Positions 1 to 64,000 of a DNA stretch of 64,000 bases are shown in pieces. A program made the position numbers and the translations under genes. How positions within the stretch are numbered: position 1 is the first letter of the stretch; each line of letters starts with the position of its first letter. The stretch is from Sialis fuliginosa (lineage: Eukaryota; Arthropoda; Insecta; Megaloptera; Sialidae), in assembly GCA_961205875.1 (NCBI GenBank), contig OY540812.1, positions 9,548,001-9,612,000 on the forward strand. Direction: 5' to 3'. The notes under the pieces were generated by a model. That model did not search any database. It was given only the letters and a program-made list of their open reading frames with translations, and had not been told where the DNA came from.

Positions 1-1113
1 TATTGGAATAAGTCGATATTTGGCATTTTAAAATAATTAGGAATATATTGATTTATAGGTATTAGATAAAATAATTATATATAGTTTAGATATGATCAGG
101 CAAGCATATTTATTAGATTGATATCTCTTTTTTTTGTTTAATATATTGGTTCTTTATATATAAATTTATACTACTTGTACAAAAATATCGTTTTTACCAA
201 TTTATCAATATTTTTTATTATGAAGTAAATATATATTTTGGGCTGTCAGTTCATAATCCTATCTCGAAGCTGGTGAAACTTTTACTCTATTACTTACTAT
301 ATATAAATGGAGAATGATGACGATACGCGAGTATGTTATGTATTTCCTAAACACGGTACCTATTTAAGAATACGGGAACTACAGTGAAACATTATAAATT
401 GTTTTAACAGCTAGTCAACTAGGATTTCATGAGATCGAGATATTCATTGGTAAACTAACAGCAATATATAACTATATATATTTAATTTTATTTATTTATA
501 TTAAAATATTGATTATGATTGACATTTTTCATTTAAAATTTAACTGTATTGTTAATTAATTAAATAGATATATAGAAAAATAAAATAATTAATAACATTA
601 CAGTCAATTTAATTTTTATACATCTCCCCTTATAAGCCGTTTTGTAAAATTTAATGAAAATAGGCCAGCTTTTTTCAAAATTAATTTTACCAATTATGAT
701 ATTTGTTTCATTCCCTACATATGTAAATGTAGTACATTTGTGGCATTTTTAGAGTTTGTGTAAGTAAAATATTTTCATTGAAATGTTTAAAGATTAATAT
801 TTAACAATTTTTATTTTGTTAAAATATAAACAATCTTATTTAACATTTATAACAGCATTATATATTAATGAAACAACATTTAAGATAAATAAAGTGTAAA
901 AAACATTTAATGAAACATATGATAATTTTGTAACAATATTTTCACAGAAACTTTAAAAATTGCCATGACTTGTTAGGGTTTTCAAATACTGACTGATATA
1001 AAGATTTATTTGAAATCCTTATACTATCATGCATACAACAACATGTAAGAATAATACATTTGAAAACCCTGAAATGTTTATAATTGGCCACAATTATTGT
1101 TATATAAAAATAA
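1..1113. other. AT-rich DNA downstream of jeb
   Basis: Either a longer jeb 3' UTR or intergenic DNA. No ORF, RNA gene or repeat was recognised. Confidence 0.4.
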
Positions 1114-1154
1114 TTTATTTGGAAACCATATTTATCGATATTATTATATTTATT
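1114..1154 (-). terminator. candidate poly(A) signals of jeb
   Basis: Two AATAAA hexamers occur on the minus strand at 1149-1154 and 1114-1119, about 130 and 165 nt beyond the jeb stop codon. They could end a short 3' UTR. AATAAA is common by chance in DNA this AT-rich, so this rests on position only. Confidence 0.3.
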
Positions 1155-1283
1155 AACGAACTAAAATTATTTATGATAACAAATGTATTGCAAATACTTC
1201 CGTGACTTTCCACTTGATAAATCGACACAGACGATGAGTTTGATGTCTTGCAGATTAGTAACAATGATGGTAGGAAGGCTAAC

Positions 1284-1343
1284 TTAACGCCCTCTTGCCC
1301 ATCGTAATAACGCGTCTGCTAATACGTCCAAATGCGCCTTAGT
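1284..1343 (-). CDS. jeb: jelly belly (Alk ligand), terminal coding exon
   Basis: This is the last coding exon of the secreted Alk ligand Jelly belly. Read on the minus strand, an acceptor (TTTTGCAG) at 1344-1351 is followed by 19 codons giving TKAHLDVLADALLRWARGR and then TAA at 1284-1286. That is the conserved C-terminal tail I know from insect Jeb proteins. The exon starts in phase 0, which matches the phase-0 donor of the LDLa exon at 5049, so the spliced junction reads MFYKT-TKAHLDV. Jeb is a secreted protein that activates the Alk receptor tyrosine kinase in visceral mesoderm and neurons (family knowledge). The exon is only 60 nt, too short to be found by ORF length. Confidence is high because two separately located exons agree in family, order, strand and phase. 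Confidence 0.85.
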   Translation of the reverse strand, partial: TKAHLDVLADALLRWARGR

Positions 1344-2169
1344 CTGCAAAATAAAACAATATTTAAATATACCTACCATATATTGCCATTAATTTTATAA
1401 TTAAATGTCAGGAAATATGTATATGAAATAAATTCATTTTTTAATTAATTTTCATTCGTACAAACCAATAAATTAAAAAAAGCAGTGATTAAAAACCAAA
1501 ATAACTTTGTAGGGCAATTTTATATTTTGTATTCAGTGTTTTGTATATAATGTGTAAGCAGTTTTTGACGTTTTCTTTTAATTAAATTTAATTAAGAATA
1601 AATAAATTTACCAGAACGAATTTTTTTTTTACATATCTTTTTTAATGTATATAGATTTTTGAGTATTAGGTTACTATTTTATTGAATTGTTTATATCATA
1701 TCAACAGAAAAATGGCTACTCGTTTCCGTTCTGAACAGGTGCCAAATAATACAGATTTCACTGCCCATTTATCTTGTGTCATACATACATTTGCAAATAT
1801 CGGGTATCGATTGGCGATATTCAGATTGTCAGATACGGAAAATAAGTAATGTTCTATTTATTTAATTTATAATTGTCTGAAGAATTTTGTTTTGTTTAAA
1901 GAAAATGGCATTAAAGTATTGTTGGGAATGTAATTTATGAAGTCTTTAAATTTTTAGGAATATAAAAAATGATTGGGGGTATATTTTTAAATAATATTAT
2001 AGTATTGTTTTCTTCTGGGGTAGTTAAATCTTTTATTAAGCTAGCGTAACAGGTACATATTTATTTTAAAAGTAGAGCTTAAAATATTTTAACCACAAAT
2101 GAAACTAATGTAATAACAATAATAATTATTATTATAATAATTTTTCTACACATCAATCAACTATGGTAA

Positions 2170-2352
2170 GGGTCGATCCAGACTATCAAGCCCGTCTCGG
2201 TCCGGTCTTGTTTCAATCAAATATAAATAAACAATAAACAATGAAATCATTCACACTATCGGTCATGTCTCGGTCCAATCACGCTCTACTGCGTATTTCG
2301 AATATTTGACTGGAGAACAGATCGAGACCGGCTCGATAGCCTGGATCGACCC
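2170..2352. mobile_element. Harbinger-like MITE with TAA target duplication
   Basis: A 183-bp element with imperfect inverted termini (GGGTCGATCCAG... and ...CTGGATCGACCC, continuing about 35 bp inward). It is flanked by direct TAA at 2167-2169 and 2353-2355. A 3-bp TWA duplication with GGG ends is typical of PIF/Harbinger elements. It lies in the jeb intron and has no coding capacity. Confidence 0.65.
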
Positions 2353-3064
2353 TAAGTTAGGAAAATATCATATACATCAAAATTTAAACAAACAAATAAA
2401 AAAATATAGTGCATTATCATTTACTAGTGAATTATATTCAATAGTATTAGGGATAATAGAAATACATAATAATAATAATAAATAATCAATTTTGACTTTT
2501 ATTTTATTGCGATGAGATATGAACTGGTTAATAATTAGCAAATAAAGTATTTAAAGTTTTCAAGAGGTTGCAAACTGCTTCGATTACATAGAAAAATAAT
2601 AAACCTTTATTACTTTTACCCGACTTCACCCTATTATTAATTTTACAATATTCTGCTTTATAATTTAAATGATTTTTTCTGTGAAATTTCAAACATTTAA
2701 TATTATTCTTTTTGAAAGAAAGAAATCCATCTTAAGCGAGTGAATAGAAATATAATATTGACCAGATCTGTAAGTACGTTGAAGCTTATTTACATATTTT
2801 ACATTGTTTTGTGCTATAAATACATTGTTATATTTGGATGTGTGACATATCTCTACAGCAAATACGACACGGCAATGAATGAATTTAATGAATGGAACAA
2901 GCATAATATATATATAGGTACATCTACCTATGTTGTATGTTGTTCGTGAGCAATCTACAATGTCTGTATACATTTAAATTCTGATCAAGATTCATAGAGG
3001 GTTGCGTATGACAGTGTATGTACGTACATGTGTATTTCTTTGATCTAAGGATCCAATTATGTAA

Positions 3065-3160
3065 CCTGAGTTCATGCTCAAGCTTTGTTTGAAAGCCTAT
3101 GTAGAAGTGTGGGTTGAAATTCGCTCATGTGTTAAGAAGCCGGGAATCGAACCCGAGAAT
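3065..3160 (-). mobile_element. tRNA-derived SINE remnant
   Basis: The minus strand has a perfect pol III B box (GGTTCGATTCC, rc of 3143-3153) inside a T-arm-like stem-loop. About 80 bp of less AT-rich sequence follow it. No A box or acceptor stem is present at the right distance, so it is a broken SINE head, not a functional tRNA gene. Confidence 0.4.
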
Positions 3161-5048
3161 ATGATTTTTATTGACGTACAACATTTTTTAAACTTATTTT
3201 CGTTGAATTTTTATTTTCAAGTGTATATTATCTTTAATATTTCGCAATTCAGATTATTTTCTGAAATATTTTGAAAAATTAAAAGAAATACAAAATGATT
3301 ATTATGTACTATATTATAATGAATATAGTATATGTATGTATTAGGGTGTGTCAAAAAAAACAATATATTTTTCTTCGCTCTCATTACGAAATAAGTTAGT
3401 TTATGACTTAAAATAAATCCTTGCCGAAGGATTACCTTGTAGTTCAATTTTAAGAGGTGCCATAAAGAGGAGTCCCGTTTCCCATTTAAATAACAATGAA
3501 AAATTATTCATTAGTACTAAAGTTGGTATTACTGATTCATGATAATGGATAAAAAATTGTAAGGACGTCAGCTCAACTTCGCTCCTTTATAATACCGGAC
3601 ATTAAAATTTGACTCGCTTTAAATTCAAAAAGTAAAAATATCTATAACTCGCTCTGATTCGTGCATGTTTTTATCTTAAATTAGTATTATTGTTAATAGT
3701 AATAATATAGAAATGTTAAGTTAATTTGCAGACAGATTTGAATTGTTGATGTAAAAAAGTGCCAGAAAAACTACTTTTGAAATTTATTTATGTTTGTTTA
3801 GTCTGAACACATTTGTACATACATATATTCTGCTTATATTTTAAACATAGTTTTTCTGTTTACGAGGTTTACGTGTTTATCAGATTTTTACATCATCTTT
3901 TGAAATTATTTATTTCTGGTATTTCTCCACAAAGTCAGCGGCTTTGGTGTGGTTGAGAATTTAAATTACTTTATTTTTTTTCTGTCGACAGAGTTGATTT
4001 TCAGTTTTGATTGTGAGTATATTTTCATATTGATAATTTTGTTCTGCAACCATATTATTTTCATTTAGAAATTTTGACTATACTTTATTTTATTTATTGA
4101 TTATTATATATCGCTCATTTGCTGCAATATGAAAAATTGTGATTTTTCAGGAGACACGTTTAAAGTTTTGAATTGGTATAACTATATATGATAATTTTCA
4201 AATATATTTTGCTCTCTCGTGGTTAGTTAAAGAAGCTTAGATATGTCTTCCTTGCTGTATAAAGTACAACGGTTATTCTTGTATAAACAACATAAAAATA
4301 GCGATATATTTTTGTGTAAATATTATTTTATGGCCATATTGTACTATATTTTGTATTATAAAAAGCCAAATAATTTCAAAATCTACAAGCACGCAGCTAT
4401 TGCTTGTAGATTATCGACACTAATAAATTATTGATTAAATTTAACATATTAATTGTATTTATTGATGTTTAGTTTCAAGTGGCAATTAGCAAATTCCTAT
4501 TAAATTAATGAGTAGGTTGTTGCATTATGTATGTATTTTATATTTTTATTCAAACCATTATATAAAGTTATGATTAGGGAGAAAATTTTGGTAACATCTG
4601 CTTTGAAATAAAGCAAGATACTCGTATATTGTTTTATTTTGCGAATTAATTAATTTTAATTATATTTACAATGAAGATACTATTTCAATCTTAAAAGACA
4701 ATAATAAAGTTAAAAAAAACTTACAAATAAATAAATAAATAATTAAACACATACTAACTAGAAAGTTAACTAGTAACAATACATAAATCACAGTCGTGGC
4801 TGTACGGAGCTCACCCTAACACCAAAAAGATACTATTTCAAACGTCGAAGTTGTTTAAAAAATATCTGTGGTATGAATGTTCACCCTATTTTGTTGCTTT
4901 TAAATATAAAACGTTGAATACTGCTGATGATACCACATGGCTAACAAAAAATCAGCATACAAAACCAGTGCATAATATTCATCAATCATGAATATGGTGG
5001 AGGTGCGGAACATAAATATATACATATGTATAAGTGACTATGTCTTAC

Positions 5049-5209
5049 CGTTTTGTAAAACATGCACGCCTGTCTATCTTCATCCTCTCCGGCCGGACAG
5101 TCGATGAAGCCGTCACATAGAACGTGGTCATCGATACACCGGTACCTGCCTTGCCGGTCGGGCGTTGGACACGCGAACCGCTCCATACCGTCTGCGGCAG
5201 GCGGACATT
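5049..5209 (-). CDS. jeb: jelly belly (Alk ligand), LDL-receptor class A domain exon
   Basis: This is an internal exon on the minus strand. A pyrimidine-rich acceptor ending TTGCAG (5210 side) opens it and a consensus donor (G|GTAAGA, intron from 5048) closes it. It holds 2 nt completing a split codon plus 53 codons, so the preceding exon must end in phase 1 while the 3' end is phase 0. The product starts CPPAADGMERFACPTPDRQG and ends RQACMFYKT. It has the six cysteines of an LDLa module (spacing C-x11-C-x10-C-x6-C-x5-C-x8-C) and the acidic calcium-binding segment CDGFIDCPAGEDEDRQAC. Jeb is the insect Alk ligand that carries one LDLa domain; the last 60-nt exon, with the Jeb tail, lies 3.7 kb downstream. 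Other LDLa proteins were considered, but the tail exon decides for Jeb. The ATG in this exon is an internal methionine, not the start codon. The N-terminal part, including the signal peptide, is not identified here. Confidence 0.85.
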
Positions 5210-5390
5210 CTGCAATAAAAAAACAATACGTGAGATTGAAACAAATACGACATTGTTATTGTAAGCAAGATTTGAGGTTTGTGTGGTGATATTTATATTG
5301 GTACAGAGGTGTATTCAGTGTGGGGAGAGGTCGGATGATTTTATTATAGATTTATGTATGTACAATATATCAAATCCTGTCATCTGAAAT

Positions 5391-5488
5391 GTAATAGGAA
5401 ATTTAACATTGGATGGAATTAGAAGTGTTGTAGTAATCTTTGTACAAATACATGGACATATTATTGGTGCATTTTGAAATACCACCTC
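5391..5488 (+). repeat. diverged fragment of the CAGTGTATTCC MITE
   Basis: Contains the runs ATAGGAAATTTAACAT and GGTGCATTTTGAAAT in the same order and spacing as the element at 57827-58202, but lacks both termini. It is an old internal fragment. Confidence 0.5.
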
Positions 5489-5519
5489 GTAGTGCAGGCA
5501 CTAGAAAAAAGTGAGTGGA

Positions 5520-6344
5520 AATAATATGACAACTGGCAATTACGTTCAGATTTGTATACCTGAGACCTTAAAGAACATAAAAATACAAGGTGCTAGTCGG
5601 TACCTTGGTTCGATATTTTTTAAATCGCGAATAGGTCGAAACGCGCTTAATTGTTAATTAAAATAAAGGTGGTTACACGTCTCTAACAAAGAACTAACAA
5701 TTGAGCGTTAAATATGTCAGTTACTATAGGGTTGCCAATGTTAGAATTGGTTTTTTTATTCTGTTCAGTTTTGAATTTTGAATTACTTAGTATAACGTTA
5801 ATTGATAATAATTAATTAAAAATAATTTGTTTTTACGTTTTTCATTTTATTAATGAAAAGTCTCTCTATGGAATTGCTCCTCTTACTAATATATAATTAA
5901 TTTAACAATATTATGCTTTTTGAGATTTAATTCAATAACAAAAGCTGCAAAATATCAAAGCAGGACATAAAAAGTTCAAAGATCAACCACAGCTTTTAAA
6001 GACTATTTTCTTGTAAAAATATGCTTTTGTGTCTTACGGTAAAAATAGACGGGTAAATTTTATAATTTCATTAACACTCTTTGAACTAGTAAATTAACTT
6101 TATTAAATTAGAGAGCACTCTATTTAAAAAAATGAATTCATATTAATATTAATATTGATGTTATAAAGATTAAAAATTTTTTTTGTTATGTTTTGATAAT
6201 ATAGCCGTGAATTAAATATTGTATTTTGAATATTATTACAAAATGTATATAATTGACGAATAATTTAAAATCATTAGTAAATGGATGGCACACATATAAT
6301 TTAACAATAGTAAAAAAATTGTAGTAATATATGTAATGTGCTAT
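5520..6344. other. AT-rich non-coding stretch
   Basis: Probably jeb intron or upstream DNA. No exon with an open frame and splice sites was recognised. Confidence 0.3.
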
Positions 6345-6798
6345 GGGCTTCAGAAGTCGTCTGCCACCCTAAAGGTCAGAATCGCTTACAACAGATTCGA
6401 CAATATTAAGACAAACATCATCGGTTATCTTTTTCTAGGGCGGAGCTTATAAATATAGTGACATCATTTTAAATAAAAACACAAATATACGTCCATTTCA
6501 TTAATTAATTTTATATCAAATTCAACATATTTAAATACTAAAATTCGGAATATCAAATATTTATTGCCACAAAATTTACTTATACAATTTTCAATAGATT
6601 ACATAATAATTTAATTGCACAAACATATATGAGTACTATAAACGAAGTGTACTTCTTTATCTAGTAAATGTGTTAAAAAAATTCTGTCTTTGTTTGGTAC
6701 ATGGAAAAATGATTATAATATTATAATAATCAAATGGGAGGAGCTTACTAAGTTTGTGATAAACGAATTTAAATGAAAACTGGACGATCACTTCTGCA
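6345..6798 (+). mobile_element. MITE, CAGAAGT family, copy 1
   Basis: One of three copies (see 52591-53012 and 56984-57196). It starts GGGCTTCAGAAGTCGTCTGC and ends near ACTGGACGATCACTTCTGCA, so the termini form a short imperfect inverted repeat based on CAGAAGT. It has no ORF. The family is defined by comparison within this window. Confidence 0.6.
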
Positions 6799-7164
6799 TT
6801 TTACTGTACATGCTATGGAATGTAGTTAGATGTAGATTTGCTTTTTTTGTATCAAAGCGCTTGATTAGTGAAGTAATTTTCAGAAAACTAAAGAAAATTG
6901 TTCAATATTTCATTATTTTTTTATATCTCTCATTTAATTTTTAGATATTCATGTATCAAATTTAAAAATCGATTTTAAGTGGAATATGTATATTACGTAG
7001 TGTGTATTCTTTTTAAATAATAATCTTATAAAACAATCAAAATTGTGAAGTAATTTCTAAAATGACATAATGTAACATTTGTAAAAAAAATACAAATTAC
7101 ATAAACTAACATTTAATATTCGCTGCTCTTTTTAAAGTTTGCCCATTCGATGTTTTCACCGTAT

Positions 7165-7300
7165 AAAATAATCCGCGGTTGATAGGGTGACGGAAAGGTT
7201 AATAGACTTGTTCGGTAGCTTGTTGAATGCGTCGCGTGACGTACGAACGCGCCCACAGTTTAGAGGTGCTAAAAGATTTAGTTTACAAATTAATTTTATG
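7165..7300. promoter_or_regulatory. less AT-rich island, function unknown
   Basis: A short island with several CpGs (GCGTCGCGTGACGTACGAAC near 7229) in otherwise AT-rich DNA, not matching any repeat in the window. It could be a regulatory element or an untranslated exon of jeb. No convincing splice pair was found. Confidence 0.2.
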
Positions 7301-7517
7301 TACAGTTTCGGTGTGTTCAGTATTAGATACACTGCATTGATTAATGTGTGTTATGTTTTTTTATTGTTTTTATTTTATTAATATTTTTTTATTATGTCAA
7401 GTACATCTTTGATTCATACATTATTTAATTCATATAAATAGATAGAATAAAATAAAGAGGTATTTATGAGCAATACATTTTTATTTAAAAAATGAATGAA
7501 ATAACTATTTTTTAAGA

Positions 7518-7578
7518 ATCCCGATAAAAATGTCGTATACGAACTTATATAATCGTATACAACATATTTTATCGGGAT
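7518..7578. repeat. 61-bp hairpin
   Basis: The ends ATCCCGATAAAA and the inverted ATTTTATCGGGAT, with internal TCGTATACGA-like arms, form a near-complete stem-loop. It is either a minimal MITE or a folded non-coding element. Confidence 0.45.
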
Positions 7579-7844
7579 GCCATATCATAATTCTGAAAAA
7601 TACAAGTGTTTCATAAATAACCGTTATGACGTCATTAAAAATATTGATCTAGTACAAAAAAATAATCAGGTTGTTATAAACTTCATATGATTATACCAGT
7701 GTACATAATAATATTACAATTTTCTTCGTCCATGAGGTAAAGAATGGTACAAAATAAGTATAAAAAACTGGTATAGAAAATAATTCTAACATAAATATAT
7801 TTTGAAAAAAAGTAGAGATGTAATGACGGTTTCGGACCGATATA

Positions 7845-8030
7845 TATGTATCTACACAACAATTGTGAGAAACGTGAATAGAGCGAAAGGATAATTATGT
7901 GTCAGTGGGGGTGACCAAAATTAACCACAGAGATTGTGGCGACATCCTGTGGCCAGACTCTGAAGCAGCTGTCAATAATGTCGCTATAAATCAAACTCAG
8001 GTGTGTGTGGGTTTATTATATTTTTTACCT
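7845..8030. other. higher-complexity segment, unassigned
   Basis: This stretch has more GC than its flanks and includes GTGGCGACATCCTGTGGCC and a TATAAA at 7983-7988. Stops break the frames on both strands. It may be an old repeat or a regulatory stretch. Confidence 0.15.
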
Positions 8031-8311
8031 CATTCTTCGTACGTAGCTATTTATCACTGATTCGGTGCTTCGAACAGCATGGGGTTCTGATAATTTGAAC
8101 TCATTAACCTTTTAAGTGACGTACTACATATGTTCTACGTTTATTATCACGTAGAAAGATTTATTGATGCTTTATTTATTGCCTCTTTTCGACTATAAAT
8201 ATTTATCTAATTAATATATTTACTTAACACTGTACACAAATAAACTCATTTTATTATATTGTTTTGATTGCTGTAAAATAAATAGATTGATTGAATTAAA
8301 TGAGCTATAAT

Positions 8312-8410
8312 GTTACGGGAAAAGCCCGCAGGGGGTGCAGAGTCGACATTACTCGGGTAATGTCAGTATTGCATATAGTATTTGCACACCCCGCGGGCTT
8401 TGCCCATAAC
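8312..8410. mobile_element. 99-bp GC-rich hairpin MITE
   Basis: The arms GTTACGGGAAAAGCCCGC and the inverted GCGGGCTTTGCCCATAAC enclose a centre that is itself palindromic (GACATTAC / GTAATGTC). The element is far more GC-rich than its surroundings and ends 4 bp before the next MITE. Confidence 0.6.
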
Positions 8411-8414
8411 ATAT

Positions 8415-8761
8415 AAGGTACTGGCACCAGTTATGGCCGCTATAAGAGCAAGGATTACTCTTTTTGTGATTGACGGGCTTCGTTTTAGTAATTCTCATGA
8501 ACTCATGTTACTAATAAAATAAGTAACTCTTTATTTAATCAATTTAATTACCAAAGTCCGCAAATAAAGTTTTTTTTTTTAGTAATAATAAGTTTAAATG
8601 TCCACCATTTTGACACCCATTGGTTAATTCTCTTCACATTAAGCTGTTTTACAGTTAAGTAATGGCAGTAATCAAATATCAACAAATATTTTTAATTTAG
8701 CACATTTAATTAAACAAGAATCCAACACTGGGGTATGATCCAAAACTGGTACCAGTACCTT
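8415..8761 (+). mobile_element. MITE, AAGGTACTGGCACCAGT family, copy A
   Basis: A 347-bp element with inverted ends AAGGTACTGGCACCAGT and ACTGGTACCAGTACCTT. Its interior matches copy B (34087-34629) in reverse orientation. Other copies lie at 53304 and 63984. No ORF. Confidence 0.7.
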
Positions 8762-11700
8762 ATCAACGTTGTTGACGCTTAATTTTCTTTACGTATCTTT
8801 ACAGAAACTATAGCGACAGTAAATAATAATGTAGTGTGTATTCACATATCTATGAATTTACCACCCAAAATATAATATACTTAAAAATGTTTATCATATC
8901 TCATAACATTTAATCATAATATGAAAATTTCCATATACAGTGCAACGTACAATTGTACAACAACCACCATAGTGATATATGTATATATAAATGTGACAAA
9001 TATAACGTAATATGTATGCAGATTGTATCATCTATGATCATAAACATTGAATTTATAGGCCGATACACTGTGCTGTTGTTATAAATTACGGAATTCCGAG
9101 AAACAATATGGAATTATTTCTTGGAAATGTAATTCATTAGATATTGTACTAACAATTTTCATGCAGGAAAGGAGGGCGTAATTTCACGTGTCTAATTATT
9201 TAATTAACAAATGGTGAATATTAGCATAATATTTAATTATTTTAGTTGCAATTAACTTCGGTATCCGGTCAACACTTATGGGAACCGTTGTAGTAAATAT
9301 TTGTTATTATAATAATTGTTTAATTATTTAACTTATTAAGTTAATAATAAAATATAGAATAAAAAAATTGTGCCGACTGCCGGCCACTCGTGCTCTGATG
9401 TGTAAACATCTGTCTCGCATTTGTTTTTCACATTCTTTTGAAATATGTTTATTTATTGCTCAGTTATTTTGAGCGATAGCGTGATTAAGTGTACTAAATA
9501 GTGCTTATGAGATTTCAAGGCACGCGTTGGTGCAGGTTTTATCAAAAACGGTCCTTTTTGTCATTAAAAAATGTACACATGAAACCGATTTGAAATGGGC
9601 TCTTTAGACGAATGTTATATTATATGACAAATTCACTTACGTTTTTGCCATTTTGCGCGTAAAAGTTAAAAGTTACATTAATTATGATACTTATATAGAA
9701 AGTCAATAATACTATTATTTTGTAGGTGAATTTCCATTAATTTTAGTATTTAATTGAAATTTAATGATAATATAATTAAACGTATTCATAAGTATGGTAA
9801 TGGTTCGAAAGTTTATAAATCATAAATGTAATTTTGGTTTGATTCAAAGTGTATAAATACATTTAAAACATAGTTTATTTAATGTCTGTCGACAACAAAA
9901 ATATTTTCATATAAAGCTACTTGAAAAGTTCGCTCTAACAAAAGTTTGAAGAAATGTAAATTACATAAATTGGCAAACGTCTTACTGAACTTTTCATGAA
10001 GATTTTAACAACAAGTGTAAATAAAATTTGTAAATTTTCGAGAATCTGAAAGAGCTTATTTTCCATGTCCGTTAGAGCATTTTTAGAAAGCGGGGGTGGA
10101 TTTAGTTGTAAATTCTTCGTTATTGGAAATGATTTCCCTTAGGTTCAAGTCTTTCTGAGATCGGTATTTCCTCCTTGTCTGCTCATGTGTGATGTTACAT
10201 ATCCTTTCATTACCAAAATAGATTTTTCATCGTTTTTTACATAAATATCAATATAAAATTATAATGTAGAAAAAATAAATTATTGTATTTTTAAATTATC
10301 TTTTTTTAATCTGTCACAAAGTATTTTTTAAATATTAATTTAATTAATATTTTTTAAAGAAACATTACTATTTGACTCAGTATTCTTAAAACTGGAGACA
10401 ATTTTGTAATTCTTCCCTATTAATGATAATATAGATAGTAAAGGATCTGCTGAAATTTTACTGTGCTGCATCGTAAAAATTAAACATCGTATTGTATAAA
10501 ATATAAAACACATCTTTAGTTAGCAATAGACAGTACGTACACATCTCTCTCTCACACACACACACCCACTGGTGGTGGTATATTATTGGTATAGTTTAAT
10601 TTGTTATACCAATAAAAAATATACTATTAATATAATTAATTTTTCACAATCGTAATATATATTGTATTGTCCTTTAATAAAAATTTAAGTATCGAATAGT
10701 AAAATGTACTAACAATTGAAATGAAATAATTTGTATAGAGCACTTAAGAAATAATTCAACTTAAGAATAATTAGTTGAATAAATCATGTAAATAATATTT
10801 ACGAATATAGTAAAAATTGCGCATTATAAAAATTACAATGGAGATTGTAAAAGTTACTGAATTGACAGTATATGTTAAAACTGATAGTATTTTTTAATAC
10901 AAAATTGAAATTTTTAATCAGCAACTGTAATTTTTATCAAAAAAATCGACATTTTTACCCGTATAGAAATAATAAAATTTAACCGAAAATAGCTAATAAA
11001 ATAATTTTCTCTGTACTTAAAAATAAGTAAACAATTACAATTATACATGTGGTATTTAAAACCAGTAGTATATTGAAGCTATTTTAAATCGTAATAATAG
11101 AAAACTATATTTTTTGAGGTTTGTAGGTTAATTTATATGACATTGTTATAATTATTAAACAAATACAAATCATAGTAAAATAATTTTATCAACATGTTAT
11201 CTTAGTTGGACACAAATTTTGCCAAGTCTTTCTATATTTAACCAAAACCTGTTTAATTTATCACAACATTATAAATCATTCTTGTATTTTGGTGTCAGGT
11301 AAGTGAAAAGGGTTAGGGGGGCATTTTAACAGTGTATTGCTTTATGAGTTGATTGCGTGAACTTTAATTTTCACAACATATATAATTTTATAGTCACCAA
11401 GAAGAAAAATGTCCGAAAATAGAGTTTTTCCTTAAGTTAACTTGTTCCGAGGTCACCCTTCTATTTTTAACACTTTAGCGCCACGTCAAATCTGATTGCT
11501 GTGACGTCAAATTGAAGAACAAGTTATTGCATTTAAAGGGTGTTTGTCGATTCGCTTTATATTGATTGTAAGCTGTTTGTAAATATATTTACATAGTTGA
11601 TTACATTACATAACGTGGGTAATTCATGACGGTAAATTAATTTATACAACGATTGTTTGATTATTAATGTTCGCTGGATGTATACATACATGTACATTTT

Positions 11701-12520
11701 GTTCATTCTTGGTGTTATTAATTATTAGGTACTTAACAGCACTTAATGAAATAAACCAAAAATTAACTATCGGATATTACAAACTTCATTAATATTTAAA
11801 CAACAAAGCATTATATTTATATAAATTATGCATAGGTAAACAAAAATAGAAAGATGAAAGTTTCTAAACAATATATTATTAAATGATATAAATACAGTAG
11901 ATTTTTCTTAAACGTTTACACTTGGGACCTGATATATTTCCACTCTACTTTTCACTTCAAATTAAAGTAAAAACATTAAACTATTTTTGATTCATATTAA
12001 CAGTAAATGTGAGATATTTCTATTTAAAAAAATTTACAACCGTTGCATTGTTGCAAAGTTAAAAATAGCATAATTTCAAATAATATACGTTTTGAGAGGT
12101 AAATTTTACATTTTAAGAAAACTTGTATTATTGCATAACCTTCCATAAATATAGAGATATAAAATAGTGAAAGTAAAATATTGAGAATAAAAAATAATTT
12201 AATAAAAAGTGAAAGAAAGTGAACCCATCCCATTAAAGACGTAACATAATTATGAATTCAGTCTCAAAGAGTTTTCATATTTTCTTTATTATATTTTATC
12301 GATTATGTTATCACGTAAGTATGTTGTGTATTAGATTGTTTCTAGATAGAATACAGGTGTACAATTTGTGGGTTGAAATAATCTAGCACGTTTCAATTTT
12401 TATATTTTTATTTATTCATTGAAAAAATCGTTTCTAATCAATAACATTTTATATTTTATCACAAATATCTTGAAATTATAAAAGTCTATGTAACAACTAG
12501 AATAGAAAAATTGTAAGATA
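8762..12520. other. AT-rich DNA without recognised genes
   Basis: No coding exon was supported. It holds a (CA)n tract at about 10551-10565, a somewhat GC-richer stretch at 9361-9660, and a palindromic CRE-type octamer TGACGTCA at 11502-11509. Confidence 0.4.
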
Positions 12521-12698
12521 CATGGAGAAAAATGGAACTCAAATTTTAGGAAAAATTATAGTTTCTAAATAAAAATTTACTATCCGTATTGCAATAATTT
12601 ACAAACTTAATGTATTTTTAGATAAGAGATAATAATTTTTATAATACGGAGTAAAAATTACAATTTTTCCTAAAATTTGAGTTCCATTTTTCTCCGTG
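12521..12698. mobile_element. MITE with TA target duplication, copy 1
   Basis: A 178-bp element with long inverted ends (CATGGAGAAAAATGGAACTC and its near-perfect inverted partner, at least 38 bp). It is flanked by TA at 12519-12520 and 12699-12700, as in Tc1/mariner-type MITEs. A truncated second copy is at 51727-51830. Confidence 0.75.
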
Positions 12699-12699
12699 T

Positions 12700-13571
12700 A
12701 CTAATGTACTATTTTGTTAGTAAAAGGTTCACACACGAAAAAAGTGAGTATGAATATTTATTTTTTATTATATGTTGTATGTTTTATTAAATATGCAATT
12801 TACATATTCTTTCAAAAATTAATAGTTAATAATATAAAAGTAAAAGATGACCATCTTAATTTTTGACAATTCTATTAAATTTCATAATCGAAAAGCGAAA
12901 AATTTTTGAAACCGCAAGTTTTAATGTAAAAAAAATCATTCTATAGATATGTACATATGTAGTTCTATTATAATTTCAGGATTCGACATTACTATTTATG
13001 GGTACTTAATCGATAGAAATAAAAAATCAATAAATTTCTATAAATATATTCTATACGTCAACCAATGCCTTTATTTTTATTTACGATGAATAGATATTTT
13101 GATTTATTATTTAATTATATTTTAATTTTAGCCTTTACACACAATGAGTATTAGAAATGAAATTGAAATGAAAAAGAAACTAACATAATTATAGGGTTAG
13201 CTCGCGAACATTTATTTTTAGACATGTATAATTGCACACTTGTTATAAAAATAGCAACTTATATGCTTAGTTGGTTTTTGATGTTTTTTTAATAGGCGCT
13301 CCATTCATAACATCTGATAATATTGACTTTGTTGGCCATTCATTCGTTAAAGTTTTAAAGTGTTTATGTACAGTGTGGTTATATAGTAAAGATACATATA
13401 TATGGCTTTCATTAGCAATTATATTTTATTAAGAATAATCGATAGTGTATTTTATTTGTAATATTATTTTTTGTATTAGGTGTTAAAAATATACTTGGAT
13501 TTTTTTATTAAAAAGTTACCTTTAGCTGTCGACTATATGTATATTGATAAACACTAGCAAGTTTTAATTTT
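12700..13571. other. AT-rich DNA, nothing recognised
   Basis: No ORF, repeat or RNA gene was supported. Confidence 0.4.
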
Positions 13572-13930
13572 AAGGGTTCCGTAGAAATCCTATTATTCTC
13601 ACTTTGTTGTCCGTCCGTGTGTCCTTTTCAATCAAAGCCAAATATCTGGAAATCTATACGAGTATAAGCTAGAAACTTGAAATTTTTACTGAATATGTAA
13701 ATCGATGCCCCCCCCCCCCCCCCTCTAATTTGGTAACTACTGGCTCAAAAAATTTGGTCACGAGGCTTTAGTGGGATTACCGACGACAATTACTAAAGAC
13801 GACAATACCTATCATTTCAATTATCAATTTTGGAAAAATAGGGAGGGACGTCATATAGTTAATTTAATTTAATTTTCATTTTTAATTTTTTTTCCAAACA
13901 GTCCACGTAGTACGTACTTCGGAATCCTTA
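13572..13930 (+). mobile_element. GGGTTCC-family element, copy 1
   Basis: Starts AAGGGTTCCGTAGAAATCC, contains GTTGTCCGTCCGTGTGTCC, and ends GTACTTCGGAATCCTTA, an inverted version of its start. A reverse copy is at 37074-37560. A 16-19-base C run near 13707-13723 replaces a short mixed sequence found at the matching place in the other copy. Confidence 0.6.
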
Positions 13931-13979
13931 TGGTATATACCCGTGTATGTCTTGACCGATTTTTATTTTTACAAAAGAA

Positions 13980-14090
13980 GAATTTTCTTTACATATATTT
14001 ATATCTTATATAATAATTATATAAATATATAATAATTTATATATTATATAATAATATATAAATATATACAATATATAATCTGTGTAATTA
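13980..14090. repeat. AT-rich simple-sequence tract
   Basis: Degenerate TATAA/ATAATAT repeats, low complexity. Confidence 0.7.
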
Positions 14091-15464
14091 TTTGTGTATG
14101 CATATAAATGTACTACTTTATTATTATTGCATTTAATATTTAATTAAATATGTGCGATGGGAAAATTATGTGTTAAATGATATGAATATAATTTAACTTC
14201 CTCGATCGAAACCACAAATCAAAAATTAAATATATGTGTGTGATAATACATACTAATATTTAGATATGGTAATACGAGTGAATCAATTATATTGGATTTG
14301 ATTGATATTTAAAAGTTATTTGTTTTACGTCTGTGTTGAAATCAAATCCAGTAAATTAAAAAATATTTTGAAAATGTTTGCAATGTTAATATACACACGA
14401 GCATTAACTTTTGTTTTAAAAAGAGATAAATCATAATGTCATTACTGTTACAGATTTTTTTAAAATTGATAATGTCAGTACATTTTTTACGAAAATATTA
14501 TTCTGTTTGGTAAAACATGATATTTTTTATAATAATTTGTTTAATTTTAATAATTGCAGTCAAATCATATTATATGTATAATATAAAAATATTATTTATC
14601 TTGAGTCGGTTATATGATTGGTAGGATGTAAATTGACAGGAGATATTTACGAACAGAGGGTAATAGGTGACTTTTGGAGATACATACACACGAGTCAAAA
14701 ATGACCTTAGTTTGTACTTACCAAATAATAATTTATTTATGTTGCTGATATTGGCACTCTAACAAAGACAAAACTAGTGTAAATAATACGTTTCTAGACT
14801 GAATTATTGATTTCAAACACATCTAAAAAGGTGAAAAAGTGTCATTCAATACAATATATATTACAATTGACATTACGAAGAGGGTCTATACTACATCATT
14901 CAAAGTTATTTGAGTTTTGACAAAAGTATAATTTTTTCACATTACTTTTTAATATTTAAAATGAAAGTGTGAGTAAATTACATTATTTTTATGATCATTT
15001 GACCAACTACAGAAATATAATTTGAACTTTTATAAGAGACTTTTAAACTTTATAAGGGAAGTAAAAAACATTAACATTTAAATCAAAAGAGAGATGATTT
15101 GAGTTTGAACCTCAGTTTGCAGACATTATCTATATATCATTAAACAGCAATTTACAACATCTAATCGCAGTTGGTTTTTCTATGAAATATACTCTCAACT
15201 TTTCACAACTTTTAGGTTCAATAAACTTCGAAGCGATGAAAATTTAAGTCAGCGCAAAGTAGCACAATTAATGCGTGAAAAGATAATCATCTCATCAAAT
15301 ACGGGCTGTATAAATGAAGGGATAGGATTCACAGTGTGTCGAGGTTCTGCACATAAGCTATATATATGTATATTAAAATTTTAGATGAACAAGTGGTTAT
15401 TTTTACTTTCTTGTATTGTATCTATGTATATGAAATATACAATACTATAATAAAGTATAGTGAA
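14091..15464. other. AT-rich DNA, nothing recognised
   Basis: No supported gene or element. Confidence 0.4.
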
Positions 15465-15880
15465 GCTGATTTTTTTCGAAATTCAGATTTTGATGGAATT
15501 TTCCATTTTGACCTTCTGACTATTTTCGCAATGATGTCTGTGTATCTGTCTGTAACTCAAATACGACAAATATGTACTCGAGTTATAAGCTAACTAACAG
15601 ACAGACAGAGAAAGAGACGTTAAGCTTTATACTAAGCTTTATATTAAGGTTTTGTTCAATATTTAACAGTTTACAAATTTTTTTCCGACTTGATTTACTA
15701 TTATCGTCGTCACTGTTTATTCCTTATGTTACCTAACGTAACAAAATATATCCTATAACCTGATCAGAGAACATATCTATGAATTAAAAAAAACACGTAA
15801 ATCGTGGTTCTCGAGTTATAAACGCACTAACGGACAGACAGACAGAGAGATATTGAGCTTTATATATATTAAGGATGTAA
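15465..15880 (+). repeat. dispersed repeat with GACAGACAG motifs
   Basis: The segment 15465-15572 (TTTTTCGAAATTCAGATTTT... ending near CAAATACGAC) matches 54950-55084 in reverse orientation. Two tracts of ACAGACAGACAGAGA (about 15597 and 15835) follow. A short open frame on the plus strand here is judged part of the repeat. Confidence 0.5.
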
Positions 15881-17233
15881 TAACTCTAATCTGTCACATA
15901 ACGCATGAAGTTAGTTGCACAGCTGAACATAATAAACAATTAAAATTTCTATATCTGTCAAAATATTTGCATCTAGGGAATACTAGGGATAAAGTTTCTA
16001 ATTGATAATATTGGCCTTAATCAAATATATATATTTTTAATTTTGTGTAATTGTTGCAAAATATGTTATAATAAATTGTGAATATTATAGTGTCCTACTT
16101 AATGAATATAAAAAAGTATTTTTAATTTGTATTATTATGTATTATATATTTATATTCTTATTTTTACTAAATAAAGTATTTTTAAAGTAATATTTTGTCA
16201 TGTACTTAAATAAAAATATATAAATGTCATTAAAACAAAAGGGCACTGGATGTCTGACAAAAATAATTCCGAAAGAATGTGGAGAGCAACGAAGAAAGAA
16301 CCTTTGTATTTTTGCAATAATTAATTACTCAAGTTTTTTTAGCATTACAATAGTAAGTGCATAAATCAAAAGATATCTTCAATATTAATAGCACTACTAC
16401 TACTTAAATAAAATGATATTCCCTTTATAATATATTATTATTAGAACAGCTCCTATTTTTAACTTTATATCTTTTGAGATACATCGCTTAGATTACCTTC
16501 ATTCTCACGTGAATTTATGATTGAAAATACTGTATAAATAGAAACACGTATTTTATATTTAAACACAAGTAGTATTTTGAATGAAACAGAGATATATGAT
16601 TATAATAAATGAAAACTAAAACTTTTTTAACTATAAACATTTAAAATTATAATTGTATTTTTTTAAATAAAAAAATAATGACCATGTAATTATTATATTT
16701 TCCTGACATACTTTAGGTGTGAAAGTGACATTGCAGATTGATACTGATTTATTGTTAGAATATTAATTAATTAATTATAATAGGTAACTAATAAATAAAG
16801 GCAGATTTTATATTTTACTCTGAAATTTAAATTTTATAATAATTTGATTTTTTTAACGATTAGCACTCGATAAAATGGATACAGCCTTATTTCATTATAG
16901 GTAAAACAAATTTCTTTAATTTCCGCTTCAAAACATGAAAATGCTATCAAAAAGGTTACATAACAATTTAAATTTGAAGAGATTTGATTATCATATTTTA
17001 TCCAAAAATAGATTTTCTTTCAGTATTTTTACTCTATATTCGGTTACTTTTTCAAATATAAAATAAAGTCAACAAAAATTTCTATATATTAAGCATACAT
17101 TTCTTTTCGAAACGTACACAAATATATACATTTTGGTTTGCTTTCTTGGCTTCAATATTGAACTGATTTAAATAAAGGGCGTGGTCAAATATCGGCCAAG
17201 GTGGTAATATTATTTGAAAATTCAATGACATCA
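15881..17233. other. AT-rich DNA up to the Academ-like element
   Basis: No gene or repeat was recognised. Confidence 0.4.
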
Positions 17234-17236
17234 TAG

Positions 17237-17802
17237 TAGCCCAGTCATATTAGGTAAAAAAAGGGGTCAACCTCGGAATGAAAGATAATAAGCTGCAAAT
17301 TGGTATGAACCTTTGTTTTGTCATTCTAAATGTTGTCTCAAAAGTCACAATCGTTATCGTGTCCGCGTCTCAAGATATTCAAGGTCAAAGGTCACAAAAA
17401 TCGGTTTTTCGCGAATATCTGGCTTCCTATCGGTTAAATGAGATTTGCATTTATTATAAAAGTTGTAGACTATAAAATTCCCTACAACTTTTGTTTAAAC
17501 TTTTTTTTCATACGACCAACCGTTTTGAAGGTAGAGCGCGAAGAGTGCACATCGTACAGTCATATACGGCCTAATGCAAGGTCAAGCGTGAGTTATGGTT
17601 ATCAGTACGTTATAAAGTCAATTATTTACTTGGAAATTATAATTATTAAACAATGCCTATTATTTATGTACTAACTATTAATTATTTATATTTAATTAAA
17701 GTAAGTAACTTGATTATTTATATATAATTATTCATATTTAACTATTTAAGTATAAAATATTATTAATTCTGGATTATATATTTTAGTTTTATTTTAAGTT
17801 AA
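17237..17802 (+). repeat. left terminal inverted repeat of the Academ-like element
   Basis: 566 bp, the inverse of 22597-23153. I noted only two substitutions by eye (near 17453 and 17470) plus one replaced block just inside the terminal 18 bp: 15 bp here against 6 bp in the right TIR. Confidence 0.85.
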
Positions 17803-18015
17803 CACGACATTATATATCTTTTCTTTAAAACGCGTAAATTTCTCAATACTTATATACCTGGAAATACTTGTCCCTACCCTATGCCCTTTTCTATTCATTG
17901 CCGGGACAGATGTTCTATAGTATTCAAGGCCACTCTCTCCACTTTGTATGAGTCAAGATTATTCGTTAGTTTGAAATTGTACCGTTGCAACTACGGACGT
18001 ACGGTTTTAAGAGCT

Positions 18016-21000
18016 ATGGCTGATTTGTGTTTTATATGTGATAAGAAACTTTCAGAAGGTGTTTCTGTGAATGTCGTACGTGGTTTACAAACTTTAAAAA
18101 CTGCAAGTATTGAAAGAAATGATGGACATATAGACTATTTAAATACTTTAAGTTCTGTAAATGTGCATTCCGAGTGTCGAAAAGTGTACACGAGTAAAAA
18201 TGTTATTATTGCATCAAAACGACGCACAGATGAGAGTGAACCTTCAACGTCAAGTGCACCTCGTAAAAAACGAAATGAAGTCTTTGATTTTGGAAAGTTA
18301 TGCTTATTTTGTGGCCAAGAAGCTGATGAAATAGCAGAAAAGAAAAAAAAATTAAAGTATAGACGGACAATAAGTAATGTAAGTACTCTTGCATTCAAAG
18401 ACAACGTAATTAAGAGAGCAGAAGAACGAAACGATTCCTTAGGAGAATTAGTAAAGGAACGTATATATTACGAGTATGATTTGATCGCTGCTGAAGCAAA
18501 GTATCATACTATTTGCTATACCAACTTTTTAACCCGAGTACCATCTGCAGATAAAAAGCCTCGCCAAGATGATCAAGTCACTCAAGCAATGAAGGAGATT
18601 TTTTATTATATAGAAAATAATGAAGATTCTCAATTTACTTTGAAAGAACTTAAAGATGTCCCTACGGAATACATACCTGACGATAAGACAATTATTACAA
18701 AATTACAACAAAAGTATTTAACTGATATAATAATCACAAAAAAAATTGGATCATTTACAATTATATCTTTCCGTGATACACAGCTTAACGTATTATCAAA
18801 AGCTTGGTACGAAAATAAAAAAAGTACTCCTGTAGAAGAACGTCTACGGATTGTAGAAGCTGCTGCGGCTATTATTAGGGAAGACATCAGATCATCTGTA
18901 GTTGAAACAAAAACGTATCCACCTCCGAATAAAATGCTAGATTGTATTAATGAAGAAATACCAAAAACATTATCACATTTTTTGGAAGAAATGATATTAA
19001 AAAATAGAAAAGGACAAGTAGATCATTTAAAAACGAAATGCACATCTATTAGCCACGCAATAATGGCTTCGATACGAGAACGTTCATTTTCATCACAGCT
19101 ACTGTTGGGCCTTTCCGTATTTCTTCACAGAAGATATGGGTCTAAAAAATTGTTGGATGTTTTATCATCTTTAGGATTTGCTGCATCATATAGTAATACC
19201 ATACAGTATGAAGTTTCATCAGTTTACCATCCACAACCTCGTATTTTACCATCAGAGTCTGGTGCGTTGGTACAATATGTTGGAGACAATGCAGATATTA
19301 ATGTCAGTACTCTTGACGGTAATAATACTCTTCACGTTATGGGAATGATAAAAATAATTACTCCGAAAGATGCTGTAATTTATGATGATCGCATAAAAAA
19401 ATGTACAACTAAACCGAGTGCAAAAGAGTTAGCAGCAATATCACATGTATCTCTTTTAGCATATGAAAAGCCAGTTGTACCTGGGTACAGCAAGATTCAA
19501 GTCCAAAATCTACATGATGATCAAGTACTGATTGAAAAAAAATTTAATGCAGTTGATTTGTTGTGGTTATACGGAAAATGGAAGAATCTTTCACCGTTGC
19601 CAGGGTGGAATGGCTATCTTCAACAACTTACGAAAAATAATCAAAATTTTTCAACTTCTCAGGTTATATTTCTACCTTTCATTGATCATCCTGCCAGTAA
19701 TTTAGACACAATTTATACAACTTTACATAGTGCTATAAATATTGCCAAGTCACATCAACAAAAAACGTGCATAATTACATTTGATCAGCCCCTGTACTCA
19801 AAAGCACGTGAAATGGTTGCTGCGTCAGATGCAAACTCAGACTTGTCTAAAACAGTTGTCAAACTTGGAGGATTTCATATGCTCATGTCTTTTCTTGGAT
19901 GCATAGGACATGTAATGGACGGTAGTGGTCTCAAGGAAGCTTTAAGTAAAATATATGCTACAAATTCGGTCGACAAAATGTTGAATGGTCACGCTTATGC
20001 AAGAAGTATCAGAGGCCATATATTATTACGACTTGCATTATCAATAAAGATTTTTGAAGAGATGAAAATTGAAAATTGTGTGTTAGATGAGTTAATTGAA
20101 CAGATAACTAGTCGCGATGTTTCCTACGAAGATGTTGAAGGATGTACGAGCAGCTCCAACTCGTTAATTGATCAATTTCAGGATAAACTAAAAGAATTAA
20201 AAGCTCGAGGTCCCACGGCACAGTTATGGGTGCAATATTTTGAAATGGTATCAATAGCCCTAGATTTCATTCGCGCTGAAAGGCTGGGACTTTTTCAAGA
20301 ACATTTGGATGCAGTGCGAAAAATGCTGCCCTATTTTCATGCTGGTGGTCATTTCCTATATGCGAAATCAGCTCATTTGTATCTTCAAGATATGTTAAAA
20401 CTTGAGGAGACAATGGATCAACAGGCTTTTGAGAACTTTAAAAACGGATTCTTTACTGTAAAACGAACAGAAAAATTCAATTCTGGTACATGGACAGACA
20501 TGGTAATCGAGCAAAGTCTGATGAAATCTATGAAGACAGAAGGAGGAGTATCTCGAGGCCGAAGTACACAAGAAAGTGTTCTATGTAAGTGGGTATATGC
20601 TATGTATGCCACGAATACAATTTGTGAAGAAATTGAACGGTTTTGTAACATTTCTTTCGATTCTGTGGACCAACATGTTGATGCTAGAGATTCACGAATA
20701 AAAAGGGATGATACTGATGTAAATGAACTGGTTGGTTGGTTTACGCTTCATAATCCCTTTCCAAATACGAATCAGTTGGTATCCTTAGCTTCAGGAATCG
20801 TTGGAAATGACCAAATTAATTGTCACCGAGCCCATGAAATCGGATTGCAATCTATGGTAAAGATAACTGGTTTGAACTTCAACGAAATAAAGTTAAAACG
20901 CGTCGATAAGGTTTTACCGCTTTCAGCCATTAACAAATCTGTCAAAATTAATGATTGTAAAGTTTCTATAGATCCAATGTTACTTTTCCAGAGAATAACT

Positions 21001-22458
21001 GTAAGCAAAAAATTTGAAAGTAATTTACAAGAATATCTTCAGTATGAACTAAGCCCGTATCCGACATCTTTATTTGATAGTAATGGCATGAGAAAAACCA
21101 CGAAAGCAACATTATATGACAATATGATGCCTGTCGTTATCGATCTTGATGAAAATAATGTAACATACATCATCGATGGTGGATTTCTTCTGCATCGCGT
21201 CGTATGGAGCAAAGACGATACTTTCTCTATTATTTTAAATAAGTACATTAAATATTTACAAACACATTATGGCTCAGCAATTGTTGTTGTATTTGACGGA
21301 TATTCGGACTATAGTAAAAATATTAAAGCACTGGAACAACAAAGAAGAACTGCTGCACTTTCAAAATCATATGAAGTTTGTTTTGACGAAACAATGGTTG
21401 TGCCAATCAGTCAAGAAAAATTTTTATCAAATCGGTCTAATAAAAAAAAATTTATCGACATGCTTGTTGAAAAATTTAAAACTGTTAATATCACAACAAA
21501 ACAAGCCAGAGATGATGCTGATGTTCTCATCATTGACACAGCTATTGCCTTATCAGAACATCAAAAGACTGCTGTCATCATAGGAGAAGATATCGATTTG
21601 CTCGTTATTTTAATTGGACGTACTCAGTCACATCATCAGGAAATTTTTTTGAAAAAAGTTGGCAAAGGCAATGTCAAAACACAAATATATTCTACTAAAA
21701 GTTTTGACCAATATCCTCGTACTAAAAAGCACATTTTATTTTTACACGCATTCAGTGGCTGTGACACGACTTCTGCGCTATTTAAAAAAGGAAAAAAAAC
21801 TGTTACTAGAGCATTGGAAAAAATTCCTGATTTAGATAAACTGGTGGAAGTATTTCAACAAGAAAACTGCCCAAAACAAACATTATTAGAAAATGGAGTG
21901 CGCATCTTGTTGGCATTATATAATGCTCCAAAATCTGAGGACAACATTGATCATTTCCGCTACACGCAATTCATCAAATTTACAAAACTAAATAAACCTG
22001 TACAACTGTCAACACTTCCACCAACAAGTGTAGCAGCTCATCAACACATAAAACGTGTCTACTACCAGATTCAAACGTGGTTAGGGAAGGACTTAGAACC
22101 TCAAGAATGGGGCTGGATGCTTGAAAATGAAATCCTGGAGCCCATACGAACGTTATTACCTCCAGCACCAGCCGAACTACTAAACGTAATATTTTGCAAT
22201 TGCAAAAATGGTTGTGGTTCCCGCTGTGGATGCAGAAAATCAGGGCTACAATGTTCTTTAGCTTGCGGCCAGTGCAACGGACAAGCTTGCCTCAACGCTT
22301 CACTGTATCCAAGTAATCCCGATGAAGAAAATACATATGATCCCGATATTCTGGAAGGTTTGGAGATGAACATGACAGATAATGAGGATGATGACAATGA
22401 ATCGAACATTTTTGAGCGACAAGAAGAAGAAGACGACGAACAAGAAGAAGATAATTAG
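18016..22458 (+). CDS. Academ-like transposase with PIN/XPG-like and CXC domains
   Basis: The frame opens with an ATG at 17881, but the ATG at 18016 (residue 46 of the longer frame) directly precedes the first zinc motif and is the likelier start. Numbering from 17881: two CxxC...HxxC zinc modules (C50, C53, H96, C99 and C141, C144, H209, C212); a transposase core with candidate catalytic residues D469 (GDNAD), D635 (TFDQPLY) and E877 (MVIEQ); a PIN/FEN-like nuclease domain at about 1085-1310 with acidic motifs IDGG (D1099), VVFDG (D1139), DDAD (D1211-D1214), GEDIDLL (E1236, D1237, D1239) and SGCDTTSAL (D1295). A CXC cysteine cluster follows (C1439-C1470, twelve cysteines), then a strongly acidic tail. 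It should bind the TIRs and cut and join DNA during transposition. The transposase family is recognised from recurring motifs (AYARS, GGxSRGR). The nuclease fold and the DDE assignment are inferences from motif spacing. Confidence 0.8.
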   Translation: MADLCFICDKKLSEGVSVNVVRGLQTLKTASIERNDGHIDYLNTLSSVNVHSECRKVYTSKNVIIASKRRTDESEPSTSSAPRKKRNEVFDFGKLCLFCGQEADEIAEKKKKLKYRRTISNVSTLAFKDNVIKRAEERNDSLGELVKERIYYEYDLIAAEAKYHTICYTNFLTRVPSADKKPRQDDQVTQAMKEIFYYIENNEDSQFTLKELKDVPTEYIPDDKTIITKLQQKYLTDIIITKKIGSFTIISFRDTQLNVLSKAWYENKKSTPVEERLRIVEAAAAIIREDIRSSVVETKTYPPPNKMLDCINEEIPKTLSHFLEEMILKNRKGQVDHLKTKCTSISHAIMASIRERSFSSQLLLGLSVFLHRRYGSKKLLDVLSSLGFAASYSNTIQYEVSSVYHPQPRILPSESGALVQYVGDNADINVSTLDGNNTLHVMGMIKIITPKDAVIYDDRIKKCTTKPSAKELAAISHVSLLAYEKPVVPGYSKIQVQNLHDDQVLIEKKFNAVDLLWLYGKWKNLSPLPGWNGYLQQLTKNNQNFSTSQVIFLPFIDHPASNLDTIYTTLHSAINIAKSHQQKTCIITFDQPLYSKAREMVAASDANSDLSKTVVKLGGFHMLMSFLGCIGHVMDGSGLKEALSKIYATNSVDKMLNGHAYARSIRGHILLRLALSIKIFEEMKIENCVLDELIEQITSRDVSYEDVEGCTSSSNSLIDQFQDKLKELKARGPTAQLWVQYFEMVSIALDFIRAERLGLFQEHLDAVRKMLPYFHAGGHFLYAKSAHLYLQDMLKLEETMDQQAFENFKNGFFTVKRTEKFNSGTWTDMVIEQSLMKSMKTEGGVSRGRSTQESVLCKWVYAMYATNTICEEIERFCNISFDSVDQHVDARDSRIKRDDTDVNELVGWFTLHNPFPNTNQLVSLASGIVGNDQINCHRAHEIGLQSMVKITGLNFNEIKLKRVDKVLPLSAINKSVKINDCKVSIDPMLLFQRITVSKKFESNLQEYLQYELSPYPTSLFDSNGMRKTTKATLYDNMMPVVIDLDENNVTYIIDGGFLLHRVVWSKDDTFSIILNKYIKYLQTHYGSAIVVVFDGYSDYSKNIKALEQQRRTAALSKSYEVCFDETMVVPISQEKFLSNRSNKKKFIDMLVEKFKTVNITTKQARDDADVLIIDTAIALSEHQKTAVIIGEDIDLLVILIGRTQSHHQEIFLKKVGKGNVKTQIYSTKSFDQYPRTKKHILFLHAFSGCDTTSALFKKGKKTVTRALEKIPDLDKLVEVFQQENCPKQTLLENGVRILLALYNAPKSEDNIDHFRYTQFIKFTKLNKPVQLSTLPPTSVAAHQHIKRVYYQIQTWLGKDLEPQEWGWMLENEILEPIRTLLPPAPAELLNVIFCNCKNGCGSRCGCRKSGLQCSLACGQCNGQACLNASLYPSNPDEENTYDPDILEGLEMNMTDNEDDDNESNIFERQEEEDDEQEEDN

Positions 22459-22553
22459 CTTCCATTTCCAATTTCATTACAATTAAAATCAACAAAGATA
22501 CTTTTGATATTTGAACTCACATTTTGATAAATGTATATTATGCCGTATTTAAT

Positions 22554-22559
22554 AATAAA
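22554..22559 (+). terminator. candidate poly(A) signal of the transposase gene
   Basis: AATAAA about 100 bp after the stop codon and before the right TIR. Confidence 0.4.
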
Positions 22560-22596
22560 TAAAAATATGTGTAAAATATATACTCTTACTATCATT

Positions 22597-23153
22597 TTAA
22601 CTTAAAATAAAACTAAAATATATAATCCAGAATTAATAATATTTTATACTTAAATAGTTAAATATGAATAATTATATATAAATAATCAAGTTACTTACTT
22701 TAATTAAATATAAATAATTAATAGTTAGTACATAAATAATAGGCATTGTTTAATAATTATAATTTCCAAGTAAATAATTGACTTTATAACGTACTGATAA
22801 CCATAACTCACGCTTGACCTTGCATTAGGCCGTATATGACTGTACGATGTGCACTCTTCGCGCTCTACCTTCAAAACGGTTGGTCGTATGAAAAAAAAGT
22901 TTAAACAAAAGTTGTAGGGAATTTTATAGCCTACAACTTTTATAATAAATGCAAATCTTATTTAACCGATAGGAAGCCAGATATTCGCGAAAAACCGATT
23001 TTTGTGACCTTTGACCTTGAATATCTTGAGACGCGGACACGATAACGATTGTGACTTTTGAGACAACATTTAGAATGACAAAACAAAGGTTCATACCAAT
23101 TTGCAGCTTATTATCTTTCATTCCGAGGTGAAAGCCCTAATATGACTGGGCTA
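22597..23153 (-). repeat. right terminal inverted repeat of the Academ-like element
   Basis: 557 bp, the inverse of the left TIR. It begins about 140 bp after the transposase stop codon. Confidence 0.85.
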
Positions 23154-23156
23154 TAG

Positions 23157-24440
23157 CTCGTATATAAAGTAGCGAGAATTAACATATGAAAGTGAAACGT
23201 GAAACTTAAAAAGCTATTTAATTGGATCTTTCAAAACCGCATTTCGTAAATAAAATTTCATCAAAAAAATTATAAAATATAGTTAAATTAAAATGTGGAT
23301 ATTTTTATTAAAAATAAAGTTTTTTTTTCAAAAGAATAAAAAATTCTTAGTAAATGATAAAATGTTAAATACAATATAAAAATTGTAAATGAGAAAATCT
23401 ATCGATTGATCATAGTATATGAGACATTTTCTATTTTATTTGGTACTTATATTAGACAATCACTATACTTTGTACATATAACAAAAAGATAAAAAATCTT
23501 TATTTTATTGACTTAGACTGGCAAAATGTATAAAAGAAGTAAATAAAGTTATATAAAATGCATCTTTATTCATTTTTATTATGCTTTAATATAATCAAAA
23601 TTGAGCTATAAAAATAAAATATATCCGCATATGACATATGGAAACGGTAGAGTATTTAAGAAACGGACATAAAAAGTTTTCAAGAATCAGGTTTTAGGTC
23701 TTTATGTATTTATCACGATATTACTTAAAGTATTATATGAATGTTATATTTGACTATAATAATTTATTGTAGTATGATTAGTAGACGGATATTAGAATTT
23801 TGAAGTGATGCATTCGGGAAGTTGGATTTTTTTTTATTTTCTCTTTAAATGTTCGAATATGAGTTGAAAATCGGAAAAATTAGGAAAATTGGCCATGAGC
23901 GTCCCGAAAAAATTGTATAGTTATGCATTTTTGATACATTTCGAGTGTATCGCTACACTGTTTTTGAAATATCTCCGGTTTTATAGGTCATAAGATAACA
24001 AAAAAACTAAAATATTTGTAAGTTAAAAGACTATAGAATTGTATAGGTAGCATAACTTTTCAAATGCATCATAACCTCAAATATCAAAAAATTATCGAAA
24101 AACTTTTTATCACTAATAATGCAATAACTAACATAAATATCTAGGAGTTTTTACGAAAATAAGAAGAAATATGTATTTTTATGTTTTGAATATATACGTA
24201 ATGAAATTTTCAAAAAACATTTTTGATTTTTACGTCCATAATCGGCCATTTTTGAAAAATATGGGAAAGCACGCCATTTAATGAGAAATCATCGAACATA
24301 TAAAGAGAAAATCAAAAAAATCATTCACTTTTTTGTTCCTTTTACAAAATATGTTTACGAAAATTATTTTTATCAAAGGTGTAGTTATATTTTCGGTCGC
24401 TAATTATGATTTTTTAAACAAAAACTATCAATACGAAAGC
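23157..24440. other. AT-rich DNA, nothing recognised
   Basis: No supported gene. A few imperfect A/T-rich hairpin-like stretches only. Confidence 0.4.
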
Positions 24441-24519
24441 TATTTTTTAAGTATCAAGAAAATAATGTACATCTAGAGGTCGATCACTGCAGAAGCTTTT
24501 AAATAATGTATACTTAAGT

Positions 24520-24640
24520 ACCTTTATTATATACCTGTCACGTAAGTTTGGACCACTGAATAAAAAGCTTTGAAATAATTCCACACAACTATCTTTGTCG
24601 AATCCACTGAAATGGGTTTCAGTTATCTTTGTCCTCATGC
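24520..24640 (-). CDS. possible orphan exon or small ORF, unrecognised
   Basis: In a less AT-rich stretch (about 24470-24740), the minus strand has an ATG at 24638 opening a frame MRTKITETHFSGFDKDSCVE that continues to LFSGPNLRD. It can be cut by an AG|GTATAT donor at about 24531. If unspliced, the frame runs 63 codons to 24447. The composition looks more gene-like than its surroundings. I do not recognise the product, and no matching upstream exon was found. It could equally be chance. Confidence 0.15.
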
Positions 24641-24740
24641 GTCACGCACTATTATATACGATTGTTTCTGTTACTCGTGCAATAACTTCACTGGCGTTGT
24701 CTTTTTCTGTTCGCATGCTGATTATGTATAATTAACAAGG

Positions 24741-25344
24741 CTAATTTTAGGTAAACATGTTTTGGGGTCGGTTGAATCTATTTTTAGATATATTGATAAG
24801 ATTTTTGTAGATTTTAATGTCTTTAACTCTATAACACTATAAAATATGTTGCCAAATTGATTGCAGGTGTAAAATGAGAAATTACAAGTTGTGCAATGTT
24901 TAGAATAGAAATTATTTTTTATCGTTTTATGTTAGATTAATAGTGTTTAAAATACGACGTATCCTGTGTTAAACTATTTAAAACACGAATATTATTATTA
25001 GATATAATAATAATATAATAATAAAAATTCTTTTTATTTTTTCAGATACCATTTGAGTGCATTATTGCGTAGAAATTATGTTATAAATAAATTAAATTGA
25101 ATTACTTAAGTTAAAATCGTTAATCACAAACTGGATAGTAATATAATAGATGGTGTAAACTCAAAAATAAAATAAGTTAAAATATGTACAAAAATGTGTG
25201 TTTAGACCAGAAAGAAAAATAACAACATGGTGTTATTTTTTTGACAAAAGAACTACAAACACTATATGTACATTTTAAAACACGTGTCGTTTTGGTTAAA
25301 ACACAAAATTATAGTACTGAAGAACTAGAATAAATTCTATTCAT
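24741..25344. other. AT-rich DNA, nothing recognised
   Basis: No supported feature. Confidence 0.35.
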
Positions 25345-25545
25345 TGAGTACGTTTACACAGCGCTGTTATTCTGGTTTTACTGTAACCGATGTAATAAAA
25401 CCGGGTGTAAAAGTTCGTGTAGACGGCGCTTTACACCTGACATAACTAATCAGGTTTAATTATGCTATTCCTCTTGGTCTACAGGAATAGTATAACTAAC
25501 CTGAAATAGAGCAGGAATAAAAACGCGTGTCAACAGCATGAACAT
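25345..25545. mobile_element. probable MITE with degenerate inverted ends
   Basis: The ends TTTACACAGCGCTGTTATTC and the inverse of GAATAAAAACGCGTGTCAAC are similar. The interior is GC-richer, with internal inverted pieces (CTATTCCT / AGGAATAG). No second copy was seen here. Confidence 0.35.
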
Positions 25546-26560
25546 AGTTATATCTATTTAGCAAACCCAAAAACTACGGAGTGTAGGGATTTCATCGTAA
25601 TGCACTTCGTATTAACATTTGAAAAAGCGTTGTCAGTTAAAACATAGTAAAACACCTGAGACGAAGAGATTGAAAACAAAAAATGCGTGATTCGTAGAAC
25701 GTAGACAAAGTATTTTTGGGATTTCTTGTTGGTACGCCATCGAACTTATAGCATACTTCAAATCGGAATTATAATTCCAGCTGACGTTACTTATTCTCGT
25801 ATATGTAAACAGCATCACTTAAAATGGTTATAGTAAAACTGGAACAAACATGTGAAGAAAGGTAACAAAGAATATGCCAGACTTATAACCATTTATAATA
25901 TTTACCGACTTACTTTAATTTTCACAGAAATTCTTAATAATTCTTTAAATAAAATTGTAAACCTGACTTAAACCATTTTATTCCACAGGGGCTTATATGT
26001 GTACAAATAAAAGGTATAATATACACAAATCTATTAAAATATACTCTAAAAGATTTTAATTCTTAAAGTAAATAACAAACTAAATAAAAAATTATGTAAT
26101 TATATAATTCTTATAAAGCAAAGTTAGTCACTTTGGTTTCTGAACGCCTCACTATTAAATTTATATCAGTCTTTTCATAAAGACAATGTTCAAAGTAAAG
26201 CATCAGAAACATTTTTACTATCTAGAGTTCCCACAGATAAAAGTCAAAATTTTTACCCGTTTGTAACTAATGTATCATTTTATAGTGTCCACTATATAAC
26301 TCTATCGCTCACATTTGATATAAGAAGCTATCATTTTTCGTTTTATTTTTCCTTTGCTTCAGGCAGCAACAGAAAAGACACAATGTAGGTACAATATATC
26401 TGACATAAAACATTTTTTATAGAGATAGTGAATAAATGTAAAAATAATATATATATCGTTCGGAAATATTGTACTCAATGAAATGAAATTTAAAAATAAT
26501 AGTTATTGTACCTTTCAGTTTTGATTAATATATAAAAAAAATATCTATGTATATATTAAA
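25546..26560. other. AT-rich DNA, nothing recognised
   Basis: Short open frames only. None shows a family signature. Confidence 0.35.
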
Positions 26561-26850
26561 CAGGATGTCTCGTAAACATACCGATAAACCGTTAATAAAT
26601 CCATGTCCGCAAACGAGCCGTTTTAGTAGTATAGCAAAAGAAAGGACTTTGAACAAAATCAATGGGCCTCTTGGTTGAAATTTCTTTTTTCAATCAAAAG
26701 GAAAAATTCATTGCTTTTGTGCAGGGTCCTTTCTTTTGCTCTACTGTTGAAATGGCTCATTTGCGAACATAGGTTTATGAACAAAAAGCGATTGTTTAAA
26801 TCTCCTCGACAACTCCTGAAGGTTTGTCTGTGTGTTTAAGAAAAACCCTG
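26561..26850. mobile_element. fold-back MITE, about 290 bp
   Basis: The inner arms (GCAAACGAGCCGTTTTAGTA... and ...CTGTTGAAATGGCTCATTTGC) are long near-perfect inverted repeats that include GCAAAAGAAAGGAC and its inverse. The outer ends CAGGATGTCTCG and AAAAACCCTG (TA to the right) are weaker. Confidence 0.55.
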
Positions 26851-27042
26851 TATATAAAACTAATTAATATAATAATAATTTTAACAATTAATTAACAAAA
26901 TGACAAATTTTCATTTACATATTTTCATTTCAATTTATTATGTATTTTAATTACATTACTAATAAATTAAAGTAATTAAAAACATTTCATATGATATTTT
27001 CCTTAAAACAACATAATTTTTCTGCTAAAGACTACTTTCATA

Positions 27043-27188
27043 AGCGGCCGTTTTTTTATCAGCCATAGTAGGTTTAATTTTTCATAAGACTAGATCAGAA
27101 CTCAGAACATAATAGCGCAGTCGTTCGGAATTTTTTTTTTCGTTTTTATCTTATTGGGGAGGTTGGCCTGATAAAAAAGTGCCGGTCG
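27043..27188. repeat. small inverted-repeat element
   Basis: CGGCCGTTTTTTTATCAG and the inverted CTGATAAAAAAGTGCCGGTCG bracket about 145 bp. It may be a MITE; no target duplication was established. Confidence 0.35.
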
Positions 27189-29427
27189 ATACCTTCTTAT
27201 ATACATTAAATTTAAAAGAAATTATAGATTTTATTTTTCAGTCGCAATATAAAGGACGTTGTTTTTTAATGATCAATTTTGACAATTTTCTTCGTTTATA
27301 AAAATAATCATTTATTTGGGGAAGGTCCATGTTTTGTGACGTATTATTAAGTTGGGGGTTGAAAAAAATGTATTTCAGCGTGAGAAAAGAGAAGGGGGGG
27401 GGGGGGGTAAAAAATGCATGACGCATTTTATGGATCACGTAAATGGTGAAAAATATCTATTGCATTTATATGTATATGTTACTTTGGTGCAATCGACGTG
27501 AATGTATTAAAATGCATTATCAGTGCGGATTACTTGTATACCTGCATCGAGTGCAAAGCTGCTAATTTAAGTGCACAAAATACCCACGTCTTCTCGGAAT
27601 TCTTTTCGAGCTTGTAAAAGAGCATTATTATTTTACTTATAGCGCAGAAATACCTGAATGCACGAGAGAGAATAAGTATATACATTTTACAACGAATGTA
27701 AAAAAATTAACAGTAGATTGAAAATTTTATTTTAAAACATGTGTCTGGAAATTCTCCGTGTGGTAGCAACAGCCACCCTCAAAAAAGATAATTAGTTTTT
27801 GTTTATTGTGATATAGTTACGAAATTTGGTAATCGGTTACTATATACTAAGTAATTTTCTGTATCGACTAATGATTATTTAGCATCGAAGTATATGGGAT
27901 TAACAAAAAAAAATAATTGAAAAGCCCGATTACCTCATACATTCCTAGGTTAAATACTAAACCGACTATCACATTTCATAACCGTATCACAATGGATTAT
28001 CCAGAAATTAAATAAAAACTAATAAATTTCGAGGGGTTATAGCTCCCTCTAAAAAATGTTTAAATGAAGTTTTTTTTACTTAAAATAATAGTGGTTAAAA
28101 TTTCTACACTCATTGTAATATTTCGAGTGTCGATCAAAATTCCGATAGACAAAATTTCGAAATTCAAAAATTTCGAATATAGATAAAATAAAAAATAAAT
28201 TATAAATGACCCAAACTTAATATTCCTTATATTCCGACCTCCCCGTTCATCAAGATCTGTTATCACCGACCCATCAGCAACTTCCAAATCTTCGTTAACC
28301 ATAAAACACACAAATATACGACACAGGCAACATAAACCTACACGAACGCTACTGACCTGTTTTACTAGAAGCGATTTTGTCTACTTTTCGCCAAGAAAAA
28401 AATTGATTGAAATAACTTTATAAGATTCAGAAAAACATACAGACTATATAAGGGGAGGGGAAAGGTTGTTTCTATGAAATTTACTGTTAATTAGAAAATA
28501 ATACTTTAATTATGAGCTAACAGATCAAGTTAGCAGCAGTATGTATTTTAGAATGCGGTACACTGTTTCTAAGAAACATCATATTGGATAACACAAATAT
28601 ATATATGTATATATAATATATGTTATTAAAAAATTCTTGGTTAAGGCCGCTATTACACTATCAAAGAAATTTGAGAGTGTAATTAGTCAACTTTTAAATA
28701 TTTTTGACATCTTTATATTGTTTCTATGATACTGACAGTCTCCCATATTTGTTTATAGTTTTTTGACAAATCTTTTGCATATTTCTTTGATAATGTTGGA
28801 GGTTATTTATGTTAAAAACTGTTATTGTCGACAGTAAAAAAATGATTTTAAAATAATTTTCTAGTCTACTATTTCATCAGGATTTTATTATTTCAATACC
28901 AATATAATATAAACCATGAATTCATAATGAAGTAAGACTTCCAAATTCAATTAAAATTTAAAAAAAAACAGCAACAGAGTAACCACAGTTTATCCGAACT
29001 GACCACAATTTCTTTTTCCGGTTTATGTGTTTTAAAATATATGTACAACTAACACATACGCATTCCATTTAAAAAACCGATAATGGTTTTGCACCGCTTC
29101 TATTTTGGTAACCATTTTCGTTGAATGGGATAACGCCACAATGAAGGGAAATCTGATGAAAAATTAAGCATGCCTCTGCATGAATGGGACCAGACAAAGA
29201 GCGCCGAGAAAGAGATGGATGTGTGATTAAATTTTGTATTTTGGTATCCTCGTTCTGCGAGAGCGTTTGGAGATTTTGTATAAATATTTCATAGTTTCAA
29301 GTGCTGCTGCTCTCTATGTTTGGATTTAAGATAATGTTTTTACTTCAGCGTACAATGAACATGTTTTGTTAAATATGGTGGAAAATCGATTAATAGATTT
29401 CGTTTGTTTAAGGTTATTTGAACATTA
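27189..29427. other. AT-rich DNA with poly-G tract and weak repeats
   Basis: Holds a run of about 13 G near 27395-27407 and a possible old inverted-repeat element at 28645-28800 (CACTATCAAAGAAATTTG and an inverted CATATTTCTTTGATAATG). No gene was supported. Confidence 0.35.
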
Positions 29428-30024
29428 TCTCTGTATATAAAAATGATTGTTCGTTTGTATGATAAGGATTATAGACTCAGGAATTACTGAACCGATTTCA
29501 ATGCAGTTTTTACCAATAGTTAGATAATTTTTTTGTGCATGTTTTGTTTCTATGATGTCAGAGCATACAACTGTCATTAATATAAAAATACAGTAGCCAT
29601 TGAATAAAGAATTCTATAATTTACGGTATTATTATTTTCAAATAGATGATTTTTAACACTTGTTAACAATTAAATATTTTAAAAATATATTGATCGAAAA
29701 TTGAAATATAAAGAAACATTTCACTTCCAAGAAAAGTAAAGTAAATAAATTAATTATTATGATTGTTGCTCACTTATTTATTTTTGATTTTCATACAAAA
29801 AAGACACGATTTTCTCAATAACTACTGAACGGATTTAATTCCGTAAAGGTGAAGTTTAGGTGTATAATTTTTGTATATTTTGTGTAAATTTCATGAAGTC
29901 AGAAAAAAAAAATTCGCGGTGAATCGTGTGTTTGGGCAAGTTGGGTGGGCATGTCGGGTGGACATGATTACTTTATGTTTAATTGAATTAATATCCCTAG
30001 GTAACACCGGATCCAATGCGCTAG
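29428..30024 (+). mobile_element. non-autonomous Helitron, copy 1
   Basis: It starts TCTCTGTATATAAAAATGAT after an A and ends AATGCGCTAG before a T, the A|TC...CTAG|T arrangement of Helitron insertions without target duplication. The GGTAACACCGGATCC segment just before the end is the conserved subterminal region. A second copy with the same ends is at 49597-50130. No Rep/helicase ORF is present. Confidence 0.7.
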
Positions 30025-30854
30025 TTTTATAGAAATGAAAAATGTGAAAAATTACAATAAAAAATTGCAAATATACATTTAATATGTAGTAAATAAAGTT
30101 TAGAAATTTTATATTTAACAAAAAAAAAATCTTATACTAATATAAATGTGTTTATGATTAACTTGTACACATAGGTTACTATACTTACTCCTATATATAT
30201 TTTGCACAAAAATAAAATTTCACTGTTAAAATAAAGTACATATAGTTTCTGAAAAATATCAAAACTGTCTATAAGAAAAGTTTAACCATAAAAATACGAC
30301 CCTCATCAAAATAAAGCAACTAACAATGTCAAAAATTTAATCCAAAGTAAACTTGTAGCCTTTTATTATATGTAGAGAAATGTACGGCACTTATTGCGTG
30401 GTCTTTTGACAAGAATACGGCACTTTTTAGAGCTCTCGCTGTATAAAGGGAATGTCTTTAAGTAGGTTCTTCAATTTTTATTGTTCTGCTCTCTATAAGT
30501 GTGCGCGCTCTCTCTCTCGTTTCAACATTCTAACTATATGCGATATATTTAAGAGGGGGAATTATAAGATATCGTCTTAATAAAATGAAATCTGTGTATG
30601 AATAAAATAATTTGTACTTTAAAACGACGAAATTTATTGCTTTTGCTTGAAAATGTAATTTTATTATTTATTTATTGCATGAAAATAGCTGTACTTAGAT
30701 ATAATAAAATATAGTAAATATATTTTTCAACTGAATTATAAGTTTTGGGTACCTGAATTGAGTATGACTATTATCTTAATGACATCTGTGTGTCTGTCGT
30801 TATGTGGATGCTATAGTAGATATTTTATATTTTTGAAAAGTTTCACTAGCAATA
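30025..30854. other. AT-rich DNA, nothing recognised
   Basis: A short (CT)n-like tract near 30508-30520. No gene. Confidence 0.35.
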
Positions 30855-30925
30855 CAGTAGACTTTCCATACTGTGAACCACGGGGCTTTGAGGATTGCGA
30901 GTTCACAGTATGGAAGTTAACGTGT
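30855..30925. mobile_element. tiny hairpin element
   Basis: ACTTTCCATACTGTGAAC (30861-30878) is followed 22 bp later by its near-exact inverse (30901-30918). The left end CAGTAGACTTTCC after TA resembles Tc1/pogo-type MITE ends. Confidence 0.45.
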
Positions 30926-31641
30926 TTAACCGGGTTCATAGAATGTAAACCGAAAATGGATGTTTGTTCTTGATAATTTTTAATTTTTTAAATAGTATGT
31001 AGAAGAGAAAATGTTGTAAAAAATGTTGCAGAAAATTTGTTATCAATAAAATTTTTTTTAATGGTTCGTAAGAGAAAGAAATGTTTTTAAATAAAAGTTA
31101 TAAAGAATATTATTATTTACAATTTAGCTATAATTTAATACATTTTTATAATACATATATCTAAAGAAAAATGTAGGTATTGGGTAAAAAAATTTAATTT
31201 CAATTAAAATAAACATAAAATTTCTTTTTCTTACTAAATTAAGTCAATAATATATGTATATGTATGTAGGTACCTATGTATTTTATATTCCGCGGTAAAA
31301 TATAAGATAAAAAGGCAGATAATATGATATACTTTTGAAATATGACATTTTGTAACATAAAAAAACATTTTAAAACTTTTTGCAGACACGTATCATTTGT
31401 TTACCATAAAATTATATTGGTGAAAAATAACTCCATTTACAAAATTACAAATACTATACAAGTGGTAAAACGTTCTTTATTTATTAAAAGTGTTTTTAAA
31501 TAGTTTATGTCATGAATATATGTGTATATTTATATTACTTAAAATATGTTCATAGATTAGTTAAAATATTTAAAAAATATTATATGTAATTCAAAGAAGG
31601 ATTCATGAGTATTTAGATACAAATTAGCTTTCTCTCGTACT
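30926..31641. other. AT-rich DNA, nothing recognised
   Basis: No supported feature. Confidence 0.35.
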
Positions 31642-32104
31642 CAGTGGCGCCGAAGCCTAGGGAGCAGGGAGCCCCCCAGAATTTTTAATGGAGGGCAATG
31701 ACTACTTTTTGCTCTCCTCTCCCCAAATTTTGATCCTGTTTTTTTAGGGCGGGTTTGAAGCGACGTGCAATTATAAAAATTAGTTTTCTGTAATTTTTTT
31801 ACTCTTAAAAATTCTTTAATTTTTGTAAACTGATCACAAACAAATTATAAAATGTAACCATGAGTTTAGTCAGAGACAATAAAAAAATGAGTACAGTGAA
31901 ACCTCGTTAGTACGTTTTTTTCTTCTTTTTTTTAGGTCCCGGTATCCTTTCATAAGACCTCATGTTAAAATATTTCGTTAGTACGTGTGTTTCCCCCAGT
32001 CCGTTTAAAAACGTACTAACGAGGTTCTACTGTATTTCTATTTATGTTTATTTTTAACAAATAATACGATATTAATTAAACTAAAGAAAATTGAAGTCAA
32101 TTGT
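31642..32104 (-). mobile_element. CAGTGKCGCCG-family element, copy 1 (interrupted)
   Basis: Matches the element at 47705-48495 in reverse orientation. One end is CAGTGGCGCCGAAGCC. It carries a nested pogo-type MITE at 31894-32032. At the place where copy 2 is interrupted, this copy is uninterrupted. Confidence 0.65.
31894..32032. mobile_element. pogo/Tigger-type MITE nested in a repeat
   Basis: 139 bp, inverted ends CAGTGAAACCTCGTTAGTACG-like (left) and CGTACTAACGAGG...CTACTG (right), flanked by TA at 31892-31893 and 32033-32034. CAGTRRAACCTCG ends with TA duplication are typical of pogo/Tigger elements. The homologous repeat at 47.8 kb has the single TA without the insertion. Confidence 0.8.
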
Positions 32105-33784
32105 TTAAAACATAGTACATTTAGAGTAATCTGTTTTCTAATAAACGAACTATTAAATATATCCAGTGGTTCTCAACATTGCTAAAATTAAATTTATTTA
32201 ACATAATCGAATAAATTGAAACACTATACGGTACGGAACACTATTACGCGAGGTTCGACTCGCACTTGACGAATTAAAAAAAAATCTGATTGCGAGCTAT
32301 AGAATACACGTGTTCCATTTAGGTACGTATGATATTTGTTATTACTGTCGCAAAATTCAACACTTTGGTAATCTGCAAATGATTAATGACATGTCGTAGT
32401 AAGAATTAGTGGCACTCGCGACAGTGGGCAAGCAAATGGTGCTTTGACTTTTTGACAAATGTGACGTTTACAATTTGGCGCCCTATCATCCTTCTTGCTT
32501 GTCTACAGTCGCACGCCTTTGCTTATGATCCTAACTAATTTTAGTGGATATTTTGAACATCAAAACGATGCGGCTTAAATTAAAAGCCATGCAATTTTGT
32601 TTTTATTAAATTATTTAAACTTGGGACTTGAATTTGCTACAAGCGATCAATAACATAATGTAACAACTAAATCAGATTTAATAGCAACTGGTGTTCCAGT
32701 ATTATTAAAGTTTGCATTACACCATGAAATATATAAAAAACTGTTTTATGTAACATATTTTAATAAATTTCCTTAATGATGAATTATTATAGAAATATAT
32801 TACTTTTGTGTTTCAATTATGTAACTAGGATTACAAAATATAATTCCTGATTACAACACGTTGTATCCTAGATTTTTATCATGACGTATTTTGTTGGAGA
32901 TGTAGATTATTTTTTCTAATTAAAATTTACATTTATATGCAAATGTTGTAGTTATTCTATGCGTTTTTATGTCATAGTTATGACAATTGTATGGTTTGTT
33001 AAATTTGCATTGTTCTATTAAATGTTGAAGATAGATATTATTATGTAGAGTTATATTAAAAGTAGTTTTTTAGATTGTGGATTTAGTCAAAGCATCCAAA
33101 ATTAATTATAACAGATGTAATAATATATGAAAAATGTTCAAACTCTGATAATGAGTAATATTTATGTATACATAATCACAAAAAGGGAACAAATTAAACG
33201 CACACTATTTTAAATGAAATGAGAAATAGTGAAGAGCATTAATTAAATTGACAGAAAAAAATTGTTCCTTAAAATAGCGAAATGAGTATTCGGTTGGTGA
33301 GATTTGTACTAAATAAGCAATATCATGTATTTATATAATATTTTATAAATCGCACAGAGTTGATAGGTCTATTCTAACACATCAACACGTGATATTTGAT
33401 AGTTGTGAAGTCGATAACGGCATATTCTTTAAATTTACCTTATTTCATTTTTTGGAGGGGGGGGGGAATGGAGTATCCCCTCCCAAAAATTAAAAGTTAT
33501 AAAATTAAAGCAATTAAACTATACAATAATAATGAACGCAAATGTTATTACGCAAAACAAAATTTTAATGCTCAAAACGAAAAATGTTATTGCTCAAATA
33601 TAATATTTTTAATGCTCAAAGTATATAAAATATTGCACGGTTAAATACTACCCATTTAAAAATATATTAAAGTTAAGTTAAATATATTTTACAGTGTTTA
33701 TATCAAATAAATAAAACATATATGTATGTATATATAAAAAAAGCAATACTCAATTGTGAGTACGGTAATATTTTTTATCTACAT
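32105..33784. other. AT-rich DNA with minor repeats
   Basis: No gene was supported. It includes a G-run hairpin (GGAGGGGGG... / CCCCTCC, 33453-33487) and a degenerate repeat of TGTTATTGCTCAAA-like units at 33540-33620. Confidence 0.35.
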
Positions 33785-34030
33785 AATGGATTATGATATT
33801 CAAAGAATGATCCGGAATTCTTGAAGAGAAAAAAGTTCTCATGACCGTCCCCGGGTCGGCCCTCTTGAGAGTCGACGCCACCGAGGTCAAACTGAGTATT
33901 AGAGGTAACCTGTGTGGGTGGTTGCTATTAACCCGCGTGACGTCAGCGGAATGGAACAAGGACGGTTGCAATGTTCTCTCTCTCTATCTACTCCATTCAA
34001 AACACGCTTGTATCGTCTCAGTTTGATTTG
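33785..34030. promoter_or_regulatory. GC-rich island, candidate promoter or exon
   Basis: The only clearly GC-rich, non-repetitive block in the middle of the window. Read on the minus strand (the jeb direction) it has a GAGA tract (33973-33988), a palindromic CRE TGACGTCA (33938-33945) and an arthropod initiator-like TCAGTTTG at about 33893-33886. A short open frame FDLGGVDSQEGRPGD follows and could end in phase 1 at a weak donor. The plus strand is also open for 62 codons from 33841. It may be a jeb promoter or upstream exon, or an enhancer. The sequence does not decide. Confidence 0.3.
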
Positions 34031-34086
34031 TACAATGCTGATGTTTAGAAGATACGTGTTCATTGTCATGTTTAGTTAAAATATAT

Positions 34087-34629
34087 AAGGTAGTGGCATC
34101 AGTCTTGGCAAGGACCCCTGTAATGGCAAAATTTTAATTAAATGTACTGAATTAGAAATATGTGTTGATATTTGATTACTACCATTCCTGAATATTAATC
34201 TATATACATTTAACTGTCCTACAGCGTGATTTGATGACATTTAAACTAATTATTAGTATAATTTATTTATTAATTATTATATTATCTTAGCAACTGCTTT
34301 ACATTATTTCAAATTTGACGATTCTTTCTTTTATATCTTTTGTGTCGTAGTACTTATCATTTTGTAATCATTAGCAAGTGTCCATCACTGCGTGCTTATT
34401 ACTGGTTTTACCTTTGCCATTACTGGAGAAAAAACATGAACAAAACAAAAGACTATAATTTAAAAAAACAAACTGTTTGGCGGGCTTTGGTAATTGAATT
34501 GATTAAATAAAGAATTACTTGTTTTATTAGTAACATGTGAGTTCATGAGAATTACAAAAAACAAGCCCATTAATAAAAAAAAAACCGAAAACTTGCTCTT
34601 ATAGCGGTCATAACTGGTGCCTTTACCTT
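34087..34629 (-). mobile_element. MITE, AAGGTACTGGCACCAGT family, copy B
   Basis: 543 bp. The ends AAGGTAGTGGCATCAGT and GGTGCCTTTACCTT match copy A (8415-8761) in inverse orientation, with shared interior including GGCGGGCTTTGGTAATTGA. Confidence 0.7.
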
Positions 34630-37073
34630 ATCTACATATGTACTCTTTAGATCAGAAACAGTCGTACGAAATTTTTTTTTTAAATGTTTATGTAGAAGGG
34701 TGGTATAGTTTTATTTTATTTTATTGAAGTTTTTCATATAAAGTCAACGTTTGAGAAATACCCTAGAGATTTCCTATGTAATTTGACCAACTTTCCAACC
34801 AAAAAATACCGTTTACAGAAGCCAACAAGTCTGCTTGCTTTTTTTTTCTCTAAATTATATTGAAGAACATAAATACATATATTAATTACATCGTATACAT
34901 ATAAATTAAATAAAAAACAAAATGTTGTTGAACATACATTGTAATTTAAAAGGTCATATACACATGAATACATATAAAATTACAAACACGTGCCTGTAAA
35001 AAATTTAAACTTTCAAAGTTTCACATTAACAAAAATACGTCCATTACGTTATTAGAAACAAAATAAATTACACGTATGTTGATACTCCTTCAACGAATTT
35101 TCACTTTTAATGAAATTGAAGCAATATAAATGTGTGTATGCATGTTACAACACAGAATGATAAATTGTTTGTATGCCATAGTGCTTCATTTAATGTTTAC
35201 AGATAATATAATTACGAATAACGTAGCTCAGTTTGCATAACGCTATAATTTATAACGCTCTCGTTCAAAATATTGATCAAGATTATTACACTATTGATTA
35301 CTTTTTTGACATGTATGGAGTTGAAATAGTATCTGTCATAAATATGTGTATATGAAAGATGTTTTTTATGTTGGCTTTTTTAACTATATTAGTAAATTCG
35401 ACCAATATTTCACCTGTCTTAACGGTAACATACACACATGATTTTTGTGTGCACATCTATGGCACAATACCAAACCTAACCTAACCTATCATTATCAAAT
35501 TTTATTTGTGTCAGATTATTTCTATTACGCGGTCTATTAACATTTTGATTTCGACGCAAAAATTGTCCCTCCTTATCTCTTTACTTTTCAATTCGATTTA
35601 TTAGCGTTCATCGAGGCATAACATATGTAAATATATTTACCGTTTAGTTTTAGACAAAAATGAGCGAAATCGTAACTGTAATTCAAAATGAATAAATTAA
35701 AAATTGGAAACAAATTTAATTTTCTATAATTAAGCGTAAAAACTTTTACAAAAAAATTTTTCAAATAAAAACACTGCAATTGAACGCGAATTGAAATCTC
35801 TATACGCATTCTTTACGTTTGATAGAAATCCAAAATATTTTTGTCGCTTGGTGGCGCTAAGAGTATAGAGAGGGAAAATTATGTAGGTAAACTTTATTTT
35901 ACCTGCCTTAATGGCAGTACCTTTCGAATGATATAACGGTAATTTTCGATGTTCACGTATAGAAAAGATCTGTCTGTTATTGAGAATCAAATGAGACAAC
36001 TGGTTTTAATAAAATATATTTTTTATTTTATTCCCCATACAAAACGCCAATGTAATAATTACAATAAAGATAATAGTAATAAAACGTAGAATAAAGCATT
36101 AATCGTAATAAATGGAAATAGAATCTATAAAATAAATTACACTATGAGGTTTTAGAAAATATTTCAAATTTTTGAATTGATCATTTTTTAGCCAAAACTA
36201 TATAAATGAAGTTATAAACTTAACAGGTGGAAATTAAAACTAAATAAAATTTTAATACTTTTAAATTATATTGTGTTGTGACTTGTAAGGTTTAAAATAA
36301 CATTTAGAAACTTTTAATTTGTTCATATTTAATCAATTTTTAACCGTTTTTTTCTCATAAATGATCAATATTAAAATATAAGTAAGTTCATTTTGACTCA
36401 CAACTTTAATTTGATTTGAATTAAAACATCATCATTGCAACTTAAATAATTTTATTGTTAAACAAACAATTCTAGTGAAATATTTTTTTTTTAAATTGGA
36501 CAATTTAAGAAAATATATTATAAAGAAACGTGAATATACAAATGTATGTATTTGAAAAATGTATTTTGTAAAACTGACTATGTCGGGATATGGTTCGTTC
36601 ATTGAAGTTGATATACTATATATTTCTACTTTATTTGAAAATTAATGTGCGACAAAAGTATTGAAACGTATGTACAATGTACAGCCTAAGTTACACAAAA
36701 AAACATTGGTCGTACAATAAAGAAGAACAAGAAGAGAAGTAACTACACTAACAAGGAAACTTCTCGAATTGTTCGACACCAGGACAAATCTCGTATTTCT
36801 TTCTTTGAATTTGTCAACGTGGAAAGATGTTATCAAAATAAATTCTTGTGTTTTAGCGCACTCGAGTGAAACCTAAAACTGTATTTTCCTTTATATTTAG
36901 TGGTAAGAATTGATGAAAAATTATTTTCTGTGCGAGAAATATCAATTTCAAGATAACATAATAGTAATTAAAATACTTTTTATTTAAGTACATTAAATGT
37001 GCCAAAAGGAAAAATATATCATTGAGATATATATAATAAATAATTCGGCCGAGATATACAAGGGTGTATGCCA
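34630..37073. other. AT-rich DNA, nothing recognised
   Basis: Several short open frames (60-90 codons) without family signatures. No splice-supported exon was seen. Confidence 0.35.
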
Positions 37074-37560
37074 TAAGGGTTCCGAAGTACGTACTACGTG
37101 GACTGTTTGGAGCCACAGGTGCATTTTTGAGTTAGAAAATAATATAAAAATAGGGTCATATTTTACTAATTGAGATCTACATTTTGATACTCCACATGCC
37201 TAGATATGAAAATAATTTTTTTTATGACGCCCCTTTCTATTTCTCAATTTTTTTCAGATTTTTTGAGCTAGTAGTTAACGAGTTAGAGGCGCCATTTTTG
37301 ATTTAGAAAAAAAAAATAAGATGGTTTGGTTATACATTTTGACGTGCCACATGCCATGATAAAAAAATATTTTTTACATAGCTTTAGTTCCACCCCTGAA
37401 AAATTATTGTTTCAATAAATGTATACATCTTTTACTAGAGAGCGTCATTTTACATGTTCAGTAAAAAATGTCTAGCTTATATAGTTTACGAGATATTTTG
37501 CTTAGACCGAAAAGGATGGACGGACGTACGGACGACAAAATAAGATTAATAGGAACCCTA
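37074..37560 (-). mobile_element. GGGTTCC-family element, copy 2
   Basis: Reverse copy of 13572-13930. Ends TAAGGGTTCCGAAGTACG and AATAGGAACCCTA; contains ACGGACGTACGGACGAC. It is longer than copy 1. Confidence 0.6.
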
Positions 37561-37604
37561 AAAAATCGCTTTAAGCTGTACTAAAAATGAATAATTAATT
37601 ATTT

Positions 37605-37800
37605 TGTACCCCCCCCCCCCCCCTCACCGCACGTTGGACTAAAATAGAAATCTGACAACCCTGTTTGTGCCTACCAGCTATGACCGACTCATGAGCGCTT
37701 TCCCGTTCCGTCTTGTATCTCCGTAGGTAAACCCGAACAATCAGGTCGGAAAAGGAGAAGATCTAATTGACATAAAACCCATGAAGAAGAAGAAGAAATT
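37605..37800 (+). mobile_element. short retroposon-like fragment with (AAG)n tail
   Basis: After a poly-C run (37608-37622) comes about 160 bp of moderately GC-rich DNA. It ends CATAAAACCCATGAAGAAG with a further GAAGAA. The microsatellite-type tail suggests the 3' end of a SINE or RTE-like LINE. Confidence 0.35.
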
Positions 37801-37920
37801 TTTAATTTGTTATTAAAATCAACGTTTAAGAAAATCAAATTTATTATAATCTTTCTTATTTTTTAAATAAATTTTTATATTTATTCGGAAATATAAAAAA
37901 AAAGCAGAAGTTAATTTATA

Positions 37921-40228
37921 CACTCACGGAAAAAATTAAAGGACCACTTTTATTTTTCGAAAAAATTGCTCATTTTCAAAGTAATGCCGATAGGTCAAAT
38001 ATGATCCATTTTTTACTTATAGGATATGAAAATTGAAGGAAATTTTATCATCTTTTCGAATTTAGGGGTATATTTGTTTTATTAAACTTATTATTGTGAC
38101 CAAATCGCGGTTTAATAAAAAATAAAAAAATTGATTTTTTTTTGCAATTTTGAAAGATACCCACGGGGATGTTAAATTTTTTTTCTAAAATTTCAAGATA
38201 ACCATTTTGTAGGAAATTTGTTCAGCTTTAAAACACTTTTTCAAATTTGTTTTATAATTTTTTGGTGTTACGATATTCGAGTTTGAATGAAAAAAGTACC
38301 AACAAGTTTTAAACGACCATAAAGGGCCTAATGTTAGTCGCACAGAAAAGAAAAAAAAAGAATATTAAAGCTTAAATAATCACCTATTGTCTAGTAGCAT
38401 TTATAAAATGTTTAATTTTAACTTAACCCTTCAAATACGAAAAACAAAACAGTGTTCGAATTTAAATAATCCTGTAAAAATAACCTTTTTTTAATCATAG
38501 ATCTAATGTTTAGAATGTATCCAGAAATTAAGTTCTATCAAAGAATATGAAAATTAGACTTATTACCTTCTATGTGAACAAAGGTTCCAGTAAAAATCTT
38601 TTAATTTGGCTGAGAAATTGCATTTTGAATTTTTTGTATACGTTTAGGATTTGACCGTACTTTTTATAACAAGTTTTTCTTTGGGATTTTTTTTTCGAAA
38701 AACAATCAATTTTTGAGAAAAATTGTAAGAAGGAAAAAGTTTTTCTTTCTTGTTAAAGAATATTCTTAATTTTTTTCAGATGTTTTATATCAATATTGTG
38801 GGATTAAATTTATTTTTAATAGGGTACTTTTTCATTCAAACTTGAATATCTTGGCATCAAAAAATGTGACAATCATTTTTTAAAAAGCATTTTGAAGCTG
38901 AGAAAATTTACTAAATGATGAATATCATGGAATTTTGAAAAAAATAATCATACATCCCCGTGTGAAACTTCCATAATTACAAAAAATTTCAATTTTTAAT
39001 TTCAGTCAACTGCGTGTGGTCATGAAAAAACGTTCAACAACATATTAAATACTCTTGATTTCGACAGTTAAATTAATTTTCATTGAATTTTCACCGCTTA
39101 TTCGTTCAAAGTAACTGAATTTTTTTTGGTCCACACGTAGTTGACTAAAAAAAATTAATTATTTATTTGCAGTTATAGAAATTTCACACGGGGATGTATG
39201 ATTTTTTTTTTCAAAATTCCATGATATTCATCATTTAGTAAATTTTCTCAGCTTCAAAATGCTTTTTAAAAAATGATTGTCACATTTTTTGATGCCAAGA
39301 TATTCAAGTTTGAATGAAAAAGTACCCTATTAAAAATAAATTTAATCCCACAATATTGATATAAAACATCTGAAAAAAATTAAGAATATTCTTTAACAAG
39401 AAAGAAAAACTTTTTCCTTCTTACAATTTTTCTCAAAAATTGATTGTTTTTCGAAAAAAAAATCCCAAAGAAAAACTTGTTATAAAAAGTACGGTCAAAT
39501 CCTAAACGTATACAAAAAATTCAAAATGCAATTTCTCAGCCAAATTAAAAGATTTTTACTGGAACCTTTGTTCACATAGAAGGTAATAAGTCTAATTTTC
39601 ATATTCTTTGATAGAACTTAATTTCTGGATACATTCTAAACATTAGATCTATGATTAAAAAAAGGTTATTTTTACAGGATTATTTAAATTCGAACACTGT
39701 TTTGTTTTTCGTATTTGAAGGGTTAAGTTAAAATTAAACATTTTATAAATGCTACTAGACAATAGGTGATTATTTAAGCTTTAATATTCTTTTTTTTTCT
39801 TTTCTGTGCGACTAACATTAGGCCCTTTATGGTCGTTTAAAACTTGTTGGTACTTTTTTCATTCAAACTCGAATATCGTAACACCAAAAAATTATAAAAC
39901 AAATTTGAAAAAGTGTTTTAAAGCTGAACAAATTTCCTACAAAATGGTTATCTTGAAATTTTAGAAAAAAAATTTAACATCCCCGTGGGTATCTTTCAAA
40001 ATTGCAAAAAAAAATCAATTTTTTTATTTTTTATTAAACCGCGATTTGGTCACAATAATAAGTTTAATAAAACAAATATACCCCTAAATTCGAAAAGATG
40101 ATAAAATTTCCTTCAATTTTCATATCCTATAAGTAAAAAATGGATCATATTTGACCTATCGGCATTACTTTGAAAATGAGCAATTTTTTCGAAAAATAAA
40201 AGTGGTCCTTTAATTTATTCCGTGAGTG
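37921..40228. mobile_element. 2.3-kb near-perfect palindromic fold-back element
   Basis: The left arm 37921-39021 and right arm 39128-40228 (1,101 bp each) are inverse copies around a 106-bp centre, with TA (or TATA) on both sides. The outer ~1 kb is almost identical; I saw one difference, at base 13. The ~85 bp next to the centre differs much more. Each arm contains a module of about 140 bp twice in opposite orientation (38162-38300 and 38823-38962), so the arms are themselves imperfect palindromes. No ORF. The ends begin CACTCACGG and include AAATTAAAGGACCAC; TA flanks suggest Tc1/mariner-type mobilisation. Confidence 0.8.
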
Positions 40229-40650
40229 TATATGAGTAGAATTTTTTTCAATCAATAGACTTATGACATTGTTTATTACAAAAATAACTTTTACAGATAA
40301 TTTTTTTACCGTAGATCCGAGTGTGTGGGAACTATAAATATTTAATGATACTCTCTATAATTACGCAGATGTTGTAACTGATAACAAAACACCCTATTTA
40401 AACTTAGTGTGGAGTATGTACATTGATAAAAAGCGCAATTATCTGCAACAGACTGGCACGACGCGCGCGCAACTGCAAATATGTATACGGGTGGTTTAAA
40501 AATTGTAAACATTCAACAATGTATAATGATTTTTTATTTATTGTGGTTCATGTAAGAGAGGGGTTAACTTTATTAAAATATTTTTTTAACGTCCATGTTA
40601 TTTGCTGAATGTTTTTTTTAAAGACATTCAGCAAATTGTATACTAAAGAG

Positions 40651-41019
40651 CAACGGCGGATTTAGGCATGGGCAACATGGGCTACTAACTTTTTTAGTTT
40701 AATACACAACACTCCGATTATGAAAACGATTTTTCTACATCTTGTAAAAATTCTCTCGCGATTTCGATTGCCCTAATTTTTCAAATATCCAATATTCGCC
40801 TTCTCAATTGAACTACTGATTTCGAATTAGCGCGTGAATTTCGTTCTGAATGAGCTGATCAACTTGCTGCCATCTGTGTACCACTCATTAACTACATCCG
40901 CCCATATTTGTTTACTTTTGAAATATGCGATTGTTGAAGAAAATAAGTTATATTTTCCCTTGGTAGAGGGGCGGCAATTTTTTTTGCCCAGGGCGGCACT
41001 TAACGTAAATCCGCCGTTG
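40651..41019. mobile_element. hAT-type MITE with 8-bp target duplication
   Basis: The ends CAACGGCGGATTTA and TAAATCCGCCGTTG are inverted. The flanks are CTAAAGAG (40643-40650) and ATAAAGAG (41020-41027), an 8-bp duplication with one mismatch. CA...TG ends with 8 bp are typical of hAT. The interior (369 bp in all) has open frames on both strands but no recognised transposase motif. Confidence 0.75.
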
Positions 41020-41074
41020 ATAAAGAGTAATGGCATGTGAGAATATTGTTCAGTAACAATCCTCTCGTATATAG

Positions 41075-43405
41075 GAAATCATTAATCTACTTTACTCTTT
41101 TAATCTTAAATGTGCGGTAACACAACCTACTAGAATAACAAAAAAATCAAGTACTTTAATAGACAATATATTTACTAATGTTGACCTAAGTATATGTAAT
41201 ACAAAAAATATAAACACCTCAATATCCGACCACGCTGCCACAATATTAACCGTACAGTGGGATGACAAAAATAAACATGTTAATAATAACAGCACAGATA
41301 ATATTATAATGAAACGAAGTTTCAATGATTTTAATCTAAACTATATGAATTTCAATTTAAAAAATATTAGTATTAAAGCACTCTGTGATATTAATAACGT
41401 ACAAGATTTATACAAGTTTTATTATGATGATTTTACTTATTATTTTAATGTAAGTTTCCCTTTAAAAAAAGGAAAATTATTTCCACAAAAGGGAAATAAT
41501 TGGATAACAAGTGAGTTAAGAGAGGAAAGTCAAATTTTAAAAGAGCTTTTCAAAATTAAAAACTGTGATGGTATGTTAGAAGTTTACAAAAATTTTAAAA
41601 AAGAACATACAAGTAACATAAAAAGGACGAAAAAAAGTTTTTATTTTAAAAACATAGATTTTAATTCAAAGAATAGTCGTGATGTCTGGTCTGTGATAAA
41701 TAAAATCACTGGAAAATATGTCAATAAAAAAATAACTTTTATAACATTGTTACATAACAATAAAAAAATTAATAATGATGAAGTGGCTAATATATTTTTA
41801 AATCATTTTGCAAATACAGTAAACCAAAAATTAAATAAACATTTTAAAAATAATGTATCAGAGAACTGTACAAATTCTAAAATTGTAAATAGGACTATGT
41901 TCTTATATCCAACAAATAAAGGTGAAATTTTAAATACAATTAAGAAGCTACCAAGTGGGCCATCAACCGGAGCTGACCAAATTCCAACTATAGTATTAAA
42001 ATATTGTGCAGACATTATAAGTGACCATATAACAATAATAATTAATAAAATTTTTGAATGTGGGGAATATCCGGATATTTTAAAAATAGCTAAATTGAAA
42101 CCTCTTTTAAAACATAAGAACCCCGAAGACATTAACAATTACAGACCGATATCTTTACTGTCTTGCTTTACAAAGATTATAGAAAAAATAATATGTAGTC
42201 GTATCAATGACTTTTTTGAAGATAACAACATTCTGCATGATTCTCAGCATGGCTATCGGGGGGAGAGATCCACCATGACTGCAACTGTTGAATTATATAG
42301 TAACTTGACAAAAATGCTCGATAGTGGATTGGCTGTTTATGGGTTGTTTTTTGATCTGACTGCGGCTTTTGACACTGTCAATCATCAGTTTCTATTGACG
42401 AAACTGCAGCAAATGGGTCTTAGAGGTAATGCGAATAAACTAATAAAATCTTATTTAGAAAATAGATCCATGTACGTGAATATAAATGGCACCGACTCTG
42501 AAACAGCGGCAGTTGAAGTAGGAGTACCTCAAGGTAGCAATTTAGGGCCATTATTGTTCATGTGTTATGTAAATGATTTGCCTGACTATTTGCTCATAGG
42601 GAAAGTAATAATGTATGCTGATGATGTGACAGTGTTAGTAGCCGCGGACAGTATTGACGATGCTAAAGAGTTAGCGATTAATGTAATTCGACAGTTTCAG
42701 GAATGGTGTTTCTCAAACATCCTTATAGTTAATGTTGAAAAAACGTGTGTTGTGAATTTCCAATTAAAGCATAAAAATGGTGTCAATAATATTGTTACTT
42801 ATATGGACGATAATGTTTTCAAACCCGCGTTAGTAGCCAGATTTTTAGGAATGTATATGGATGACACATTGAAATTCACAGCACACGTTGACGAATTATG
42901 TAAAAAATTATGCAGGTGTTGTTATCAGATAAGAATATTGAAACAATATCTTGACGAGCACCAGTTGATAGCTTACTATTACGCACATGTGTACTCTGCA
43001 ATGAGGTATGGTATCCTTCTGTGGGGAAGTACTTCAGAGGCTGGAAGAGTGTTTGTTATACAGAAAAAAATTTTAAGACTAATTTTTAATTATGATCAAA
43101 AAAAATCACTTAGAGGTATTTTTAAAACTAACAATTTATTAACTATTTATGGTATATATGCAACAGAATTATTAAAAAATATCAAAAGCAAAAAAGAAGA
43201 AAGGAAAATTGCAAATTATGACTTTAGAGGTAGAATTCAAGAGATATACCATAAAACTACCTTTTATGAAAGATCTCCAGATTATATGTATAACAAACTT
43301 ATAAACACTCTTCCTGGCATATTAAAAACCTCAAAAACATACAAAATACATTTAAAGCAGTACTTCATAATGAAGGAACCATACAGCATTGCTGAGTGCT
43401 ATTAG
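41075..43405 (+). CDS. non-LTR retrotransposon ORF2 fragment: endonuclease end and reverse transcriptase
   Basis: The open frame runs from 41075, 78 codons before the first ATG (41309), to the stop at 43403-43405. The part before the ATG is real: it reads AVTQPTRITKKSSTLIDNIF and then TSISDHAAT, the C-terminal motif of APE-type endonucleases with the catalytic SDH (41225-41233). Numbered from the ATG at 41309, the reverse transcriptase has NNYRPISLLS (276-285), QHGYRGERST (313-322), FFDLTAAFDTVNH (347-359, catalytic D349), GVPQGSNLGPL (405-415) and YADD (436-439). The C-terminal thumb-like region follows to residue 698. The motifs fit the jockey/CR1-type group of LINEs; the exact clade cannot be told. 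With the 5' end lost, it should not be able to make a full ORF2 protein. Codon use is very AT-rich like the host, and the reading frame is undamaged, so the copy is fairly young. Confidence 0.85.
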   Translation, partial: EIINLLYSFNLKCAVTQPTRITKKSSTLIDNIFTNVDLSICNTKNINTSISDHAATILTVQWDDKNKHVNNNSTDNIIMKRSFNDFNLNYMNFNLKNISIKALCDINNVQDLYKFYYDDFTYYFNVSFPLKKGKLFPQKGNNWITSELREESQILKELFKIKNCDGMLEVYKNFKKEHTSNIKRTKKSFYFKNIDFNSKNSRDVWSVINKITGKYVNKKITFITLLHNNKKINNDEVANIFLNHFANTVNQKLNKHFKNNVSENCTNSKIVNRTMFLYPTNKGEILNTIKKLPSGPSTGADQIPTIVLKYCADIISDHITIIINKIFECGEYPDILKIAKLKPLLKHKNPEDINNYRPISLLSCFTKIIEKIICSRINDFFEDNNILHDSQHGYRGERSTMTATVELYSNLTKMLDSGLAVYGLFFDLTAAFDTVNHQFLLTKLQQMGLRGNANKLIKSYLENRSMYVNINGTDSETAAVEVGVPQGSNLGPLLFMCYVNDLPDYLLIGKVIMYADDVTVLVAADSIDDAKELAINVIRQFQEWCFSNILIVNVEKTCVVNFQLKHKNGVNNIVTYMDDNVFKPALVARFLGMYMDDTLKFTAHVDELCKKLCRCCYQIRILKQYLDEHQLIAYYYAHVYSAMRYGILLWGSTSEAGRVFVIQKKILRLIFNYDQKKSLRGIFKTNNLLTIYGIYATELLKNIKSKKEERKIANYDFRGRIQEIYHKTTFYERSPDYMYNKLINTLPGILKTSKTYKIHLKQYFIMKEPYSIAECY

Positions 43406-43547
43406 CTTAATTATTTTATATTGCAGTAAAAAAAAAAATGAAAAAGAATTTATATATTATATATATATTTTTATTTATTTATGTATATTGTATACCACAT
43501 ATTGACGTTTTGTATACCTAACCAATGGTCGAACATAACAAATAAAA

Positions 43548-43578
43548 TTTATTATTATTATTATTATTATTATTATAA
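43548..43578. repeat. (ATT)n microsatellite tail
   Basis: About ten ATT units at the 3' end of the non-LTR element. Confidence 0.85.
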
Positions 43579-44863
43579 TAGTTACATAGCTAAATTAATT
43601 GCAAGTGTATTCGCATATAATATATAATATAATATTAGTTAGGCCTACGCATCAAATTAAAAAATATATACATATATATGAGCATTTAAAAAAAAAAACA
43701 GGGCGTACGTATGTCACCGATTTTTTTCCATAAAGAACATATCAAAACAACATATTTGCTAAAAATTTTCCTTCCTTACCCTTTTTTTCGGCTGAATTAC
43801 GATTTTTTAAAGTTTTGAAATCGAGCAAAATTAGACGTTTTTCGATTGTTAGTTATTTTTCTAAATGGCCCTTATTATTCATGTTATGGAGCTCATTCTT
43901 TTGGTTTTTTATTGAATTTTTATTTAAAATTGGTTTCAGAGCCAAATATTCAATTTTGGCCGAATGCGACACGAAAACATTTGAAACTGCCGCCAAATAT
44001 TATCGTTTCATATAAAATACTTTCGATATAGCTAAATTTTTTTCAATTTTACGTAGTTTTTAAATATCTATACATTTTTTAAATTCGGTCAAAAATTTTT
44101 AAAGTTACAATTGTTTTAAAGATGTTTTATTTTCCAAAAAACGCCATATTCATACCTTTAAAACTTTTTTCTCCAAAAAATTACTTTTTTTTATCCTAGA
44201 ATTTTTTTTTTCATATTGAGCTCCTAAGTAAGATATAATTTGTATAAAATACCTCGTGTATTAAATATAAGAATTTACAGAAATTTTCAGTGTTTCTGAA
44301 ATGTCAAGGCTTCTGATAATTGAATAAAAACATACCATTTAATTCGTTATGAAATATATATGGTATAGTCGTTATGAAATACTCTGCTACCATAATTAGG
44401 TAAAAAAAGATTATTTGTACTATGGATCAACAGGCTAATGCGTTTATTGATTGTACATTTTGAACAGCACTGACGCTGCTTCAAGCGTGACGTCATTCAG
44501 AGCGTCAACTGCTTTTATACCCGTGCGTTACGTTTTTTTCTTTCATTTTTTGTTGTTGATGAAGTAGAAGCTTTATGCAGATTTTCTGAAGAGATTATGA
44601 TGTCTTTTTAAAAGGGTAATTAACTTTTTGATGGATACTTAGGGCTGCATTAAAAAGTAGCACATAATAAATGAGAATAACATTGTTATCATTTTGTAAA
44701 AAATATATGTAACGGGTAAAAAATGTTATCATTATTTCTGTAATATCAAAAATACATGATATAGCTTTGTATTGCAATTACATTAATTAACAAAAAGTGG
44801 ATTTATAAAAACCAATACTGACAGATTTGACAAATGTATTTTTTAATTTAATTGATTATTATA
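43579..44863. other. AT-rich DNA with a small CRE-containing patch
   Basis: No gene was supported. At 44470-44515 a less AT-rich patch has GACGCT and AGCGTC inverted pieces around a TGACGTCA octamer (44488-44495). Confidence 0.3.
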
Positions 44864-45468
44864 CAGAGTGGTCCGGTTACATAATTTTATTGTCAATGTT
44901 AATTTACATAATTTTAAAACTAATTATGTAATTATAAACAAAAAAAAATTACGACTGTTTCATTTAATAGGGTAGGGTAGCAAAATAGTCACTTTGTGGA
45001 TTATAAATTTATACATAACTGGAAAACTGTGAGATCTAGGTCCAAACTTGATATAGTGAATTTGTAGGTAACATTATAACACACCAAAATAATGATAAAA
45101 AATACCACATATTATAAGTACTTTTGGGGAAAAATGTCATTTTCATAAAAATTTTCAAAAAAATAAACACATTTTTTGTCTTTGATGAGCAATAACTGAA
45201 CTGGAAACACGGTAGCAATAACGCTAAAACTGAAAAATACGTTAGTTAATTATCTATGAAACTAACTCATTGTGGTTCCTCTAGTTACGTTACTTTGGAA
45301 GTTATGAGATAATCTTTGTTTATAAGTACTACTCTGAAAGAAGTTTTTAAACATCCTGTAGCTCAGAGGGTATTGAAGATAGACCCCACCTTTCCGTACA
45401 ATTTTTTTACTCACAATAAGAAAAGAATCAGCTCTTAAAATATCTGTATCCCAAACCGGACCACCCTG
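44864..45468. mobile_element. MITE with TA duplication, CAGAGTGGTCCGG ends
   Basis: 605 bp, inverted ends CAGAGTGGTCCGGTT and AACCGGACCACCCTG, with TA at 44862-44863 and 45469-45470, as in Tc1/mariner-type elements. No ORF of note. Confidence 0.7.
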
Positions 45469-45470
45469 TA

Positions 45471-46058
45471 TAATTGAACAATCGATAATGTATCAATTAG
45501 GTATGAATGAAATTATTTTTATATCTATAAAATATTTTATATTAAAGAATTACATGCAAATACTTTTAAAGTCTTTATGAATTAAAGTTCCATATATTTC
45601 TTTAAGTATTATTACATTTATATTTTTTTCTCGTTTAAATATCATTATTATTTTGGACCGCTAGAGATAAAATAACAATAAAATAAAAACATTAAGATAC
45701 AGGCTTATCTAGAATAAAAGCTACATAAATAAAATGAACGATGTTATTATGGTATTCTTATAGATCTTATTATTTATTATGTTTAACATTTTTATGTATT
45801 TGAAGAGCATAATATTTATATTTAAGATATTATATCGCAGAGTACTATAAAAAGATAACAATGAGTGTCATTAAGATTTTAGTTTGCAACTTTACGATTA
45901 CTTAAATGAATATTTTTTCAAACATAATAAAAAAATTAATACGCATAGTATCCGAAAAAAAACTAAAGAACCTTAAAAATGTAGGTATTTATCACTTTAT
46001 CTTATACATGAACATAATTTATTGAATCTTAATTTTCAATTGTTTTTTTATTTTTATT
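45471..46058. other. AT-rich DNA, nothing recognised
   Basis: No supported feature. Confidence 0.35.
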
Positions 46059-46685
46059 GTAATACCGTCGAAAAATCGTGTCCGAGATAAGAGCAGGTTC
46101 TGATTGTATTACCTTCAAAATTTAAAGAAAAGTTGACTTCCGCATGGCGGCTGTGCGTGTGTCTGGATGTAGAATTTTCTTTCGTTCACGATAACTACTG
46201 TAAAAATGCACCGATTTGAATTATTTTTGGGAAAATGTTTGTCTCAGTGAGTATTCCAGATCTTTTAATTTTGGTGCTAATCGGATTAAGGGTTTTGGAA
46301 ATATTCGAAATTTTGTAACTTTTATCGTCTAAAAAGTGAACGTTGCGAATATTATCTCACTAATTTTGATAAGACTTGGTACGTTTGCTGTTAAATTGAA
46401 GCTAAGAGCCATTTATTATTTGTATGTACCTAAACACAGCTATTGAAGGGGTGAAAATAATCCTCAAAATTTGAATTTTAAAATACGTCACTAATTCATG
46501 TTGCCTTGGAAAATTAGTTATTCTACGATTGTGTATTATTTTTTTAACATTAGAAAACTAATATTTATAATACAAAGGTGAGTTTTATTTCTGACAAATT
46601 CCATTGAAATTTTTCATATATTAAAAATTATTTAAAATGATATTAAAGAACATGAAAATCATGTATGGTTGTCCATACCGATATT
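46059..46685 (+). repeat. large dispersed repeat, copy 1
   Basis: About 627 bp matching 60585-61320 in reverse orientation over its full length (shared runs: CGAAAAATCGTGTC, TTCACGATAACTACTG, TCACTAATTTTGATAAGA). It has no ORF and no clear inverted ends. The type of element is unknown. Confidence 0.65.
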
Positions 46686-46904
46686 TTCTTATACTGTATA
46701 TTCAAGCTTCAGTTTTAGTTGTTTTTTATTCAGAAATTTCAAAACTAGTTAAATTTAAAAAGTTCAGTATTCTGTATATAAAATTACTATCACTGAAACG
46801 ATTTAAAAAACGACCAAATGCATGTAAGCACATAGTTTTATAGGGTGGGAACATTAAATTAGATTTGGAATGCTACATATAATAACAATAAATACAAATA
46901 CATG

Positions 46905-47195
46905 CTCAACACAAGTACGGACTGGCGCACACACACACACAAGCATGCATGCACACATACACATATTGGGATAGAGCTGTAGGTCTGTGGATCGATGTCG
47001 ACCGTGTACCGCGGTGCGTGGGCGTTCGTGTATCCCCACCACGCTTGCGACCCCGCCGACCGTCTACTGGCCCCCTCCCGCAGCGGGCAAGGGTTGAGAC
47101 GTGGAATCCACGTGATTCACAGTGGTCTGTCATTCATTTCGGTAGTTGAATTCACGTTACAGCAAAAGGTGGGGGGTAGGTTTTAGTTTAGCGGG
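46905..47195. promoter_or_regulatory. GC-rich island, candidate promoter or 5' exon
   Basis: The most GC- and CpG-rich stretch of the window (for example CCCCGCCGACCGTC near 47051), preceded by a short (CA)n tract. Frames are open for 60-75 codons on both strands, a usual side effect of high GC. No repeat partner was seen here. It could be a promoter or 5' UTR for jeb (minus strand) or an unseen gene. No TATA box or convincing splice pair was identified. Confidence 0.3.
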
Positions 47196-47238
47196 CTCGC
47201 TTTAACACCGCACGAATATTTATTACGTTTTCAGATCT

Positions 47239-47511
47239 TTGTTATCTCGAGTTGTTTCATTAAATACTCCCGAAATCTTTGTTGTTGTTTCAAATATATG
47301 CAGATGCGTTAGAGCTAGACGACATCTGCCGGTTTCATTCATGAATTTTGTTTTTCAAAAGAGCGCTTCTGCTGAATGTATTTTTGAATGGAGTGAATTT
47401 ATTCCAGTGAAAGTTTTGACGTGTTTCACGTCCGAGTATAATTTGTGTGCTGCAGGTTATATTTTACATACCTGGGAAACAACTGTTGCGAGAATGAAAC
47501 AACTGTTTTAG
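47239..47511 (+). CDS. orphan 90-codon ORF, doubtful
   Basis: An ATG at 47239 opens 90 codons (starts MLSRVVSLNTPEIFVVVSNI, ends ARMKQLF) just after the GC-rich island, in a stretch less AT-rich than average. It has no recognised domain. Eight cysteines or so are scattered without a known pattern, and no signal peptide is evident. It may be noise or part of a transcript starting in the island. I would not call it a gene on this evidence. Confidence 0.15.
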   Translation: MLSRVVSLNTPEIFVVVSNICRCVRARRHLPVSFMNFVFQKSASAECIFEWSEFIPVKVLTCFTSEYNLCAAGYILHTWETTVARMKQLF

Positions 47512-47704
47512 GATTTTAATCCATAAATCAAGATGAAAGAGATTATTTTTCATGAAACAATATTTTGGCAAAAAGTTTACAAGCATTTATTTTTTTACCA
47601 ATTCGAACGTATCTAATTAGTACGATTTTTAATTAATTCGAGTAAATTTTCGTATGCATGTTTTTTTTATGATTTCTATATTTTTTACATAATAAAGTAT
47701 GAAC

Positions 47705-48495
47705 CAGTGTCGCCGGAACCAATTTTCAAAAATTAAGCTGGCCTATCTTTACTTGGCGTTCTTAAAATTCAAAATTGACTTCAATTTTCTTTAACTTACT
47801 TATTATTGTATTATTTGTTAAAAAAAATTAAACAGAGATACTACTCTTCATTTTTTGTCTCTAACATTTTATAATTTGTTTGTAAACATCAGTTTACAAA
47901 AATTAAAAAAAAATTAAAAGTTAAAAAATTACTCTAAACACCAAAATTAAAGGATCACTAAATTTTTTCAAAATTTTATGTATTTTTAAATGGCTGCATC
48001 TCCGCAAAAAATGGTCGAAGAACAGTTTAAAAAAAAACATTTTTAAAGCTTGAAGTTTCTAGGTTTTGAATGAATCATTTGAAGAAAATTTTATTATCCT
48101 TAAGGATAACCTTTTTTTTAAGACAAAAACCCGAAAAAAAAATTAAAAATGTATATCCATTTTGAGAGGCTCTAGAGGACTTGAGAAATTTGTTTGTTCA
48201 AATCAAATAAAAGATGTTTGTAGACCAAACTTTTTTCTTAAATTAAATTATTTTTGTATTACTTTACGACTATTTTTGATCAAGTTATTTGCGTTCAAAC
48301 ATTTGTTGTCGCTTTCTCATCGTTCTTGATTGAAATTAAATTTTTTTTGGAGTTTAGTGTACAAAAACAGATTTTTATAATTGCACGCGTCGCTTCAAAC
48401 CCGTACTAGGATCCAAATTTTGGGGGGAGGAGGCAAAAATTGCCAAATTGCAAAAATTATCCCCTCACTGAAATTTTTTGGGGTAAATTTGTATA
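47705..48495 (+). mobile_element. CAGTGKCGCCG-family element, copy 2 (interrupted)
   Basis: Begins CAGTGTCGCCGGAACC and matches 31642-32104 in reverse (shared ACATTTTATAATTTGTTTGT and GCGTCGCTTCAAACCCG). Its right end is diverged. A 428-bp MITE is nested at 47932-48359. Confidence 0.6.
47932..48359. mobile_element. TA-flanked MITE nested in a repeat
   Basis: 428 bp with inverted ends CTCTAAACACCAAAA and TTTTTTTTGGAGTTTAGTG, flanked by TA (47930-47931 and 48360-48361). The repeat copy at 31.7 kb shows the same site with a single TA. It carries AAATTAAAGGATCAC at the same distance from its end as the palindrome at 37921 carries AAATTAAAGGACCAC. Confidence 0.75.
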
Positions 48496-49596
48496 TTTTT
48501 GCAACGTTCACAATAAATAGCAATACTTCGATGTATTGTTTATAATATAGTCTATAGGTATGGGTTGTTCATTTAAGCCACTAAAATTGTAATAAAAAAT
48601 AAACTATTTAATCAGTTCTTATTTATATTGACGGAAAAAAAACTACCTACTTAAAAATTGTATATTTTAGTTTTCATGTAAACCATCTAGCCACTCTCGT
48701 GGGGAAATGAAGTGTTTAAAGCAAGATGGGTAAATATATTTATATTCGCAATTATTAATGTACATTCATGTATAAAACATTCGTATTTAAGGAAAATGAA
48801 CAAACATTGATGATATTTATCTAGCTATTAATTTGTACACAGCGATGTAAATATTTTTGTATTATGAACTTTCATTGTATATACCACGGGAGAGTGTATA
48901 TGTGTTTGTACGTGTGGGTATCTGCATATTATTTACGCACTGTTTATATGATTTAATTAGATATACGTATTTAAACATAAAATATGTATAAATTCCCAAA
49001 AAACAACAGGTATCTATAATGAATATATTTATAGATATGTACCTGTTAAAACAAAATTAATTAATTGTAAACATTATGGCTTCTGCAATGACCTGAATTC
49101 TGGTTGTAAATTGACCAACGTTTTGTTAGGTGTTGCAGTTGGGCATATGATTAATATATTAATTGTAATATTTTTTAGGTCTGTTCTCGGAAAAATATTT
49201 AATTACGTAGGTAATATTATTTATTTTACAAAATATAATACCTACCAAAATTTAAAACATTTGCTGTATAATTTTGAATGCATAATTAATTAACGTTTTT
49301 TTTTTTATAAAATATTTAGATATTTTATTGTTGTATATATACAGTTTAATATTTTAACAGTGATGTATTATTTTTCAACTTGTATGTTAATAATATTTTT
49401 CGTTTAAAAATAACACTGCAGGTACTTGTCATAATGAGTGTGGAAAAACAGTGTATGTATCTATGTGAAAACACCCAACGTTTGTTTATGATTTGTAGTT
49501 ATTATGTCTACATTGTTTACCTACATCATTTCTATATTTTTTTGAATTTGTGTATTTCGTTAAATGTTTTGATTGAAATCTACATTATTTGTAAAA
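48496..49596. other. AT-rich DNA, nothing recognised
   Basis: No supported feature. Confidence 0.35.
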
Positions 49597-50130
49597 TCTC
49601 TATGTATAAAAATGAATGTTCGTTTGTATGAGGCTTATAGACTCGGGAATTATTGAACCGATTTCAATGTGGTTTTCATCAATAGTGAAAACCTAAGATT
49701 TAACATCAAATGACTCAAATAATCTTTATCAAGTCGTGTTTTGTTTCCATGATGTCACATCATACAACAGACTGTCATTTAGGTATATAAAAACATGGGA
49801 TATAGAATTCTATAATTTACGGTTTCAATATTTTATTTTATTAATTTAGGTCACTGTAATTACGTCTCTCTCAAATATTTTGTCGAACAATTGGATAATT
49901 TGTGATGACATGTTAACAATTAAATATTTTGAAATACCTATATTCATTGAAATTTGAAATATAAAGAAACATTTCACTTCCATGAAAGGTAAAATATCGA
50001 AATTGATTATGATTGTTGCAAACCTATTTATTTATTCCGCTTTTCACTATTGTATAGGTTAGGTTTAGTTTTGTGTAAATTTCACGAAGTCGGAAAAAAA
50101 CAACGGGTAACACCGGGTCCAATGGACTAG
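49597..50130 (+). mobile_element. non-autonomous Helitron, copy 2
   Basis: 534 bp, starts TCTCTATGTATAAAAATGAA after A and ends ACCGGGTCCAATGGACTAG before T. Same family and orientation as 29428-30024. Blocks shared: AGAATTCTATAATTTACGGT and AAAGAAACATTTCACTTCCA. Confidence 0.7.
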
Positions 50131-51726
50131 TAATAAATAAAGAGTTTGTTAAAAATAATGCTATAGTTTAATTTTTATAGAAGAATATAGTATTCAGTAT
50201 TATTGTTCCAAGCATATAAACATTTGTAAGTGGTTTAATTGTATACATTTTTTAAATCTTTGAATCAAGATTAACACAATTTAAGTAGGCAATATAGGCA
50301 TGTATTTATTTTATGTTTTGAAAGTATTTATAAAATTTAACAAAAAATAAAAGGGAAATTATAAGTTATTTAAGCTAATTAAACAAATCCTTTTAACCTC
50401 TAGAGTTAATCGTTTTTATATTCATTATATATTTTTTCGTTTCCGAAAACTTAATTAAATCAGCTAGCTTTTGACTGGAACATTAACTGAATAAACAAAC
50501 TCAAAGGAAAAAGACCTCTTTAGGTGTTAAATTTAGAAATAAGTGGATTTCCATGAACTTAAAATTAATTGTTTTTGTAATTATATGATGTGATTTAAAA
50601 AAATATTTGGATTTAATAATGCTACAATAAAATGAATTATTTTGCTAAGTTTTAACATTAATAATTTTCAATTTAATGAAGAAAAAATTATGAACCAAGA
50701 ATAGCGAAGTAATTTAGTTAATTTTTTCGTCAATTTTTTGAATAATTTTAATTGATTACCATAAAATATTGTGTTTGACTCAACAAAGTCTTTAATAAAA
50801 TCTTTCCTCGTTTAAGAACAAAATGCTTATAATGATAATTAATAATAAACTCAAATTCACCCAAATCAGCAGATACCAGTATATTTGCACTGCTAAAATA
50901 TCAGTTAACGAGCGTTAAATTTACCAATAATTACTATAAATTTGACAGAAAAATGTTTTATTTTAAAATTTAATATAAAAATGCGTAAATGCGATTTTTA
51001 GTCGTAGATTTTAATTTGGTCATTTGGACATTAAAAAATTGTGAACTCTATTGAGAGAAATTGTAAGTTATGTGTAATTGTGTAATGTAGGCTAAAGATG
51101 CAAATTATCTGAGAGTGAGTTTATTTCAGATAATGGAAATATTGCTTTATATTTCATACCATCATTTTTACCTGTATGTGTATTTAAATCGAAACCACAT
51201 ATATATTATATGAGAGAGATAAATAAGAGCATGTAGCTGTTTTCCAATCATCACTTGATATATGGATTGTCATCTGAATGCAGTTGGCGATGTAAACATC
51301 GCATAGATAACTCGATCAGAGAGACAAGTTTATTATACATCGTATTTCATTTTTAACGTATTCCCATTTCAGTTGGTAATCCTGTTTGGTAAGCCTGTAA
51401 TTCCAGGTATTTTAATTTCAACATGTTTTGTTTACATTTTATTATACAGTTACGATGTTTGCCTATTTTAGTAATCGATTTGGTAAATAAGACCTTGAAA
51501 CGAATCATTTTTGTGTGTAATCAGATTGTTTCGTTTTAATTTTGTTGTCGATTTATTTTTTTGATTAGATGTGATTTTTAATTGAAAATGTATACATGCG
51601 CTGTTGTGATTGTGTTTTACATTGATAGATAAAAGGATAAAGATTATAATATTAATCTGTTATGTATCTTATGATAAAAAGGTATACATAATAATAAACT
51701 TATAAATTTTAAAAAGTATAAAGCTG
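50131..51726. other. AT-rich DNA, nothing recognised
   Basis: No gene or repeat was recognised. Confidence 0.35.
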
Positions 51727-51830
51727 CACGGAGGAAAATGGAACTCAAATTTTAGGAAAAATTACAATTCCTAAATAAAAATGTACTATTCGTATTGCAA
51801 TAATTCACAGAATTATTGTATTTTTAAATA
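51727..51830 (+). mobile_element. truncated copy of the CATGGAGAAAAATGG MITE
   Basis: Matches the left part of the element at 12521-12698 (CACGGAGGAAAATGGAACTC, then GTATTGCAATAATTCAC). The right TIR is missing. Confidence 0.6.
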
Positions 51831-52590
51831 AATAAATAATTTTTTATTTGCGAGATTTCGTGCACGCAAAAAATGTCACGCACGTACGTACGTACACACA
51901 TATACATACATCTTTCTGAAAATAGTGTAAATGTACTATAGCGACCTTGAAATATATAAATATGCTGAAATTTTTGATTTTGATTGTCGGACCGATTATA
52001 ATAACTTCCTGTTGGAAAGTTAAAATATAGTTTCTTTTCTATAAAATATATGGACCAAAAAACAAGCAAATGGGGAATAAAGTATTAATAATTAATTAAA
52101 TAAATAAATATATAAAAAATCAATTAAAGTGTATGTATAGAGTTATTAATAATAAAAATACATTTCCAAATGAAAATTGTTATGTAGCGTATTTGTTTGT
52201 GGTAGACAGTAAAGGACTTTCACTTTAGCTCGTACGGTTTTACTGCACTTTATTGCTTGTTTACATAGACTAGATAAGATCGGACATAACGTCGTATAAT
52301 CTGCTTTTTAACGAGCATCTGATTTCTATCAGACAAACATGTTATTATTGCGAGGAAAACATTTCTTTCCACACTTTATTTATATGTTTTCATTTCAACA
52401 TAAAATGTACTTATTTATATTTCAATTTACATGAATGATGGTGAGATATGATTATTCAATTTTAATAGTTTTTATATTCATTATATAACTGATTATATAT
52501 GAACACAGTGTTTTGATTCATTTTGTATTTAAAATTAAAAAAAAAATCAGATTTTTTTATCCATAGGTACAATAAGGTATATGTTATGTA
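51831..52590. other. AT-rich DNA, nothing recognised
   Basis: A short ACGTACGTACGTAC tract at 51882-51896. No gene. Confidence 0.35.
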
Positions 52591-53012
52591 CTATGGGTTT
52601 CAAAAGTCGTTTGCCACCGTAAAGGTCAGAATCGCTTACAACTGATTCAACAATATTAAGATAAAAATTATCGACTATCTTTTTCTAGGGCGGAGCTTAT
52701 ATAGTTTAATCATTTTAAATACATAAAAATACAAATATACGTTCATTTTTTAATTTTTAAATACTTAAATTCGGAATATCAAATATTTATTGCTACAAAA
52801 TTTACATACCCAATTTTCAATAGATTAGATTATAATTTAATCGCACAAATAAATATGTGTACTATAAACGAAGTTCTTTATCTAGCAAATGAGTTTCATT
52901 TAGTTTGGTACATGGTGAAACGATTTAAATATTATAATAATCAAATGGGAGGACCTTAATAAGTTTGTGATAAGCGAGTTAGAATGAAAACTGGACGACC
53001 ACTTCTGCATGT
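52591..53012 (+). mobile_element. MITE, CAGAAGT family, copy 2
   Basis: Full-length partner of 6345-6798 in the same orientation. Shared runs include AAAGGTCAGAATCGCTTACA and ATCTTTTTCTAGGGCGGAGC. Confidence 0.65.
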
Positions 53013-53303
53013 CACTGTACGGTATATATATAAAAATGTAAAATAATTAAGAAAAAATTCTTACTCAAAATTTCAACGGAATTATACGTTTTGTATTAAG
53101 TAGGCTCATTATCTCAATGACTTTTGTCGGTCGGTTTGTGAACCCTCTGCAGTAAAATCGGTGAAACGTACAAATATGAAATTTTAAAATTTAAGTTATG
53201 GTGTAGGCATAGTAAATATATACAGGTAATCCTTGTTTTTGAAGAGCTTCACTAAATTAGAAATGAATTTTTACTTTTGTTTATTTTATTTAAAAATATT
53301 TTA

Positions 53304-53405
53304 TAAGGTACTGGCACCAGTCTTGGATATGAGTCTAGTAAAAGCCCGTCAATCACAAAACAGTAAACCTTGCTTTTACAGCGGCCATAACGGGTGCCAG
53401 TACCA
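53304..53405. mobile_element. MITE, AAGGTACTGGCACCAGT family, short copy C
   Basis: Only 102 bp, with both ends present (AAGGTACTGGCACCAGT and GGGTGCCAGTACC). It is an internally deleted form of copies A and B. Confidence 0.7.
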
Positions 53406-54949
53406 TATAATAATTTTTAATATAATATTACTCTATTTTATGTGTCCATGTTACCAGATTTTTTAAAGATATAATCAATTTAAAAAAATTATTTATATTT
53501 TTTTTGTAGAATCTACAATTTAATATTACTTGATGTGAGATAAGAGTCCACGTGCAATTTATACTCCTTGCATGATATTAATAGCTCTAGTTGTTTTGTG
53601 CACTTAAAAGTACAGTTTATTGATTGCATGACAAGTAGAAGATAACGACGTATAATCAGTTATTTTTCACAGGTTTTCTAGAAACAAAGTTCAACATTCT
53701 TTGCGAAAATAAACAGTTGTAGATATAGACTTTCTTGGAAGAAAATATTTAGTATTATAGGGCTTAACAAATGACGTTTGAGAATTTTAAAAATGTTTAT
53801 AGGTGAAGTTCGAGCTTTTGCATATTAACTGTATTTCTATGAAAAAAGGATTGAATTAACTTAATTTGGCTTTTAAGTGGTTCACATGTAAATGGAGAAC
53901 TTTAAGTTGCTATCTAACTGGATGTTTTAAAACGATATAAATCATAAAAGTGTGAAAAAATTAGTCAGTCGTTTAACAATTCATTAAATGTATGTTAATG
54001 AACTTTGTTCTTACAGGATAAATCAAATCAGTGCTGCCAACCATACATTTAAAATTAAATTGGCTTTCATGTTTATGAATATTAATTAAAATAAATCATT
54101 ATACAGCTCTCATTTGTTGAGAATATTTTGTAAAGTTGAGGCAATTTAAATTTAAATTTTATACGGTATATTCTAATTAATTGATACATTAAAGTAAGAA
54201 TACAATGCTTGATTTAATCTAAACCAGAAGTATCCAAACAGTATCCAGCAATTATGACAATGAAAATAATATAAAAATATCTGCCATGGGAGCCACGGGA
54301 CTTTCTTATACGTAATCCTGACAGTGAACAGTATACGTGATTCTTATTTTATTAAAACATATTTCTGATAAACTGATAAAAGATAGAATAAAATGAATGG
54401 GACATAAACTACAGATAATATTATTCTCTAAATTATATATCAAATGAATTTTTTTAAACGTAATAACTTAACTGAAATCGGATGTTTACTCTTGTCAATT
54501 TTTGAATTTTCGAATTATTTTTGAAATAAGAAAAAATGTTTTAGATAAAAAATGTCGAGTATGTTATTATTTATAATTTATTCCCCATACATTTTTCCAA
54601 CATTTATGATTTAGTCAGAAAGAATTTTTTTAAATAATTATTTGGAATCACCCATACTGTTTAATCTCTGTAATACGTATAAGAAAGTCTCGTGACACTC
54701 ATGGCAGATATTTCTTTTCTGTTTAAATTATAATTTTTTTTTCAAAAATTTGTTTTTTTTTCGAAAAAATGAATAGAATATAAATTATAGATAATAATAT
54801 TACCTACAATTTTTAACTTGGCCATTTTTCTATAATTCGCACTATTTCAAAGTAATTCGAAAATTCAAAAATCGATGTCAGTAAACACTCGTATCGAGGT
54901 TTTATTCGCAGACAAAAATTTATCTTAAATATAAAAATCACCCTTCTAC
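53406..54949. other. AT-rich DNA with diverged repeat pieces
   Basis: 54478-54530 and, inverted, 54820-54925 resemble 63440-63500 (ATTTTCGAATTA...TTTTGAAAT), pieces of an old repeat. No gene. Confidence 0.3.
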
Positions 54950-55084
54950 GATTTGTCGTATTTGAGTAACAGCGCTTACAGACAGACCGATACACAGACA
55001 TCATGGCGAAAATAGTCAGAATGGATTCAGGGAAAATCAAAATAGATAATTCCATCAAAATCCGGATTACGAAAAAAATCGGCT
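54950..55084 (-). repeat. dispersed repeat, reverse partner of 15465-15572
   Basis: Shares ATTTGTCGTATTTGAG, CACAGACATCATGGCGAAAA-like and TTCCATCAAAATC runs with the inverse of the first copy. Confidence 0.5.
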
Positions 55085-55840
55085 TAACAATACTTACTTA
55101 TATGTACTATAAGTGAAAAGTTATTTTAATAAAAATATCATTATAACTGTATGCATCGTTAAAAGATAAATGCGTACATATCAATTATATAACCATTGTT
55201 GATTTATTATGAAAAAGAAAGCCGAAAAACGATGAAAAACATATTATATGGTAGACATAAATTGTTCTACATTATTTGTGTATGAAGGAGTTATCATAAA
55301 AACTCAAAAACATTTACAGTTTATGTATGTAAAAATTAAAATAAATGATACTTTTATGTAGATTTGTACTGCCTGTATAATATATAATTTCTGCACAAAA
55401 TTGTATATGTTTACGATCCAACAGTTTGTGGTAGAACCATTTTAACAATTTTTAACATCCTCATCAGCATACAAAATATATAACGTAGGGATGTATTGTA
55501 ATTGAAAAAGATACACGTTTTATGTATAACTGAATGTAAATAAATGTACAATACTATGTAGTATTTTACATTTACATATCTGCAAAAGGAAATAAGTATA
55601 CAATTTAAAATGAATAGGGTAAAGTGAATATCCCAAATGAAAAGTTCAAGGTTCATTTTTTTCATTGTTATGGATATTTCATACATTTATGTAATTTCCT
55701 AATGGATATATATACCTATTTACATATCGTTGTCATTCTATCTAAAGTCTCTAACAATAAGTCCATTTAAATTTGTTTTTAGCACAATATTATTGTCCAA
55801 ACAATAATCAAATTATTGAAAAATGTAACTAAGGGTGGCC
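55085..55840. other. AT-rich DNA, nothing recognised
   Basis: No supported feature. Confidence 0.35.
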
Positions 55841-56012
55841 GTACATGTCCGGTTACCGTATCAGGTTCCCTGACGCGGTTACTGGATCAGGGAACCTGAA
55901 GGTTGAAATAGCATTGGAACATATGGCGCATCGCACACGTACGGTAGGGCTTAAAACCGTGTATACAAACCTAACGCGGGCGAAATCAGAGAACCTGAAG
56001 GCGAACTTAACA
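55841..56012 (+). mobile_element. probable DNA-transposon fragment with a 13-bp stem-loop
   Basis: A GC-richer block starting GGTGGCCGTACATGTCCGG, like DNA-transposon ends. TCAGGTTCCCTGA (55861-55873) is followed by its exact inverse TCAGGGAACCTGA (55887-55899). The short plus-strand ORF here is judged incidental. The right terminus was not found. Confidence 0.35.
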
Positions 56013-56983
56013 TGTTTTTGTTATGGTCTCCGCATGCTTACGGTTTATTCATTATTTCAAAACGTAACGTAGTTATTGTTATCTCTTTCATTTGTTATTA
56101 TTTGAGCTAGAAGATCGTTAAATTGAGAATGTATCAGTATTTCATTCGGGATTAATAATGGCGATCTCAAAAAACAATTAAATTAATTTTTAATCAAATT
56201 TCAGAGATATATTAAATCGTATTCTCTATGACTTTATTTTTTTTTTTCACTGGTGAGAGTAAGAAAACAATTGCTAATAGTTCGTCGTCGTCTACGTTTT
56301 ATTTCTCACTAACACTATTGAACTGAGCAAATTAAAACCTAACGCAATCAACCATACAAAAATACTGACATTTTATTATCCGATTCATAAATTTGAATAC
56401 CTAAGCGCTTAGTTATTATGTATTTAAAAAATAAAAATTTCAGTTCAATATTTTATTCAAATTGTCAACTAAAAATTATCACTTTTATCTTACAATTTAC
56501 GTAAGGATTAATATACGAGTATATAATAATTATTGAAAAATCAGATCTGGCCCTGTGCAAATGATATATGTACGTATGAACATATGTTTTATTAATATGT
56601 CACAACAAGTATGTTTGATATAAAGGTGTAGCTTACTTTGAAATGTCCATGTTCTAAGAAACTTTCAAGCAGGATATGACGAATATTACGACGCATACAG
56701 TAGAAGGTAACAGTCGACAAAGTTTCAGTTAGTAGTTATGTATATATATATGTATAGATATATAGTTTTGCTGACGAGAACTTCTCAAACGTGAGGGGCT
56801 TCAATTTAAGTTTGCTAGTGAAATTGTGATAGTTATTATTCCAAACATATATGTTTATATGAAATAGTTAGTTATACATATGGCACAGAAAGTGGCAGTT
56901 GTATGTATGCAACTTATTATATCTAGACGATTTTTTTTTAATGAAAAAATATATACATAAATAATAAATATAGATGTAGAGTC
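56013..56983. other. AT-rich DNA, nothing recognised
   Basis: No supported feature. Confidence 0.35.
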
Positions 56984-57196
56984 GCATGCAGAAGTAGTCG
57001 TCCAGTTTTCATTTAAATTCGTAAATCACAGTCTTAATAAGCTCCTCCCATTTGATTATTATAATATTCAAATAATTTCTCCATGTACCAAACAAAGACA
57101 GATATTTTGAAAACTGATGATGTTTGCCTTAATATTTTTGAATCTGTTGTAAGCGATTCTGACATTTACAGTGGCAGACGACTTCTGAAGCCTATA
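56984..57196 (-). mobile_element. MITE, CAGAAGT family, copy 3 with internal deletion
   Basis: Reverse copy of 6345-6798. It retains both ends but lacks about 240 bp of the middle; the join is near 57100. Confidence 0.65.
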
Positions 57197-57826
57197 GTGT
57201 CTATTATTAATATTCAATGCATGACAGGTGGGATAAAAAACACACAGATATTGTATTGAATATTGAAAATATGTATTTACTTTATAGTGCAATATCCAAT
57301 TCTAAGGGCCGGTATTATAAAAGGCAGATAAGTTTACTCGATGAATAAATAGCGACAGTACTAGGTAGTAAAAATAGTATTGTTGTTTCACTTGCTACAG
57401 ATAAGTTCTTCTCTTTCTGATGTCGACTAGTTCAACATTCGGAACGAAAAATTACTAAAAACGGAATAAAAATAACAAATTCACTATAAATATCACTATA
57501 TCATACCATTAAATTTATTCCCATCTTTTTGCAAGGAATAAATATTTACTTGGTCACGTGGTAATTAGAATAAATTGTGGCAGCCATAGTCATAGGTCAC
57601 AGCTGTTTTGTGGAAATATTTAATGTCAAATTTGTTTTGTGTATTATTTAAGGAGTAATATATAATGTTATGAAGATATTGAAACTGCGACCAGCTAGGA
57701 ATGCTTTAATAATAATTTTTCAAAAACATGGTAACTTAATTAATAATTATTTGTGCTTATAATAATGTAGATTTTGTGCTAGTTTTATATTTTTATAATT
57801 TTTAGAAACAAGCCTGTTTATTTATA
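57197..57826. other. AT-rich DNA, nothing recognised
   Basis: No supported feature. Confidence 0.35.
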
Positions 57827-58202
57827 CAGTGTATTCCAAATCGATTAAGCCATAGGAAATTTAACATAGGGACAATTAGAAATGTTGTAGTAACCTTTGG
57901 TCAAATTTAACGATGATGATTGGTGCATTTTGAAATGCCACCACAAAATTTAATAAAATAGTAATCAGTATTTTGTTTTCAAATTTATATCTGTCAAAAA
58001 ATATTATTATAATTTTATCAAGGATGCTTAAATTATTGAAATTAATGTTGAGAACAAAATACTGTTGATTAATTTAAAATTTATCAGTTAGTTTCGAGGC
58101 GGCAATTCAAAATGCACCAATCACATATCGTTAAATTTGATCAACATTTCTAATTGTCCCTATGTTAAATTTCCTATGGCTTAACCATCTTGGAATACAC
58201 TG
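57827..58202. mobile_element. MITE with TA duplication, CAGTGTATTCC ends
   Basis: 376 bp, TIRs of roughly 120 bp (CAGTGTATTCCAAATCG ... TTGGAATACACTG), with TA at 57825-57826 and 58203-58204. Tc1/mariner-type MITE. A diverged internal fragment is at 5391-5488. Confidence 0.75.
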
Positions 58203-58316
58203 TATGTACATAGTACATATATACAAATATCCATACATTGTACATATGTATGTGATATGACTCAAGCAAAAGAAACATAAAAAAAGACGAAAGAGATTTT
58301 TTCATTTGAAGCACAT

Positions 58317-58520
58317 ACGAATATACAAAAAATTAAATCAAAATTACTTTGCAGTTTGATACGTAAAGAAATTAATGTTTTGTAAAGGTTTGTACCGAAC
58401 AAAATAACATCGTATTTATACGAATAAATACAAAAAACTAAACCAAAATTACTTTGCTGTTTGTTACGGAAAGGAATTAATGTTTTCTAAAGGTTTGTAC
58501 CGAACAACATCGTAAGTACA
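58317..58520 (+). repeat. tandem duplication, two ~102-bp units
   Basis: 58317-58419 and 58420-58520 are diverged direct copies (both contain AAAATTACTTTGC and AAAGGTTTGTACCGAACAA). Non-coding. Confidence 0.75.
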
Positions 58521-60584
58521 TATAAATTTTTTTAAAACTAGAAATCATATTTATTAATAGTTTCACAAGAAACATATTTTTGTTTCTTGTACATTGTTTT
58601 GAAAATTAATGTATAATTATAATCAATAAATTTTTTTGCATAACTATTTACATTTTTATTTCATACCCGAAGCTGTACTCTACGATAACATCAATAAGAA
58701 ATAAAATAAAGTATTAAATCATTCCTTTTTCTTTTAACTGTAGTCTAATTTTAATAAACCAGCAAATTTTAAATGATAATGTAATACGCAGTCAATTATA
58801 CCTGCGATTGCAAGACATTATCGATTCTAAAACTTTTTTGGACACATATGGGGAAAAATTGTATATACCTATTTAGATTGAAGGAATACAGTAATATAAA
58901 AAACTAAAAACCAAAAGATACCGAACTGTCTTATGGATTTTCAAATGAATTCAAGTTGTGAACATTTCTTTGAAATTTTATCTAACCTTTTATTTTTTAA
59001 ATAATCTTCCGCATGTTTTATACAATCCCATCTAAAAATGAAGAAATATGTGCCAATATTTTTGTATTATTATATATCAATAAAATTGAATCTCCATTTC
59101 GAGCACATAATAAAATTCATAAGAATTTTAAATACTGTAAAAATTCAAATTTCATGTTACAAGTTTTAGGTTATCTTGTTCTGTGTGTTATCTGACGCAT
59201 TTGACATTTCAGTACATAGATAAAGAAATCATATAGACGTTATTGGTTGCAATCACAGAATAAAGATGTTGCAATATTTTCTACTGTAAAAATTTATTAG
59301 AAATCTTCATAATATTGAATTAAAAATAGATATTTTGGAGTTTTTACATGTATATAATCACTTTTTACTTTGTATTTAATATGTCTAAACATTATTTTGT
59401 GTAAAAAAACCGAAATCGATATGACATTTCTGACAATGACATTTCTCAAATAAGGACCTCATAGAATGTGTAAACTATTTGTGGAATAAATTTATTCCCT
59501 AAAGTAAAAGTTATCTGGCTTTTATAATACCGGGCCGAAGAAAAATATATTTAAGCTAAAATAAAAATAAGTTATTGTACGTTGAAAGCATTATTAAATA
59601 AAATATTTATGTTTTTCTATATGCAGTATTTGAAATAGTTATAAATATAATAGATATAAATTTTATAAAGGAACTGGTAACAAAAACGTTCACAATTTCT
59701 TAAAGGTCTAATTCAATATTATTTTTAAATTTAATTCAGCTTGAAACATTGCTCTAACCCCGCCTTCGAAAAAAGCAAATTGCGTTTGGCAAAGAAATTC
59801 AATTGACTCCTTGAACATACAGTTTTATATATTTCTTTTGGCAGTCACAGCTGGACAAAGCTCTGTGCATTTTACTCAGAGAAAGATCGAAATATTATTT
59901 GATTACTTTTATTTAGCTTCGGTTCTTCAAATACTTTGTGTTACTTACAAATAAAATGTAAATTATATAAAATGTATTTTCGTGATATAGTAAAAAAATT
60001 GTCAAGTGCATTTGAGTTTTTTATTTTTTTATTTATTCGATGATGTTAATTTAATTTAATTTTAGCAAAGTTAAGAACCACTAATTATATTTAATAGTTT
60101 GTCTATTAGAAAACAGAAAATTAAATAATTGTGAATTATTTAAAAAAATTAACGTAGGTAAGAGCTGGTAAATTTCTATTGATCTCGACATATTTTCTCA
60201 CTAATAATTTCGGATTAAAACGATTTTTGGCTAATATCTAGTAGGTTGTGAAAAGTTGTGGGATGCAAATGCACTATTAAATTACCCCCTCTTAAAGGTC
60301 TTGTTTAACCAAATCTCTATCTCATATATTTTCCGAGATCCCCAAACTTTAAACATCCTGTATGGGCAGGGGACACATTTTTTTAAAGATGTTTGTTGGA
60401 AATTTGTTAATAAACCATGAATTTAAAAATAACAAAACGTTAATATATTTAAATTCCTTGAATTGTCAGCTCTAACTTGGTATCTTATTTGCAGGGATTG
60501 AATAAAAATTTATCAAAAATATCAGCTTTTTAAGTTAATCAGTTCAGTTCCGAGAAGAATGTAACAGACATATCTTTCTTTAAA
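58521..60584. other. AT-rich DNA, nothing recognised
   Basis: No gene or clear repeat. CATCCTGTATGGGCAGGGG near 60353 may be a broken element end. Confidence 0.35.
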
Positions 60585-61320
60585 GATCGGTATGGAAAAC
60601 CATACATGACTTCCATGTTCTTTCTATCTTTTTAAATAATTTTTAAATATACATTTTTTTAAATATTTTATTTATATAACCTACTACTATGAATATAAAT
60701 ATCGTAATACATTAAAAAAACATATATACTTACAACGGTTACAGCTCTTTTTGCCATTTGTATATAAATATTAGTTTTCTAATGTCAAAAACATAATTCA
60801 CATTCGTAGAAAAACTAATTTGATAATTTGAATTTAGTTGCATTTGTTTCCAAGGCAACATGAATTAATGACGTATTAGTATTTAATATTCAAATTTTAA
60901 GTGTGTTTTTCACCCCTTTAATGGCTGTTTAGGCACGTACAAATAATAAATGTCCCTTAGATTCAATTGAACTGCAAATGTACCAAATCTTATCAAAATT
61001 AGTGAGATAATACTCGCAATATTCACTTCTTAGACGAAAAAAGTTACAAAATTTCGAATATTTACAAAACCCCTAATCCGATTAGCACCAAAATCAATAG
61101 GTCTGGAGTACTCACTGAGTCAAACATTTTCCCCAAAAATAATTCAGATCGGTGCATTTTTACAGTAGTTATCGTGAACGAAAGAAAATTCTACATCCGC
61201 ACAGACACACAGACACACGCACAGCCGCCATGCGGAAATTAACTTTTCTTTAAGTTTTGAAGTTAGTACAATCAGAATTTGTAATTTTCTCGGACACGAT
61301 TTTTCGATGGTATTACAATA
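60585..61320 (-). repeat. large dispersed repeat, copy 2
   Basis: About 736 bp, inverse of 46059-46685. It is slightly longer, mainly in the part equivalent to the right end of copy 1. Confidence 0.65.
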
Positions 61321-63983
61321 CTTCCATTTCTTTCAGAACATGGAAGTAAAAATTGATTTTTTACATTAATTAAAATTTTATTAAAAATATTTTTTTAGTT
61401 AAAATAATAATAAACATTAAAAACAATAATTATGAGAGGTAATTTACGCATAAAATTACTGAATCAATGACAGTTTAAAGAAACAAAAAGATCTAATAAT
61501 TTTTCTCCTAAAAAATACTTTTTTATCAATGGAAATAAGGTGTACTTTAGAAAACATTAATATTGTACACAATTATTAATGTGTACACAATAACAATGAA
61601 GACCTTCATACGACCTCTAGATCTTAATAAAAAATCTGATGCCTTTTTAAAACCCTTCACCTTTTGTCCGAAGCAATTATCTTTATCTGACTTTTTGAAA
61701 TTTTAACCTAGAGCGATTTAAATGGAACAGCCTGTACACTGTACATATGTATATGTATTAAGAAGAGGAATAGTAGATAATTTTAACATTTATAAGAGCG
61801 ATGGCGAAAGCCAAGGTTTTCGTTTAGTAGTGTGTGTCCACTGGGAAAAATGGATAAAGTTTTGAAGAATTAATAAAGTATCGTTGACCAAAAGCAACGT
61901 TTCGAAGTAAATGAATGAAAAGAAAACAAATCGTAGGAAGAAAAACTCAAAGGTTATATTTTATTGGATCCATGTAGTTATTCTTAGGAAAAATATGAAT
62001 TCATATTATATTTATTAAATATAAACATTTGCCTTAGAAAAACATATTTGATTGCATAATTTTTCATTTTGTGGTTTCTTTATTTAATTTTAAAAATGAA
62101 AGTTAAATGATTCATATTCTTTATTTTTGTTTGAAAATATAGCTATTTAGAGTTGAAAAAAATTTTCAAATATTACTATTTACATTAAAAAATATCTGCC
62201 AAGTAAATGCACAGTGCTAAATTCATAAAAGTTGAATTGAACAATTTACATAATAACTGAAAAAGTGTTCAGATAAATTTCCGATTGGTTAACCATTTAA
62301 TTTTTATACAATTTTACTAAAAAATATTAGTTCGAAATTTTTCTTAAGACGCATGATTATTTTTTCGTAGGTATTTTTTAATTTTTTGACAATTTGAATC
62401 TAAATTCATGTAAACGTCAAAAAAACTAAATGACGATTTTTTAAAGCATAAGATAAATCTATGTAAGGGAATATTTTACAACAGATGTTGTAAACCTATA
62501 TTATAGAAAATTAAATGCTCTACAAAAAAGATTCTATAAAATTTTCACGTAACAGATGTCTTTCTTGAGATATATAAACAAATAATATTTTGGGATGTCA
62601 CTCCTCCCCCCTATAAATGATTTTTAAAATAGGACCGTCCTCAAGCCAAACCCAACCAACAAACCAAGTTTCATTAATATCGGCACTGTGATTCATGAAT
62701 TAGGCATGTGAAAAAAATTCAGAAGACAGACAGACACACACACGGACACATATACATATATATAGACTCGAAACGAAAAGTTTTTATCTTGACCTGAAAC
62801 GGAATGATCAATTTAAAATTTTGAAATCGGAGAACAATTTTTTGTCTCATTCTAAAACGATAACAAAGCTTCTCGTATCTTCGATATTGCGAGGAAGCAA
62901 AATACATAAAAGTACTTATTTAATCATTATTATTAAACTACAAACGACTAGGCATGAACGAAAGTTTATTTATAATTAGGTAGATATACGAAGGATATAC
63001 CTACTTCATTAAAGTGAAACTTGAGTATGCCATCTTTAAGATTTTATGAACACATAACAAAAACAAATATCCCCAGAAGATGTGAAGATATATCACCATG
63101 TTTATGAGTTGGTAGTCCTGTAATAATTATACCTGCCGTCAGGTCGTATAACTAGTGAGATAGTTTTAAAATTAAAAACATCTCTAAAGTATATCTTGGC
63201 AAGTTTATATTACATAACAAACTTCAGAATATTATATTTCAATTTTTACTTTTCTATACATAACAGCCATAAATGTGTATATGAAATATAAGATATTCTC
63301 GAAAAGCCGATTTTTAATGTTAGTGTGTCGGTTAGTCTAAAGATTTTGTAACGACAAACAATAGAGAGGTGAATTTTAAAATTAATTTCAATATACGTCT
63401 GGGAAGAAAACCTATTTTTGAAAACCATCTTATAACTGAAAATGGATGTCTACTCATCAATTTGAAAAATTTTCGAATTAGTTTTGAAATGGGCCGTATA
63501 AAAATTTTTTATAGGCAAACCTATTTTTTTGATTTTCAGTCAATTATACACATCAAAATTTCATAAAGAGCAAAAAAGAGTCATCAGATATATTTTTTTA
63601 ATTTTCTACAAATTGTTTTTTAAATGGAGGCCCGAATATTTATTCTACCTAGAGCCTTCGACGTTTATATATTTAGCTGTAACTACAAAAGTACTAAACA
63701 ATTTTTTAACTAAATGAGTAACGTTACTAAAAAATTTTCGGGGTGCCAACACTGTTTTTAATCTCATTTGCCATAACAAAATTTATAATTATGTATATTT
63801 TGTAATTCCATGACACGAAATATGAATGAAATTTAAATATACAAAAAGCATTACAAAGTTTAATTTATTTTCGACCATTTTTCCTATAATTACAGAGCTT
63901 TAATTATTGACCTTTTTTTGTATAAATATTTAAATCTCTCAAATTTTTTATGCGTGTACAAACCGGGATTAAATTTAGTTCCA
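61321..63983. other. AT-rich DNA with minor repeat pieces
   Basis: Contains a GACAGACAGACAC tract (62725-62737) in a repeat-like context and the piece 63440-63500 shared with 54.5 and 54.85 kb. No gene was supported. Confidence 0.3.
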
Positions 63984-64000
63984 TAAGGTACTGGCACCAA
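63984..64000 (+). mobile_element. MITE, AAGGTACTGGCACCAGT family, left end only
   Basis: The window ends inside the left TIR (AAGGTACTGGCACCA). The rest lies beyond the window. Confidence 0.6.

Follow-up and report, generated by a model that had tools for sequence, protein, structure and literature searches.

An intact and young AcademX-like DNA transposon of Sialis fuliginosa pairs a putative DDE core with a predicted FEN-type nuclease domain

Why would a transposon protein that appears to contain a DDE transposase core also carry a second nuclease domain, of the FEN type? The question is raised by a complete DNA transposon of 5,917 bp at positions 17237–23153 of the window (the whole 64,000-nucleotide stretch of Sialis fuliginosa DNA analysed here), and the presence of eleven near-identical copies in one genome makes the role of the second nuclease testable. 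Our literature search on the role of the second nuclease in such elements found no answer. The reading that we prefer, with a probability of roughly three in four, is that of a young autonomous AcademX-type DNA transposon in which the DDE site would probably join the 3' ends to the target and the FEN-type domain is hypothesized to clear the 5' donor flank.

The ends of the element were defined by repeat search and by comparison of copies. The upstream terminal inverted repeat (TIR) is 576 bp long (17237–17812, + strand, with the tip TAGCCCAGTCATATTAGG) and the downstream TIR is 567 bp long (22587–23153, − strand). They are alike over the outer 18 bp, differ over a short island and then share a 543-nt core that is 99% complementary. 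Flank sequences and copy comparison place a target-site duplication (TSD), TAG, at 17234–17236 on the left and 23154–23156 on the right, neither copy having a strand. Between the TIRs lies a single open frame of 1,525 codons (17881–22458, + strand). An initial sequence-only reading of this DNA had described TIRs of about 560 bp, a 3-bp TAG duplication and one uninterrupted 1,525-codon frame, all of which agree with what we found. Each TIR also contains a 35-nt imperfect palindrome (AAAAGTTGTAG...CTACAACTTTT), at 17458–17492 and 22907–22941. Elsewhere, the window holds a long inverted repeat (37917–40232; 1,070-nt arms, 99% complementary, separated by 176 nt) that is possibly a foldback element, a LINE-like open frame (41075–43405, + strand) whose 776 aa include a reverse transcriptase domain (RVT_1, E = 9.8e-35), and a tandem repeat of about two 105-bp units (58315–58507). 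Scans of the window for tRNAs and Rfam families found nothing.

The sequence-only reading had also proposed a search of the host genome for other copies and empty sites. In the genome containing the window (392 Mb, 20 contigs), this yielded 11 full-length copies, the window copy included, and empty sites for both insertions that were checked. Over the 5,917 bp, eight copies are identical (the window copy among them) and three have one substitution each; two of these three substitutions alter the protein, and the frame is open in 11/11. With just 3 differences in about 65 kb, the spread of the family must have been very recent, and the family is very young and probably still mobile. All 11 copies are flanked by perfect 3-bp TSDs (ACA, TTA, CTA, TAA, TAG, TGT, TTA, CAG, ATT, GTA and TAT), none of which extends to 4 bp (0/11). 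The empty-site check covered 2 of the 11 insertions. For the first (L011), the joined flanks are unbroken at two other places (297 bp, 99%), and for the second (L008), they occur at two other places over their full 300 bases (given as 100%); these empty sites fall in repeated sequence. As a 3-bp TSD of differing sequence accompanies every copy and an empty site was found for each of the two insertions checked, the TSD signal is above chance. Together, the TSDs and empty sites demonstrate a 3-bp stagger and clean insertion.

The tips of the element were searched for across the same 392 Mb. The terminal 17-mer has 22 exact occurrences (11 per strand), while the same 17-mer read backward, used as a control, has 0. 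Because all 22 occurrences sit at the ends of the 11 full copies, this search found neither shortened derivatives nor solo ends bearing the exact tip; diverged TIR-like pieces are present in the genome. This distribution bears on a different role for the nuclease, namely that it serves donor-site repair or replication of the element (gap processing, re-replication) instead of the second-strand cut. Enzymes of the FEN type work in DNA replication and repair, and a genome with 11 copies and exact ends nowhere else would fit an efficient increase in copy number. However, youth alone accounts for the absence of defective copies, and we consider a repair or replication role conceivable but rather unlikely.

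Diverged relatives were found by a protein search with at least 34 matches, a number that includes the 11 full copies. The remaining matches (at least 23) are 36–65% identical, many with stops or frame breaks; these counts are lower bounds, with 31 of 353 candidates scored. We aligned 14 relatives (loci L032–L050) to the window protein, with three C7 matches and C14:3914765 (all four lacking a locus) excluded, and alignment A1 comprised 7 references, five with or adjoining stops having been dropped beforehand. Identity to the relatives is 38–62% in the nuclease domain and 26–80% in three parts of the DDE region. The C14 relative (L036/L042, with its frame on the other strand) carries TAGTCC tips, a 3-bp TSD (TTC) and TIRs about 639 bp long (97%); the C4 relative has a TAGTCC start where expected; and a TIR of 524 bp (97%) was seen in the C3 relative. 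The C11 relative (L032/L047/L039) has a TIR that matches its partner at 99.6% identity and extends for at least 1,332 bp, to the edge of the fetched stretch, with an additional inverted repeat pair inside the region. No relatives were found by tblastn in IMG/VR viral or GTDB prokaryotic genomes.

Comparison with the C14 relative bears on the short islands that interrupt the TIR pair. As read from the sequences, the upstream TIR of the window copy departs from the downstream one over 15 bp (17255–17269, + strand), and the downstream counterpart is 6 bp long (23130–23135, − strand). In the window family, the distance from the tip to the TIR core after the island is 34 bp at the upstream end and 25 bp at the downstream end; in the C14 relative, it is 37 bp at the end that lies upstream of the frame and 28 bp at the opposite end. 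The spacer is therefore 9 bp longer upstream in both families, whose proteins are about 40% identical. Three old remnants (L059–L061) have the upstream-type spacer, at the same length as in the window. That such a difference has been kept between otherwise so similar long repeats suggests selection on it, although a difference shared by two families only could be coincidence. We also considered a conserved GGGG motif in the island, which was rejected: it is on the upstream side in the window family but on the downstream side in the C14 relative, and only the 9-bp difference agrees.

The TSDs and tips also bear on which superfamily the element belongs to. The element might instead belong to a different DDE superfamily that makes 3-bp duplications (PIF/Harbinger, CMC or Zator), with its nuclease gained independently. 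TSDs of 3 bp are common to several DDE superfamilies, and our placement near Academ draws on TSD length and the predicted nuclease. However, the TSD of PIF/Harbinger is TWA, which fits only 3 of the 11 TSDs (TTA, TAA and TTA); the tip of CMC is CAC, not the TAGCCC or TAGTCC seen here; and no transposase Pfam family matches. Membership in one of these other superfamilies appears quite improbable.

For the protein itself, the likely start is M46 (position 18016), which would probably give 1,480 residues, as the alignability of most relatives begins at residues 46–50 and the stop of the closest relative precedes the matching Met by two codons. Two related copies are alignable from residue 25–41 already. 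Shortly after this start are two C2HC sets (C50 C53 H96 C99 and C141 C144 H209 C212; 18028–18516, + strand), which are absent from the sequence-only reading and which we consider a putative zinc-binding DNA-recognition region; all eight residues are invariant in 8/8 alignable rows, the window included. Near the C-terminus is a CXC-like cluster (residues 1439–1470; 22195–22290, + strand), for which there was no Pfam match. It has nine cysteines instead of the twelve originally counted, a number that is reached only if all cysteines after residue 1080 are included. The N-terminal C2HC sets and the C-terminal cluster would both probably bind DNA.

The putative DDE transposase core (19282–20514, + strand) was identified from conserved motifs. 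All of the motifs named at the outset are present in the window protein, with GDNAD at residues 468–472 as given and two positions amended: TFDQPLY is at 633–639 (not 634–640) and MVIEQ is at 874–878 (not 875–878). Among the candidate residues, D469 and D472 are conserved in 5/5 rows, D635 in 8/8 and E877 in 7/8, and we infer that one of D469 and D472, together with D635 and E877, makes up the catalytic D, D and E. Pfam gave nothing above the cut-off for the DDE region, PDB matches had E values of 1.6 or higher, and an AlphaFold single-sequence model of residues 400–960 had a mean pLDDT of 35.5.

The FEN/5'-3' exonuclease-type domain (residues 1085–1325; 21133–21855, + strand) is predicted from profile comparison and from seven acidic positions. 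Using hhalign, we compared a profile of residues 1085–1330 (11 rows) with a 5'-3' exonuclease template built from E. coli PolA and seven phage 5'-3' exonuclease fragments, which gave a score of 53.1 over 153 columns (E = 4e-7, probability 92.8). Among 500 block-shuffled templates, the best score was 25.1, so that 0/500 reached this value. For comparison, the profile of the DDE region scored 20.3 against the same template, and the exonuclease profile scored 75.8 against FEN/XPG. Against a FEN1/XPG profile, which is thin (4 rows), the domain scored 26.2 (probability 5.6, E = 0.0068), a score matched by 0/400 full shuffles and 1/400 block shuffles. This alignment has FDG, DAD, EDID and GCD in register, and IDGG was out of register with FEN1 in the global FEN1/XPG alignment. 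The exonuclease alignment spans six of the seven acidic positions, with D1295 aligned only against FEN1/XPG.

Family and structure searches gave weaker matches or none. The full-length protein matched no Pfam family up to E = 1, the nuclease domain did not reach the gathering score of the XPG or 5'-3' exonuclease families, and in an hmmsearch with the nuclease profile, human FEN1 did not stand out from 2,000 shuffled decoys. Sequences of the domain alignment weakly matched 14 Pfam families, 4 of which are of nuclease or PIN type (5_3_exonuc_N, NYN_YacP, PIN_4 and NYN), the best being 5_3_exonuc_N (0.0052). The PIN-type weak matches were all on relatives, and the window's own nuclease domain had weak matches to four unrelated families. 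In PDB sequence searches, neither the whole protein nor the nuclease profile found a match, and other queries gave matches at chance level only; an AlphaFold single-sequence model of residues 1066–1351 had a mean pLDDT of 34.4.

The seven acidic positions, which we take to be the FEN1-type metal-binding residues by FEN1 numbering, are conserved as follows (window row included): D1099 in 8/8 rows, D1139 in 7/9, D1212 and D1214 in 11/11, D1237 in 11/11, D1239 in 10/11 and D1295 in 10/10. Five of the seven thus never vary among the 8 to 11 rows that can be aligned. The profile match and the acidic positions uphold the suggestion of a FEN/PIN-like second nuclease domain. As for the accompanying proposal of two metal-dependent nuclease centers in one protein, the FEN-type domain is supported by its profile match, while the DDE core is putative, with conserved motifs and no profile match to an RNase H fold. 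That the domain is instead a catalytically dead structural relic, serving only in binding or dimerization, is very unlikely: the acidic departures that would favor this are in the relatives C8 (E at 1139 and N at 1239) and C14c (N at 1139), both of which carry stops, whereas the intact element keeps all seven acids and five are invariant across the alignable rows.

Under the preferred reading, the DDE core would probably nick the 3' ends of the element and join them to the target with a 3-bp stagger, a chemistry suggested by its motifs. A DDE site cuts the 3' ends, and the 5' ends remain joined to the donor unless they are otherwise cut; FEN-type nucleases, in turn, cut 5' flaps. Considering these two activities, the FEN-type domain most likely handles the strand left uncut by the DDE site, severing the donor flank from the 5' ends. 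This cut may take place before strand transfer, in a TnsA-like manner, or afterwards by 5'-flap trimming, in a Mu-like manner. A more speculative extension, which we put forward only tentatively, is a self-sufficient transposase that brings its own 5'-flap nuclease for the second strand and whose ends are distinguished by the 9-bp-longer upstream island. Such a transposase would dispense with a hairpin step and with a flap nuclease of the host. With 11 copies, known ends and known empty sites, this intact and young family is natural material for a donor/helper assay in cultured cells.

Several known systems can be compared with the element. FEN1/XPG and bacterial 5'-3' exonucleases share with it the seven acidic positions, the motif order and a profile match, but here the domain is inside a transposon protein and below every Pfam cut-off. 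In Tn7, TnsA severs the element's 5' ends from the flanking donor DNA ahead of strand transfer, and the 5'-flank strand is handled separately, a likeness that is a mechanistic analogy only; if the nuclease removes the 5' flank, the element would be a eukaryotic counterpart of the Tn7 two-nuclease division of labor. Phage Mu, also as a mechanistic analogy only, is similar in its separate handling of the 5'-flank strand, as transposase-mediated resection of the 5' flaps attached to the incoming genome is described for Mu infection (PMC3325207).

Our search of the literature found no paper joining Academ with XPG among the best 20 of 88 matches, nor with stricter terms, with two key papers being outside its coverage. 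The closest likeness is to AcademX, as TSDs are described as 3 or 4 bp in AcademX and 9 or 10 bp in AcademH, a difference tied to an encoded nuclease versus a helicase (PMC10045372). Here, the TSD is 3 bp in 11/11 copies and in the C14 relative, and the predicted domain, with its exonuclease profile match and seven acidic positions, would supply the nuclease. The intact transposon first proposed from sequence, with a FEN/5'-nuclease-type domain and a 3-bp TSD, therefore matches that description of AcademX; unlike AcademH, it has neither a helicase match nor a TSD of 9 or 10 bp (PMC10045372). TSD length and predicted nuclease thus fit AcademX by description. The length of the element (5,917 bp) is also near the mean of 5,565 bp given for bivalve Academ (PMC10294476). 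Among insects, Academ is reported in Lepidoptera and parasitoid wasps (PMC5704228, after Zhang et al, 2016), which resemble the present case in recent activity in insect genomes and differ in that one B. mori copy is described as seemingly complete, compared to the 11 near-identical full copies here (PMC5704228). The AcademX-type kind is itself already known, and this element would be a new, young member of that kind.
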